Part shown: positions 1-42,772 of the stretch, one piece after another
How positions within the stretch are numbered: the first letter of the stretch is position 1
How the letters are laid out: the number at the start of each line of letters is the position of its first letter
NCBI GenBank assembly: GCA_026702755.1
Contig: JAPPBX010000012.1
Location: forward strand, 1-42,772
Direction: 5' to 3'
Origin: Candidatus Poribacteria bacterium
GTDB lineage: Bacteria; Poribacteria; WGA-4E; WGA-3G
Length of the DNA: 42,772 bases
Position numbers and translations under genes: made by a program
Notes under the pieces: generated by a model
Told to the model about the DNA's origin: nothing
Databases searched by the model: none
Seen by the model: only the letters and a program-made list of their open reading frames with translations

Positions 1-488
<488 letters not shown>

Positions 489-492
489 CATT

Positions 493-522
493 AACATAAG
501 GACTCTCACACAGTGCTTATGT
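493..522 (+). other. Stem-loop just after 16S rRNA
   Basis: AACATAAG (493-500) and CTTATGTT (515-522) form a perfect 8-bp inverted repeat around a 14-nt loop, a dozen bases after the 16S end. It may be a processing or pausing hairpin of the rRNA transcript. There is no T-run after it, so it does not look like an intrinsic terminator. The rest of 481-738 shows only a weak promoter candidate. Confidence 0.45.
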
Positions 523-610
523 TCACGCTCTGAATCTTACAAGACACGCACACAAACTATTTAACTTTCAAGGACCTTTCTCTTTAGGATACAGCAAGCC
601 TTTTGCTATA

Positions 611-639
611 TTGACCAATCCGATTTTCCTTTATATTCT
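611..639 (+). promoter_or_regulatory. Possible sigma70 promoter for the secreted-protein gene
   Basis: TTGACC (611-616) and TATTCT (634-639) are separated by 17 bp, about 100 bp upstream of the GTG start at 739. The -35 matches 5 of 6 consensus bases and the -10 matches 4 of 6. It would let the gene be expressed separately from the rRNA. Confidence 0.4.
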
Positions 640-738
640 AAATTGTTCGCAAGAAGAGAATTTTAAGTCTTAATTCCTCTGTTTCCCAATTTTTCTTGTT
701 AGTGCTTAATCTACTGACACAACCGAAGGAGAAATAAA

Positions 739-1491
739 GTGAAAACGAAGGTATTTGTCGTAACATTGCTTTTCTTAACGGCATTCGGCATCGTAAACGC
801 TGAGATTCTTTTTGTCGATGACTTTGAACAGGATAGAATTGGCGAGGAGCCATCAAGATGGGAACACCTCAACTTTAACTCTGGCAACTCAAGAATCCTT
901 ATTGAAAAGGACCCTGCTGACCCCGGCAACAAAGCGGCTAAAACTACTGGTATTGGGCTTTACATCCCGATAGTTGATGGAAGAGAAAAGTGGCGGGATT
1001 ATATTTGGGACTTTGACTGGATGTGGGAAAATGACAGTTTTGTCGGCACAATTTACAGAGTGGAAGGTGGACTTAAGGGTGCTGAATCTCATTTTCACGG
1101 CACTCGTCGCACTGGTGGAACGAATATTCAGATTTATACACGCAAAGCTGGTGCTTGGGCACTCCTTGGAACTGGGCAGTTTCCCAACGAGAACAACGTG
1201 TGGTATACCCATCGACTGGTTATGAAAGGCGGACAACATCAGATGTATCTAAGAAAACGGGAGAAAGAGTTACCGCCCGCGGATTGGCACCTTAAGGAAA
1301 AGCCTATTGTGGAAGTTGACAATGATACGTTTAAAACGGGACCTGTCGGAATGATGGGAATTACCGGCGGTGTCAGTTTTTTTGATAATATGGTTGTTGT
1401 CGAAAGTATCGCCGATATTGATAAGGTTCGTCCCGTCTCGCCTCGTCTTAAGTTAGCAACAACGTGGGGAGTCATCAAAACCAGATTTTAA
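739..1491 (+). CDS. Secreted LamG/DUF1080-like beta-sandwich protein
   Basis: This 250-residue protein has a clear Sec signal peptide (lysines, then a hydrophobic stretch to VNA at about residue 21). The mature part begins with FVDDFEQD, followed by tryptophan- and glycine-rich beta-strand sequence including DYIWDFDW and GMMGITGGVSFFDNM. That pattern resembles concanavalin A-like (LamG/DUF1080) domains, which often bind or process glycans; no catalytic residues can be assigned. The start is GTG, set by AAGGAG at 726-731. The C-terminus is a short basic tail after a proline-containing linker (KLATTWGVIKTRF). It sits alone between the 16S gene and a tRNA, an unusual place for a protein gene. 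The coding call is firm; the function is only a fold-level guess. Confidence 0.8.
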   Translation: MKTKVFVVTLLFLTAFGIVNAEILFVDDFEQDRIGEEPSRWEHLNFNSGNSRILIEKDPADPGNKAAKTTGIGLYIPIVDGREKWRDYIWDFDWMWENDSFVGTIYRVEGGLKGAESHFHGTRRTGGTNIQIYTRKAGAWALLGTGQFPNENNVWYTHRLVMKGGQHQMYLRKREKELPPADWHLKEKPIVEVDNDTFKTGPVGMMGITGGVSFFDNMVVVESIADIDKVRPVSPRLKLATTWGVIKTRF

Positions 1492-1500
1492 CAAATTAAT

Positions 1501-1529
1501 TTGACAAACCTGTTTTTAGCGTGTATACT
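1501..1529 (+). promoter_or_regulatory. Near-consensus sigma70 promoter for tRNA-Ile
   Basis: TTGACA (1501-1506), a 17-bp spacer, then TATACT (1524-1529). The -35 is perfect and the -10 differs at one base. Transcription would begin near 1536, about 50 nt before the tRNA. It shows that the tRNA is not dependent on read-through from the 16S gene. Confidence 0.8.
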
Positions 1530-1584
1530 TAATAGTGCTTATTGGCAAACAAAAACGAAACTCCTTTTTTAAGGCGTTCCTCGT

Positions 1585-1661
1585 GGGCTTATAGCTCAGA
1601 CGGTTAGAGCGCGCGCCTGATAAGCGCGAGGTCCCTGGTTCGACTCCAGGTAAGCCCACCA
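1585..1661 (+). tRNA. tRNA-Ile (anticodon GAU)
   Basis: A full cloverleaf can be drawn. The acceptor stem GGGCTTA/TAAGCCC pairs perfectly (1585-1591 with 1651-1657). The anticodon stem CGCGC/GCGCG encloses CTGATAA, giving anticodon GAU at 1619-1621. The T stem is CCTGG/CCAGG around TTCGACT. The discriminator is A and the CCA end is encoded (1659-1661). tRNA-Ile(GAU) normally lies in the 16S-23S spacer. Here it is also the first RNA gene after the 16S, but a protein gene precedes it and no 23S follows. Confidence 0.97.
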
Positions 1662-1852
1662 TTTCCTACCATTCCCCACCGCTCTTTTACCAGTCCTTTG
1701 TAATCCTATTTTACCTATCCACGCGTTTATACCGCGCACCTACCAACGTATCTATTTCCATTTAATGGTCATCTATTAGGCGTGGCTTGCACGTCATTAC
1801 AGAGAGAATGGAACACCCAAATCCATGGATTTATGCACAAGGAGCAGACAGA

Positions 1853-3880
1853 ATGAATGAGAATGTTAACACGTGGGCGTTACCTGATGGAGCAATTGCT
1901 CGATTGGGACGCGGATATGTGGAAGATCTCGCGCTTTCGCCAGATAGGAAGACGCTGGTCGTTGCCACCTGTATCGGAGTATGGTTGTATGAACTCTCAA
2001 CGATGACTCCGATCGATTTGTGGGAAACGGAGCGTGGGATGAGTTGCCGCCTCAATTTTTCTCCTAATGGCAAATGGCTTGCCATTGGCAACCGTGACCA
2101 GACCCTTAAGGTATGGGACGTTGATCAAGGGAAAAGCATTACCCGGATTGAAACTTCAAAAATTAGATTTAGATCGAGACTGAGCCGGGTTGTCTTTTCC
2201 AATGACAGTCAGTACATCGCCACTTCTGAGCCGCTTATCGGTATCGTTCATCTTTGGCATGCCGAAACAGGAGAGCAGATTGCCGAGTTCCAAGCCGACC
2301 CGAACATAACAGTCCGATGGCAAGGGGGTGTTCCGCGTCCTCTCTGCTTTTCTGATGATGGGCAGCTCCTTGCCTGTCCAACGCCCGCGGATAGTGAAGG
2401 CATCGCCGATTTCATCTCGGTGTGGCATGTAGAAACAGGTGAACAGATTGCTTCCCTGAGAGGACATACGGCACGGGTATATGCGCTTAACTTTTCGCCG
2501 TGTGGACAATACCTTGCCGCAGGTGATTTATCTGGTGGCACCTTGCGAGAGTGGGATGTTACCGCAGGTACCTGGATGGGGGAGTTGTCATATCCTGAAT
2601 ATCGGCGGATAACGCCGACTTACTCAGGGTCAGGAAGCCTTCTTGCTGCTGGTGTGCATCAATCCACGCTCACCGTCTGGGATGTGAAAACCGATGAGAA
2701 ACTCAATACTTTTGATTCTCGTGGGGGCGTTGATGTTCTACGCTTTTTAACTGAGAAATCACCGTCTGGTGGGAGATTGAAACCAGCTCTGATTTTCGCA
2801 ACTGAACGAGAGATCAAAGTGTGGGATACGGAGAATCCTCGCGCTGCCGCTTCGATTTCCAGAGAAGTTCACTATCCACACTTCGTGGCGTTTTTACCGG
2901 ATGGGCAGACCTTGGTGAGCGTTGACTCTGCTGGGACGACCTGTTGGAATATTGCCGAGAAACGACGACAGCAATTGATTGCTCGTCCGAATACAGAAAT
3001 TCGTTCCGTCTATATCTCACCAACGGGTAGTATCCGCGCTATCGGTAGCATTAAAAACAGACTCTTTGTATGGGATGTTGATGCCGACGAAACAATCGCG
3101 ACCTTTGCTGGACATCAAGAATTCGTTCGGACCTTTGCCTTCGCCCCCGCGGGTGAGTCTTTTGCGAGTGGGGATGCAGACGGGGGATTATATGTATGGG
3201 ATACACAAGGAAAACAAACGGCTTTGGTGGGACATACAGATTTAATTCGATCCTTAGCCTTTGATCCAGATGGAAAACGACTGGTAAGTGGTTCAGCCGA
3301 CGGAACCGCTCGGATCTGGGATGTTGATTCTGGCGAAGAGATTGGTACACTTCCATTAACACCTTTTGATTTAACTTTAGAATCGGAAAACTATGTTGGG
3401 GATGCAGAGCAAAAACAGCGTAAACTTCGGTTGCAGCGTAACAGACACATCAGAGGAGACACAGCCTATCATCCTATCACACTGGAAGCGGTTGTTTTTT
3501 CACCATGTGGAAGTTTTATTGTTGGTGGAATGCACAACGAGATTCGGGTGTGGGATGCCACAAATTATGAACTCCTCATGGCGATACTTCCACCTCACGA
3601 ATGTCGGCAGCCGTTTGCGCTAACATTTTCATCTTGTGGTCGATATTTCGCCTCTGGTTCTTGGTGGTATGCTGGAGAGAAAGCCCCTATCGAGTTGTGG
3701 AAAGTTGACACAGGGGAAAATATCCCCACTCTGAAAAAATTCGCCACACTTCCTGGTCATCCGACAGATGTTCAATGTCTCGCCTTTTCACCAGACGGCA
3801 CGCTTTTGGCAAGTGCGAGTTTTGATGGCACCATTCTCTTATGGGATATGACCCCTTACCGGACATCGAACGCATGTTAA
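1853..3880 (+). CDS. WD40-repeat protein, probably two seven-bladed propellers
   Basis: About 14 WD-type strand motifs run the length of the 675-residue protein, for example LKVWDVDQG, VHLWHAETG, LREWDVTAG, ARIWDVDSG and ILLWDMTPY, many preceded by FSPDG- or FSPCG-like turns. Fourteen repeats fit two seven-bladed beta-propellers. There is no signal peptide or membrane segment, so it is probably a cytoplasmic protein-interaction scaffold. No kinase, protease or effector domain is fused to it. The open frame reaches back to a TTG at 1787 and an ATG at 1808, but AAGGAG (1839-1844) eight bases before the ATG at 1853 decides the start. It lies 154 bp upstream of the A1 permease gene on the same strand, so a functional link to the permeases is possible but unproven. 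Confidence 0.9.
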   Translation: MNENVNTWALPDGAIARLGRGYVEDLALSPDRKTLVVATCIGVWLYELSTMTPIDLWETERGMSCRLNFSPNGKWLAIGNRDQTLKVWDVDQGKSITRIETSKIRFRSRLSRVVFSNDSQYIATSEPLIGIVHLWHAETGEQIAEFQADPNITVRWQGGVPRPLCFSDDGQLLACPTPADSEGIADFISVWHVETGEQIASLRGHTARVYALNFSPCGQYLAAGDLSGGTLREWDVTAGTWMGELSYPEYRRITPTYSGSGSLLAAGVHQSTLTVWDVKTDEKLNTFDSRGGVDVLRFLTEKSPSGGRLKPALIFATEREIKVWDTENPRAAASISREVHYPHFVAFLPDGQTLVSVDSAGTTCWNIAEKRRQQLIARPNTEIRSVYISPTGSIRAIGSIKNRLFVWDVDADETIATFAGHQEFVRTFAFAPAGESFASGDADGGLYVWDTQGKQTALVGHTDLIRSLAFDPDGKRLVSGSADGTARIWDVDSGEEIGTLPLTPFDLTLESENYVGDAEQKQRKLRLQRNRHIRGDTAYHPITLEAVVFSPCGSFIVGGMHNEIRVWDATNYELLMAILPPHECRQPFALTFSSCGRYFASGSWWYAGEKAPIELWKVDTGENIPTLKKFATLPGHPTDVQCLAFSPDGTLLASASFDGTILLWDMTPYRTSNAC

Positions 3881-4034
3881 TGAAGAAAAAGCGGAAGGTT
3901 GGGTTACAATATATTGGTGCTACCAATCGGTACTCTAAGGCTTGCTGGCGGGGTTTGAGACTTCGCTGGTGAAGGCGTTTTGCATTTGCTGAAAAAGCGG
4001 GGAACTGGTAAACTTGTAGAGGGTAAATTTCACG

Positions 4035-5543
4035 ATGCTAACACTGATCCGTCGAGAACTTCTTGATAACTTAATGACATTTCGTTTTGCGGCAGCAGTT
4101 TTCATTATGCTGCTACTTGTTGTTGCGAATACTGTTGTGCTCATAGAGGACTATGAGCGACGGTTGTCTGGCCACAACGCCGCTGTCGAAATGCATCAAC
4201 GGCAACTCCATGAGAAAAAAACCTATTCTTCAGGGCTAACAAGATTATACGTTGACCGTCCGCCTAACCCTCTAAGCATCTTCAATGTCGGGTTCGATAA
4301 GCAGCTCGGAAATCAGGTTCGGGTATCACACTCATTCGTTCCAACACTGTGGGATGCCCACATGCATGGATCTTCTAATCCATTTATGGATATGTTTGCT
4401 TCAATGGATATTATTTTTATCTTTGAAGTTATCCTGGGTCTGTTAGCACTACTTTTCGCGTACGATGCATTCGCGGGAGAATACGAAAATGGAACGTTGC
4501 GTTTAGTTTTGACGCATCCGGTTAGACGCGGTAATATATTGGTTGCGAAATACATCAGCGCAATGATTTGCCTAATTGTCCCGTTAGCGATAAGTTTACT
4601 CCTCTCGCTTATTTTACTAACGATATCCTCCTCCGTCTTTCTGAATACTGACAATTTTCTTCGCATTAGTGGTATTATTTTCACCTCTGTTGCGTATCTT
4701 TCCGTATTCTATCTCATTGGATTATTGATTTCGGCTGCGACGCGCCGAACGAGTACAGCGTTGATGTTCTCTATGTTCGTGTGGGGATTTTTGGTACTGG
4801 TGTACCCAAATGTGATTCTCACTGTGATCCCACAGCCCAAGGCTCCGCAGGCGCGCACGGCATCCGCTTTCAATCAAATAGAACAGATGTGGAACGAATT
4901 CGACAGAGAACGCAAACACTTCCTTGCCACCGACGATTTTCCAGGGGAAGATTGGGGTTATGAACTCAGAGGGTGGGGATCTCGTTCCGCCTTTTTATTA
5001 GGTAGTCGCCCCACACTCTTCTATCGATATCGTAGTATGATGAACTTCCAAGGGTTTGGTGAGGAAGATGAACCCAAGATCCCTCACGCACGGAAACATT
5101 TCCGCTACCTCGGTCCGAGAATTATTGATACAGCAGAAAAAACATGGCTCATACGAAAGCCGGCACTTGAAGACATTTTCGTTCGTCCAGCAGAGGTTGA
5201 GCGAATCTGGTTGAAGTTTTCGCCCGTAGGGGTATATGATGCCGCAACGCAAGCCTGGGCAGGTACGGACTTGCATGGTGTCAGAGATTTTTTCGACGCT
5301 GCAAGACAGTATAGACAGCAGGTAATTGACTATCTCTACGATAAAGAGGCATTCGGATCGCGACAGTGGTTTTCCTCAGACAAGGGGGCAGCGGATTGGA
5401 GCGACCTACCACAATTTGACTATCAAAGAGTTGATAGTAACACGAATGCAATGCGCGCACTGCCAAATGTATGTTTATTATTCATGATTAATATCATACT
5501 TTTCGTTGTAATATTTCTGATTTTCGTCAAAAGTGAGGTGTAG
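4035..5543 (+). CDS. ABC-2 type permease, family A, copy 1
   Basis: This 502-residue membrane protein has one N-terminal membrane segment (about 16-37), an extracytoplasmic stretch, and four segments at about 123-142, 173-197, 211-236 and 240-265. A soluble region of about 200 residues and a final membrane segment (478-498) follow. The AGEYENGTLRLVL motif after the second segment is typical of ABC-2 permeases; the large soluble insert resembles DUF3526/GldF-like members. The N-terminus (RRELLDNLMTFRF) and C-terminus (FVKSEV) define family A, with copies at 6970 and 34077. It is followed after one base by its B partner, so the two probably form a heterodimer. The substrate is unknown and no dedicated ATPase gene is nearby. 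Confidence 0.88.
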   Translation: MLTLIRRELLDNLMTFRFAAAVFIMLLLVVANTVVLIEDYERRLSGHNAAVEMHQRQLHEKKTYSSGLTRLYVDRPPNPLSIFNVGFDKQLGNQVRVSHSFVPTLWDAHMHGSSNPFMDMFASMDIIFIFEVILGLLALLFAYDAFAGEYENGTLRLVLTHPVRRGNILVAKYISAMICLIVPLAISLLLSLILLTISSSVFLNTDNFLRISGIIFTSVAYLSVFYLIGLLISAATRRTSTALMFSMFVWGFLVLVYPNVILTVIPQPKAPQARTASAFNQIEQMWNEFDRERKHFLATDDFPGEDWGYELRGWGSRSAFLLGSRPTLFYRYRSMMNFQGFGEEDEPKIPHARKHFRYLGPRIIDTAEKTWLIRKPALEDIFVRPAEVERIWLKFSPVGVYDAATQAWAGTDLHGVRDFFDAARQYRQQVIDYLYDKEAFGSRQWFSSDKGAADWSDLPQFDYQRVDSNTNAMRALPNVCLLFMINIILFVVIFLIFVKSEV

Positions 5544-5544
5544 A

Positions 5545-6963
5545 ATGGTTTGGGATATTGCAAAACGCGAACTCTACGATAACCTGAATAGCCTCCGCTT
5601 TGCGCTTGCAACAATGTTGCTGCTCGGATTAATGCTGACCAACGCGATTATACATCTCCGAGAACACCCGGCGCGGATACAGAAATATCGAGATACTGTT
5701 GCTGAACATCAAAATCGTTTAAAGTCTCATGCCGAGAACAGTTTATATGAACTTGCACGAAAGGGGCCTGTCGATCTCTCCAAAAAGCCGTCTCGACTCC
5801 ATTTCTGTGCAGAGGGCGGTGAGGTGTTTTTATCAGAATATGTGGCGAGTAGGTATGGGCGCTGGGGTTGGGGGGACGGTGACTTAGAAAGTTTTTGGAT
5901 GCTTGAGTATCCATCGGTTACCCCTAATTTACGGAATATCCGTCCAAATGTTACCAGAGTAGATTGGGGTTTTATCATCGGTTACGTCTTAAGCCTCGTC
6001 GCACTCCTGTTCACCTTCGACGCAATCTCAGGCGAACGCGAACGTGGCACCTTACGACTAATGTTGGCGAACGCTGTGCCAAGGCACACCGTGCTAATTG
6101 GCAAATTTTTGGGGGCATTGATAAGTATCAACATCCCGTTTACCATTGCTGTGTTGGTGAATCTATTCGTAATTTCTACATCGAGTGATGTCCATCTCGG
6201 TGCGGGAGAATGGAGCCGTTTGGGAATCATTTTTGGTGTCGCGCTCCTGTACACGTGTTTATTTCTGGCGTTAGGTTTGTTAGTATCGTCGCGTGTACAG
6301 CGGAGTGCAGTGAGTCTTGTGATACTCCTATTGGTTTGGGTCACACTTGTGGTTTTTATGCCGAGCACCCTCGCGTCTATCGCGGGTGGCTCTTCATCGC
6401 CCAGACCTACTTTTGGATTTTCGGAACGCTCCAGTCAACTTCACGATGAACTTGACAAGAAATATAGTGCTCGTATCCATGATGCCGGCGAGGATTCAAC
6501 AAAAAGATTACAATTGTTAGGCGAGTTCGTTACCAAAGACGCGGAAGGGCAGGAACAACTGCACGAAGAACGCTTAAAGCAGCGGATTGCCCAAGTCAAA
6601 AAGGCGCGTGCTATCACCCGTTTTTCACCTGTTACGATTGTGCAGCACCTCCTTGAATCTTTCGCTGGCACAGGTTTTGAGCGACATCTGCAGTTCTTAG
6701 AGAACGCCAAATCTCATGCCCGACAGTTCCGGACATTTATCGTTGACACCGATAGAGAGGACCCAGATAGCCTTCATTTTTTAGGTGTTCGTGCAGGCAT
6801 GTCAGGGAAACCTGTCAGTCCAGAAGCTGTTCCCAAATTTGAAGATACGCTCAGCCTGAGTCATGATTTTAACACAGCGGCGATGGATCTGCTGTTGCTA
6901 ACGCTGTTTGTTATAGTGCTTCTATCGGGGGCGTATCTTGCGTTTGTGCGCGTTGAAGTGTGA
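5545..6963 (+). CDS. ABC-2 type permease, family B, copy 1
   Basis: This 472-residue permease has the same layout as family A: an N-terminal membrane segment, an exposed loop, four central membrane segments, a soluble region and a last membrane segment. Its termini differ from A (AKRELYDNLNSLRFALAT at the start, FVRVEV at the end). SGERERGTLRLML is the ABC-2 signature. The soluble region contains SPV...FAGTGFERH..F, which parallels SPVG...AWAGTDL..RDFF in family A, so A and B are probably ancient paralogues. The ATG at 5545 lies one base after the A1 stop, with GAGGTG inside the end of A1 as ribosome site, which implies translational coupling. A GTG at 5533 in the same frame is a less likely start. 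Confidence 0.88.
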   Translation: MVWDIAKRELYDNLNSLRFALATMLLLGLMLTNAIIHLREHPARIQKYRDTVAEHQNRLKSHAENSLYELARKGPVDLSKKPSRLHFCAEGGEVFLSEYVASRYGRWGWGDGDLESFWMLEYPSVTPNLRNIRPNVTRVDWGFIIGYVLSLVALLFTFDAISGERERGTLRLMLANAVPRHTVLIGKFLGALISINIPFTIAVLVNLFVISTSSDVHLGAGEWSRLGIIFGVALLYTCLFLALGLLVSSRVQRSAVSLVILLLVWVTLVVFMPSTLASIAGGSSSPRPTFGFSERSSQLHDELDKKYSARIHDAGEDSTKRLQLLGEFVTKDAEGQEQLHEERLKQRIAQVKKARAITRFSPVTIVQHLLESFAGTGFERHLQFLENAKSHARQFRTFIVDTDREDPDSLHFLGVRAGMSGKPVSPEAVPKFEDTLSLSHDFNTAAMDLLLLTLFVIVLLSGAYLAFVRVEV

Positions 6964-6969
6964 TACAAA

Positions 6970-8463
6970 ATGCTTAAAACACTCATTCGTAGGGAACTGC
7001 TTGACAATCTAATGACTTTCCGTTTCGCAGCGGTATTGCTCATCACGCTGTTGCTCGTTGTTGCAAATACAGTCGTGCTTGTCCAAGATTACGAACAACG
7101 TTTGGAGAGTTACAATGATGCCGTCAAAATGCATCGTCAGGACCTACGCAATTCCAAAACCTATTCTACTGCATATCTGTTCGTTGACCGGGCACCGAAT
7201 CCGTTGAGTATTTTCAATATCGGATTAGATAAACGTTTGGGAAACCTCATCGGTATCTATCACGGATTTATGCCGACACTCTGGGATGCCCAAATGCACG
7301 GCGCGGACAACCCGTTTATCGCTTTCTTTTCTTCAATTGATATTGTCTTTGTCTTTGAGGTTATCCTCAGCCTAATGGGGTTAATATTCGCTTACGATGC
7401 AATTGCGGGGGAACGTGAACGCGGCACGTTACGTCTCGTTCTCGCACAGCCTATTGGACGTGGGCAGATCTTACTTGCGAAATATATCAGTGCGATGGCG
7501 TGTCTGTTGGTTCCTTTGATATTGAGTCTGCTTTTTGCGTTGTTGTTCTTAACGCGTTCGATTCCGTTGTCAATCGCTGATTTTCTCCGCATCGCCGGGA
7601 TTGTTTTTACATCGTTTGCGTACTTATCGCTGTTTTACCTCATTGGATTGCTGATTTCCGTAGCGACGCGTAGAACCGGCACTGCCCTCATGCTCGCGAT
7701 GTTTGTATGGGGGTTTTTGGTACTCGTGTATCCGAATTTGATTCGGGTAACTGTTAATCCTGGAGGTGACATCCAAGCGCGTGTGAAGACTGCCCAGAAC
7801 CAGATTCAACAGATTTTAGATACATACGAGCGGGAACGTCAAAAGTTCCTTGAAAAAGAGGGAATCGCTGGCGAGACATCGGAATTCAGCAAGGCGTTAG
7901 GATTTTATCACCAGGCGGATGTGGATCCAGTAACCCTGATGACTTATATTGAAAATATGAGTGTTATTTCAGAAATTCGTCCGGACTTTGAGAAGTACGT
8001 TCCCGTCGCTAAGCGGTATTACAATTTCGTTGAACCGTTGGTTACCCAAACAGTAGAAAAGGCGTGGCGCGTCCGCAAGCAGGCACTTGATGAAATTTAC
8101 GTCCGACAAGCCACAACTGATAGGATATTGTTGAAACTCTCACCCGTAGGTATCTATGACGCTGCGACGCAGGCATGGGCAGGGACTGACCTATCTGGCC
8201 TCAGAGATTTTTTCGATACAGCGCGACGTTACCGAAAAGTTGTGATTGACTATCTCTACGCGAAAGATGCGATGTCGTCAAGAGAGTGGTTTATCGCCGA
8301 TAAAGGTGCCGTCGATTGGAGCACACTCCCGCAGTTCACTTTTCAAAGAAGCGATGTTGGAACAAATGCAAAACGGGCACTACCGGACATGTTCCTACTG
8401 ATGATCTGTAACCTCGTCCTGTTTATGTTGATAGTTCTTATTTTTATTAAAAGTGAGGTGTAG
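6970..8463 (+). CDS. ABC-2 type permease, family A, copy 2
   Basis: This 497-residue protein is closely similar to A1 over its whole length, for example FRFAAVLLITLLLVVANTVV, PNPLSIFNIGLDKRLGN, AGERERGTLRLVL and SPVGIYDAATQAWAGTDL, ending in FIKSEV. The soluble region between about residues 270 and 350 differs most from A1 and may be where substrate or partner contacts diverge. It starts six bases after the B1 stop, so A1-B1-A2 read as one operon. Membrane layout is as in A1. The repeat seems to come from duplication of an A-B pair. Confidence 0.88.
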   Translation: MLKTLIRRELLDNLMTFRFAAVLLITLLLVVANTVVLVQDYEQRLESYNDAVKMHRQDLRNSKTYSTAYLFVDRAPNPLSIFNIGLDKRLGNLIGIYHGFMPTLWDAQMHGADNPFIAFFSSIDIVFVFEVILSLMGLIFAYDAIAGERERGTLRLVLAQPIGRGQILLAKYISAMACLLVPLILSLLFALLFLTRSIPLSIADFLRIAGIVFTSFAYLSLFYLIGLLISVATRRTGTALMLAMFVWGFLVLVYPNLIRVTVNPGGDIQARVKTAQNQIQQILDTYERERQKFLEKEGIAGETSEFSKALGFYHQADVDPVTLMTYIENMSVISEIRPDFEKYVPVAKRYYNFVEPLVTQTVEKAWRVRKQALDEIYVRQATTDRILLKLSPVGIYDAATQAWAGTDLSGLRDFFDTARRYRKVVIDYLYAKDAMSSREWFIADKGAVDWSTLPQFTFQRSDVGTNAKRALPDMFLLMICNLVLFMLIVLIFIKSEV

Positions 8464-8466
8464 AAT

Positions 8467-8607
8467 AGTTGTCAGTACGCTCACTGTGTTCGCTTTCAGT
8501 TATCGGTTATTAGTTAAACCTCCGGCAGTTCCGTAAGTTTTGAATGCCACAAACTCTTAACTGACAACTGAAAGCAGGCGCAGCCTGCGTACTGATGACT
8601 GACAACT
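8467..8607 (+). repeat. Inverted-repeat element between A2 and B2
   Basis: AGTTGTCAGT (8467-8476) and ACTGACAACT (8598-8607) are perfect 10-bp terminal inverted repeats. A second nested pair is CTTTCAGTT (8493-8501) and AACTGAAAG (8566-8574). At the corresponding A1-B1 junction only one base separates the genes, so about 150 bp have been added here. It holds no open reading frame of note. Confidence 0.65.
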
Positions 8608-8613
8608 AATAAG

Positions 8614-10014
8614 ATGTGGCATATTGCAAAGCGTGAACTCTATGACAATCTGAATAGCCTCCGTTTCGCATTGGCGACGGTGTTGGTGTTAGCATTGATG
8701 CTGACCAACGCGATCCTGTATCTGCGCGAACACCCAGCGCGCGCACAAGCATATCACAACGCCGCTGCCAACGCTACAAAGACATTAGAAGCACGTAGCA
8801 CCAGCTTATATCGCCTGGCAGCAGAAGGCCCCGGAGATTTACACAAAGCACCTTCACCCCTCCGTTTTTGTGCAGAAGGGGACGAAGCCTTTCTGCCTAC
8901 ACACGCCGGGGGCAGCAATTTCTTTCCTGCCATCGCCAATGTGAGACCTGTCTGGCGGATGATATACCCACAAGATACACCCCATCTGTTTAACATTCGT
9001 CCCGATTTTACAACACTCGATTGGGCGTTCATTGTCGGCTATGTACTGAGTTTCATCGCGCTTCTCTTCACCTTTGATTCAATTTCCGGCGAACTCGAAC
9101 GCGGAACATTGCGATTGACATTGGCAAACCCTATCCCGCGGCACATTGTCTTGGTCGGCAAGTTTTTAGGCACCTTCATCAGTATTAATATTCCGTTCGC
9201 CGTTGCGGTATTGATGAACCTACTCCTGATTTCTACCTCAGACGCTGTACAACTCAACACCGAGGCGTGGGGACGTTTAGGCATCTTGTACGGTATCGTT
9301 ATCCTCTATACATGTCTCTTTATCGCTTTGGGGCTTCTAATCTCCGCGGCAGTACGAGAGAGTGGTGTAAGTCTTGTCGTGCTGTTATTAATCTGGGTAA
9401 GTTTTGTGGTATTTGTACCGAATACGTTGGCATCTATCGGCAGTCGAACCTCGGTACCCATCGCATACATGGAGTTTTGGAGCCAGCGTATTCAACTCGG
9501 AAACGAGGCACGCGACGCATATCGGGATAAATATGGAGATTCACAGACACCGCCACCGGTGCACGTACTCGGCGAATATGTCACCACAGAAGCAGAAGCA
9601 TACGAACGCTTCAACGAAACATATTTGAAGCAGCAGATTGAACAAGGGAAACGGGCGCGTGCGATAACTCGTATTTCACCGACAGCGATTACGCAACGCC
9701 TCTTTGAATCTTTTGCCGGAACGGGGTTTGAACGGCATCTGCAATTTATTGAGAATGTGCAGCGTTACGCCCGTCAGTACCGAGAATTCGTTATTGATAC
9801 CGATAGAGCAGATCCAGAAAGTCTTCATGTCGTTGGGATTCAGGAGGGTATGTCGCAGAAGTCTGTCAGTCCAGAGGCGATTCCCAAATTTAAAGACACA
9901 CTCAGCCTCAACCGTGATGTCAACACAGCGGCGACGGATCTACTGTTGTTGGTGTTGTTCCTTGGTGTGCTTATGTCGGGGGCGTACCTCGCCTTTGTCC
10001 GTCTTGAGATTTGA
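8614..10014 (+). CDS. ABC-2 type permease, family B, copy 2
   Basis: This 466-residue protein matches B1 throughout: AKRELYDNLNSLRFALAT at the N-terminus, SGELERGTLRLTLANPIPRH after the second membrane segment, FAGTGFERHLQFIENVQRYAR in the soluble region and FVRLEI at the end. It is the partner expected for A2. Unlike B1 it is not tightly coupled to its A gene, because about 150 bp of repeat lies between them. There is no strong Shine-Dalgarno sequence before the ATG (ACTAATAAG precedes it). It ends 48 bp before the convergent DUF1501 gene. Confidence 0.88.
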   Translation: MWHIAKRELYDNLNSLRFALATVLVLALMLTNAILYLREHPARAQAYHNAAANATKTLEARSTSLYRLAAEGPGDLHKAPSPLRFCAEGDEAFLPTHAGGSNFFPAIANVRPVWRMIYPQDTPHLFNIRPDFTTLDWAFIVGYVLSFIALLFTFDSISGELERGTLRLTLANPIPRHIVLVGKFLGTFISINIPFAVAVLMNLLLISTSDAVQLNTEAWGRLGILYGIVILYTCLFIALGLLISAAVRESGVSLVVLLLIWVSFVVFVPNTLASIGSRTSVPIAYMEFWSQRIQLGNEARDAYRDKYGDSQTPPPVHVLGEYVTTEAEAYERFNETYLKQQIEQGKRARAITRISPTAITQRLFESFAGTGFERHLQFIENVQRYARQYREFVIDTDRADPESLHVVGIQEGMSQKSVSPEAIPKFKDTLSLNRDVNTAATDLLLLVLFLGVLMSGAYLAFVRLEI

Positions 10015-10016
10015 AT

Positions 10017-10076
10017 AGGTGATGGGGAGTTATCTGTTTCCTAATTCCACTCATGTCCAGTTTCAACTCATCACCT
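10017..10076. terminator. Inverted repeat between convergent genes
   Basis: AGGTGAT (10017-10023) plus GAGTT (10027-10031) pair with AACTCATCACCT (10065-10076), leaving a small bulge and a loop of about 33 nt. It spans the gap between the B2 stop and the DUF1501 stop, where a bidirectional terminator would be expected. There is no T-run, so it may be only an intergenic repeat. Confidence 0.35.
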
Positions 10077-11556
10077 GCCAAATTGGTTCCGCACCCTCAA
10101 CACCTACAAGTTTCTGATCTAACCCGCTGTGGAAATAAGTGAGTCGATTCGGGTCAATTCCGAGTTGATGGAGGATTGTCGCGTGCAGATGCCTGACATG
10201 AAATGGATCTGTGACCGCCGCGCTACCGAGTTCGTCGGTCTCACCAACGCTGATACCGCCCTTGATCCCGCCGCCAGCCATCCACATTGTGAAGCCGTAA
10301 GAGTTATGGTCACGACCTGTCCCCTTGGCGTACTCTGCTGTCGGTTGTCGACCGAATTCACCGCCCCATACAACGAGTGTTTCGTCGAGTAGTCCGCGCT
10401 GTTTGAGGTCTTTCAGCAGCCCGGCAATCGGTTTATCAGTCGCTTTGGCGTGCTTGTTGTGGTTTTTCTCGATGTCGTTGTGTGCATCCCAATTATCGTC
10501 GCCATGGGCACCACCGGAGTAAAGCTGAATGAACCTAACACCACGCTCAACCAACCGTCTCGCTAAAAGGCATTTCGTGCCAAATTCCTCCGTCTCCTTT
10601 TCGTTGACCCCGTACAGTGCTTTAATATGTTCCGGTTCGCTTTTCAAATCGACTGCTTCCGGTGCGGTAGACTGCATCTTGTAGGCTAATTCGTAACTCG
10701 AAATTCGAGCGGCGAGATCAGTGTTGTCGGTGCGTTTGGAGAGATGGGTTGTGTTAAATTGGCGCAAATAGTCGAGGAGCCTGCGCTGTTCGCTTTCACT
10801 CACGTCACTCGGACGCTCCAGATTCAGTATCGGGGCACCTTCTGAACGGAAAACTGTGCCTTGATAAACAGCGGGCATATATCCGCTACTCCAGTTCTTA
10901 GCACCGCTGATGGGACCCCCCGTTCGGTCAAGCATTACAACGTATCCCGGAAGATTTTCGTTTTCACTGCCAAGCCCGTAATTCACCCAAGATCCGAGCG
11001 ACGGGTGACCGCTCAACACGCGACCTGCGTTCATCATCAGCATCGCTGAACCGTGCAGTGGTGAGTCTGCAGTCATTGACTTGATAAAGGCGATGTCATC
11101 AACACAGGTTGCAAGATGCGGAAAGAGTCCTGAGACCCACTGTCCCGATTCGCCATGTTGTTTGAAATCCCACTTTGGGCTGACGATGCGTCCCTCCGAT
11201 CTCTCACCGCCGCGTCCTTTCGTTTTGACTTGAACGGTCTTGTCGTTGAGTTTGGACAGCGTCGGTTTGTAGTCGAAGGTGTCAACATGGCTTGGACCGC
11301 CATACATGAACAGGAAAATCACGCGTTTTGCCTTCGGCGTGAAGTGTGACGGTTTTGGCGTGAGTGGATTGAGATAGGGCGTTACACCGTCTGCCGCGAC
11401 GGCTTGTGAATCGAGAAAACCGTCAGCGGATAGAAGTCCGGTCAGTGCAAGCGATGCGAAACCACCGGCAATATTACCGATAAATTCCCGACGGGTTTGA
11501 CCACAGAAATCCCCTTTTGAATTTGTTTTTCTCTTGGTCTTAGGTAGATTGTCCAT
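10063..11556 (-). CDS. DUF1501 (sulfatase-like) protein with Tat signal
   Basis: This 497-residue protein carries a twin-arginine leader (QTRREFIGNIAGGFASLALTGLL, about 23-45; the twin arginines are the key feature), so it is probably exported folded. The mature part shows DUF1501 features: RVIFLFMYGGPSHVDTFDYKP, SPLHGSAMLMMNAGR, GLGSENENLPGYVVMLD, VVWGGEFGRQPT and the closing HATILHQLGIDP. DUF1501 belongs to the alkaline phosphatase/sulfatase fold, but its enzymatic role is not established. It lies 54 bp downstream of the DUF1553 gene on the same strand. That pairing is a recurrent one in Planctomycetes and relatives and is thought to serve polysaccharide or sulfated-glycan use. Start ATG at 11556 has GGAG eight bases upstream. 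Confidence 0.92.
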   Translation of the reverse strand: MDNLPKTKRKTNSKGDFCGQTRREFIGNIAGGFASLALTGLLSADGFLDSQAVAADGVTPYLNPLTPKPSHFTPKAKRVIFLFMYGGPSHVDTFDYKPTLSKLNDKTVQVKTKGRGGERSEGRIVSPKWDFKQHGESGQWVSGLFPHLATCVDDIAFIKSMTADSPLHGSAMLMMNAGRVLSGHPSLGSWVNYGLGSENENLPGYVVMLDRTGGPISGAKNWSSGYMPAVYQGTVFRSEGAPILNLERPSDVSESEQRRLLDYLRQFNTTHLSKRTDNTDLAARISSYELAYKMQSTAPEAVDLKSEPEHIKALYGVNEKETEEFGTKCLLARRLVERGVRFIQLYSGGAHGDDNWDAHNDIEKNHNKHAKATDKPIAGLLKDLKQRGLLDETLVVWGGEFGRQPTAEYAKGTGRDHNSYGFTMWMAGGGIKGGISVGETDELGSAAVTDPFHVRHLHATILHQLGIDPNRLTYFHSGLDQKLVGVEGAEPIWQVMS

Positions 11557-11610
11557 TACCGTATCTCCAATTTTAGTGTTTCTATTTTGTAGAAACGAAA
11601 ACGGGTTGTA

Positions 11611-14508
11611 TCAATCCAAAAAGATAAATTCATTTAGATTCAACGCCAATAACGCAAATCGGTCCAGTGCAACCTCTGGACTCACGCCTTCATGTTGTTG
11701 AAGTTCTTGCATGAGGGTTAATGCCTGTTGCACTTCGGATGACTCAGGTTCACGGCACAGCACAAGCCGAAGTCCAAATCGCACGCGGTCTTCGACTGCC
11801 ACACCACCTTCCCACCGCATTCTATTGGCGAAAGCGAGTGCTTGGTCGTTGATAAACTTCCCGTTGAGCATTGTCAGCGATTGGGTTGGCACCGTTGTCG
11901 AAAAACGGACTGGACAGGTCGAATCGGTGTTTGCCTGATCGAATTGGTTCAGGATTGGGACGAGCAACGAGCGTTTAACCTTTACGTAAACGCTTCGGCG
12001 GTTTGCCTCATCCGGTGGTGATTGCCCCCAAACACTCCTCGGTCTTGAGGATGTCGCCAACACTTCTTTCGGTAGTTCAGGGAAAATACTCGGTCCTCCC
12101 ATTTTAAGGTTCAGTTTTCCAGTGATCCAGAGTACTGTATCCCGAATCTCTTCTGCAGTCAAGCGACGCATGTCGAATCGCCAAAAGAGGTCATTGTTTG
12201 CGTCTTGTTGAATACATCTCGCATTGCTCTGTGCTGACATCCGATACGCGTTTGAGGTCATTATCAGTTTGTGCATCGCTTTTAACCGCCAACCGGTCGC
12301 GATGAATTCAGATGCCAGCCAGTCGAGAAGTTCGGGATGTGTCGGCGATGTGCCGAGTTGTCCAAAATCGTTCGTTGATTGGACAATGCCACGTCCGAAG
12401 TGGTGTTGCCAGATACGATTGACCATCACGCGTGCTGTTAGTGGGTTCTCAGCATTCGTCACCCACTCCGCGAGGATACGCCGTTTCCCAGATGACTTTG
12501 CGTCCTCTGGAACAGGCGGTATGTCTACAATAGGCGGATTCAACACTTCGGGAAATGCCGGTTTAACCTCGCGTCCGACAAGGTGCGGGTTACCACGTCG
12601 CAAGATGTGCGTCGGTGTCTGCTTACTCTCTGAAACCGACAGCGCCTGATGATCGTAAGGCACGCGCTGTCGCCGCCGCTGATCTCGCTGTTTTTTCAAC
12701 TCCCTCTGTTGATCTACTAACGCCTTCAACGATTCGTTCGTTTCGATAAGTTCCGCATGTGTTTTTAGCAACTCATCAAAATTGACTGTAGCATTTGTTG
12801 AGAGTGGCTGTTTCTCAAAACTCGACCCTGACCACGAAACAGTCAGTTGCGGTTTATCGATATCTTTGTTGAAGTATTCAAGACGAATCGACACCTCACC
12901 ATTCGTGAGCGCAACTTCGACATCTCGTTCACCGATCAATTCGGCGACTCTATAACCATTGAGAATCAATCTACAGGTGCCTTGCAGATCAATATGGAAT
13001 GTATAAGTCGCCTCTTCTGGTACCTGTAACGTTCCTTCAAAAACCAAGCAGATGTCTTTCTTTCTACTGGCGGGTGCGAGTGAGAATAGATTGCTAAACA
13101 ATCTCCCTTCGGCAGTAGGTTCACGGAGATCAAAATTATCAGGAAACTGCTCAAAGGTGTCTCGATAGAAGCGATATGTCAAATCACGCATCGGGGACAC
13201 TGGCGCATCAGGTACTATCTCCTCTGAAATATTTTTAGCGAGTTCGATTTTGATGATTTCTTGTATCTCGAAGAGTTTGTCCTGTGCTTCTTGTTCTGCG
13301 AGTCGCTTTTCAGCGAGTTGTTTATCTCGCACTGCTTGCTGCTCCGGCGTGCCAATATCGGCAAGAGGACCGCGGTTGTTGGGCGTAATATCATGGAAAA
13401 ACGCGAGTAGACTATAGTAATCCCGCGTGGAAATCGGGTCGATTTTATGGTCGTGGCATCGGGCACAACCGACTGTCATACCGAGCATCACTTGTCCTGT
13501 TGTTGAGACAATATCGTCAAGATAATCATACCGCGCGAGTTTCCGATCAGCAGGACTATCGTCCCAAACACCAAGTCGGTGATACCCAGTCGCAATGATG
13601 GTCTCTGTGGTTACGGTATCAAGTTCATCACCTGCCAGTTGTTCCTTGATGAATTGATCGTACGGTTTGTCTTTGTTGAAGGCGTTGACAACGTAATCAC
13701 GGTATCGCCATATATAGGGCTTGTCTGAATCGTTTTCATAGCCATTGGTTTCGGCATAACGGACAAGGTCGAGCCAGTGCCGTCCCCACTTTTCACCGTA
13801 GCGTGGCGACTTCAGGAGTTTATCAATGAGTTTTTCATAAGCGTCTGGGGATGTGTTGTTCAGGAACGCTTCCACTGCTTCTGGCGAGGGCGGTAATCCT
13901 GTGAGGTCGTAGTATACCCGACGGATCAGTGTCAGTTTGCTGGCGGGTGCGGCGGGGGTTAAATCGTGTGCTTCGAGCTTTGCGAGAATAAACGCGTCGA
14001 TCGGATTGTTGACCCAATCGGATGCATTCACTGACGGCACTTGGGGTCGTTTCAGCGGACGATATGCCCAATAATCCGATGCAGTTTTAGATTTGGGTTG
14101 GACGTTGGTATTTTGAATCGGATAAGGGAGTCCTATGTTGATCCATTTCGCCAGAATCTCAAGAGAGGTGTCATCTAACCTCCCATCAGGGGGCATCTGT
14201 GCTGTTTCTTGACCGTAACCGACCATCTCAAGTAGGAAACTATCGGCAGGGCTTTCAAGCGACACCGCAGCACCATAATCTCCGCCTTCCAGAATCTTTT
14301 CCCGACTCGTCAGTTGGAGTCCGCCCTCTACTTCAGCTCCACCACCGTGGCATTGGAAACAGTTCTGCTGGAGAATAGGCTTTACTTGAGAATTAAAAAA
14401 TTCTACCTTCTCTGCATCACTCGGATGATCTGCATAACCGGTATTGAAGGAAGCCAGTAGGCACAGAAAAACAGTGGCAAGGAAATAGGAACGGTGAGGA
14501 TGTCGCAT
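11611..14508 (-). CDS. PSCyt1/DUF1549/DUF1553 cytochrome-c-like protein
   Basis: This 965-residue exported protein starts with a signal peptide ending near NTGYA. Next is a planctomycete cytochrome-c domain with heme site CFQCH (about residues 50-54). A DUF1549 domain follows ([37 protein letters not shown]) with a second CxxCH motif, CARCH. A central insert looks like a PA14-type beta domain ([20 protein letters not shown]). The C-terminal DUF1553 domain has [19 protein letters not shown] and [11 protein letters not shown]. Heme attachment is inferred from the motifs. GGAGG upstream of the ATG at 14508 favours that start over the ATG four codons earlier (14520). It is the first gene of a two-gene unit with DUF1501. 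Confidence 0.92.
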
Positions 14509-14669
14509 GGTTTCCTCCATTCAAAGACAGTGCTTTGAAACGCTTTGTGCGATCGAAAATCCTTTGAACCTTAATATTTTGCCATCAATTCTTAGGAAAT
14601 TAATTGCCTATTTGACGAAAATTCGATTTAAGGGTTTAGTGCGGTGTTAGATTGCTTGACCCAACTACC

Positions 14670-16193
14670 CTACGACGATGCTTCTCTTGTTTCCGCTGGC
14701 ACGACGGAAACGCGTACAATAAAAGTGTTGGTACTTCCCTTCTCGCAAAACCAATTACCCGTTGCCCCTAACTTGAACTGTTGTCCGTGTGGGAATCGGT
14801 AAATCATTTGTCCGGTGACCCTGGGCGGAATGTCCCATACTGAAGCCAGTGCGTCGTTCGGAAATCCCTCTGTCGGCAGTTCAACGTCAGCGTCATACAA
14901 ATCGAACGAACCTGTCGCCTCACCTTCGCCTACCTCTATATCAATGATAAGGGTTCCACCCTGTTCAAATGACGTAGCATCAATCTCAATGGGTGTATAG
15001 TTCTGATAGCCGGCTCCGGGCGCGCGGAAGGTGTTTGAAACTTCCATCAACTGCTGACGCAAACTGGGATCGTCTGATTCCAGTGAGGGCTTCTCTTCCA
15101 ACGCGTATGCTAATAGTGTGAGATATCCTTGCGCTCGATTGTTGTGAGGGAATTTGCTATCTGGTTGGTGCATAATGACTGTGGCTTCAGGATTCAGGAT
15201 CTGAATGTCCACTGGATAGGCGTAATAATCTTTGAGGGACGTAGCGAAAAGACTGACGCGTTCCCCTTTTGAACCCTCTATAAGTTCTGGCAAATCACGC
15301 GGCATTACCCAAGTATTTACAAAATTCTCGTTGAGCGTTTTTATGACTTCTGAATTCGAGAGCGGACCCGCTCTCAAGTTTTTACCGTTCGCTCAGCAGG
15401 ATTCATCGTCTAAAGGACCCCAAGCAAGGACTGCATGAATCGGACGCTGTGTCGTCTCGGATTCCGCGACTGCTTCTTCAAGGGGTAGCCAGTTAATTTC
15501 AGCGAATTTGTAAAACTTCAATTCCAATCTTTTACGTGCTGCTTCGACCGTGATGGAATTTTCCCACTCAATGTCATCCCGCGCTTTTGTCGAAGTGGCA
15601 AGAAGTTCCATGCGCGGCACGAAGACCATATCAGCATGCCCAAAGTCATTGATGTCTACATTGCTATTGCGCGGCGGAAGCGCGAGCGAAAAGTCGCAAA
15701 TAGTGCCTGTCTTCAAGTTAATGCGTAATCGTCCTGCAAACTGTGATGGAATAAAACGGGCTTCGTCTATCAAATGCTCGTGAGTGCCAGGTTTCCATCC
15801 GGGTTTGTGGCGGGTTGCCAAAGTAAATTCCGCATGAATTCGGAACGTGATGTCTGCATAATCCGGCGAAAGTGCGCGTAAACAGGCGAAAGTTCCTTTC
15901 TGCCCGTGCCGTAACTTTCCTGTAGCCCCCGGGTGAAATTGGGAAAGAAACGGGATAACGCTATCCATATCCAGTTCCCATACGTCCCCTACCGTCACAT
16001 TTGACGATGGGAGAAAGGCGTTGAAAGCCTCTCCGTTATATTCTCTGGTAGGTTCGTTTGGTGACAGATCAAAGAGCTCAGCGTTTTCTGGTAATTTTTT
16101 GTGTAAATCGTAAGTCGCATCGGCAATTGGGTCCCAATGTGCATGTATTTCTAAGGGAGCTGAATTCTTCAAAACATTATTCAGATCTATCAT
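14670..16193 (-). CDS. Selenoprotein N homologue, UGA read as selenocysteine
   Basis: Two open frames (16193-15396 and 15392-14670) are in the same frame, separated by a single TGA at 15395-15393. Across it the sequence reads WGPLDDESC-U-ANGKNLR, matching the vertebrate SELENON active site WGALDDQSC-U-GSGRTLR. Similarity continues on both sides: NVDI...VPRMELLAT and EAARKRLELKFYKF before the site, LNENFVNTWV after it. The product is 507 residues with Cys266-Sec267. GGAGG seven bases before the ATG at 16193 sets the start. Human SELENON is an ER redox/calcium-homeostasis protein; here there is no signal peptide or EF-hand, so a cytoplasmic thiol-redox role is likely. Residues from about 387 form an extra beta-rich C-terminal part. 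The residue after Sec is Ala, not Gly. A SECIS-like hairpin follows the UGA. It lies about 110 bp downstream of the aminotransferase gene. selA, selB and selC are not in the window. Confidence 0.92.
15355..15395 (-). promoter_or_regulatory. Bacterial SECIS-like hairpin after the in-frame UGA
   Basis: Reading the minus strand, UGA (15395-15393) is followed by 15 nt and then a stem. GAGAGCG (15375-15369) pairs perfectly with CGCUCUC (15364-15358), and two further pairs (a U-G wobble and a U-A) extend the base. The apical loop is GGUC (15368-15365) and begins 24 nt after the UGA. Bacterial SECIS elements place a small loop, with G in its first two positions, about 16-37 nt after the UGA. The GGUC loop also occurs in the E. 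coli fdhF SECIS. Recognition by this organism's SelB is inferred. Confidence 0.8.
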
Positions 16194-16301
16194 TCGTTGT
16201 CCTCCATTGTATAACTCATCTATACACGTTCTTGGATGCACTTTTTGCCACTGTTGGGACAATGGGCAACCCATATTCCCGTATAAATTGTCAAACTGCA
16301 T

Positions 16302-17204
16302 CTACGGTAAAGGTTCGCCTTCGTTGGTAGTCCGTTCTGCATAAAGTTCCTGTAACCGAGTCGTTACGGGACCGATGTCTTCGTCGCCAATTTTTCTGCC
16401 ATCAACCTCTAAGACCGGACTTAGTTCACCCACAGTGCCGGTCGTAAAGACCTCGTCCGCTGTGTAAATCTCGGTCAATGAGACATTTCGTTCTGTTAGT
16501 GGGATACCTGCCTCACGAGCAATGCTGATGACAGTGCCCCGCGTAATTCCGGGTAGGCAGCTATCGGCATGTGGTGTCAGCACATGCCCGCGCTTTATAG
16601 CAAAGATGTTTGTTGCGTTCGTTTCTGAAACGTATCCGTGAATGTCGAGCATAATCGCATCGTCCACGCCAGCGACATTCGCCTCAATCTTGGCGAGGAT
16701 GTTATTGATTAGGTTGTTGTGATGAATCTTGGAGTCAACACACTGCGGTGGATTCCGTCGGATTGCTGAGGTAATTAAACGGATGCCACTCTTTGAATAG
16801 ATAGGCGGTTTCCACTCTGCAAGCACAATTAAGGTGGTCCCGTACTGATTGACGCGTGCGTCCATGCTGGAGGTAACCTTTTTCCCGCGACTGAGCGTTA
16901 GGCGGATATGAACGCCGTCTCGCATACCGTTGGCTTCAAGCGTCTCAAAGATCGCTTTCTTGACCTCGTCGCGCGTTGGGATGTTTGCGAATGCCATGGC
17001 GTGCGCAGAATCCATGAGCCGATCCAGATGTTCATCCAGCGCGAAGATTTTTCCGTTATAGATACGCAAGCCTTCCCATACACCGTCCCCGCCTTGAACG
17101 AGGCTATCGAACACGGAGATCTTCGCGTCTTCGCGGGGTAGGAGTTCACCGTTAACGTGGATTAAAATGTTTTCATTTCTTGAATCAGGTAATTGTGGTT
17201 TCAT
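16302..17204 (-). CDS. PLP fold-type IV aminotransferase, IlvE-like
   Basis: This 300-residue protein is a class IV aminotransferase, most like branched-chain amino acid or D-amino acid transaminases. Visible are SVFDSLVQGGDGVWEGLRIYNGKIF near the N-terminus (the substrate-pocket region), the probable PLP lysine K159 in VDSKIHHNN, VSETNATNIFAI with the conserved glutamate E194, and LPGITRGTVI, which binds the PLP phosphate. IlvE would transfer amino groups between branched-chain 2-oxo acids and glutamate. Substrate choice within the family (IlvE, Dat, PabC) cannot be fixed by eye. GGAGG lies just upstream of the ATG at 17204. It is between hisF and the selenoprotein N gene. Confidence 0.85.
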   Translation of the reverse strand: MKPQLPDSRNENILIHVNGELLPREDAKISVFDSLVQGGDGVWEGLRIYNGKIFALDEHLDRLMDSAHAMAFANIPTRDEVKKAIFETLEANGMRDGVHIRLTLSRGKKVTSSMDARVNQYGTTLIVLAEWKPPIYSKSGIRLITSAIRRNPPQCVDSKIHHNNLINNILAKIEANVAGVDDAIMLDIHGYVSETNATNIFAIKRGHVLTPHADSCLPGITRGTVISIAREAGIPLTERNVSLTEIYTADEVFTTGTVGELSPVLEVDGRKIGDEDIGPVTTRLQELYAERTTNEGEPLP

Positions 17205-17241
17205 ATTTCCTCCATAAATTGGCTCTCGGCTGTCGGCTTTC

Positions 17242-17310
17242 AGCCGTCAGTAACAAGAGGTTTCTGATTAACAGAAAAACCTCTTTGCTGACTGCTGATG
17301 GCTGACGGCT
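17242..17310. repeat. Nested inverted repeat between hisF and the aminotransferase gene
   Basis: AGCCGTCAG (17242-17250) pairs with CTGACGGCT (17302-17310). Inside it AGAGGTTT (17256-17263) pairs with AAACCTCT (17277-17284). The CGGCTGACGGCT-like wording recurs near 19799 and 41109, so this looks like an interspersed repeat that may also act as a weak terminator or attenuator between the two genes. Confidence 0.6.
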
Positions 17311-17313
17311 ATT

Positions 17314-18093
17314 CTACCATGTATCACGGACGCTCACACCTTCATCCGTTAGATAGGTTTTGATGCTCTCAATCGTGAATTCGCCGTAGTGTGTGATAGA
17401 GGCGACAATCGCGGCATCGGCATTGCTTTCGACGAAAACATCCCGCAGGTGCTGTGGGTTTCCTGCCCCCCCAGAGGCGATTACTGGCACCGGCACCAAC
17501 TCGGCGATTGCACCTGTCAATTCGAGCTCATATCCGGCTTTCGTGCCATCTGCATCGATGCTATTGACGACAATTTCGCCTGCGCCCAAATCCACACCTC
17601 GTGCTGACCACTCCAGTGCATCCCAACCGACGGGTGTTCTCCCACCGTCTATGTAAATTTCATAACCGCTTGGGATCTGCTCACTTTTCGGAACTCGCTT
17701 TACCTGCATGCTCAACACGACACACTGGCTACCGAACGCTCGTGCGCCTTCCGCTATGATCTCAGGATTCCGCACGGCACCGGAATCTATACTCACCTTC
17801 TCAGCACCCGCGAGTAGAACACGACGCATGTCTTCAAGCGTCCGCAACCCACCCCCGACGGAAAAGGGGATAAAGATTTCAGCGGCAACAGCAGAGACGA
17901 CATCAATCATAATATCGCGCCGTTCATTGCTTGCTGTGATGTCGTAGAAAACAAGTTCATCGGCACCGCCTTCGTAATAAAACCGCGCCATCTCAACTGG
18001 GTCGCCGACATCGACATTGCCTTGAAAAGCGATGCCTTTGGTGACCTTTCCGGCACGCACGTCTAAACATGGGATTATCCGTTTCGTTAGCAA
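17314..18093 (-). CDS. hisF: Imidazole glycerol phosphate synthase cyclase subunit HisF
   Basis: This 259-residue TIM-barrel protein is recognisable from [58 protein letters not shown] and [10 protein letters not shown]. HisF converts PRFAR and ammonia, delivered by HisH, to IGP and AICAR in histidine synthesis. The catalytic aspartates corresponding to T. maritima D11 and D176 are present (D11 and D182). The stretch [11 protein letters not shown] has Met where T. maritima HisF has D130; I believe this belongs to a natural HisF variant. The start is TTG at 18093, supported by AGGAGG five bases upstream. No other his gene is in the window, so the pathway genes are dispersed. It lies 23 bp after murJ. 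Confidence 0.95.
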
Positions 18094-18116
18094 AGTAGCC
18101 TCCTATGAAAAACGGG

Positions 18117-19760
18117 TTAGTTTTCAAATCGCTGTTTGAATATATTTAAAATATCGTCGAATTCGGTGACCTTCAGAAGTTTGTACATCCCCGCGAGTAT
18201 GAACAGACTCAATCCGATTGGTGCAAATACCCCAACAGCGCGTGGAATGATGCCTACTGTGCCGAGCCAATCAATTTCAATGACTCCGTTGGTCAACCAG
18301 CAGACAAACCCCATCACTGCTGAGGCAATCAAGATTTTGAGCGTTAGCGAGACAACCGAGCGCAACCCTAATCTTCCAACCTTGCGGCGGAGCAATAACA
18401 GTAAAACGGCACAATTTAGTGTTACGGTCAGGACCGTTGAGAATACCACAGCGCGTGGGTCCAAGAAGAGTCCGCGATAGATAAACAGATAGTTGAGGCA
18501 GATGTTGAGCACAACGGCACAAATGCTGACAATGACGGGCGCGCGAATATCTTTGTGGGCGTAGAACCCATCTGTAACAATCTTGAGGGTTGAAAATCCG
18601 CATAGACCAAACGCATAGACAAATAGGAGTCCCGCCGTTTCGATTGTGTCCTCTTCGAGAGTTGCCCCCCATTCGTAAAGCAAACGGCAGATCGGTTCTG
18701 ACAGGACCATGAGTCCGATGCCAGCGGGAATTGTTGAGACAAGCATTAGACGGAGGGCATAAGAGAGGGCGTTCTGAAAATTTTCTGTTTCTCCGGCTGC
18801 TACGAGTTTCGCGAGTTGTGGCAGTGCCACCGTTGAAATCGCAACACCGAATATCCCGATAGGGAGATGCATAACGCGATACGCTCTGGTAATCCACGTC
18901 AACCATCCGGAATCTGAGGTAATAAAGAACGTGTTCGTCAGTAGATTCACCTGCACCGCCGCGACTCCTAACACAGCGGGCCCAATTAAATGCATAACTT
19001 GAAGCACTCTCGGATCTCGCAGACTCAATAATGGACGGTACCGATAGCCGACGCGATACATAGACGGCACCTGAATTAGGAATTGAGCGATGCCGCCGAC
19101 AATTACACCGATAGCCATGCCCGTTACGGGGTGAATCTCTACCAGTGGAAACAAATAGTAACCGCCTATGCCAACAGCAACGGAGCTCACGTTAAAGAAG
19201 GTGGACGCACATGCTGGAATACCGAACCGTCCCTTGCTGTTCAATAATCCCATAGCGATTGCCGCAAATGACACAAAGAGTAGATACGGAAACATCAACT
19301 GCGTGAGATAAATTGCCAGTTCAATTTTGCTGTCAAATCCGAAGTGTTCGATATTGTCTAAATTCCTATCGAAATTGTCTCGTGCCAACACATCGACGAC
19401 AACGGGGGCGAAAATGATGCCGAGTACTATGATACCGATTAGGACAAGGAATGCCAGATTAAAGATGCGGTTCGTAAGATTCCACGCTGCTTCTTCACCG
19501 TCTTCGGCTTCTGTTGCGAGGAATGTGGTGATGAACGCCTTGCTCAAGATGCCTTCGCCGAACATATCGCGTAGGAAGTTCGGTATACGGAACGCAAGGT
19601 AGAACGGGTCGGCACTTGTTTTTGAAGGGAAGTAGTAACCTATCGCCGTTTCGCGGGCGAGGCCCAATAATCTGGACACCATCACAGCAATGCTGACGAC
19701 TCCGACTGCACGGGGGACGTTCTGATTCTGTTGCGCTGTGGATTTCGTTTCATTTTCCAT
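18117..19760 (-). CDS. murJ: Lipid II flippase MurJ
   Basis: This 547-residue polytopic membrane protein has about 14 hydrophobic segments and the MurJ/MviN N-terminal pattern (SIAVMVSRLLGLARE, FYLAFRIPNFLRDMFGEGILSKAFI). MurJ moves lipid-linked peptidoglycan precursor across the inner membrane, so the organism probably makes peptidoglycan. Length fits the family (500-550). An arginine- and glycine-rich first helix with conserved RETAIGYYF is seen. There is no clear ribosome site before ATG 19760. It seems to lead a same-strand run murJ-hisF-aminotransferase-selenoprotein N, but the gaps of about 110 bp later in the run make one transcript uncertain. Confidence 0.94.
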   Translation of the reverse strand: MENETKSTAQQNQNVPRAVGVVSIAVMVSRLLGLARETAIGYYFPSKTSADPFYLAFRIPNFLRDMFGEGILSKAFITTFLATEAEDGEEAAWNLTNRIFNLAFLVLIGIIVLGIIFAPVVVDVLARDNFDRNLDNIEHFGFDSKIELAIYLTQLMFPYLLFVSFAAIAMGLLNSKGRFGIPACASTFFNVSSVAVGIGGYYLFPLVEIHPVTGMAIGVIVGGIAQFLIQVPSMYRVGYRYRPLLSLRDPRVLQVMHLIGPAVLGVAAVQVNLLTNTFFITSDSGWLTWITRAYRVMHLPIGIFGVAISTVALPQLAKLVAAGETENFQNALSYALRLMLVSTIPAGIGLMVLSEPICRLLYEWGATLEEDTIETAGLLFVYAFGLCGFSTLKIVTDGFYAHKDIRAPVIVSICAVVLNICLNYLFIYRGLFLDPRAVVFSTVLTVTLNCAVLLLLLRRKVGRLGLRSVVSLTLKILIASAVMGFVCWLTNGVIEIDWLGTVGIIPRAVGVFAPIGLSLFILAGMYKLLKVTEFDDILNIFKQRFEN

Positions 19761-19867
19761 TTTTTTAAATGGTTATCAGTTTTCAGTTAAGATAGTTATC
19801 GGCTGACGGCTATGACCTTGATAAAAACAATTAGGCTGTCTTTACGCTATGCGACTTTTAAACTTGC

Positions 19868-19896
19868 TTGACATTTCGCATAAATTTGTGTAAATT
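19868..19896 (+). promoter_or_regulatory. Sigma70-type promoter for the DUF2203 gene
   Basis: TTGACA (19868-19873), 17-bp spacer, TAAATT (19891-19896). The -35 is perfect and the -10 matches at four of six bases. The predicted start of transcription is about 25 bp before the ATG at 19929. Confidence 0.65.
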
Positions 19897-19928
19897 TAGA
19901 GAAACAATAGCAGAAAGGAGGACTTAAG

Positions 19929-20309
19929 ATGCAAGAAAAGCGATATTTTACGGTTGAAGAAGCCAACCAATGTATCCCTGAATTAGTTGATGAGATTTCA
20001 CAGTTAAGAGCCATAAGAAACCTGCTTGCAGGACTACACGCAGAAATCACGCCACTCTTGGAGGTGGTCTCTTCTAACGGTGGTAGTAAGCACACTCCCG
20101 CGCTCCTTAAAGCAACTGCCGACTTTGAGGAAATTTTAGAACGGATTGCGGCGCGCGGCTGCCATCTGAAAGGGCTTGACCCCGGATTAGTCGATTTCCC
20201 CCACCTCCGTGACGGTAGGGAGGTCTATCTCTGTTGGCGGATCAATGAAAATAAGATCCGCTACTGGCATGAAATTGAGGACGGATTTGAGGGACGACAA
20301 CCGTTGTAA
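19929..20309 (+). CDS. DUF2203 family protein
   Basis: This 126-residue protein matches the DUF2203 pattern. It opens with RYFTVEEANQCIPEL, continues as a charged helical region, and closes with GCHLKGLDPGLVDFPHLRDGREVYLCWRINENKIRYWHEIEDGFEGRQPL. The family is widespread in bacteria and has no firm function. GAAAGGAGG lies directly upstream of the ATG, so the start is well supported. It is the only plus-strand gene between 10 and 37 kb and is divergent from murJ, with 168 bp between. Confidence 0.9.
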   Translation: MQEKRYFTVEEANQCIPELVDEISQLRAIRNLLAGLHAEITPLLEVVSSNGGSKHTPALLKATADFEEILERIAARGCHLKGLDPGLVDFPHLRDGREVYLCWRINENKIRYWHEIEDGFEGRQPL

Positions 20310-20340
20310 TCCTGTAGGAGGGGTTTCCAACCTCGATTCC

Positions 20341-21123
20341 TTACATTCTAAAAAAATGGTTCGTCGGTCCGTGTCCATGTCCAATGTCCAAGGCGTGCTG
20401 AATGGCACCGGTAATATACGCCTTTGCGATCCTAACAGCATCAATTAAATCCTTGTCGTGTGCCAGCTGCGTCGCTATAGCCGCCGAGTAAGTGCAACCT
20501 GTGCCGTGTGTGTTTTCTGTCTCAACGCGTTCCGCTTCAAAAAGAGACCATTCACCGTTGCAATAAAGCACATCGGTTGCGTTTTCTCCGGTAAGGTGTC
20601 CACCTTTGACGAGGACGGCGTGACAACCGAGTCCAGCAATTGTTTCTGCGGCACTTTTTGCGTCATCTATGTTTCGGATATCCTGCTGTGCGAGCAACTC
20701 CGCCTCATAGACGTTAGGTGTAATCACCGTCGCAAGTGGAATCAACGCCGTTTTGAGGCTATCAATCGCCTCGTCTTTCAACAGTGGGAATTTGCTCTTG
20801 GAGATCATCACCGGATCGATGACGATGGCAGGCGGTGTATATTCTCTCAACTTCCCAGCAACCGCTTCAACAATCGCCGACGAGGAGAGCATTCCTGTTT
20901 TGACGCTGGCTACATCGAAGTCTGTGAAGACTGCATCCAACTGTGCTTCAATTAGCGAAATAGGTAAATCGAATGCGTCGGTTACTGCCACCGTATTCTG
21001 TGCCGTAACAGAGGTAATCGCGGACGTAGCAAAGCCGCCATTTGCGGAAATCGCCTTGATATCCGCTTGTATGCCAGCCCCGCCACCTGAATCTGAACCT
21101 GCAATCGTTAAAATCTGTTTCAT
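20341..21123 (-). CDS. thiD: Hydroxymethylpyrimidine/phosphomethylpyrimidine kinase ThiD
   Basis: This 260-residue kinase belongs to the ribokinase-like family. Visible are LTIAGSDSGGGAGIQADIKA at the N-terminus (substrate loop), VTAQNTVAV, DPVMISKSKFPLL and the C-terminal anion-hole motif NTHGTGCTYSAAIA. It phosphorylates HMP and HMP-P for thiamine synthesis. It follows thiE after 21 bp, giving rsmB-thiE-thiD in one direction. No TPP riboswitch was recognised upstream of this cluster. Confidence 0.95.
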   Translation of the reverse strand: MKQILTIAGSDSGGGAGIQADIKAISANGGFATSAITSVTAQNTVAVTDAFDLPISLIEAQLDAVFTDFDVASVKTGMLSSSAIVEAVAGKLREYTPPAIVIDPVMISKSKFPLLKDEAIDSLKTALIPLATVITPNVYEAELLAQQDIRNIDDAKSAAETIAGLGCHAVLVKGGHLTGENATDVLYCNGEWSLFEAERVETENTHGTGCTYSAAIATQLAHDKDLIDAVRIAKAYITGAIQHALDIGHGHGPTNHFFRM

Positions 21124-21144
21124 GTTTTTAGTATGTAAGCGTGC

Positions 21145-21762
21145 TTAACGCAAAGTATCAAGATAGCGTCTCGCCTGTTTTTTAGCGTTTGTGGAACCCA
21201 TAACGCCTGACATTACAGCGACACCGAAAGCCCCCACGGCTAAACATTCCGTAACCCGTGCTGGTGTAACTCCACCTAACGCGAAGACAGGCAGTTTAAC
21301 ATTTTCTACCACCTTCGCGAGTCCTTCTACACCGACCGTGGGACCATATCCTGGTTTGCTCGCTGTGGGATAGATCGGACTATAAGTAACGAAATCTGCA
21401 CCTTCCGCTTCCCATTTTTGTGCTGCATCAAGGCTATGCACCGAGCATCCGATATGGAAATCATCTGTAGTTTGTGCTTTTATTTTCTCTACAGGTGCTG
21501 CGTTCGCTGGCAGATGAACCCCTGCCGCACCTACATCGTGTGCAATCTGTGCGTTCGTGTTTATGAAAAGTTTCGCCTCGTAATTTCGACACACCTCGGC
21601 GATCGGTTGTGCCAATTGAAGTAACTCGGTATCGTCTAAGTCCTTTTCGCGCAATTGAATAGCGGTGACACCGGCATCTAACAATTCAGAAACGACATCC
21701 ACTAACGGAGTAGGTGCACATTGGTGTCTGTCTGTGATGGCGTACAACCTGAAGTCTATCAT
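21145..21762 (-). CDS. thiE: Thiamine phosphate synthase ThiE
   Basis: This 205-residue TIM barrel carries the ThiE motifs RLYAITDR, AIQLREKDL, LFINTN, GVHLPA, GCSVHSLDAA, YSPIYPTASKPGYGP and PVFALGGVTP. It joins HMP-PP and thiazole phosphate to make thiamine phosphate. The ATG overlaps the rsmB stop by four bases (ATGA, 21759-21762), which implies translational coupling with rsmB. Length is normal for the family. A regulatory TenI role is less likely because the substrate-binding motifs are kept. Confidence 0.93.
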   Translation of the reverse strand: MIDFRLYAITDRHQCAPTPLVDVVSELLDAGVTAIQLREKDLDDTELLQLAQPIAEVCRNYEAKLFINTNAQIAHDVGAAGVHLPANAAPVEKIKAQTTDDFHIGCSVHSLDAAQKWEAEGADFVTYSPIYPTASKPGYGPTVGVEGLAKVVENVKLPVFALGGVTPARVTECLAVGAFGVAVMSGVMGSTNAKKQARRYLDTLR

Positions 21763-23144
21763 TTTGCCGGGATCCGTCGGAGGCGTGCCGCGAACGCACC
21801 ATCAATGCTGTGTTCATGTGGAAATGTTTGGACGAAACCTTGTGGTGTTATGATACTTGGTGGAACATCGGGCAAAAAACTTCGAGCATTTTCCACTCGA
21901 TACATCGGAAAATCTGTCAAAAACCGCTGGATGATGTCCTCATTTTCTATCGGTTCTATACTGCAAGTACTGTAGACGAGAATGCCACCCGGTTTGATGT
22001 GTTGTGCCGCGTTCTTCAAGAGACTATATTGCATCTCACTGAGAGCCTGAACCTGCTTGGCGGTTTTGTTCCATCGGATGTCGGGATGTCGCCGAAGGGT
22101 TCCAAACCCTGAGCACGGTGCGTCGATAAGGACAGCGTCTGCGGTTTCGATAAAGCTGAGATCGGCTTTTGTCGCGTCCATCATTCGGGTCTCAACGTTG
22201 CGCGCATTGACACGTTGACAGTTCTTTTGCAAGCGTGCTATTTTTTTCTCCGACACATCCACGGCGATAATTTTTCCCGCATTACGCATGAGATGCGCGA
22301 GGTGTGTCGTCTTACCACCCGGTGCAGCACATACATCCACTATGAATTCCGATGTCTCCGGTGAGAGCAGCGGTGCCATTAACATCGCACTCTCGTCTTG
22401 AACATAGATGTCCTCTCGGTTGAGAATATCCTTTAATGTCTGTTCGTTGGTAGTATCAAAAGCGGTGATGGCACGGTTTTCGAGCGTTATTCCGTCGGGT
22501 GCGATTTTGGAAGCGGTTGCGGCAATACCGTTCATCTCTAACGATTGACAAACTTCTTCACGTTGTGTCAGGCGGGTATTCACGCGGAGTGAAAGCGGTG
22601 CGATTTGATTGCTCGCGCGACAGAATGCCAACGTCCACGAAACGCCGCGCGTCTGGAGCCATCGCTCCACCACCCACGTCGGATAGGACAACGAAAACGC
22701 AATGTGTTCGGTCGGATTTTCATCGAGCGATGGATAGGTTAATGTTGTGCCTTCGCGTTGCACAGAACGGAGTACTGCGTTGATGAATCCCGCTGCCTTC
22801 CGTCTATTGGAGGATTTGCGTGGATGAGGTGTCGCGAGTTGGACGGTTTCAAAGATCGCTGCGTGTGCAGGGATCCCATCGAGATGTAACAGTTGGAACG
22901 CGCCGAGTCGCAAGATATTGCGATGCCGCGCGTCTAATTGAAATCGAGGATTGATAAACTGGTCCAGCACCCAGTCCAGCTGCTTCTGCCATCGGGTAAC
23001 GCCGTAGACAAGCCCGTTTACCAATCGACGTTCGCGTCCTTCGATAGAGTAGCGTCCAAATGCCCTGTCAACGACAGATGCTATGGGTGTACTGCTGTGC
23101 GAAAGGGTGAGTAAGCACTCTAAGGCGACTGTGCGTGCGTTCAT
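21759..23144 (-). CDS. rsmB: 16S rRNA m5C967 methyltransferase RsmB
   Basis: This 461-residue protein has an N-terminal NusB-like RNA-binding domain (about 1-140, with GVTRWQKQLDWVL and RLGAFQLLHLDGIPAHAA) and a C-terminal SAM-dependent RNA m5C methyltransferase domain. The latter shows YVQDESAMLMAP, VDVCAAPGGKTTHLA (SAM loop), DAPCSGFGTLRRHPDIRW and YSTCSIEPIENE with the two conserved cysteines. It methylates C967 of 16S rRNA. It overlaps thiE by four bases and lies about 90 bp downstream of rpsT on the same strand. Confidence 0.95.
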   Translation of the reverse strand: MNARTVALECLLTLSHSSTPIASVVDRAFGRYSIEGRERRLVNGLVYGVTRWQKQLDWVLDQFINPRFQLDARHRNILRLGAFQLLHLDGIPAHAAIFETVQLATPHPRKSSNRRKAAGFINAVLRSVQREGTTLTYPSLDENPTEHIAFSLSYPTWVVERWLQTRGVSWTLAFCRASNQIAPLSLRVNTRLTQREEVCQSLEMNGIAATASKIAPDGITLENRAITAFDTTNEQTLKDILNREDIYVQDESAMLMAPLLSPETSEFIVDVCAAPGGKTTHLAHLMRNAGKIIAVDVSEKKIARLQKNCQRVNARNVETRMMDATKADLSFIETADAVLIDAPCSGFGTLRRHPDIRWNKTAKQVQALSEMQYSLLKNAAQHIKPGGILVYSTCSIEPIENEDIIQRFLTDFPMYRVENARSFLPDVPPSIITPQGFVQTFPHEHSIDGAFAARLRRIPAK

Positions 23145-23236
23145 AATTCACGATAACGCGAGATTTCACCATTCACGGTTTCGGTACCTCGCGAACTCCC
23201 TTTGTTAGCACCAAGTCATCCAATAGAGCGTCAAAA

Positions 23237-23509
23237 TTACGCTGCTTCTGCAGTAAGGGCGTTCAGCTTGCGGGTGAGTCGGGACTTTTGGCGATTCGCT
23301 GTCCCTTTTTTGATGACACCTTTACTGGCAGCTCTATCCAAGAGACTTACCGTGGTCCGGCACAATTCTTGTGCTGTATCAACGTTGCCTGCCTCAAGCG
23401 CAGTTTCCGTTTGTTTCAGCACTGTTCGCAATGTCACTTTGCGATGCCGATTGCGTATCCGTTTCGTTTCATCCGCCCGTGCGTGTTTCTTTGCAGATTG
23501 TCGATGCAA
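23237..23509 (-). CDS. rpsT: 30S ribosomal protein S20
   Basis: This 90-residue, lysine- and arginine-rich helical protein fits S20: SAKKHARADETKRIRNRHRKVTLRT near the start, then LLDRAASKGVIKKGTANRQKSRLTRKLNAL at the end. S20 binds 16S rRNA early in 30S assembly. The start is TTG at 23509, eight bases after AAGGAG; an ATG overlapping the ribosome site is out of frame. A rare start codon is known for S20 in some bacteria and there tunes its expression. It has its own promoter upstream. Confidence 0.93.
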   Translation of the reverse strand: MHRQSAKKHARADETKRIRNRHRKVTLRTVLKQTETALEAGNVDTAQELCRTTVSLLDRAASKGVIKKGTANRQKSRLTRKLNALTAEAA

Positions 23510-23582
23510 AACTCATACTCCTTGTTATGAACATGTCCTCAAGAATCGAGGCGTTGCGTATCTTTTACGATATGTGTACTTA

Positions 23583-23611
23583 ATGATACCACAAAATATC
23601 GGGTTTGTCCA
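23583..23611 (-). promoter_or_regulatory. Sigma70-type promoter for rpsT
   Basis: On the minus strand TGGACA (23611-23606), a 17-bp spacer and TATCAT (23588-23583) lie about 75 bp before the TTG start. Each hexamer matches the consensus at five of six bases. Confidence 0.65.
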
Positions 23612-23678
23612 CAATTTTTGTAATGATGGAAAAGTTGGTGCCAGCATACCCAGAGCGGCGCAGTGCGAAGTAGATATT

Positions 23679-25493
23679 TCATTGATACTTTTCTGACTGC
23701 ATTCGGTAGAGTGTTGCATACCTACCGCCTTTGTTCATCAGTTGTTCGTGGGTACCTTCCTCAAGGATTTTCCCTTCGTCAATGACGAGAATCCTGTCTG
23801 CCATACGAACTGTTGAGAAACGATGGGAGATTAACAACGTTGTCACGCCTTGTGTGAGCGTTTTGAAACGTTGAAAGAGAGCATATTCGGATTCTGCATC
23901 GAGAGCGGCTGTCGGTTCATCCAAGATTAAGATTTCTGCGTCCCTCATAAAGGCACGTGAGATGGCGATTTTCTGCCACTCTCCGCCGGATAAATCGGTG
24001 CCGCCGTCAAAATGCCGTCCCAGTAAAGTTTGATATCCATCAGATAGTTGTGAAACGACGGTATCTGCTTGACCTTGCTCCGCTGCCTGAATCACCGCCG
24101 ATTCGTTGTTGACCTGTTCTACGTTCCCGATACCGATGTTTTCCGCCGCGGTTAGGAAAAAGTGTGAAAAATCCTGAAAGACTGGGGCAATTTTCTGGCG
24201 TAGACTCTCAAGGTGATACTGATGTAAGGGGACATCGTCGATGAATATCTGTCCCTCTGTTGGGTCATAAAAACGGCAGAGGAGTTTTATAAGTGTCGTT
24301 TTACCAGCACCGTTTTCGCCAACGATGGCGAGCGTCTCTCCAGCATTTACTGAGAAGGAGATGTCGCTGAACACGGTGTTCTCACGTCCCGGATACCGGA
24401 AAGAGACGTTCCTGAATTCGATGGTTCGGTTAATGTGGGAAAATGCTTCGGCGGACTCACCGGTTTTCACAGTAGGCTCCAACTCGAAGAAGGATGATAA
24501 AGTATGAAATTCTATTGTGGAGCCGGTCAGATTCCCAATTTTTAAGGTCAGCTGCCAGAACGCCGCCTGTAAGCCATTCACAATCGAAAAATACATTGCT
24601 ACCTCGCCAACGGTAATCTTCCCTTGAAACGCGATCAGCACGACGTAGATGTAGAGAAGTGTGAGTCCGATACCGTGTAGGAGTGTAAAAAGCAGGGTGA
24701 TTTTGGTGTGTGAGATTCTCACAGACAGGAATCGTTTGAAAAGTGTATCAAAAAGTTCCCGGTACCGATTGATAAAGTAGGCACCCAGATTAAAGAGTTT
24801 TATCTCTTTTACGGACTCAAGATTAAAAAGGAGTCCATGGAAGTATCCCAATTGACGGGATTCCGGCAGCTGGTCCCAACGGGTGTCAAAAGCGTATTGG
24901 TGATGGCGATATTCTGCGAAGAGATGGGGTAAAGCGACGAGGAGCATTACAATCGGGATAAAGGGGTTGATTGTTACCGTTAAACTTAAGAGCGAAATGA
25001 GCGTAATGCCGTTGCTAATCGTGGATGACAGCACCCAAAGCATGCCTTCAAGGAGCGTTGAGTTTTCTCTGAGGAAGCGGAGTTGATCGTAAAATTTGTT
25101 CTCATCAAAGTATGCCAGTCCGGTGAGTTGCGATGCTTTTTTCATGACCTGCTCGTCTATGTCAGCAATGAGCAGATCTGAGAGCGTAGAGCGAACAACA
25201 TCTGATGCTGGATTCATAATGAACGGAAGGATGTTACAGAGGATACAGCCGATGCCGAGAAGGATTGTTGTCGTTTCCAGTGCAGTTCCGGTCTTTACGA
25301 TGGCTACCACGTCGTTGACGAGGTGATTGAGCAGGAACGCGGAAGTCGCGGGAAGACTGCTGGAAATAACAAGAAACAGCAAAAGTAAAGAGGTGCGTTT
25401 GGCTGAAGTCTGCCAAGCGAAGGCAAGTACCTTCAGACTCATTTTCACAGTATCGACGGCCAATGTCTTCCAAGAAAGTAGTTTTTTAAACAT
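23679..25493 (-). CDS. ABC exporter half-transporter (downstream subunit)
   Basis: This protein of about 604 residues has an N-terminal six-helix ABC exporter domain and a C-terminal nucleotide-binding domain. It shows Walker A GENGAGKTTL, Q-loop region APVFQDF, signature LSGGEWQK, Walker B ILILDEPTAALD and the H-loop in LLISHRFSTVR. All ATPase motifs are intact. The ATG at 25493 overlaps the end of the upstream exporter gene by eight bases; an ATG at 25529 would add 12 residues. With its neighbour it probably forms a heterodimeric exporter of the multidrug/lipid type. The substrate is not evident. It ends 170 bp before rpsT. Confidence 0.93.
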   Translation of the reverse strand: MFKKLLSWKTLAVDTVKMSLKVLAFAWQTSAKRTSLLLLFLVISSSLPATSAFLLNHLVNDVVAIVKTGTALETTTILLGIGCILCNILPFIMNPASDVVRSTLSDLLIADIDEQVMKKASQLTGLAYFDENKFYDQLRFLRENSTLLEGMLWVLSSTISNGITLISLLSLTVTINPFIPIVMLLVALPHLFAEYRHHQYAFDTRWDQLPESRQLGYFHGLLFNLESVKEIKLFNLGAYFINRYRELFDTLFKRFLSVRISHTKITLLFTLLHGIGLTLLYIYVVLIAFQGKITVGEVAMYFSIVNGLQAAFWQLTLKIGNLTGSTIEFHTLSSFFELEPTVKTGESAEAFSHINRTIEFRNVSFRYPGRENTVFSDISFSVNAGETLAIVGENGAGKTTLIKLLCRFYDPTEGQIFIDDVPLHQYHLESLRQKIAPVFQDFSHFFLTAAENIGIGNVEQVNNESAVIQAAEQGQADTVVSQLSDGYQTLLGRHFDGGTDLSGGEWQKIAISRAFMRDAEILILDEPTAALDAESEYALFQRFKTLTQGVTTLLISHRFSTVRMADRILVIDEGKILEEGTHEQLMNKGGRYATLYRMQSEKYQ

Positions 25494-27336
25494 CGTAATG
25501 TTCCGCTTGGAGGGTGTAGAGTCGGGCATATAATCCGTTGTCTTTCATCAATTTTTCGTGAGACCCTTCTTCGATCACTTTTCCATCATCAAGAACAAGG
25601 ATTCGCTCCGCCATACGTACAGTTGACATGCGATGAGAAATCAGGACGGTTGTTTTCTCTTTCGTTAATTCCTGAAACCGGGCATAGATATCGTGCTCAC
25701 TACGGACATCAAGGGCTGCGGTGGGTTCATCCAAGATGAGGAGTTGCGCGTCTCGAGTGAGGGCGCGAGCAAGTGCTATTTTTTGCCATTGTCCACCTGA
25801 GAGTTCTGTTCCATCTTCAAACTGACGCGAGAGGACGGTTTCATATCCCTTTGGGAGTTGGTCGATAAAATCGGCACCTGCTTTTTCCGCGGCTTCCTTG
25901 ATATGCTCTAATTCAGAAAGTCGGTCAACATTACCAAGGCCGATATTTTCCTGTGCACTGAGTTGGTATTTGAGAAAACTCTGATCCACGACGCTCATTT
26001 GGGCGCGTAGATCGTCCAGATCATAGTGATGAATGGGGACATTATCGAGATGAATATCTCCATCACTCGGATCATACATTCGTGTGATTAATTTCACTAA
26101 GGTCGTTTTGCCAGCACCATTTTTTCCAACGATGGCGACGGTTTCTCCAGCGTGAATGTTCAAGCAAATACCGTCCAAAATCTTTCGGTCTGTGTTTGGA
26201 TAAGAAAAGGAGACATTTCTCAATTCAATGCCTTTTTGAAAGGGGCGTGGTGCCTTTTTGGCGAACGCTTTCGGGGTCATTTTAATGACTGGCTTCCTTT
26301 TAAGAAAATCATAAAGGTGGGTTAAAAAACTCCCAACGTGGTGCATAAAGGCGAAGTTGAAAAGGGAGGTGCTCATGCTCGTCCAGATGATAAGGACGGC
26401 ACCCGCGTAGGCAGTGAGTTCACCGACACTTAACTCGCCGCGAATCGTCTGTCGAAAAAGGGCAACATACACGACACACACGGCTGTACCGCCCAATAAG
26501 GCATAGAGTGAAAGCGTACGAAACTCACGCTTTCGGACAGACCAGAGCACGCCGAGAACCCGAGTAAAGATACGCCGATACTTTCCAAAAAAGAAATTGT
26601 GTAGCCCAAAAATACGCACATCTTTAGCGGTATCGTGAGAGAGGAACTGATTTCTGAAGTAATCGAGTTTTCGAGCCTCAGGTGCTTGAAATTGAAGCGC
26701 GATTCCAAAGAGGTTTGCGTATTTATAGTGCGCTAATGCGTAGGGTAACGCGCAAAACATTAGAAGGAGGGGTGCCAGTGGATGAAACAAGGATAGGAAG
26801 ATGGCTACGGAAATCAGTGCCCAAAAATCGCTGCCAGCCTGAAAAGCGTAGATAACTAAGTCGGCACTACTTCCTTCGACACGCCGAACCCGTTGGAGTT
26901 GGTCATGCAGTTTTGGATCTTCAAAGTGTGCGATGCCTGGATGTTGGTTGGCAGTTTCCATGACGAGGAGTGCCACATACCGACGCATCTTATCACCAAG
27001 GACGCTTTTCACGAGAAGAAAAATCGGCTCCATTATTTGCATGACGACTGTGGCAAGTGCTAATCCAATCAAAAGTGGAGCCGCGTCCCAAAAACTCTGA
27101 TCGTTCGTATCAGTGATAGCGATGACCATATTAATTGCATCCTTGCTTAAGTAAAGGATGAAGACCGGTAACACGCCTTGGATGAGCATTAGGAAAAACA
27201 GGACGACTGTCTCAACTTTTCCTGCGCGCCATATCATGCCGAAGGCGCGGAAAATCGCTTTGTATACTGGACCCCATTCTTTTACAGGAGGATTCCACTG
27301 TTCAAGTTGGATGTCAGATTCTTTCTGTTGTTCCAT
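25486..27336 (-). CDS. ABC exporter half-transporter (upstream subunit)
   Basis: This 616-residue half-transporter has six membrane helices and a nucleotide-binding domain: Walker A GKNGAGKTTLVKL, signature LSGGQWQK, Walker B LLILDEPTAALD and H-loop VLISHRMSTVR. The ATG at 27336 is preferred over the TTG one codon before it. Sequence relation to the downstream gene is clear, mainly in the ATPase half, so the pair arose by duplication and is likely a heterodimer. No accessory membrane-fusion protein or peptidase domain is present. Confidence 0.93.
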   Translation of the reverse strand: MEQQKESDIQLEQWNPPVKEWGPVYKAIFRAFGMIWRAGKVETVVLFFLMLIQGVLPVFILYLSKDAINMVIAITDTNDQSFWDAAPLLIGLALATVVMQIMEPIFLLVKSVLGDKMRRYVALLVMETANQHPGIAHFEDPKLHDQLQRVRRVEGSSADLVIYAFQAGSDFWALISVAIFLSLFHPLAPLLLMFCALPYALAHYKYANLFGIALQFQAPEARKLDYFRNQFLSHDTAKDVRIFGLHNFFFGKYRRIFTRVLGVLWSVRKREFRTLSLYALLGGTAVCVVYVALFRQTIRGELSVGELTAYAGAVLIIWTSMSTSLFNFAFMHHVGSFLTHLYDFLKRKPVIKMTPKAFAKKAPRPFQKGIELRNVSFSYPNTDRKILDGICLNIHAGETVAIVGKNGAGKTTLVKLITRMYDPSDGDIHLDNVPIHHYDLDDLRAQMSVVDQSFLKYQLSAQENIGLGNVDRLSELEHIKEAAEKAGADFIDQLPKGYETVLSRQFEDGTELSGGQWQKIALARALTRDAQLLILDEPTAALDVRSEHDIYARFQELTKEKTTVLISHRMSTVRMAERILVLDDGKVIEEGSHEKLMKDNGLYARLYTLQAEHYDV

Positions 27337-27414
27337 CAAATTCTTCGGGCTTGAAATTTTGCTCTTGAGTGTGTGGAAGAAAGCCCGCTCCTTGTATCAG
27401 ACTCTTTATTATAG

Positions 27415-27571
27415 TAACCTAAGTTGCTATCTTTGTAGCAGAATGTGTTAGATTGTGCTGGTTTTTGTAGCATAGACTGTTAGTCTGTGCTTCTGCGTGC
27501 GCAAACTGAAAGTTTACGCTACAAAAATGCAGGTTTCATAACTAAAATCTTGTAGGTAGCAACTTGGGTTA
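27415..27571. repeat. Nested inverted-repeat element
   Basis: Outer ends TAACCTAAGTTGCTA (27415-27429) and TAGCAACTTGGGTTA (27557-27571) are inverted copies with one mismatch. An inner pair, TTTTTGTAGC (27462-27471) and GCTACAAAAA (27518-27527), is perfect. The inner arms also carry short palindromes (ACTGTTAGT, ACTGAAAGT). The right outer end recurs at 41517-41529. The whole gap 27337-27694 contains no gene. Confidence 0.65.
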
Positions 27572-27609
27572 TAGTAGTAAAGTCTATAATTATTTGGACA
27601 TTGGCGATA

Positions 27610-27630
27610 GGCGAGGATACAATCCTCGCC
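27610..27630. repeat. Short palindrome GGCGAGGAT/ATCCTCGCC
   Basis: A perfect 9-bp inverted repeat around ACA. CTCGCCAGC wording continues to its right and recurs at 41461-41469 and, less exactly, near 3945 on the other strand. This points to a dispersed intergenic repeat family in this genome. Confidence 0.55.
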
Positions 27631-27694
27631 AGCGGCGGTGAGGCTCGTTTGATGAATAACTATCTACATATTTTTGGGCTTTACTGTGTAAATG

Positions 27695-28960
27695 CTAATT
27701 CTCGGTGTGGAGCGCGTCGACAGGTGAAAGCTGCGCCGCCCGCATCGCAGGATAGACACCGAACCCCACACCCATAACAATCGAGAAAATAACGGAAGTC
27801 AATATCCACGAAAAGGAGAGGACAACGGGCCACGTCTCCACAATTGGCACAATCCGCACCGCAAGCCATGCCATTCCGTGTGCTGCACCCCAACCGCCCG
27901 CGATGCCGAGCACCTCACCACACAAACAGAGGCAGATCGATTCCGTCAAAAATTGGCAAAAAATGTGAATTCGTTTCGCACCGACTGATCTCCTTAAACC
28001 TATCTCCCGCGTCTTTTCACCAACAGAAACGAGACAGATATTCATGATACCGACACCGCTGACGAACAGCGAGAAACCCGCAATGCTGCCCAAGGCGATC
28101 TTTATCACCTTTTGAATATGATCCAACCGCTTGAAGGTCAGTTTCGGTTTATAAGCCTCGATAAAGCCATCCAGTCTCGGGTGTCTTTTACGCACGATAT
28201 CCTTAACAGAAGCACTGATACTGTTAATATCGCCCCCCTTTTGAAAAAAGACAATCAGGTATTCAATGTCGTGCTTGCCTGTAAGCCGTTGTTGATATGT
28301 TGTCAGTGGGACACATAAGGCATCATCCAAGGAATAGGACCAGGTGAGGCTACGACCCTTGGATTTCATGACCCCTACAACACGCATCCGTACTGTCTTT
28401 TGCGGCCAATGATGACGGACCTTTACCTCTTGCCCGACTGGAGACGCTTCTCCGAACAGTTCCATAGCGGAGTCTGCCCCCAAGACACAGACTTGTGCTG
28501 CAGTTTCTATATCGTTTTCGGTGAGAAATCTGCCGTCTTGTAACTCCCAACCCATGCCGAGCGCATAGTCTGCAGTCGCAGCTTCTAAAAGGACCCTGGT
28601 TTGATTCCCATTTCGGTTGGTAACCAAGATTTCAAAATCTTCATAATTGGGCAAAACATATAGTACTTCGGGGCATTCTGCCTCAATTGCAAAAGCGTCT
28701 TTAAAGGTATATCGCTCAGTAGGAGGTCGGACGAGCCGTCCGCGTTTGAAGCTGGAGTGGAGCGTAAAGATTGTGAACTGATTTGCACCACCAAGTTTTT
28801 CGATATCTTCGGCGATGATCTTTTTCCCACCATCACCGATAGCGATCATACACAGCACACCCGCAATCCCGATGAAGATGCCGAGAATGGACAATCCGGC
28901 ACGGAGTCTATTTTGCGCGAGGGGCTTCACACCCGCGGTGATAACGTCACGAAGTTTCAT
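27695..28960 (-). CDS. MacB/FtsX-like ABC permease
   Basis: This 421-residue protein has the MacB layout. An N-terminal membrane segment follows QNRLRAGLSILGIFIGIAGVLCMIAIGDG, then a periplasmic core (about 45-280, with VLGADSAMELFG and VVGVMKSKG), and three C-terminal FtsX-type segments (GSIAGFSLFVSGVGIMNICLVSV, a middle segment, and VILSFSW...GVGFG). EKTREIGLRRSVGA is the family motif. The frame extends to TTG 28981, but the ATG at 28960 fits the family start. No ATPase gene of the MacB/LolD type is adjacent. It begins 45 bp after the stop of an ECF sigma-like gene on the same strand, so it may be co-transcribed with it. Substrate unknown. Confidence 0.9.
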   Translation of the reverse strand: MKLRDVITAGVKPLAQNRLRAGLSILGIFIGIAGVLCMIAIGDGGKKIIAEDIEKLGGANQFTIFTLHSSFKRGRLVRPPTERYTFKDAFAIEAECPEVLYVLPNYEDFEILVTNRNGNQTRVLLEAATADYALGMGWELQDGRFLTENDIETAAQVCVLGADSAMELFGEASPVGQEVKVRHHWPQKTVRMRVVGVMKSKGRSLTWSYSLDDALCVPLTTYQQRLTGKHDIEYLIVFFQKGGDINSISASVKDIVRKRHPRLDGFIEAYKPKLTFKRLDHIQKVIKIALGSIAGFSLFVSGVGIMNICLVSVGEKTREIGLRRSVGAKRIHIFCQFLTESICLCLCGEVLGIAGGWGAAHGMAWLAVRIVPIVETWPVVLSFSWILTSVIFSIVMGVGFGVYPAMRAAQLSPVDALHTEN

Positions 28961-29005
28961 TTTGGATTTTCCTGTAAGCAATATTAGGTTTTGAGGAGTG
29001 TTGCC

Positions 29006-30724
29006 CTACTTCTGGCCGAGCACCTTCAGAAACGCTTCATCATCCTTTACATCTGAAAATTCAGGTGTCTCAAGGAAATTCGGGTAGTATGTATCCTGAT
29101 TATAAGGATTTCTCACATAGTAATCCTGAGCGACTTTTAGATGATGTAAAGTTTTTTCTCTGTCCTTCTCAGAAGCCCAGATGCTTGCGGCAAGTTGGAA
29201 GTGGGCATAATGGTTGTCATCTTCCAAATCAATGGCGGCTTGTAGGAAGTGTTTCGCCTCGTTATACTTCTTTGACCACAACAGACAACAACCGATATCG
29301 TGAGCAAGCCACATAAGGTTGCTGAGATTTACAGGTTGACCCGCATCCAGTTTTTTCAACTCTCCTTCCAGATATGTACGCACTTCCGTAAAAATTTGAT
29401 CGAAACGATCCCAATCTCCCTGTTTACCGTACATGAGAAGTCGATTTTCTTTCACAATCAACCAGAATTGAAAATAATGCTTTGAATCGGGTTCATTGTT
29501 AGCATGTTCTAACTTTTCTATTTCAAGGAGTGCCTCATCGAACCTGTCGTTGCCTCGTAGGACATCTATTCCGGTTTGGAGGAACTCGCCACGACTGAAG
29601 TAACTCACGCCAGGGTTCTCTAATCGTTCAGAGGCGTCATTATAAAGTTGAATCCAGTCATCTATACGATCTTCCGCCGCCCAACATCCAGCTACGCTTA
29701 AAGTGGAGGCAGCCTCCAACACATATTTATCTGGCAAGTGCTGGCACGTCCAACGGTAAAGCCGAGCGTGTTCCTCAATAGCTTCTCGATTTCTTTCAAG
29801 AGAAGCGAGACTGTAAACCAACGCCTCACGCGACCAGAAACGCTCCGTATCATTTGGTGCATCCTCCATATACTTACGGAGTAGAGATATCCGTTTTTCC
29901 ATGCCAAGTTTACCCATATAGGGGTATATTTCATCGGCAGCAAGATGCACCAATTCAGGCGTGATTTCACCCTTAAGGGCATCTTCAATCTCGTTACAGG
30001 CTTCTGTAAGAATATCCGCTCTTGATGCGGGATCGGATTTTACTTGTTCTATGAAGGCATCGAACTTGTTGCGAATTTCTTCTAATTGTCTCATGACGTT
30101 CTCCTTCAGATTATCTGATAATTGTAAATGACCGAAGAATTCTTGATCTAAGAATTCGTGGTCTGTTCGTAAACGCTTTCGCGCGCGTTGGAGTCTACTC
30201 GTAATTGTATTCACCGACACTTCCAAGAGTTTGCCGATCTCTTTCGTTGACATTTCGTCGAGATAGTAGAGTGTTACAACTGCGCGTTCATTCTCTGGAA
30301 GTTTTTCCAAAAGTTTTTGGACAAGTTCATGGTAACGTTCGGTGCTCTCTGTCATCCGCTGTTCCGATATATGATGTGTATAAGAGGATTCCTCGATTTC
30401 TTCCGGGCGTGTGTCCTCCAACGATTGCATCACAAGTTTTTGTTCTTGCTGCCGCTTTTGCTTTCGTAACCAATCAATGCAAAGCCGATTTGCGGTAACA
30501 TGAAGCCACCCGGCAAATTGATTGGGGTTCCTGAGTGTTGGCAGTTTTTTGTATGCCTTAAGGAAGGTGTCTTGCATGATCTCTTCCGCATAGTGGAAAT
30601 CGTTAATCTTTCGCCATGCAAGGGCGTGAATACTCTTTTGGTACTTTTCGACCAAGGTGCTGAATGCAGCGTCGTTGCCCGATAAAATTTCGCGGATCAA
30701 TTGAACATCGTCTCCTCTTTCCAC
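29006..30724 (-). CDS. ECF-type sigma factor fused to a TPR-like domain, copy 1
   Basis: Residues 1-185 of this 572-residue protein form an ECF sigma factor. Region 2 has AAFSTLVEKYQKSIHALAW, AEEIMQDTFLKAYKKLPTL and NQFAGWLHVTANRLCIDWL. Region 4 has LPENERAVVTLYYLDEMSTKEIGKLL and VNTITSRLQRARKRL. The remaining 385 residues are helical with TPR-like spacing (LEIEKLEHAN, WSKKYNEAKHFLQAAIDLED, EKTLHHLKVAQDYY). Such extensions can sense signals or hold the sigma part inactive. The start is GTG at 30724 with AGGAGG seven bases upstream; the frame is open further upstream and, oddly, resembles the second copy there too. No anti-sigma gene is adjacent. A motif shared with copy 2 lies about 120 bp upstream. 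Confidence 0.9.
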   Translation of the reverse strand: MERGDDVQLIREILSGNDAAFSTLVEKYQKSIHALAWRKINDFHYAEEIMQDTFLKAYKKLPTLRNPNQFAGWLHVTANRLCIDWLRKQKRQQEQKLVMQSLEDTRPEEIEESSYTHHISEQRMTESTERYHELVQKLLEKLPENERAVVTLYYLDEMSTKEIGKLLEVSVNTITSRLQRARKRLRTDHEFLDQEFFGHLQLSDNLKENVMRQLEEIRNKFDAFIEQVKSDPASRADILTEACNEIEDALKGEITPELVHLAADEIYPYMGKLGMEKRISLLRKYMEDAPNDTERFWSREALVYSLASLERNREAIEEHARLYRWTCQHLPDKYVLEAASTLSVAGCWAAEDRIDDWIQLYNDASERLENPGVSYFSRGEFLQTGIDVLRGNDRFDEALLEIEKLEHANNEPDSKHYFQFWLIVKENRLLMYGKQGDWDRFDQIFTEVRTYLEGELKKLDAGQPVNLSNLMWLAHDIGCCLLWSKKYNEAKHFLQAAIDLEDDNHYAHFQLAASIWASEKDREKTLHHLKVAQDYYVRNPYNQDTYYPNFLETPEFSDVKDDEAFLKVLGQK

Positions 30725-30841
30725 GGGATTTCCTCCTAATGAACAGATTGGATCGTGTTGCATTCGCCAACATGGTTAATGAAATGTCGGATTTTGTAAA
30801 ATTAAGCAGTCCGATGCGGTTCGCACCTTCTATAATTTAAA

Positions 30842-30868
30842 GACGAAAGTTTGACGAAAAAACGTGCA
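30842..30868 (-). promoter_or_regulatory. Bipartite ECF-like promoter motif, copy 1
   Basis: Minus strand: TGCA (30868-30865), 19 nt, CGTC (30845-30842), followed by TTTAAATTATAGAAGG. Upstream of TGCA there is a conserved AT-rich stretch. It lies about 120 bp before the sigma copy 1 start and matches three other copies in the window. CGTC at the -10 position and this spacing suit ECF promoters; the -35 part is not the classic GGAAC. Confidence 0.65.
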
Positions 30869-30995
30869 TTGGGTCAAAAAAGATGAAAAAATATGAATTT
30901 TTTACGGATGGAACAGCAAAAAGGGCAGGCAGCACAAATACTTTCTGGCGTGCAGTGTCCGAAGAAAAGAACACGCGGAACTTGAAAACTATACG

Positions 30996-32399
30996 CTAAA
31001 CTTCAACGCGTACAAATGCAAGGAACGCTCCGGAGAGAAAAACAACGAAAAACAACGTTAGCAACAGCAGATCTACTGCTGCAGCGTTGAAATCGCGACC
31101 GAGACTGAGCGTATCTTCAAACGTTGGAATTGATTCTGGGCTGATGGGCTTTTTCGACATACCCTCATAAACCCCAATGATATGCGGACTTTCGGGATCG
31201 GCTCTATCCATATCCGAGACGAATTCTCGGTATTCACGGGCATAACGCTGCACGTTCTCCACGAATTGTTGGTGCCGTTCAAACCCAGTGCCAGCAAAAA
31301 CCTCAAGAAGATGCTGGACAAGCACGACTGGTGAGACGCGGGTGACAGAACGCGCCAGTTGAATTTGGGCATGCTGTTGCGCTAAGTATTCGTGGATCAA
31401 ACGTTCCCGCCCCGTCACATCTTTGATAACATATTCACCCGCGAACTCCATTTTTTGCGCTGAATCCTTAGGCATGTCTTGCAAACGAGCCTCGTATTCA
31501 CCCTTAAGTTCACCTACAAATTGCATCGCGCGTTCGTTGAATTCATAATAAGTCATTGATGGTGAAAATCCGCTTGCAATAGAGGCAAGCGTACTCGGCA
31601 TGAAAACCACGAAGGTGACCCACATCAATAGAAGGATCACAAGACTCGCTGCACTCCGCCGCACACGCGACGACACCAACAAACCTAACGCAAGAAACAG
31701 GCACAGGTACAGCATCGCAATGAAAAGGATAACGCCTAAACGGCTCCACGTATCAGTACCAAGTTGGACCTCGCTGGCCGTGGAAATTACCAACAGGTTC
31801 ATCAAAATCGCGAGCACAAACGGGACGCTAATACTGACCAACGCGCCTAAAAATTTCCCAATCAACACGGTATGACGCGGGACAGGGTTTGCCAGCGTCA
31901 AACGGAGTGTCCCATGCTCGCGTTCGCCAGAAATCGAATCAAAGGTGAACAGGATCGCAATGAGACTCAAGACGTACCCGATCACAAACCCCCAATCTAT
32001 TTTGATAGTGTCCGGACGAATATTTTGTCGATTGAGCGTCGCAGGCATATAATCTAACTGCCAGAAGCCTGCTAAGTCATCGGTGGCCCAAGCGTAAAAT
32101 CCGCCGTAGACATTGTCAGCCAAAAAGTCCTCACCGCCATCTGCACAGAAATGGAGAGACGACGGTTTTTTGTAAAGGTATCCAGGACCCACTTGGGCAA
32201 TCAGATACAAACTCGTTCGGGATTTTAAGCGATTCAACGATTCTGTGACGGCATCATGATATTTCTGCATCCGCACAGGATGTTCCTGCAGATGCACAAT
32301 CGCATTGATCAGCATCAAGCCGAGAAGCAATACTGTTGCCAGCGCAAATCGGAGACTATTCAGATTATCATAAATTTCTCGTTTCGCAATATGCCACAT
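30996..32399 (-). CDS. ABC-2 type permease, family B, copy 3
   Basis: This 467-residue protein is a third member of family B: AKREIYDNLNSLRFALAT, SGEREHGTLRLTLANPVPRH, SPVVLVQHLLEVFAGTGFERH in the soluble region, and FVRVEV at the end. Membrane layout is as in B1. It lies downstream of A3 on the same strand with 154 bp of inverted repeat between. It is nearer to B1 than to B2 in several segments, for example LLGLMLINAIVHL and the SGF-containing tail of the fifth segment; this is an impression, not a measured value. Confidence 0.88.
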   Translation of the reverse strand: MWHIAKREIYDNLNSLRFALATVLLLGLMLINAIVHLQEHPVRMQKYHDAVTESLNRLKSRTSLYLIAQVGPGYLYKKPSSLHFCADGGEDFLADNVYGGFYAWATDDLAGFWQLDYMPATLNRQNIRPDTIKIDWGFVIGYVLSLIAILFTFDSISGEREHGTLRLTLANPVPRHTVLIGKFLGALVSISVPFVLAILMNLLVISTASEVQLGTDTWSRLGVILFIAMLYLCLFLALGLLVSSRVRRSAASLVILLLMWVTFVVFMPSTLASIASGFSPSMTYYEFNERAMQFVGELKGEYEARLQDMPKDSAQKMEFAGEYVIKDVTGRERLIHEYLAQQHAQIQLARSVTRVSPVVLVQHLLEVFAGTGFERHQQFVENVQRYAREYREFVSDMDRADPESPHIIGVYEGMSKKPISPESIPTFEDTLSLGRDFNAAAVDLLLLTLFFVVFLSGAFLAFVRVEV

Positions 32400-32553
32400 T
32401 GGTTATCAGTCCTCAGTTATCAGTTTTCAGAAGATTGGTTATAGGTTATAAGTGGTAGGTTATAAGTAAAGAGCGGTGTTTTGCTTGGGTGTTCTTCGCG
32501 GAGTCCCTGAACCCTCTTAACTTATAACTTATAACTGTTAACTTATAACTATT
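32400..32553. repeat. Inverted-repeat element between A3 and B3
   Basis: GGTTATAAGT (32444-32453) and ACTTATAACT (32541-32550) are near-perfect inverted repeats, with further TTATAA(C/G) and TTATCAGT units inside and outside. The A3 end reads GTGTAGAATAGTTAT, like GTGTAGAATAGTTGT at A2, whereas A1 reads GTGTAGAATGGTTTGG directly into B1. The same junction therefore carries extra repeat DNA in two of three pairs. Confidence 0.6.
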
Positions 32554-34077
32554 CTACACTTCACTTCTTTGGAAAACCAGAAATATCCCGATGAATAGGA
32601 CGAGGTTGATTATCAACAGTAGAAAAATATCTGTAAACGCACGTGCTGCATTTATTTGGACATCGCTTCTCTGAAAAGAAAACTGAGGTAAACTGTCCCA
32701 ATCCACCGCGCCCTTGTCGGCAGAAAACCATTGTTGCGATCCGAAAGCGTCCTTATCATAGTAATAATCTATCAAGGTCCGTCGGTGCCTTCGCGCCGCT
32801 TCAAAAAAATCTCTGAGTCCGCGCAAGTCTGTCCCCGCCCACGCTTGCGTTGCAGCGTCGTACATCCCGACTGGTGAACCTCTCAAGAGGATGCGATCGA
32901 CAATCGCTGGTTGAACGAAGATAGTTTCGAGTGCCTGTTTTCGGACAAGCCATGCGCGTTCTGCGGTGTTGATGATCTGCGGTCCGAGGAAGCGGTAATA
33001 ATCCTGTGCGTGTGGTATTTGCGGTTTGGATGCTTCACTAAGTTCCTCAATGTATGAAACAGCGTGGTAATCATACCTAAGTGTTGATGAATCTTTATGA
33101 AAGTATTCGTCACTTGATCCCCATATCCAATTCGGATCTGCGTCTACCATACCAAAATCCGGATCTTCCCCTGGAAAGGCATCATTCGCAAGGAAGTGCT
33201 TTCGCTCTCTGTCGAATGCCTCCCATATCTGTTTGATTTCCTCGTAAGCGGATACCATACGTGGTTGAGAAGTCTGCGGAGGGGCAATCGCGGCGAGAAC
33301 CGCGTTTGGATACACCAACACCCAAAATCCCCAGACAAACATAGCAAGCATCAGCGCAGTACCGGTTCTGCGGGTTACTGCTGAAATTAGCATGCCGATG
33401 AGGTAGAATACCGACAGATAGACAATTGAACTCAATATAATCCCACCGATACGGAGGAAATCACCCATACTCAGAGAAATGAACGTGGATGTTGTCAGCA
33501 AAATAACCGCGAGGAGTAGACTTATCAGCAACGGAACAAGCAAGCAGAGCATCGCACTGATATATTTCGCAAGCAGGATTTGACCGCGACGCACCGGATG
33601 CGTTAGCACCAAACGCAATGTGCCACGCTCGCGTTCCCCAGCAATGGCATCGTAGGCGAAAATAAGTGCTATGAGGCTCAGAACGACCTCAAAAATAAAA
33701 ACAATATCAATCGAAGTGAAGAGGTTGAGAAGTGGATTCGTCAATTTATACGTTCCAGTATCCCACAGCGTCGGCACAAAACTGTGAGATATCCAAATCT
33801 CGTTGCCCAGCCGTTTATCCAACCCGACATTGAAAATACTCAACGGATTTGGTGGACGGGCAACGTTCAATCTTCCACCCGAATAGGTTTTCCATCCCTG
33901 TGAGCGCCGATCCTCGGTTTTGAGAGCCGTGTTGTAAGCGGCTAACCGTCGCTCGTAATCCTTGATAAGCACAAAGGTGTTGGCGACAACAAGCAACAAC
34001 ATAATTAAGACTGCTGCAGCGAAGCGGAACGTCATTAGGTTATCGAGGAGTTCTCGGCGGATGAGCGTTGTTAGCAT
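32554..34077 (-). CDS. ABC-2 type permease, family A, copy 3
   Basis: This 507-residue protein is a third family A member: RRELLDNLMTFRFAAAVLIM, PNPLSIFNVGLDKRLGNE, AGERERGTLRLVLTHPVRRG, SPVGMYDAATQAWAGTDL, and FQRSEV at the end. It is very close to A1 in the first half. The ATG at 34077 is 12 bp after the stop of sigma copy 2, with AAGGAAG between, so sigma copy 2 and A3 are probably translated from one transcript. This is the clearest physical link between the sigma fusions and the permeases. Confidence 0.89.
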   Translation of the reverse strand: MLTTLIRRELLDNLMTFRFAAAVLIMLLLVVANTFVLIKDYERRLAAYNTALKTEDRRSQGWKTYSGGRLNVARPPNPLSIFNVGLDKRLGNEIWISHSFVPTLWDTGTYKLTNPLLNLFTSIDIVFIFEVVLSLIALIFAYDAIAGERERGTLRLVLTHPVRRGQILLAKYISAMLCLLVPLLISLLLAVILLTTSTFISLSMGDFLRIGGIILSSIVYLSVFYLIGMLISAVTRRTGTALMLAMFVWGFWVLVYPNAVLAAIAPPQTSQPRMVSAYEEIKQIWEAFDRERKHFLANDAFPGEDPDFGMVDADPNWIWGSSDEYFHKDSSTLRYDYHAVSYIEELSEASKPQIPHAQDYYRFLGPQIINTAERAWLVRKQALETIFVQPAIVDRILLRGSPVGMYDAATQAWAGTDLRGLRDFFEAARRHRRTLIDYYYDKDAFGSQQWFSADKGAVDWDSLPQFSFQRSDVQINAARAFTDIFLLLIINLVLFIGIFLVFQRSEV

Positions 34078-34089
34078 GAAGTCTTCCTT

Positions 34090-35793
34090 TTACTTCTGCC
34101 CCAGAACCTTCAGAAACTCTGGATCATCCTTAACATCTGAAAATTCGGGAGTCTCAAGAAATTCCGGATAGTAGCTATTCAGATAATTGTAGGTGGTAAC
34201 CACATACTTGTCCTGAGCGACCTTCAAATGGTGTAAAGTCTTCTCTCGATTTTTCTCAGATGCCCAGATGCTCACAGCGAGCATGAAGTGACTATGTTCA
34301 TTCCAATTTTCCAAATCGATGGCGAGTTGTAACAAAGGTTTCGCCTCGTTATACTTCTTCGACCATACCAGACAACAACCAATATTGTGAGCAGCCCAAA
34401 TAAGTTCGTAAGTATTTACAGGAAAACCTGCATCCAGTTTTTTCAACTCTCCTTCAATAAATGTGTTCGTTTCCGTATAGACTTGATCGAGACGATCCCA
34501 ATTTTCCTGTTTGCTATACAACAGCAGTCGATTCTCTCTTATAGCCAACCAGAACCTAAAATAACTCCTCCAACCGGGTTTGCCATTGGCACGTTCCAAC
34601 TTTTCTATTTCAAGAAGTGCCTCCTTTAACCTGTCGTTCCTTCGTAATATCTCTGCTCCGAATTGCAGAAACATGCAACGACTGTACTGACTCACTTCAG
34701 GGTTCTCTAAGCGTTCAGATGCCTCATTGTAAAGTTTAAGCCAGTCATCAATACGACCTTCCGCTTTCCAACAGCCAGCAGTGGTCAGATTGGAAACAAT
34801 CCGCAACACATATTTTTCTGACTGCTTGCATGCCCAACGGTAAAGACGCATCTGCTCCTCAATAGCTTCTCGGTTTCTCCGAAGAAAAGCAAGGCTATGC
34901 ACTAAAGATTTATGCGACCAGTAACGTTCTGTATCATCTGGCGCGTTATCCATATACTTACGGAGTAAAGGCACCCGTTTTTCCATGCCGAGACTACCCA
35001 TACGCGAGTACATATCATCAACTACAAGATGCACCAACTCAGGTGTGATTTCACCCTTAAGCGCATCTTCAATCTCGTTGGCTGCCTCCTTAAGAATATC
35101 CTCTCTTGATGCAGGGTCAGATTTTACTTGTTCCATGAATGCATCGAACTTGCTGCGAAGTTGCGCTAATTGATTCATAATATTCTCCTTCAGGTTATCT
35201 GATAATTCTGAATGACCAAGGAATTCTTGATCTGCTTGTAGACGCTTTCGCGCTCGGTGGAGTCGACTTGCGATTGTGTTGACCGACACCCCCAAGAATT
35301 TGCTGATCTCTTTCGTTGGCATTTCGTCAAGATAGTAGAGTGTTACGACCGTGCGTTCATTTTCTGGCAGTTTTTCCAAAAGTTTTTGGACAAACTCATG
35401 GCAGTACTCCGTTCTCTCTGTCATCCACTGTTCCGACATATAATGTATATAAGAGGATTCCTCGATTTCTTCCAGACGGGCACCCTCCAGCGATTGCATG
35501 GTAGGTTGTTGCTGCCGTATCCGCGTTTGCTTTCGTATCCAATCAATGCAAAGCCGATTTGCCATGACATGGAGCCACCCGGCAAATTGATTTGGATTCT
35601 TGAGGGTCGGAAGTTTTTTGTATGCCTTAAGGAAGACATCTTGCATAATCTCTTCCGCATAGTGATAATCGCCGATCTTCCCCCACACAAGGGTATGAAC
35701 GCTCTTTTGGTACTTTTCGACCAAGGTCCCAAACGCAGCATCATCGCCCAATAAAATTTTGCGGATTAGTTGAACATCGTCTTCTCTTTCCAC
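34090..35793 (-). CDS. ECF-type sigma factor fused to a TPR-like domain, copy 2
   Basis: This 567-residue protein is a paralogue of the protein at 29006, similar over its whole length, including the end (FLETPEFSDVKDD.EFLKVLGQK). The sigma part (1-180) shows AEEIMQDVFLKAYKKLPTL, NQFAGWLHVMANRLCIDWI, LPENERTVVTLYYLDEMPTKEI and VNTIASRLHRARKRL. The C-terminal part is TPR-like. GTG at 35793 has an AGGGGG ribosome site upstream; the frame extends to 35889 without a better start. It heads a unit with A3 (and B3). The ECF-like motif about 120 bp upstream suggests it controls its own gene. What the helical domain senses is unknown. Confidence 0.9.
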   Translation of the reverse strand: MEREDDVQLIRKILLGDDAAFGTLVEKYQKSVHTLVWGKIGDYHYAEEIMQDVFLKAYKKLPTLKNPNQFAGWLHVMANRLCIDWIRKQTRIRQQQPTMQSLEGARLEEIEESSYIHYMSEQWMTERTEYCHEFVQKLLEKLPENERTVVTLYYLDEMPTKEISKFLGVSVNTIASRLHRARKRLQADQEFLGHSELSDNLKENIMNQLAQLRSKFDAFMEQVKSDPASREDILKEAANEIEDALKGEITPELVHLVVDDMYSRMGSLGMEKRVPLLRKYMDNAPDDTERYWSHKSLVHSLAFLRRNREAIEEQMRLYRWACKQSEKYVLRIVSNLTTAGCWKAEGRIDDWLKLYNEASERLENPEVSQYSRCMFLQFGAEILRRNDRLKEALLEIEKLERANGKPGWRSYFRFWLAIRENRLLLYSKQENWDRLDQVYTETNTFIEGELKKLDAGFPVNTYELIWAAHNIGCCLVWSKKYNEAKPLLQLAIDLENWNEHSHFMLAVSIWASEKNREKTLHHLKVAQDKYVVTTYNYLNSYYPEFLETPEFSDVKDDPEFLKVLGQK

Positions 35794-35910
35794 GAAATTT
35801 CCCCCTAATGACCCTATTGGATCGTGTATGCCTTCGCCAAAAAGTTTAATCATAAACCACGTTTTATGCAATAAAACAATATGGGGCAATTTACACCCTC
35901 TATTATTAAA

Positions 35911-35937
35911 GACGAAATTTTGGGCAAAAATCTTGCA
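35911..35937 (-). promoter_or_regulatory. Bipartite ECF-like promoter motif, copy 2
   Basis: Minus strand: TGCA (35937-35934), 19 nt, CGTC (35914-35911), then TTTAATAATAGAGGG. The AT-rich stretch upstream matches copies 1 and 3. It is about 120 bp before the sigma copy 2 start, the same distance as copy 1 from its gene. Confidence 0.65.
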
Positions 35938-36000
35938 TTTTGGGAAAAAAAATGAAAAAACTTGAATTTTTTAGAATTTGTTTTGTGAGTGTCGGGCAAG

Positions 36001-36031
36001 AAAAAAGGGAACCGGTAAAAAACCAGTTCCC
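36001..36031 (-). terminator. Intrinsic terminator of the STAS gene
   Basis: GGGAACCGGT (36007-36016) pairs with ACCAGTTCCC (36022-36031) with one mismatch, around a short A-rich loop. On the minus strand the stem is followed by six T. It lies 28 bp after the STAS stop and is the clearest rho-independent terminator in the window. Confidence 0.8.
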
Positions 36032-36058
36032 TGTGGATATTCTACTGGACTTCGACAG

Positions 36059-36400
36059 CTAAGCTGACAGTCCAGCAACAGCAGCGTCCTCACTGTCGAA
36101 ATGTTCAAACAGATTAACCAAACGACTCAGAACAATGAGATTTTTGATATGTTTCCCGACATTGACGACACCCACGCGTCCTTGTTTTCGGGACGCAGCG
36201 GCGTATGCTTCCATCAAGGGGCCAAGACCTGAACTATCAATCCGATTGACCTGCTCGAAATTGATGAGGATGCGTGGGGTATCAGAAGCCTCTATTTGTG
36301 GCAAAATAACTTCCCGTAAGTCTGATACGGAACGTCCGCTTACCTTTCCAGTGGGTTTCAAAATCGAGATGCCATTTTGCTGGCGAATTTGCGTTGTCAT
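36059..36400 (-). CDS. STAS-domain anti-sigma factor antagonist
   Basis: This 113-residue single-domain STAS protein resembles SpoIIAA/RsbV. The key motif NRIDSSGLGPL (about 53-63) contains the serine pair (56/57) that in this family is phosphorylated by a partner-switching kinase. GISILKPTGKVSG at the start and VLSRLVNLFEHFDSEDAAVAGL at the end also fit. In partner switching the unphosphorylated form frees a sigma factor from its anti-sigma kinase. No such kinase or PP2C phosphatase is seen here. AGGAG precedes the ATG. It lies 118 bp downstream of the 64-residue gene and just upstream of sigma copy 2, so a role in sigma control is plausible but unproven. Confidence 0.9.
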   Translation of the reverse strand: MTTQIRQQNGISILKPTGKVSGRSVSDLREVILPQIEASDTPRILINFEQVNRIDSSGLGPLMEAYAAASRKQGRVGVVNVGKHIKNLIVLSRLVNLFEHFDSEDAAVAGLSA

Positions 36401-36518
36401 TTTTTTCTCCTTTTTTTAGTTGTGGATTTTGTCACTGTTAATTGTTTTTCGATACTATTCAAACGTTCACTTTAAAGATGCGTTGACTTCACCCGAATTC
36501 TATTAAAAAACCTTCTTT

Positions 36519-36713
36519 TTACTTCAAATCTAAGTCTACGTCTGTTTTGAGGCGTTTATGGAGTGTTTCAAAAGACGCTCCCCAATGCCTCTCCTCTGTA
36601 TGAGGATCGCGCTGTTCAGCAGGCACGATAATCTCATTATAGCCGAAAGCAAGGTAACCGATGCCGAAGAGTAACAAACAGACGAGGAGTAGATTAATCA
36701 TTAGGAAACGCAT
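36519..36713 (-). CDS. Small membrane-anchored protein, unknown function
   Basis: This is a 64-residue protein with one N-terminal hydrophobic segment (about 4-24, INLLLVCLLLFGIGYLAFGY) and a charged C-terminal tail of about 40 residues that ends in KRLKTDVDLDLK. AAGGAG eight bases before the ATG supports translation. I do not recognise a family. One ECF-like motif lies about 85 bp upstream (36797-36824) and another 360 bp upstream. It may be co-transcribed with the STAS gene below it. Confidence 0.6.
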   Translation of the reverse strand: MRFLMINLLLVCLLLFGIGYLAFGYNEIIVPAEQRDPHTEERHWGASFETLHKRLKTDVDLDLK

Positions 36714-36796
36714 TTTTTTCTCCTTATTAGAATAGGACTTGCATTTGAATTTGCAAGTGGCAATCTTGCTAAAATTTTACATCCGTTGATTTAAGT

Positions 36797-36824
36797 GACG
36801 CACTTTAGATGTCAAAAGGGTGCA
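36797..36824 (-). promoter_or_regulatory. Bipartite ECF-like promoter motif, copy 4
   Basis: Minus strand: TGCA (36824-36821), 20 nt, CGTC (36800-36797), then ACTTAAATC. It is the most diverged copy, but it keeps the preceding AA and the spacing. It lies about 85 bp before the 64-residue gene. Confidence 0.5.
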
Positions 36825-37075
36825 TTATTTTCAAAACGGGTGTTGAAACCAAATGAACTCAATTTTTCTCCCTTTTGCCTATATAGAGTTCGTTCAGGGA
36901 AAAAAGATAGTAAAAAATTTGTCAAAGGCATTGCTTGCAAGCCAAAGCTTGCTGAAAGTGAGGTTGTTGTTACTACAAATGAGTTCTAAAACAGTTGCAT
37001 TTTTTCATTTAAAATTTTCAGAATATACAAATGTCCAGATGGTTCGTTTACTGTTCATGCTCTCTATTACTTAAA

Positions 37076-37103
37076 GACGAAAACTCGATCAGACAAACGT
37101 GCA
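37076..37103 (-). promoter_or_regulatory. Bipartite ECF-like promoter motif, copy 3
   Basis: Minus strand: TGCA (37103-37100), 20 nt, CGTC (37079-37076), then TTTAAGTAATAGAGAG, with the AT-rich upstream stretch of copies 1 and 2. It points left, towards the 64-residue gene 360 bp away, with no open gene between. The 36714-37223 gap holds no gene that I can support. Confidence 0.55.
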
Positions 37104-37223
37104 TTATGTGCCAAAAATGAAAAAACTGGATTTTTGGGAAGTTGTTCCGCTGTTTTTTACCAATTTTCTTTATCTTGATTTATTTTTTCAGGAGTGGTAA
37201 AATATCTTGAAGGAGACTACTTG

Positions 37224-38984
37224 ATGAAACTGTTATCCCATCTACTGATTTTTGTGCTTGGCATCGGACTTTCCGCCACTACGGCAGCACCTGACACTCC
37301 CCCTTGGCAACCTGTAGGACAATACACACACCCTGATATCCGGGAGAGTTCCGGCATTGTCGCGAGTCGGCAGTTTGAAGGTGTCTATTGGACTCTCAAC
37401 GACTCCGGTAACCCAGCAACACTCTACGCCACAAAGCTCAATGGTGAATTGATCCAAGAGGTCGCAATAAAGGGTTCTGGAAACTTCGATTGGGAGGCAC
37501 TCGGTATTGACGACAAAAATCAACTCTGGATTGGCGAAATTGGGAATAACAGCAGACTGCGATTCGATCTGAAAGTCGTTGTTATCGCAGAACCGAACCC
37601 TTTCACTGAAACGGAGGCGAAGGTCATCGCGAGTTATCCGTATCGGTATCCGAACGAAAATGTGGATGCGGAGGGGCTCTTTATTGTTGAAGATATTCCT
37701 TATATTGTCTCTAAAGAAAGAGAACGTGCAGGGCTTTACCGGTTCTCAACCCTGAAAGCCGATACCAAACAGGTGTTAGAAAAGGTTGGCGAATTCCTTG
37801 ACGCAAAGTTCATTACAGGCGCGGGAGTCTCAGAAGACGGGACGCGGCTTGCTGTTTGCACCTACAACGCACTCTGGGTTTATCACGGTACAGCCGGTAA
37901 TTTAGCAGAAATGATTCAAAGCACACCCTGGTCCTTACCTCACAATTTCTATGGAGAAGCCGTCTGTTTTGATGGCTACGACCTCGTCTTGACAAATGAG
38001 GCACGGGACCTCTACGCGATGCCACAGTTTTGGTATGAGAGGGAATGGGCATTACCACCAAAGGATACCCAATCGGCAATTGATCTACTCCCGAAGACGG
38101 CAGCGCACGGCGTAACGGTTCAGATAGAAAATTATCGTACAGCGGGTATTGATATCAGTGGAAGCCATGTCGCTTTCACGCCAGAGGGTGTTGGAGAGAC
38201 AGCGTCCTTAACCATTCCAATTAAAGTCCCTTGTCGGGATGTTTATGAGATTCGCGCCGTTTTAACACGTGGGCAGGAATATGGACACGTTCAATTATCC
38301 GTTGACGGCACTCTGGTCGGTACACCCTACGATTGCTATTCTTCTGAGCCGATAGCGGGGACGCTGGTTTCATTTGGAACTGCTCCGTTGAATGCTGGTG
38401 AGAACCAGATAAGGCTCAGTACTGTCGGGAAATCATCCGAAGCCACAGGCTATAAAATCGGTGTTGATTCCTATCAGGTGTTAAATGCCTCCCCTTATGT
38501 CAGGCGTTCCATGGTTTTAGGTCCGTTTCCCAAGACAGATGTTAGCACAGTTAAAGAACTGCTGCGTACTCAAAGTCAATTGGACCTGAAGAAGATTTAC
38601 ACGGGTATTGATGGCAGAGCCGTCCACTGGCAGGAAGTGACTGCAAGGGGAGATGGCTATCTTGATTTACGCAGAGACCTCAGTCCTAAATCGATGACTG
38701 TTGGATATACGTTGGTGTATATCCACGCGCCGGAACCGACCGATTCTGTGATGTTGATTGGGAGTGATGACGAAATCGCTGTTTGGTTAAACGGCACTGA
38801 AATTCATCGGAAAAGTATCAACGCTGGCGCAACGGCAGATACCGATGCGGTTCCATGTCAGCTGAAAGCGGGATGGAATAGGGTTTTGTGCCAGAAAATC
38901 GATAACGGCTGGTCCTGGGGACTCTATTTGCGATTCACAGATGCAGATGGAATTCTCAGATATGCCACTCAACCAGAAGAATAG
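37224..38984 (+). CDS. Secreted propeller and beta-sandwich protein
   Basis: This 586-residue protein has a signal peptide (MKLLSHLLIFVLGIGLSATTAA). Residues about 25-280 look like a beta-propeller (ESSGIVASRQFEGVYWTLNDSGNPATLYA, DWEALGIDD, NVDAEGLFIVEDIPYIVSKE). The middle, about 295-420, has lectin-like strands (ASLTIPIKVPCRDVYEIRAVL). The C-terminal part has DEIAVWLNGTEIHRKSINAGAT and LKAGWNRVLCQKIDNGWSWGLYLRF, typical of jelly-roll domains found in glycan-active proteins. No catalytic site is evident. AAGGAG seven bases before the ATG at 37224 sets the start; the frame runs 30 bp further upstream. The exact function is unknown. Confidence 0.85.
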   Translation: MKLLSHLLIFVLGIGLSATTAAPDTPPWQPVGQYTHPDIRESSGIVASRQFEGVYWTLNDSGNPATLYATKLNGELIQEVAIKGSGNFDWEALGIDDKNQLWIGEIGNNSRLRFDLKVVVIAEPNPFTETEAKVIASYPYRYPNENVDAEGLFIVEDIPYIVSKERERAGLYRFSTLKADTKQVLEKVGEFLDAKFITGAGVSEDGTRLAVCTYNALWVYHGTAGNLAEMIQSTPWSLPHNFYGEAVCFDGYDLVLTNEARDLYAMPQFWYEREWALPPKDTQSAIDLLPKTAAHGVTVQIENYRTAGIDISGSHVAFTPEGVGETASLTIPIKVPCRDVYEIRAVLTRGQEYGHVQLSVDGTLVGTPYDCYSSEPIAGTLVSFGTAPLNAGENQIRLSTVGKSSEATGYKIGVDSYQVLNASPYVRRSMVLGPFPKTDVSTVKELLRTQSQLDLKKIYTGIDGRAVHWQEVTARGDGYLDLRRDLSPKSMTVGYTLVYIHAPEPTDSVMLIGSDDEIAVWLNGTEIHRKSINAGATADTDAVPCQLKAGWNRVLCQKIDNGWSWGLYLRFTDADGILRYATQPEE

Positions 38985-39170
38985 AGAAGAGCCTCAAAGT
39001 CGCTTTTTCCAACCGCTCCCTGCATCTTCTGTTCTTTAGGTTCATTAAACCTCCACGTCTATAGAAAAATATCTTCCCTCTCCACTTGTACCCATTTTCA
39101 TCAATTCAACGTTAAGCACCTTAGATAACTATATTCATTTAAGCTTAAAAACAGCAATGGGGTGTATCCG

Positions 39171-41105
39171 ATGCAATTTAATTTTATTCGACAGAGTAGA
39201 CAACACTTGCTGCTGCGAGTCGTACAAACATCTTGTATTTTCGGAATGATGCTGGCGGTTGTATCTATTTCCTCGGCGGATTCTGGCATAAGCCAGCGGG
39301 ATATTTTTGTCGGTGCGAGTGCCCGCGCAGTCGGCATGGGAAGTGCTTTCACTGCCGGTCCGTCCGCGACCAACGGTTTTCTGTGGAATCCATCTTCGTT
39401 AGGATTTATGGATGGTGTGGAAGTCAATATGGGTGGGATGCCGCTTCCCGGAAATGTGTCAAGTCGCGATCAAGCGTTTTCAGTCGCTGCGAATCCGCAT
39501 ACCTTCGGTTTGACGGATAGGAATCTGGGAAATATCTCCTTAGCGACCTGGCTCGATGGTTGGAGAAATGACACGACGGAGTCTACACAGATCGTCCTTT
39601 TAGGATACGGACGTGCACTCGGACAGAGGGCATCGGCAGGTGCTAACCTCCGCTACTATCAGAATAACACACCCATCAGAACGAATTTCTTATGGAGTGT
39701 GGATTTGGGGATGCAATTTGCCTACCCATTGGAAAGATGGGGTGATGAACTGACAGTCGGCGTGAATTTCTCCGAACTGAGCAGCGGTATTCGAGAGAAC
39801 GGCGTACTTCTTGAGAGCGCGCCCTTAGCCGCGCGTTTCGGCACAACGTATGAATTGGGCAGTGATACGCTTTTTTCTGCCGATTTTGCTGTCCGAGGAT
39901 CGAACGACGCTGTTGGCGGAGAACGGTTCCGATTGCATATCGGCGCAGAACGTTGGCTCATTGATGGGCACGTCGGACTGCGACTCGGTTATACCGCTTT
40001 GACTGCTTCTGAAAGATTCTGGAATGGCGAGTTAGCGCGGGGTGTCAGTTTCCGAAACTCGGCAGGACAACTTGATTATGCCTACGTCAGTGGTAGTGAA
40101 TTGGAACGAGGCATTCATTGGATTTCTGCGACATTGCGCTGGGGTGGAAACGACGCAGCCCTGGTATCGGTAGCGACGCGCACTGAAGCATCGGATGCCG
40201 ATGATGCTGCGCCGATTTTAATGCCGAAAGCACTCATCGTGGACCCTGAAACCATTAATGGAGAATTAAATCTTTCCGAGCACGCGATTTCGCCGAATGG
40301 CGATGGTGTTTCGGATAGCACCACATTTCGCTTGAGTTTTGAAGATAGCATCGCTCCCCTACAGTGGCAGTTGAACATTACCGATGAATACACCGAAAGC
40401 GTCTGGAAAAAATCTGGAACCGATATTCCGGCAACGGGTATTGTCTGGGATGGGATTGCGGATACTGGCAATTTAGTCCCTGATGGCGACTATGAGGTAC
40501 AACTCCACGTTGTTGACGCACAAGGCACGCCGTATCTGAAAGATATCAAGGATCTCACGATTGATCTCATTCCGACGACGTTAGAGATTTCTGGGAAAAC
40601 GCCCGCAACCGTCGCTGTGAAGGCATGGGACCTCAATCCGCTTGCACATTGGAAACTTGAACTGTTTGATACAGAAAATGTGCTTGTCGAACAGATGAAG
40701 GGCGACGGTTCACCACCCGCCGAAGTCTTTTTGAACAAGGTTCAGGCACAGCCAGCTGCTACGTACACTTGCAAGCTGCAGGTTCAGGACATCGCGGGGA
40801 ATCAAAGCATACAGGAAGCGCAGCTGCAACTTGGTGCTGGCAGTCAATCGGCGACAGTATCAGCAGCACGACTCACATTGATGGTTGGCTCTTTTGCACA
40901 ACCCGGTAATGCTGAAATGATGGCTGCGAATCTGCAGCGTATGAATCCCGACGAGAAGGTACAAATCTATACGGCTGTGGTTGACGCGAGAACAGTGCAT
41001 CGGGTAACAATTGGGGAGTTTGCAGCACGAGAAGAGGCAGCCAGTCTCAAGCAATACATTCAAGAGACGCAGGGGATTGAACCGGTATTGATTACACTTC
41101 AATAA
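39171..41105 (+). CDS. Outer-membrane barrel-like protein with FlgD-type and SPOR domains
   Basis: This 644-residue protein has an N-terminal signal sequence (to about residue 36). The next 290 residues are beta-strand rich with the GASARAVGMGSAFTAGPSATNGFLWNPSSLG opening known from PorV/UPF0164-like outer-membrane proteins. From about 350 to 460 there is a FlgD/CHU_C-like Ig domain (ISPNGDGVSDSTTF, GIVWDGIADTGNLVPDGDY). The last 80 residues match a SPOR peptidoglycan-binding domain (LMVGSFAQPGNAEMMAANL, HRVTIGEFAAREEAASLKQYI). It could link the outer membrane to peptidoglycan. ATG 39171 is chosen over an in-frame GTG three codons earlier because of GGGGTG upstream; this is a weak basis. Confidence 0.82.
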   Translation: MQFNFIRQSRQHLLLRVVQTSCIFGMMLAVVSISSADSGISQRDIFVGASARAVGMGSAFTAGPSATNGFLWNPSSLGFMDGVEVNMGGMPLPGNVSSRDQAFSVAANPHTFGLTDRNLGNISLATWLDGWRNDTTESTQIVLLGYGRALGQRASAGANLRYYQNNTPIRTNFLWSVDLGMQFAYPLERWGDELTVGVNFSELSSGIRENGVLLESAPLAARFGTTYELGSDTLFSADFAVRGSNDAVGGERFRLHIGAERWLIDGHVGLRLGYTALTASERFWNGELARGVSFRNSAGQLDYAYVSGSELERGIHWISATLRWGGNDAALVSVATRTEASDADDAAPILMPKALIVDPETINGELNLSEHAISPNGDGVSDSTTFRLSFEDSIAPLQWQLNITDEYTESVWKKSGTDIPATGIVWDGIADTGNLVPDGDYEVQLHVVDAQGTPYLKDIKDLTIDLIPTTLEISGKTPATVAVKAWDLNPLAHWKLELFDTENVLVEQMKGDGSPPAEVFLNKVQAQPAATYTCKLQVQDIAGNQSIQEAQLQLGAGSQSATVSAARLTLMVGSFAQPGNAEMMAANLQRMNPDEKVQIYTAVVDARTVHRVTIGEFAAREEAASLKQYIQETQGIEPVLITLQ

Positions 41106-41267
41106 CATGGCTGTCGGTTTTCAGTACTCGGCTGTCGGTATATGGCATGCAAAACGAATATAGTTGTTACAGGGTGTTCATTATCTGAAGCAGGATTTAC
41201 AAGATTCAAGGATTCACAGGATTATGGGGTTTCCTTCTTGATTGAAAACTCTCCTTTATAGAATTAT

Positions 41268-41386
41268 AGGACTTACGCACTCCCTCTTAAAGTCCCCCTG
41301 ATAAGGGGGATTTAGGGGGTTTAAATACGGAAATTACCGATTTTTGCGTCTGAATGTCCGATATTTTCTCAATTTGCGTAAGTCCT
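41268..41386. mobile_element. MITE-like element with 12-bp TIRs and 7-bp target duplication
   Basis: AGGACTTACGCA (41268-41279) and TGCGTAAGTCCT (41375-41386) are perfect 12-bp terminal inverted repeats, 119 bp end to end. Both ends are flanked by GAATTAT (41261-41267 and 41387-41393), which looks like a target site duplication. The inside carries CCCCCTGATAAGGGGG, a palindrome common in such elements. There is no transposase gene, so it would need one in trans. Confidence 0.8.
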
Positions 41387-41405
41387 GAATTATCCAAATA
41401 TTTGA

Positions 41406-41489
41406 GACTTACGCAATTTTCCAGCACCTACGGGCACACGCCGCTGGCGAGGTTTTAAACCTCGCCAGCAAGGCAAGCTGCGTAAGTTC
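41406..41489. repeat. Related inverted-repeat element
   Basis: GACTTACGCA (41406-41415) and TGCGTAAGTTC (41479-41489) are the same kind of ends as the neighbouring element, with one mismatch. Inside is a perfect 13-bp palindrome around one T, GCTGGCGAGGTTT/AAACCTCGCCAGC (41443-41469). TAGCAACTTGGGT (41517-41529) just outside repeats the end of the element at 27557. The gap 41106-41542 has no gene. Confidence 0.65.
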
Positions 41490-41542
41490 GGTATAAAACG
41501 TCCTAATATTTGTTAGTAGCAACTTGGGTGAGGTATAGGTTT

Positions 41543-42352
41543 TTATTCAAACGTGTCGTATGGGATTCGACAGACTCCGATTAAGTCTAAACCTGTGTAG
41601 AATTGTCCCTCGGTGACGTGAAAATCGGTGGTTGTGATGCCGTGCGTCAAGTCGTCATGCGTGGCACTTATGAATGATTTTAATAACCTCCCCCCGACAT
41701 CAAAACTCAGCCGTAAGAGTGGCTTCGGGAGCCAATGCCGCATTTTTAGGATATCATAGTTGAAAATCTGTTGGATGCGCTGTGCCCGGAGCTCTTGAAA
41801 CTCCTCGACTTTTGAACTCCCCTGGAGTGTATAAAGCACCACATCTCTAAAATGCCTTGAAAGAAGGGCTCGGAACTCGCTGGCGTTGTATTCCCATTGG
41901 TGATAGGGCGATTGGAGACCTATAGACTCCCGAAGTGGAGAATATCGATTCGGTGTTGAAATGAGAAGCACTGCTGCGGGGTGGACCAAGCGTTTGGCGA
42001 CTTCCTCCAAGAAATACTCGGGAGTTCTTAGGTATTCAATGAGATGAAAACAGCAGACGACATCAAACGTATAAGGAAAATATTTGTGAAGTTGTGAGAC
42101 ATCTTGGATGTAGAAATCGAGATTGGGGAGATCGTATTTTTGCTTTGCTTGTTGTATGGTCTTTTTGTCTTTGTCAACGGCGACGACCTCTTTTGCGTGT
42201 TGTGCCAATAGGTGGGCACCGTATCCCTCGCCGCATCCGAGGTCCAATACGCGCTGCCCCTGTGTGAATTGTGTTGCGTATTCATAGACGGCGCGATACT
42301 GACAGTAAAATGGATGATTCTCTTTTTGTGTTGGATCTGTTCTTTCTGCCAT
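41543..42352 (-). CDS. Class I SAM-dependent methyltransferase
   Basis: This 269-residue protein carries the class I methyltransferase motifs: motif I VLDLGCGEGYGAHLLA (about 35-50), motif II acidic end VVAVDKD, DVVCCFHLIEYL for the third strand and LVHPAAVLLISTPN for the fourth. It fits the methyltransferase type 11 family, whose substrates range from small molecules and lipids to sugars. The acceptor cannot be inferred from neighbours. AGGAG nine bases before the ATG at 42352 supports the start. The C-terminal 90 residues are not recognised. Confidence 0.88.
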   Translation of the reverse strand: MAERTDPTQKENHPFYCQYRAVYEYATQFTQGQRVLDLGCGEGYGAHLLAQHAKEVVAVDKDKKTIQQAKQKYDLPNLDFYIQDVSQLHKYFPYTFDVVCCFHLIEYLRTPEYFLEEVAKRLVHPAAVLLISTPNRYSPLRESIGLQSPYHQWEYNASEFRALLSRHFRDVVLYTLQGSSKVEEFQELRAQRIQQIFNYDILKMRHWLPKPLLRLSFDVGGRLLKSFISATHDDLTHGITTTDFHVTEGQFYTGLDLIGVCRIPYDTFE

Positions 42353-42494
42353 GAGAAAAGGTCTCCTGATGTGTAAAACCTACAATTAACGATACACTTA
42401 TGAAAGGCGGGGTTGATAGAAGAAATCCACAGACGAAATTTACCACCTCGACTCTCTTCAGTCTCGTAGAGGCGGTATCTGTGTAGAACTATGG

Positions 42495-42772
42495 TTATCG
42501 GCGGCGCAGCCCCCACTTTTTAGGATTTTTCAGGCGTGCGTCTCCCATACGTATCGGTTCCCCCTCGGATGTCTGCCACTCTGAAAGCGGGGCGTACTGA
42601 TGTGGGACGGTGGTTTTCTTCGCGGGGGCGGCGGTCTGTGCGGGTGTTCGCGATTTTGAAAGTCCTATCCTGCGATGTGTATCGGTGGTTTCCCTCGCAG
42701 TCGGTGCAGGAGACAACCTTCTCACAGGGAACCGGTTCGCATGTGAGGTGTTCAACCAGAGTGTCGCGTTGA
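42495..42772 (-). CDS. C-terminal part of an unknown protein (runs off window)
   Basis: A minus-strand frame is open from the window edge to TAA at 42495 and ends in GEPIRMGDARLKNPKKWGLRRR, which reads like a real basic C-terminus. The adjacent minus frame is also open from the edge to about 42519 and begins with a cysteine-rich stretch (CEPVPCEKVVSCTDCEG). Which frame is coding, or whether a frameshift joins them, cannot be told here. No function is assigned. Confidence 0.4.
   Translation of the reverse strand, partial: NATLWLNTSHANRFPVRRLSPAPTARETTDTHRRIGLSKSRTPAQTAAPAKKTTVPHQYAPLSEWQTSEGEPIRMGDARLKNPKKWGLRRR

Follow-up and report, generated by a model that had tools for sequence, protein, structure and literature searches.

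Organization of the locus

The window analysed here, a 42,772-nucleotide stretch of Candidatus Poribacteria DNA, is contig 12 of an assembly of 5.84 Mb in 126 contigs (96% complete). It contains a 507-codon frame that is broken only by a single TGA, at codon 267, which we translated as selenocysteine (Sec). The features of the locus are as follows.

16193..14670, minus strand: predicted gene for a SELENON-like selenoprotein; 507 codons from ATG to TAG, with Sec as codon 267
16201..16205, minus strand: Shine-Dalgarno sequence GGAGG, 7 nt 5' of the ATG at 16193
15585..16193, minus strand: N-terminal and middle domain, residues 1-203, containing FRIHAEF and the invariant G154
15090..15584, minus strand: thioredoxin-like domain with the C-U pair, residues 204-368 (AlphaFold pLDDT 87.4, fold search)
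15393..15395, minus strand: in-frame UGA, Sec codon 267 (SCU-A), UGA in 60/62 distinct family sites
15356..15377, minus strand: bacterial SECIS hairpin UUGAGAGCG-GGUC-CGCUCUCGA, 9 bp stem, loop GGUC, -12.9 kcal/mol
14694..15062, minus strand: C-terminal beta-sandwich domain, residues 378-500 (model, fold search, distribution)

The initial annotation had joined two open frames into a selenoprotein N gene, and its coordinates, its length of 507 residues, its GPLDDESC-U junction and its Sec at 267 were all exact on re-translation. The strand had been left out; the gene lies on the minus strand, and we rejected a plus-strand reading of 14670-16193, an interval full of stops. The full junction reads GPLDDESC-U-ANGK, giving the motif SCUA here, whereas most paralogues have SCUG. 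We preferred the ATG at 16193 over the longer ORF start at 16301 because of the GGAGG upstream of it. Conventional gene-finders would split this gene in two at the UGA. Its closest orthologues are 70-83% identical over the full length, and in most of them the neighbourhood runs aminotransferase IV, the gene itself, PSCyt/PSD1 and DUF1501. The window also holds several genes for ABC-2 type permeases with DUF3526, at 4035-10014 and 32554-34077.

Similarity to animal SELENON

The human SELENON query was a provisional sequence, not a database entry, cross-checked at 13 published variant positions; the comparison with it therefore counts as a lead. At those positions its letters match in 13 of 13 cases (PMC8967691, PMC7853070, PMC12839072, PMC7474598). 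BLASTP of the window protein against this provisional sequence gave 29% identity over 354 aa (E=2e-43), in an alignment that takes in the middle domain, passes through the SCU site and continues for about 75 residues, and so covers both sides of Sec as had been claimed at the outset. The family profile scored the same human sequence at 213 bits and reported none of 2000 shuffles. R118 and G154, both invariant in the family alignment, correspond to R291 and G315, two residues at which human SELENON is altered in disease. Shared with animal SELENON (SELENON/SEPN1) are the vicinal Cys-Sec in a thioredoxin-like domain, the surrounding LDD[EQ]SCU..G[KR].LR context and the homologous middle domain.

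Animal SELENON has a luminal EF-hand and a type II membrane anchor, and binds SERCA and other proteins in a redox-dependent manner. No Pfam match to an EF-hand was found in P0001 or 17 relatives, the alignment to human SELENON starts at residue 197, past the EF-hand, and inspection of the N-terminus of the window protein (MIDLNNVLKNSAPLEIHAHWDP) revealed no hydrophobic stretch that could form a membrane anchor. Because both elements are absent, the window protein is a SELENON-like bacterial branch and not the animal calcium sensor. It further differs from animal SELENON in its extra C-terminal beta-sandwich and its many paralogues. The suggestion that it would provide a soluble model for an animal disease protein therefore stands for the catalytic and middle domains and falls for the EF-hand and the membrane anchor.

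Domain fold and architectures

Searches of Pfam, NCBIfam and PDB sequences returned no match to the window protein, and no PDB chain among solved structures matches the family by profile. We folded the Sec domain separately because the beta-sandwich dominated the full-length fold search. The resulting model (pLDDT 87.4, from a 41-sequence alignment) matches Thioredox_DsbH, DsbH, ERp18, AGR2/AGR3 and the UBXD7 UAS domain, and is thus thioredoxin-like. These proteins have the fold in common with the Sec domain, but DsbH, ERp18, AGR2/3 and UBXD7 UAS carry CxxC or related motifs, without Sec and without the SELENON middle domain. A beta-sandwich with GOLD/CBM6/collagen-binding-type matches occupies the C-terminal ~120 residues (full-length model, pLDDT 80.9).

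The window protein lacks a signal and consists of the middle domain, the Sec domain and the beta-sandwich; its relatives vary on this plan. Some paralogues have a signal-like N-terminus; a paralogue of ~380 aa stops after the Sec domain, like animal SELENON; and the beta-sandwich is missing from short paralogues and present on ECF sigma factors. In P0004 (L089:3938-5842, minus strand) a Sec-containing SELENON-like core is joined by a linker to an AhpC/TSA, ResA-like redoxin, and the neighbours of this gene encode a TPR-redoxin and an M56 peptidase-redoxin. ECF sigma factor genes lie beside SELENON-like genes at L085:14896-16221 (plus strand), L086:7469-8788 (minus strand) and about 10 other loci. 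These sigma factors have an apparent membrane segment followed by the SELENON-family beta-sandwich, and may be membrane-bound regulators that share a ligand or sensor domain with the SELENON-like proteins.

A Sec-containing thioredoxin-like protein could resemble SELENON by fold alone and not be a true homologue. The missing EF-hand and anchor would suit such a protein, as would the weak contact of our thioredoxin-like-domain profile with DsbH-type thioredoxins. However, the similarity (E=2e-43) also takes in the middle domain (FRIHAEF, PxQFxGxL, PRNSNVD / PNHRSLNVD, P.MEL), which is not part of a thioredoxin, and we consider a likeness of fold alone very unlikely.

Conservation and selection at the Sec site

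A scan for close relatives of the protein in one genome per species (84,980 species) returned 23 loci, all of them in Candidatus Poribacteria and all with TGA wherever the Sec site was covered. The 62 distinct family sites comprise 60 TGA, one GGA and one GGC; cysteine, which the initial annotation had named beside Sec as a residue to look for and which would be expected among paralogues, was never found at these sites. With a third copy, in G079, the Gly-for-Sec paralogues are L070 (G000:C102), L050 (G062:C115) and L098 (G079:C2), with codons GGC/GGA, each read as a single unbroken frame. One clade has Gly in place of Sec, so some members of the family no longer use Sec chemistry.

Among orthologues of the window gene, dN/dS is 0.10-0.18 before the UGA and 0.16-0.30 after it. 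The expectation that homologues keep conserved sequence beyond the UGA thus holds both in the alignment and in the rates of substitution.

A bacterial SECIS hairpin follows the UGA

In the window gene, 24 nt separate the UGA from the loop of the hairpin. The published bSECIS model (PMC13188914 Fig. 2A) specifies a loop of 3-9 nt, a stem of 4-16 bp, a spacing of 16-37 nt, a G in the first two loop positions and MFE <= -7.5, and the window-gene hairpin lies within every one of these bounds. Across the family, 54 of the 60 UGA genes pass this model, against 4.0% of synonymous recodings; the six that miss have the same hairpin and fail on energy alone (-6.9 to -7.4, limit -7.5). When RNA structure was compared with protein-preserving recodings in 62 genes, the only clear excess in a 540-nt span was at +12..+48 after the UGA (mean z -1.88), with a half-overlapping interval at 0 giving a mean z of -0.92 and the rest of the span staying within 0.6.

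Two stem registers are found in the family, and both show paired changes; the exchanges among stem pairs are G-C/A-U/G-U and C-G/U-A/U-G. Canonical pairing in group B exceeds that of amino-acid-preserving permutations (p=0.0025). For the group that includes the window gene, the same test gives little support (p=0.27), since its members hardly vary. Among the Gly paralogues, the GGC copy of the window genome has the loop AACU and has lost the required G, as has the copy in G079, whereas the GGA copy of G062 keeps the loop AGUU; the loops of the window-genome and G062 copies would fit an older and a younger loss.

Taken by itself, a pair of in-frame ORFs joined over a TGA proves little, since the window has two unremarkable gene borders of this form: same-frame genes parted only by TGA occur at 11556-11613 (PSD1/DUF1501, 11611) and at 6963-6970, and are a caution against calling selenoproteins from joined frames. 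These borders lend some credit to a reading in which translation ends at the UGA and a second gene follows with its own listed start, a TTG at 15377. That TTG, however, sits within the SECIS hairpin, the UGA falls inside the thioredoxin-like domain, family genes keep one frame across the UGA, and the Gly paralogues have no break there at all. Conservation of the UGA, purifying selection on both halves and the recoding hairpin together raise the window gene above chance and uphold the original call of one gene; two separate genes are most improbable. Were the UGA confined to one assembly, it could be a mistake or the nonsense codon of a broken Cys gene, yet it recurs at 60 distinct sites in many assemblies, no Cys form was seen in the family and dN/dS remains at 0.16-0.30 after the UGA, so that conservation contradicts a pseudogene or sequencing error and we give it almost no credence.

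The genome encodes the Sec machinery

The initial annotation had proposed a search for the Sec machinery, and all of its parts were found in the genome: selA (522.8 bits), selB with, ~100 nt downstream of it, a tRNA-Sec (UCA anticodon), and selD, which is itself Sec-containing, with an in-frame TGA in the canonical context CAGU. UGA is the normal stop of 6 of the 23 window genes, and general reassignment of UGA is not indicated. Gly at the site in a few paralogues might suggest that UGA is reassigned lineage-wide, for example to Gly or Trp, but its use as a terminator in the window, the complete selABCD set and a hairpin that follows the UGA specifically leave this reading with practically no likelihood.

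In the wider phylum, selA is above the family cut-off in 57 of the 65 genomes that carry the core gene, a full selA being missing from the other 8. A further 15 Poribacteria genomes have selA without the SELENON-like family, so Sec use is wider than this family within the phylum. Neither selA nor tRNA-Sec was detected in G062 (96% complete), which is probably due to Sec loss or to missing contigs. Its SELENON-like copies include one with Gly, one frameshifted at the UGA and one with a broken stem pair; loci L100, L105, L107 and L109 of this genome hold Gly-converted, frameshifted, contig-end-cut or hairpin-broken copies. G062, a single assembly, is thus a possible case of recent loss of Sec decoding.

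An expanded family in Poribacteria

Profile matches to the Sec domain were obtained in 65 of 85 Poribacteria genomes, with ~418 genes by the sum of our table, in three families of one order. Copies reach 16 per genome in G081 (3 contigs) and 12 in the single-contig G082; the window genome has 14, with tandem copies on contigs 17, 102 and 104. Tandem arrays are frequent in the family, and some are flanked by ECF sigma factors. The tree resolves two old classes, with the copies of the window genome scattered across both. Searches of plasmids and phages (tblastn) and of viral contigs (profile scan) gave no SELENON-like match.

In more distant Poribacteria (L091 in G009 and L092 in G008, both minus strand) we observed a different thioredoxin-like protein, ~445 aa long, whose frame contains a TGA within DPLGCV-U-NNGVTGR. 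Judging from sequence, this is possibly another selenoprotein family whose Sec domain is distantly related.

A probable SELENON-like selenoprotein and its predicted mechanism

We conclude, with a probability of roughly 0.93, that the window gene makes a Sec-containing SELENON-like protein belonging to an expanded Poribacteria family. The recoding signal, the Sec machinery, the homology, the domain fold and the selection are computational results; decoding in the cell, the chemistry and the partners are predictions from them. In vivo, SelB and tRNA-Sec(UCA) would decode the in-frame UGA as Sec, with the downstream hairpin directing the recoding. The product would be cytosolic, no signal or anchor having been seen. 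Its middle domain is a homologue of luminal SELENON sequence, and its beta-sandwich is bacterial-specific.

A redox role has been reported for animal SELENON (PMC7474598). This role, the fold of the Sec domain and the redoxin fusion lead us to predict, as reasonably likely, a selenol-based thiol-disulfide reductase. Its redox pair would be the vicinal Cys266-Sec267 in the DsbH/ERp18/UAS-type thioredoxin-like domain, cycling via a Cys-Sec selenylsulfide, and its putative targets would be partner proteins, a small thiol or a peroxide.

Place among known selenoproteins and possible origin

The May 2026 inventory of 119 prokaryotic selenoprotein families (PMC13188914) has no SELENON or Poribacteria entry; it gives SelD, GPX, deiodinase-like, SELENOW-like and MsrA as families shared with eukaryotes, and SELENOO-like appears in its table. 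With the families known there, the Poribacteria family shares selABCD decoding, an in-frame bSECIS and a thioredoxin-like redox domain. In the literature covered, which left aside subscription papers and preprints, we found no paper that pairs 'selenoprotein' with 'Poribacteria', and no source for the bacterial homologues in Poribacteria that the initial annotation had mentioned. Given that scope, and since the initial annotation names such homologues, a prior mention may exist.

Mutations in SELENON cause human congenital myopathies, and mutation of the SRE hairpin is itself a cause of myopathy. In both lineages an RNA hairpin lies right after the UGA, the SRE in animals (PMC12936836) and the SECIS in Poribacteria; the SECIS of animal SELENON is in the 3'UTR, whereas that of the Poribacteria family is the in-frame bacterial type. 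Sponges have SELENON with a eukaryotic SECIS (PMC3473315) and Poribacteria are known from sponges (PMC3909097), so that a transfer of the gene readily suggests itself. A move of SELENON between sponge-symbiont bacteria and early animals is, in our estimate, unlikely; if bacteria were the donors, the SRE of vertebrates might be what remains of a bacterial SECIS, because the SECIS-type hairpin of Poribacteria has the matching position behind the UGA. In a tree that includes the provisional human sequence, the human branch is too long to give the direction of transfer.

What SELENON does is described as enigmatic to this day (PMC12936836). A soluble bacterial relative that has a built-in SECIS, short forms and a redoxin fusion offers material for work on its structure, redox chemistry and partners. 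The family adds to the prokaryotic catalogue a selenoprotein shared with eukaryotes that is unusually expanded, and it makes the origin of animal SELENON and of the SRE testable.

Follow-up and report, generated by a model that had tools for sequence, protein, structure and literature searches.

The bSECIS model describes bacterial SECIS elements as hairpins in which an upper stem of 4-16 bp carries an apical loop of 3-9 nt, with a G at loop position 1 or 2, 16-37 nt between the UGA and the loop, and a folding energy no higher than -7.5 kcal/mol (as quoted in PMC13188914). In Escherichia coli K-12 fdhF the hairpin lies within the coding sequence soon after the UGA, shows GGUC in its predicted apical loop, and has a bulged U below the loop and a lower helix. 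Among selenoproteins with a vicinal Cys-Sec pair, human selenoprotein N (SELENON/SEPN1) carries the motif SCUG, with Sec462 in a thioredoxin domain and Arg466 four residues on (PMC12839072, PMC8967691); its structure was unsolved as of PMC7474598. Here we describe a gene of Candidatus Poribacteria, found in a window of 42,772 nt (the whole stretch of DNA that was analysed), in which an in-frame UGA is, judging from sequence, most likely read as selenocysteine (Sec) and not as a stop. We consider the hairpin that follows it to be very probably a genuine bacterial SECIS element, through which Sec would be read into a 507-aa redox protein. The features of the locus are as follows.

14670 to 16193, minus strand: complete coding sequence of 507 aa when the UGA is taken as Sec, ending in TAG at 14672-14670
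16200 to 16205, minus strand: likely ribosome-binding site GGAGGA, read directly from the sequence, 6 nt before the ATG at 16193
15393 to 15395, minus strand: in-frame UGA, predicted to encode Sec267 when the protein has 507 aa (303 when counted from the upstream ATG)
15358 to 15375, minus strand: SECIS hairpin core, 7 bp GAGAGCG/CGCUCUC enclosing GGUC
15365 to 15368, minus strand: GGUC apical loop, 24 nt after the UGA, presumed contact of SelB
15356 to 15377, minus strand: hairpin with two outer pairs, the outer pairs not being conserved across the family
15078 to 15503, minus strand: predicted thioredoxin-fold domain (residues 231-372) with Cys266-Sec267, from the AlphaFold2 model and structural matches
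14694 to 15065, minus strand: C-terminal beta-sandwich domain (residues 377-500), from the AlphaFold2 model

Annotation-style calling gives two open reading frames, 15393-16301 and 14670-15377, which are the two halves of the 507-aa coding sequence and become one when the UGA is read as Sec; the start at 16193 was picked from the starts of homologues and from the GGAGGA motif. Elsewhere in the window a DUF1501 gene (10063-11556) adjoins a PSCyt1/PSCyt2/PSD1 (Planctomycete-type cytochrome) gene (11611-14520), a pairing familiar from related bacteria. Positions 1-3880 hold the 3' end of a 16S rRNA (1-480), a tRNA-Ile (1585-1661) and then a WD40-repeat gene (1787-3880). No 23S rRNA was detected after the 16S rRNA and tRNA-Ile in this part of the window, and the rRNA operon is apparently unlinked.

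Read down the minus strand from 15395, the sequence is UGA GCGAACGGUAAAAAC UU GAGAGCG GGUC CGCUCUC GA, so that the UGA at 15395-15393 is followed by GCGAACGGUAAAAACUU and then by GAGAGCG GGUC CGCUCUC at 15375-15358. RNAfold, applied to 60 nt, gave -13.9 kcal/mol for a fold that encloses GGUC in exactly the 7-bp stem and two outer pairs, in agreement with the perfect stem, extra pairs, loop and spacing that the first-pass annotation had described. With its 4-nt loop opening on G, 7 bp plus two outer pairs and 24-nt spacing, the hairpin lies within every limit of the bSECIS model. The annotation's further statement that the distance is that expected of bacterial SECIS elements holds for the range of the model, although the loop of fdhF itself lies only 18 nt after its UGA. 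The likeness to fdhF extends to the position of the hairpin inside the coding sequence and to the same four loop bases, as had been claimed, whereas the window stem is simple and uninterrupted, with neither the bulged U nor the lower helix.

Taken alone, the hairpin of the window is only mildly unusual and gives weak support for Sec insertion. Its z-score was -1.39, equal stability was reached in 18 of 200 dinucleotide shuffles, and a search of Rfam at the hairpin gave no match. The folding statistics leave room for a hairpin formed by chance from the codons of LRAGPLS, behind a UGA that arose as a nonsense mutation, in a pseudogene or by sequencing error: the single-sequence shuffle test was not significant, and about 2.4% of synonymous recodings form at least 6 pairs at this position. 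Since the single-sequence fold is unremarkable, the question is decided by comparison among homologues.

The gene belongs to a large family of uncharacterised thioredoxin-like proteins, which is present in 64 of 84 genomes of the phylum, with up to 27 matches per genome, not every match being a whole gene, and all of its relatives among genome contigs come from Candidatus Poribacteria assemblies; none was found on plasmids or viral contigs. Across all fetched loci, 134 unique sites comprise 129 TGA, four Gly codons (GGC or GGA) and one TGT, and the window's own genome holds 14 sites, 13 with TGA and one with GGC. TGA is thus kept through many genomes and paralogues in which both halves of the protein are conserved, which excludes a nonsense mutation or sequencing error, against which the first-pass annotation had argued from the hairpin. 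A hairpin arising by chance fares no better against the family-wide counts given below, and we regard this explanation as a whole as hardly credible. The usual argument from Sec/Cys exchange is missing here, because the only Cys homologue is the TGT copy, whose reading frame is lost shortly downstream.

The exchange seen in the Gly copies (L161 at 670-2379 on the minus strand, L121, L115 and L120) is from Sec to Gly and not from Sec to Cys, which is unusual. All four keep the stem, and in two of them the loop is AACU, the usual G being gone. Conservation of the stem is therefore able to outlast the UGA.

Two groups, each aligning without gaps, make up the 121 unique UGA contexts. In group A (56 sequences) the register is that of the window, with 7 bp and a GGUC loop; in group B (65 sequences) the same 5' arm pairs with partners two positions nearer, giving 6 bp and a loop of AGGU or AGUU, a second register among the window's paralogues that differs from the fdhF type. 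Of the 121 contexts, 118 form 6 pairs or more in one of the registers, against 5.6 expected from synonymous resampling with codons drawn from the family's own usage. As support for Sec insertion, then, the hairpin is weak on this single sequence and strong across the family, and the first-pass claim of independent support stands in the latter sense. Standard pairs fill 99.5% of cells in register A and 98.7% in register B, and sliding the partner reduces this to 34-78%. The part that is conserved within the family is the 6-7 bp core.

Compensatory changes among homologues, which the first-pass annotation had proposed to look for, were found at five stem pairs and include changes that are synonymous on both sides. 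In particular, the wobble position of the AGG/AGA codon covaries with that of codon +10 (G-C to A-U, synonymous, in five sequences), and TTG/CTC becomes TTA/CTT in one sequence, again synonymously. Two further sequences carry TTC with TGC (G-C to C-G), and one carries GTG with CCA (C-G to U-A). When the 3' letters were shuffled among sequences, in a column test uncorrected for relatedness, the observed pairing was reached in 1 of 5000 trials for register A and in 0 of 5000 for register B; the sequences are related, so the family counts are not independent.

It could be argued that the protein alone is constrained (LRAGPLS or LRAVALS) and that the RNA has no function, and the residues encoded by the stem are indeed well conserved. 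Synonymous resampling, however, preserves the protein and loses the stem, and the gap between 5.6 expected and 118 observed means that amino-acid conservation does not explain it. Furthermore, Arg at Sec+7 is encoded by AGA or AGG in 121/121 contexts, whereas in the rest of these genes the two codons account for 26% of those for Arg, and the synonymous-synonymous covariation points the same way. The chance that protein constraint is the whole explanation seems to us negligible. The Leu at Sec+11 is likewise CTC or CTT in every one of the 121 contexts. A separate synonymous bias beside the UGA, at codons -1, +1 and +2 (TGC at -1 in 120/121; mostly GGG or GCG at +1), is unexplained by the hairpin.

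Judged by the bSECIS model, 114 of the 121 contexts fell within all five limits, the other seven failing the energy limit alone, and all 121 have a G at loop position 1 or 2. Loss of the stem in close homologues that keep the UGA, which would have spoken against the first-pass reading, was not seen. The weakest case is a set of three related paralogues (GAGGUC..GAACUC) with 5 of 6 pairs, which fall short of the energy limit. A conserved UGA and a hairpin kept by compensatory change are accompanied in the genome by selA, selB, selC and selD.

The tRNA-Sec of the window's genome (anticodon UCA) lies directly downstream of selB, with selA and selD also present, and a tRNA-Sec scored above the family cut-off in 74 of 84 genomes of the phylum. 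The UGA might instead be a general sense codon or be read through by a near-cognate tRNA, the hairpin serving some other role such as translational pausing. We found nothing that favors this directly; the persistence of the stem in the four Gly copies, which no longer need Sec insertion, is the one observation that leans toward it. Against it, UGA is an ordinary stop elsewhere in the window, terminating for example the reading frame at 11611-14520, and several members of the same thioredoxin-like family themselves terminate in UGA. Moreover, the dedicated tRNA and its partner genes are in place, and the position, loop G and spacing of the hairpin agree with the SECIS model. We therefore rate this alternative as very unlikely, and retain the reading of a SECIS element that would direct Sec insertion.

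Further loci with an in-frame UGA came to light. The selD of the window's genome (L169, G000:C96:159939-160862) contains one in the context KCAG-U-ASKLAPGEL, and its product is therefore probably a selenoprotein itself; as its own SECIS a short GGGU stem-loop is conceivable by eye, but it is absent from the minimum-energy fold of 66 nt and we place no weight on it. In two genomes from another family of the same class, distant relatives (L170, G009:C35:73136-73399; L171, G008:C43:16834-17073) carry GCV-U-NNGVTGRASVFSDDRVI with the UGA again in frame, and at about the same position lies a hairpin of different sequence (GACGGGC/GUCCGUC). Both are weak matches to the profile (E 7e-4 and 0.008), which leaves the kinship suggestive; these relatives may represent another selenoprotein family.

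Searches of Pfam, NCBIfam and PDB sequences gave no family for the 507-aa protein. An AlphaFold2 model built with 23 family sequences had a mean pLDDT of 82.6, and its residues 228-372 match DsbH (Z 12.9, rmsd 2.9 over 118 residues) and ERp19 (Z 11.9). VIA-align ranked thioredoxin folds first, and the Foldseek list consisted mostly of matches to the C-terminal beta-sandwich. Identity to DsbH and ERp19 is 14-18%, and the window protein differs from both in having Cys-Sec and extra domains on both sides. In the model, Cys266-Sec267 lies between the strand 252-257 and the helix starting at 271, which would place the pair where thioredoxins have their active site.

The conserved UGA, the retained and covarying hairpin, the Sec machinery and the predicted thioredoxin fold were all read from sequence, and they suggest how the element may act. 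SelB carrying Sec-tRNA-Sec would bind the GGUC loop while the ribosome stands at the UGA, 24 nt before the loop, and Sec would be inserted beside Cys in the active-site loop of the thioredoxin fold. The outcome would be a 507-aa redox protein in place of a truncated product, with a putative thiol/selenol redox activity.

The motif around the Sec, SCUANGK in the window protein and SCUGSGK or ACUGSGK in many paralogues, recalls the SCUG of selenoprotein N, and a relationship is possible. Both proteins have a vicinal Cys-Sec inside a thioredoxin domain (here a predicted fold), and a basic residue stands at Sec+4 in these motifs as Arg466 does in SELENON. There may be further likeness to human SELENON around the Sec, which we treat as a lead only. 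Unlike animal SELENON, the family has a bacterial in-frame SECIS and extra N- and C-terminal domains. SELENON is marked by an EF-hand and an ER membrane anchor; no EF-hand family was matched in the Pfam search of the window protein, the PDB sequence search with it gave no match, and a text search for flanking residues of SelN found nothing.

A SECIS element of known kind in a bacterium that uses Sec is ordinary. Three things are of more interest: sponge-associated bacteria carry a large and unannotated family of probable selenoproteins in many copies, its SECIS has two registers and covaries within coding sequence, and a link to selenoprotein N is possible. The family has no Pfam model, and standard ORF calling cuts its genes in two at the UGA. 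In the literature searched we found no description of it and no link between Poribacteria and selenoproteins; the selenoproteome papers examined, of 2008, 2016, 2025 and 2026, do not name Poribacteria, nor do they name SelN as bacterial. We give roughly even chances to the wider proposal of a lineage-wide selenoprotein expansion in Poribacteria (13 UGA copies here, up to 27 matches elsewhere), in which every member has a SECIS of its own, in either of two interchangeable registers, and is a genuine bacterial relation of animal selenoprotein N. If the genes are expressed, a single sponge-symbiont genome would yield over a dozen related selenoproteins. Should the relation to selenoprotein N hold, the family would provide models, in bacteria, for a protein of human myopathy, and if the expansion of SelN relatives is real, these sponge symbionts would depend on selenium to an unusual degree and could shed light on how a human myopathy gene arose.
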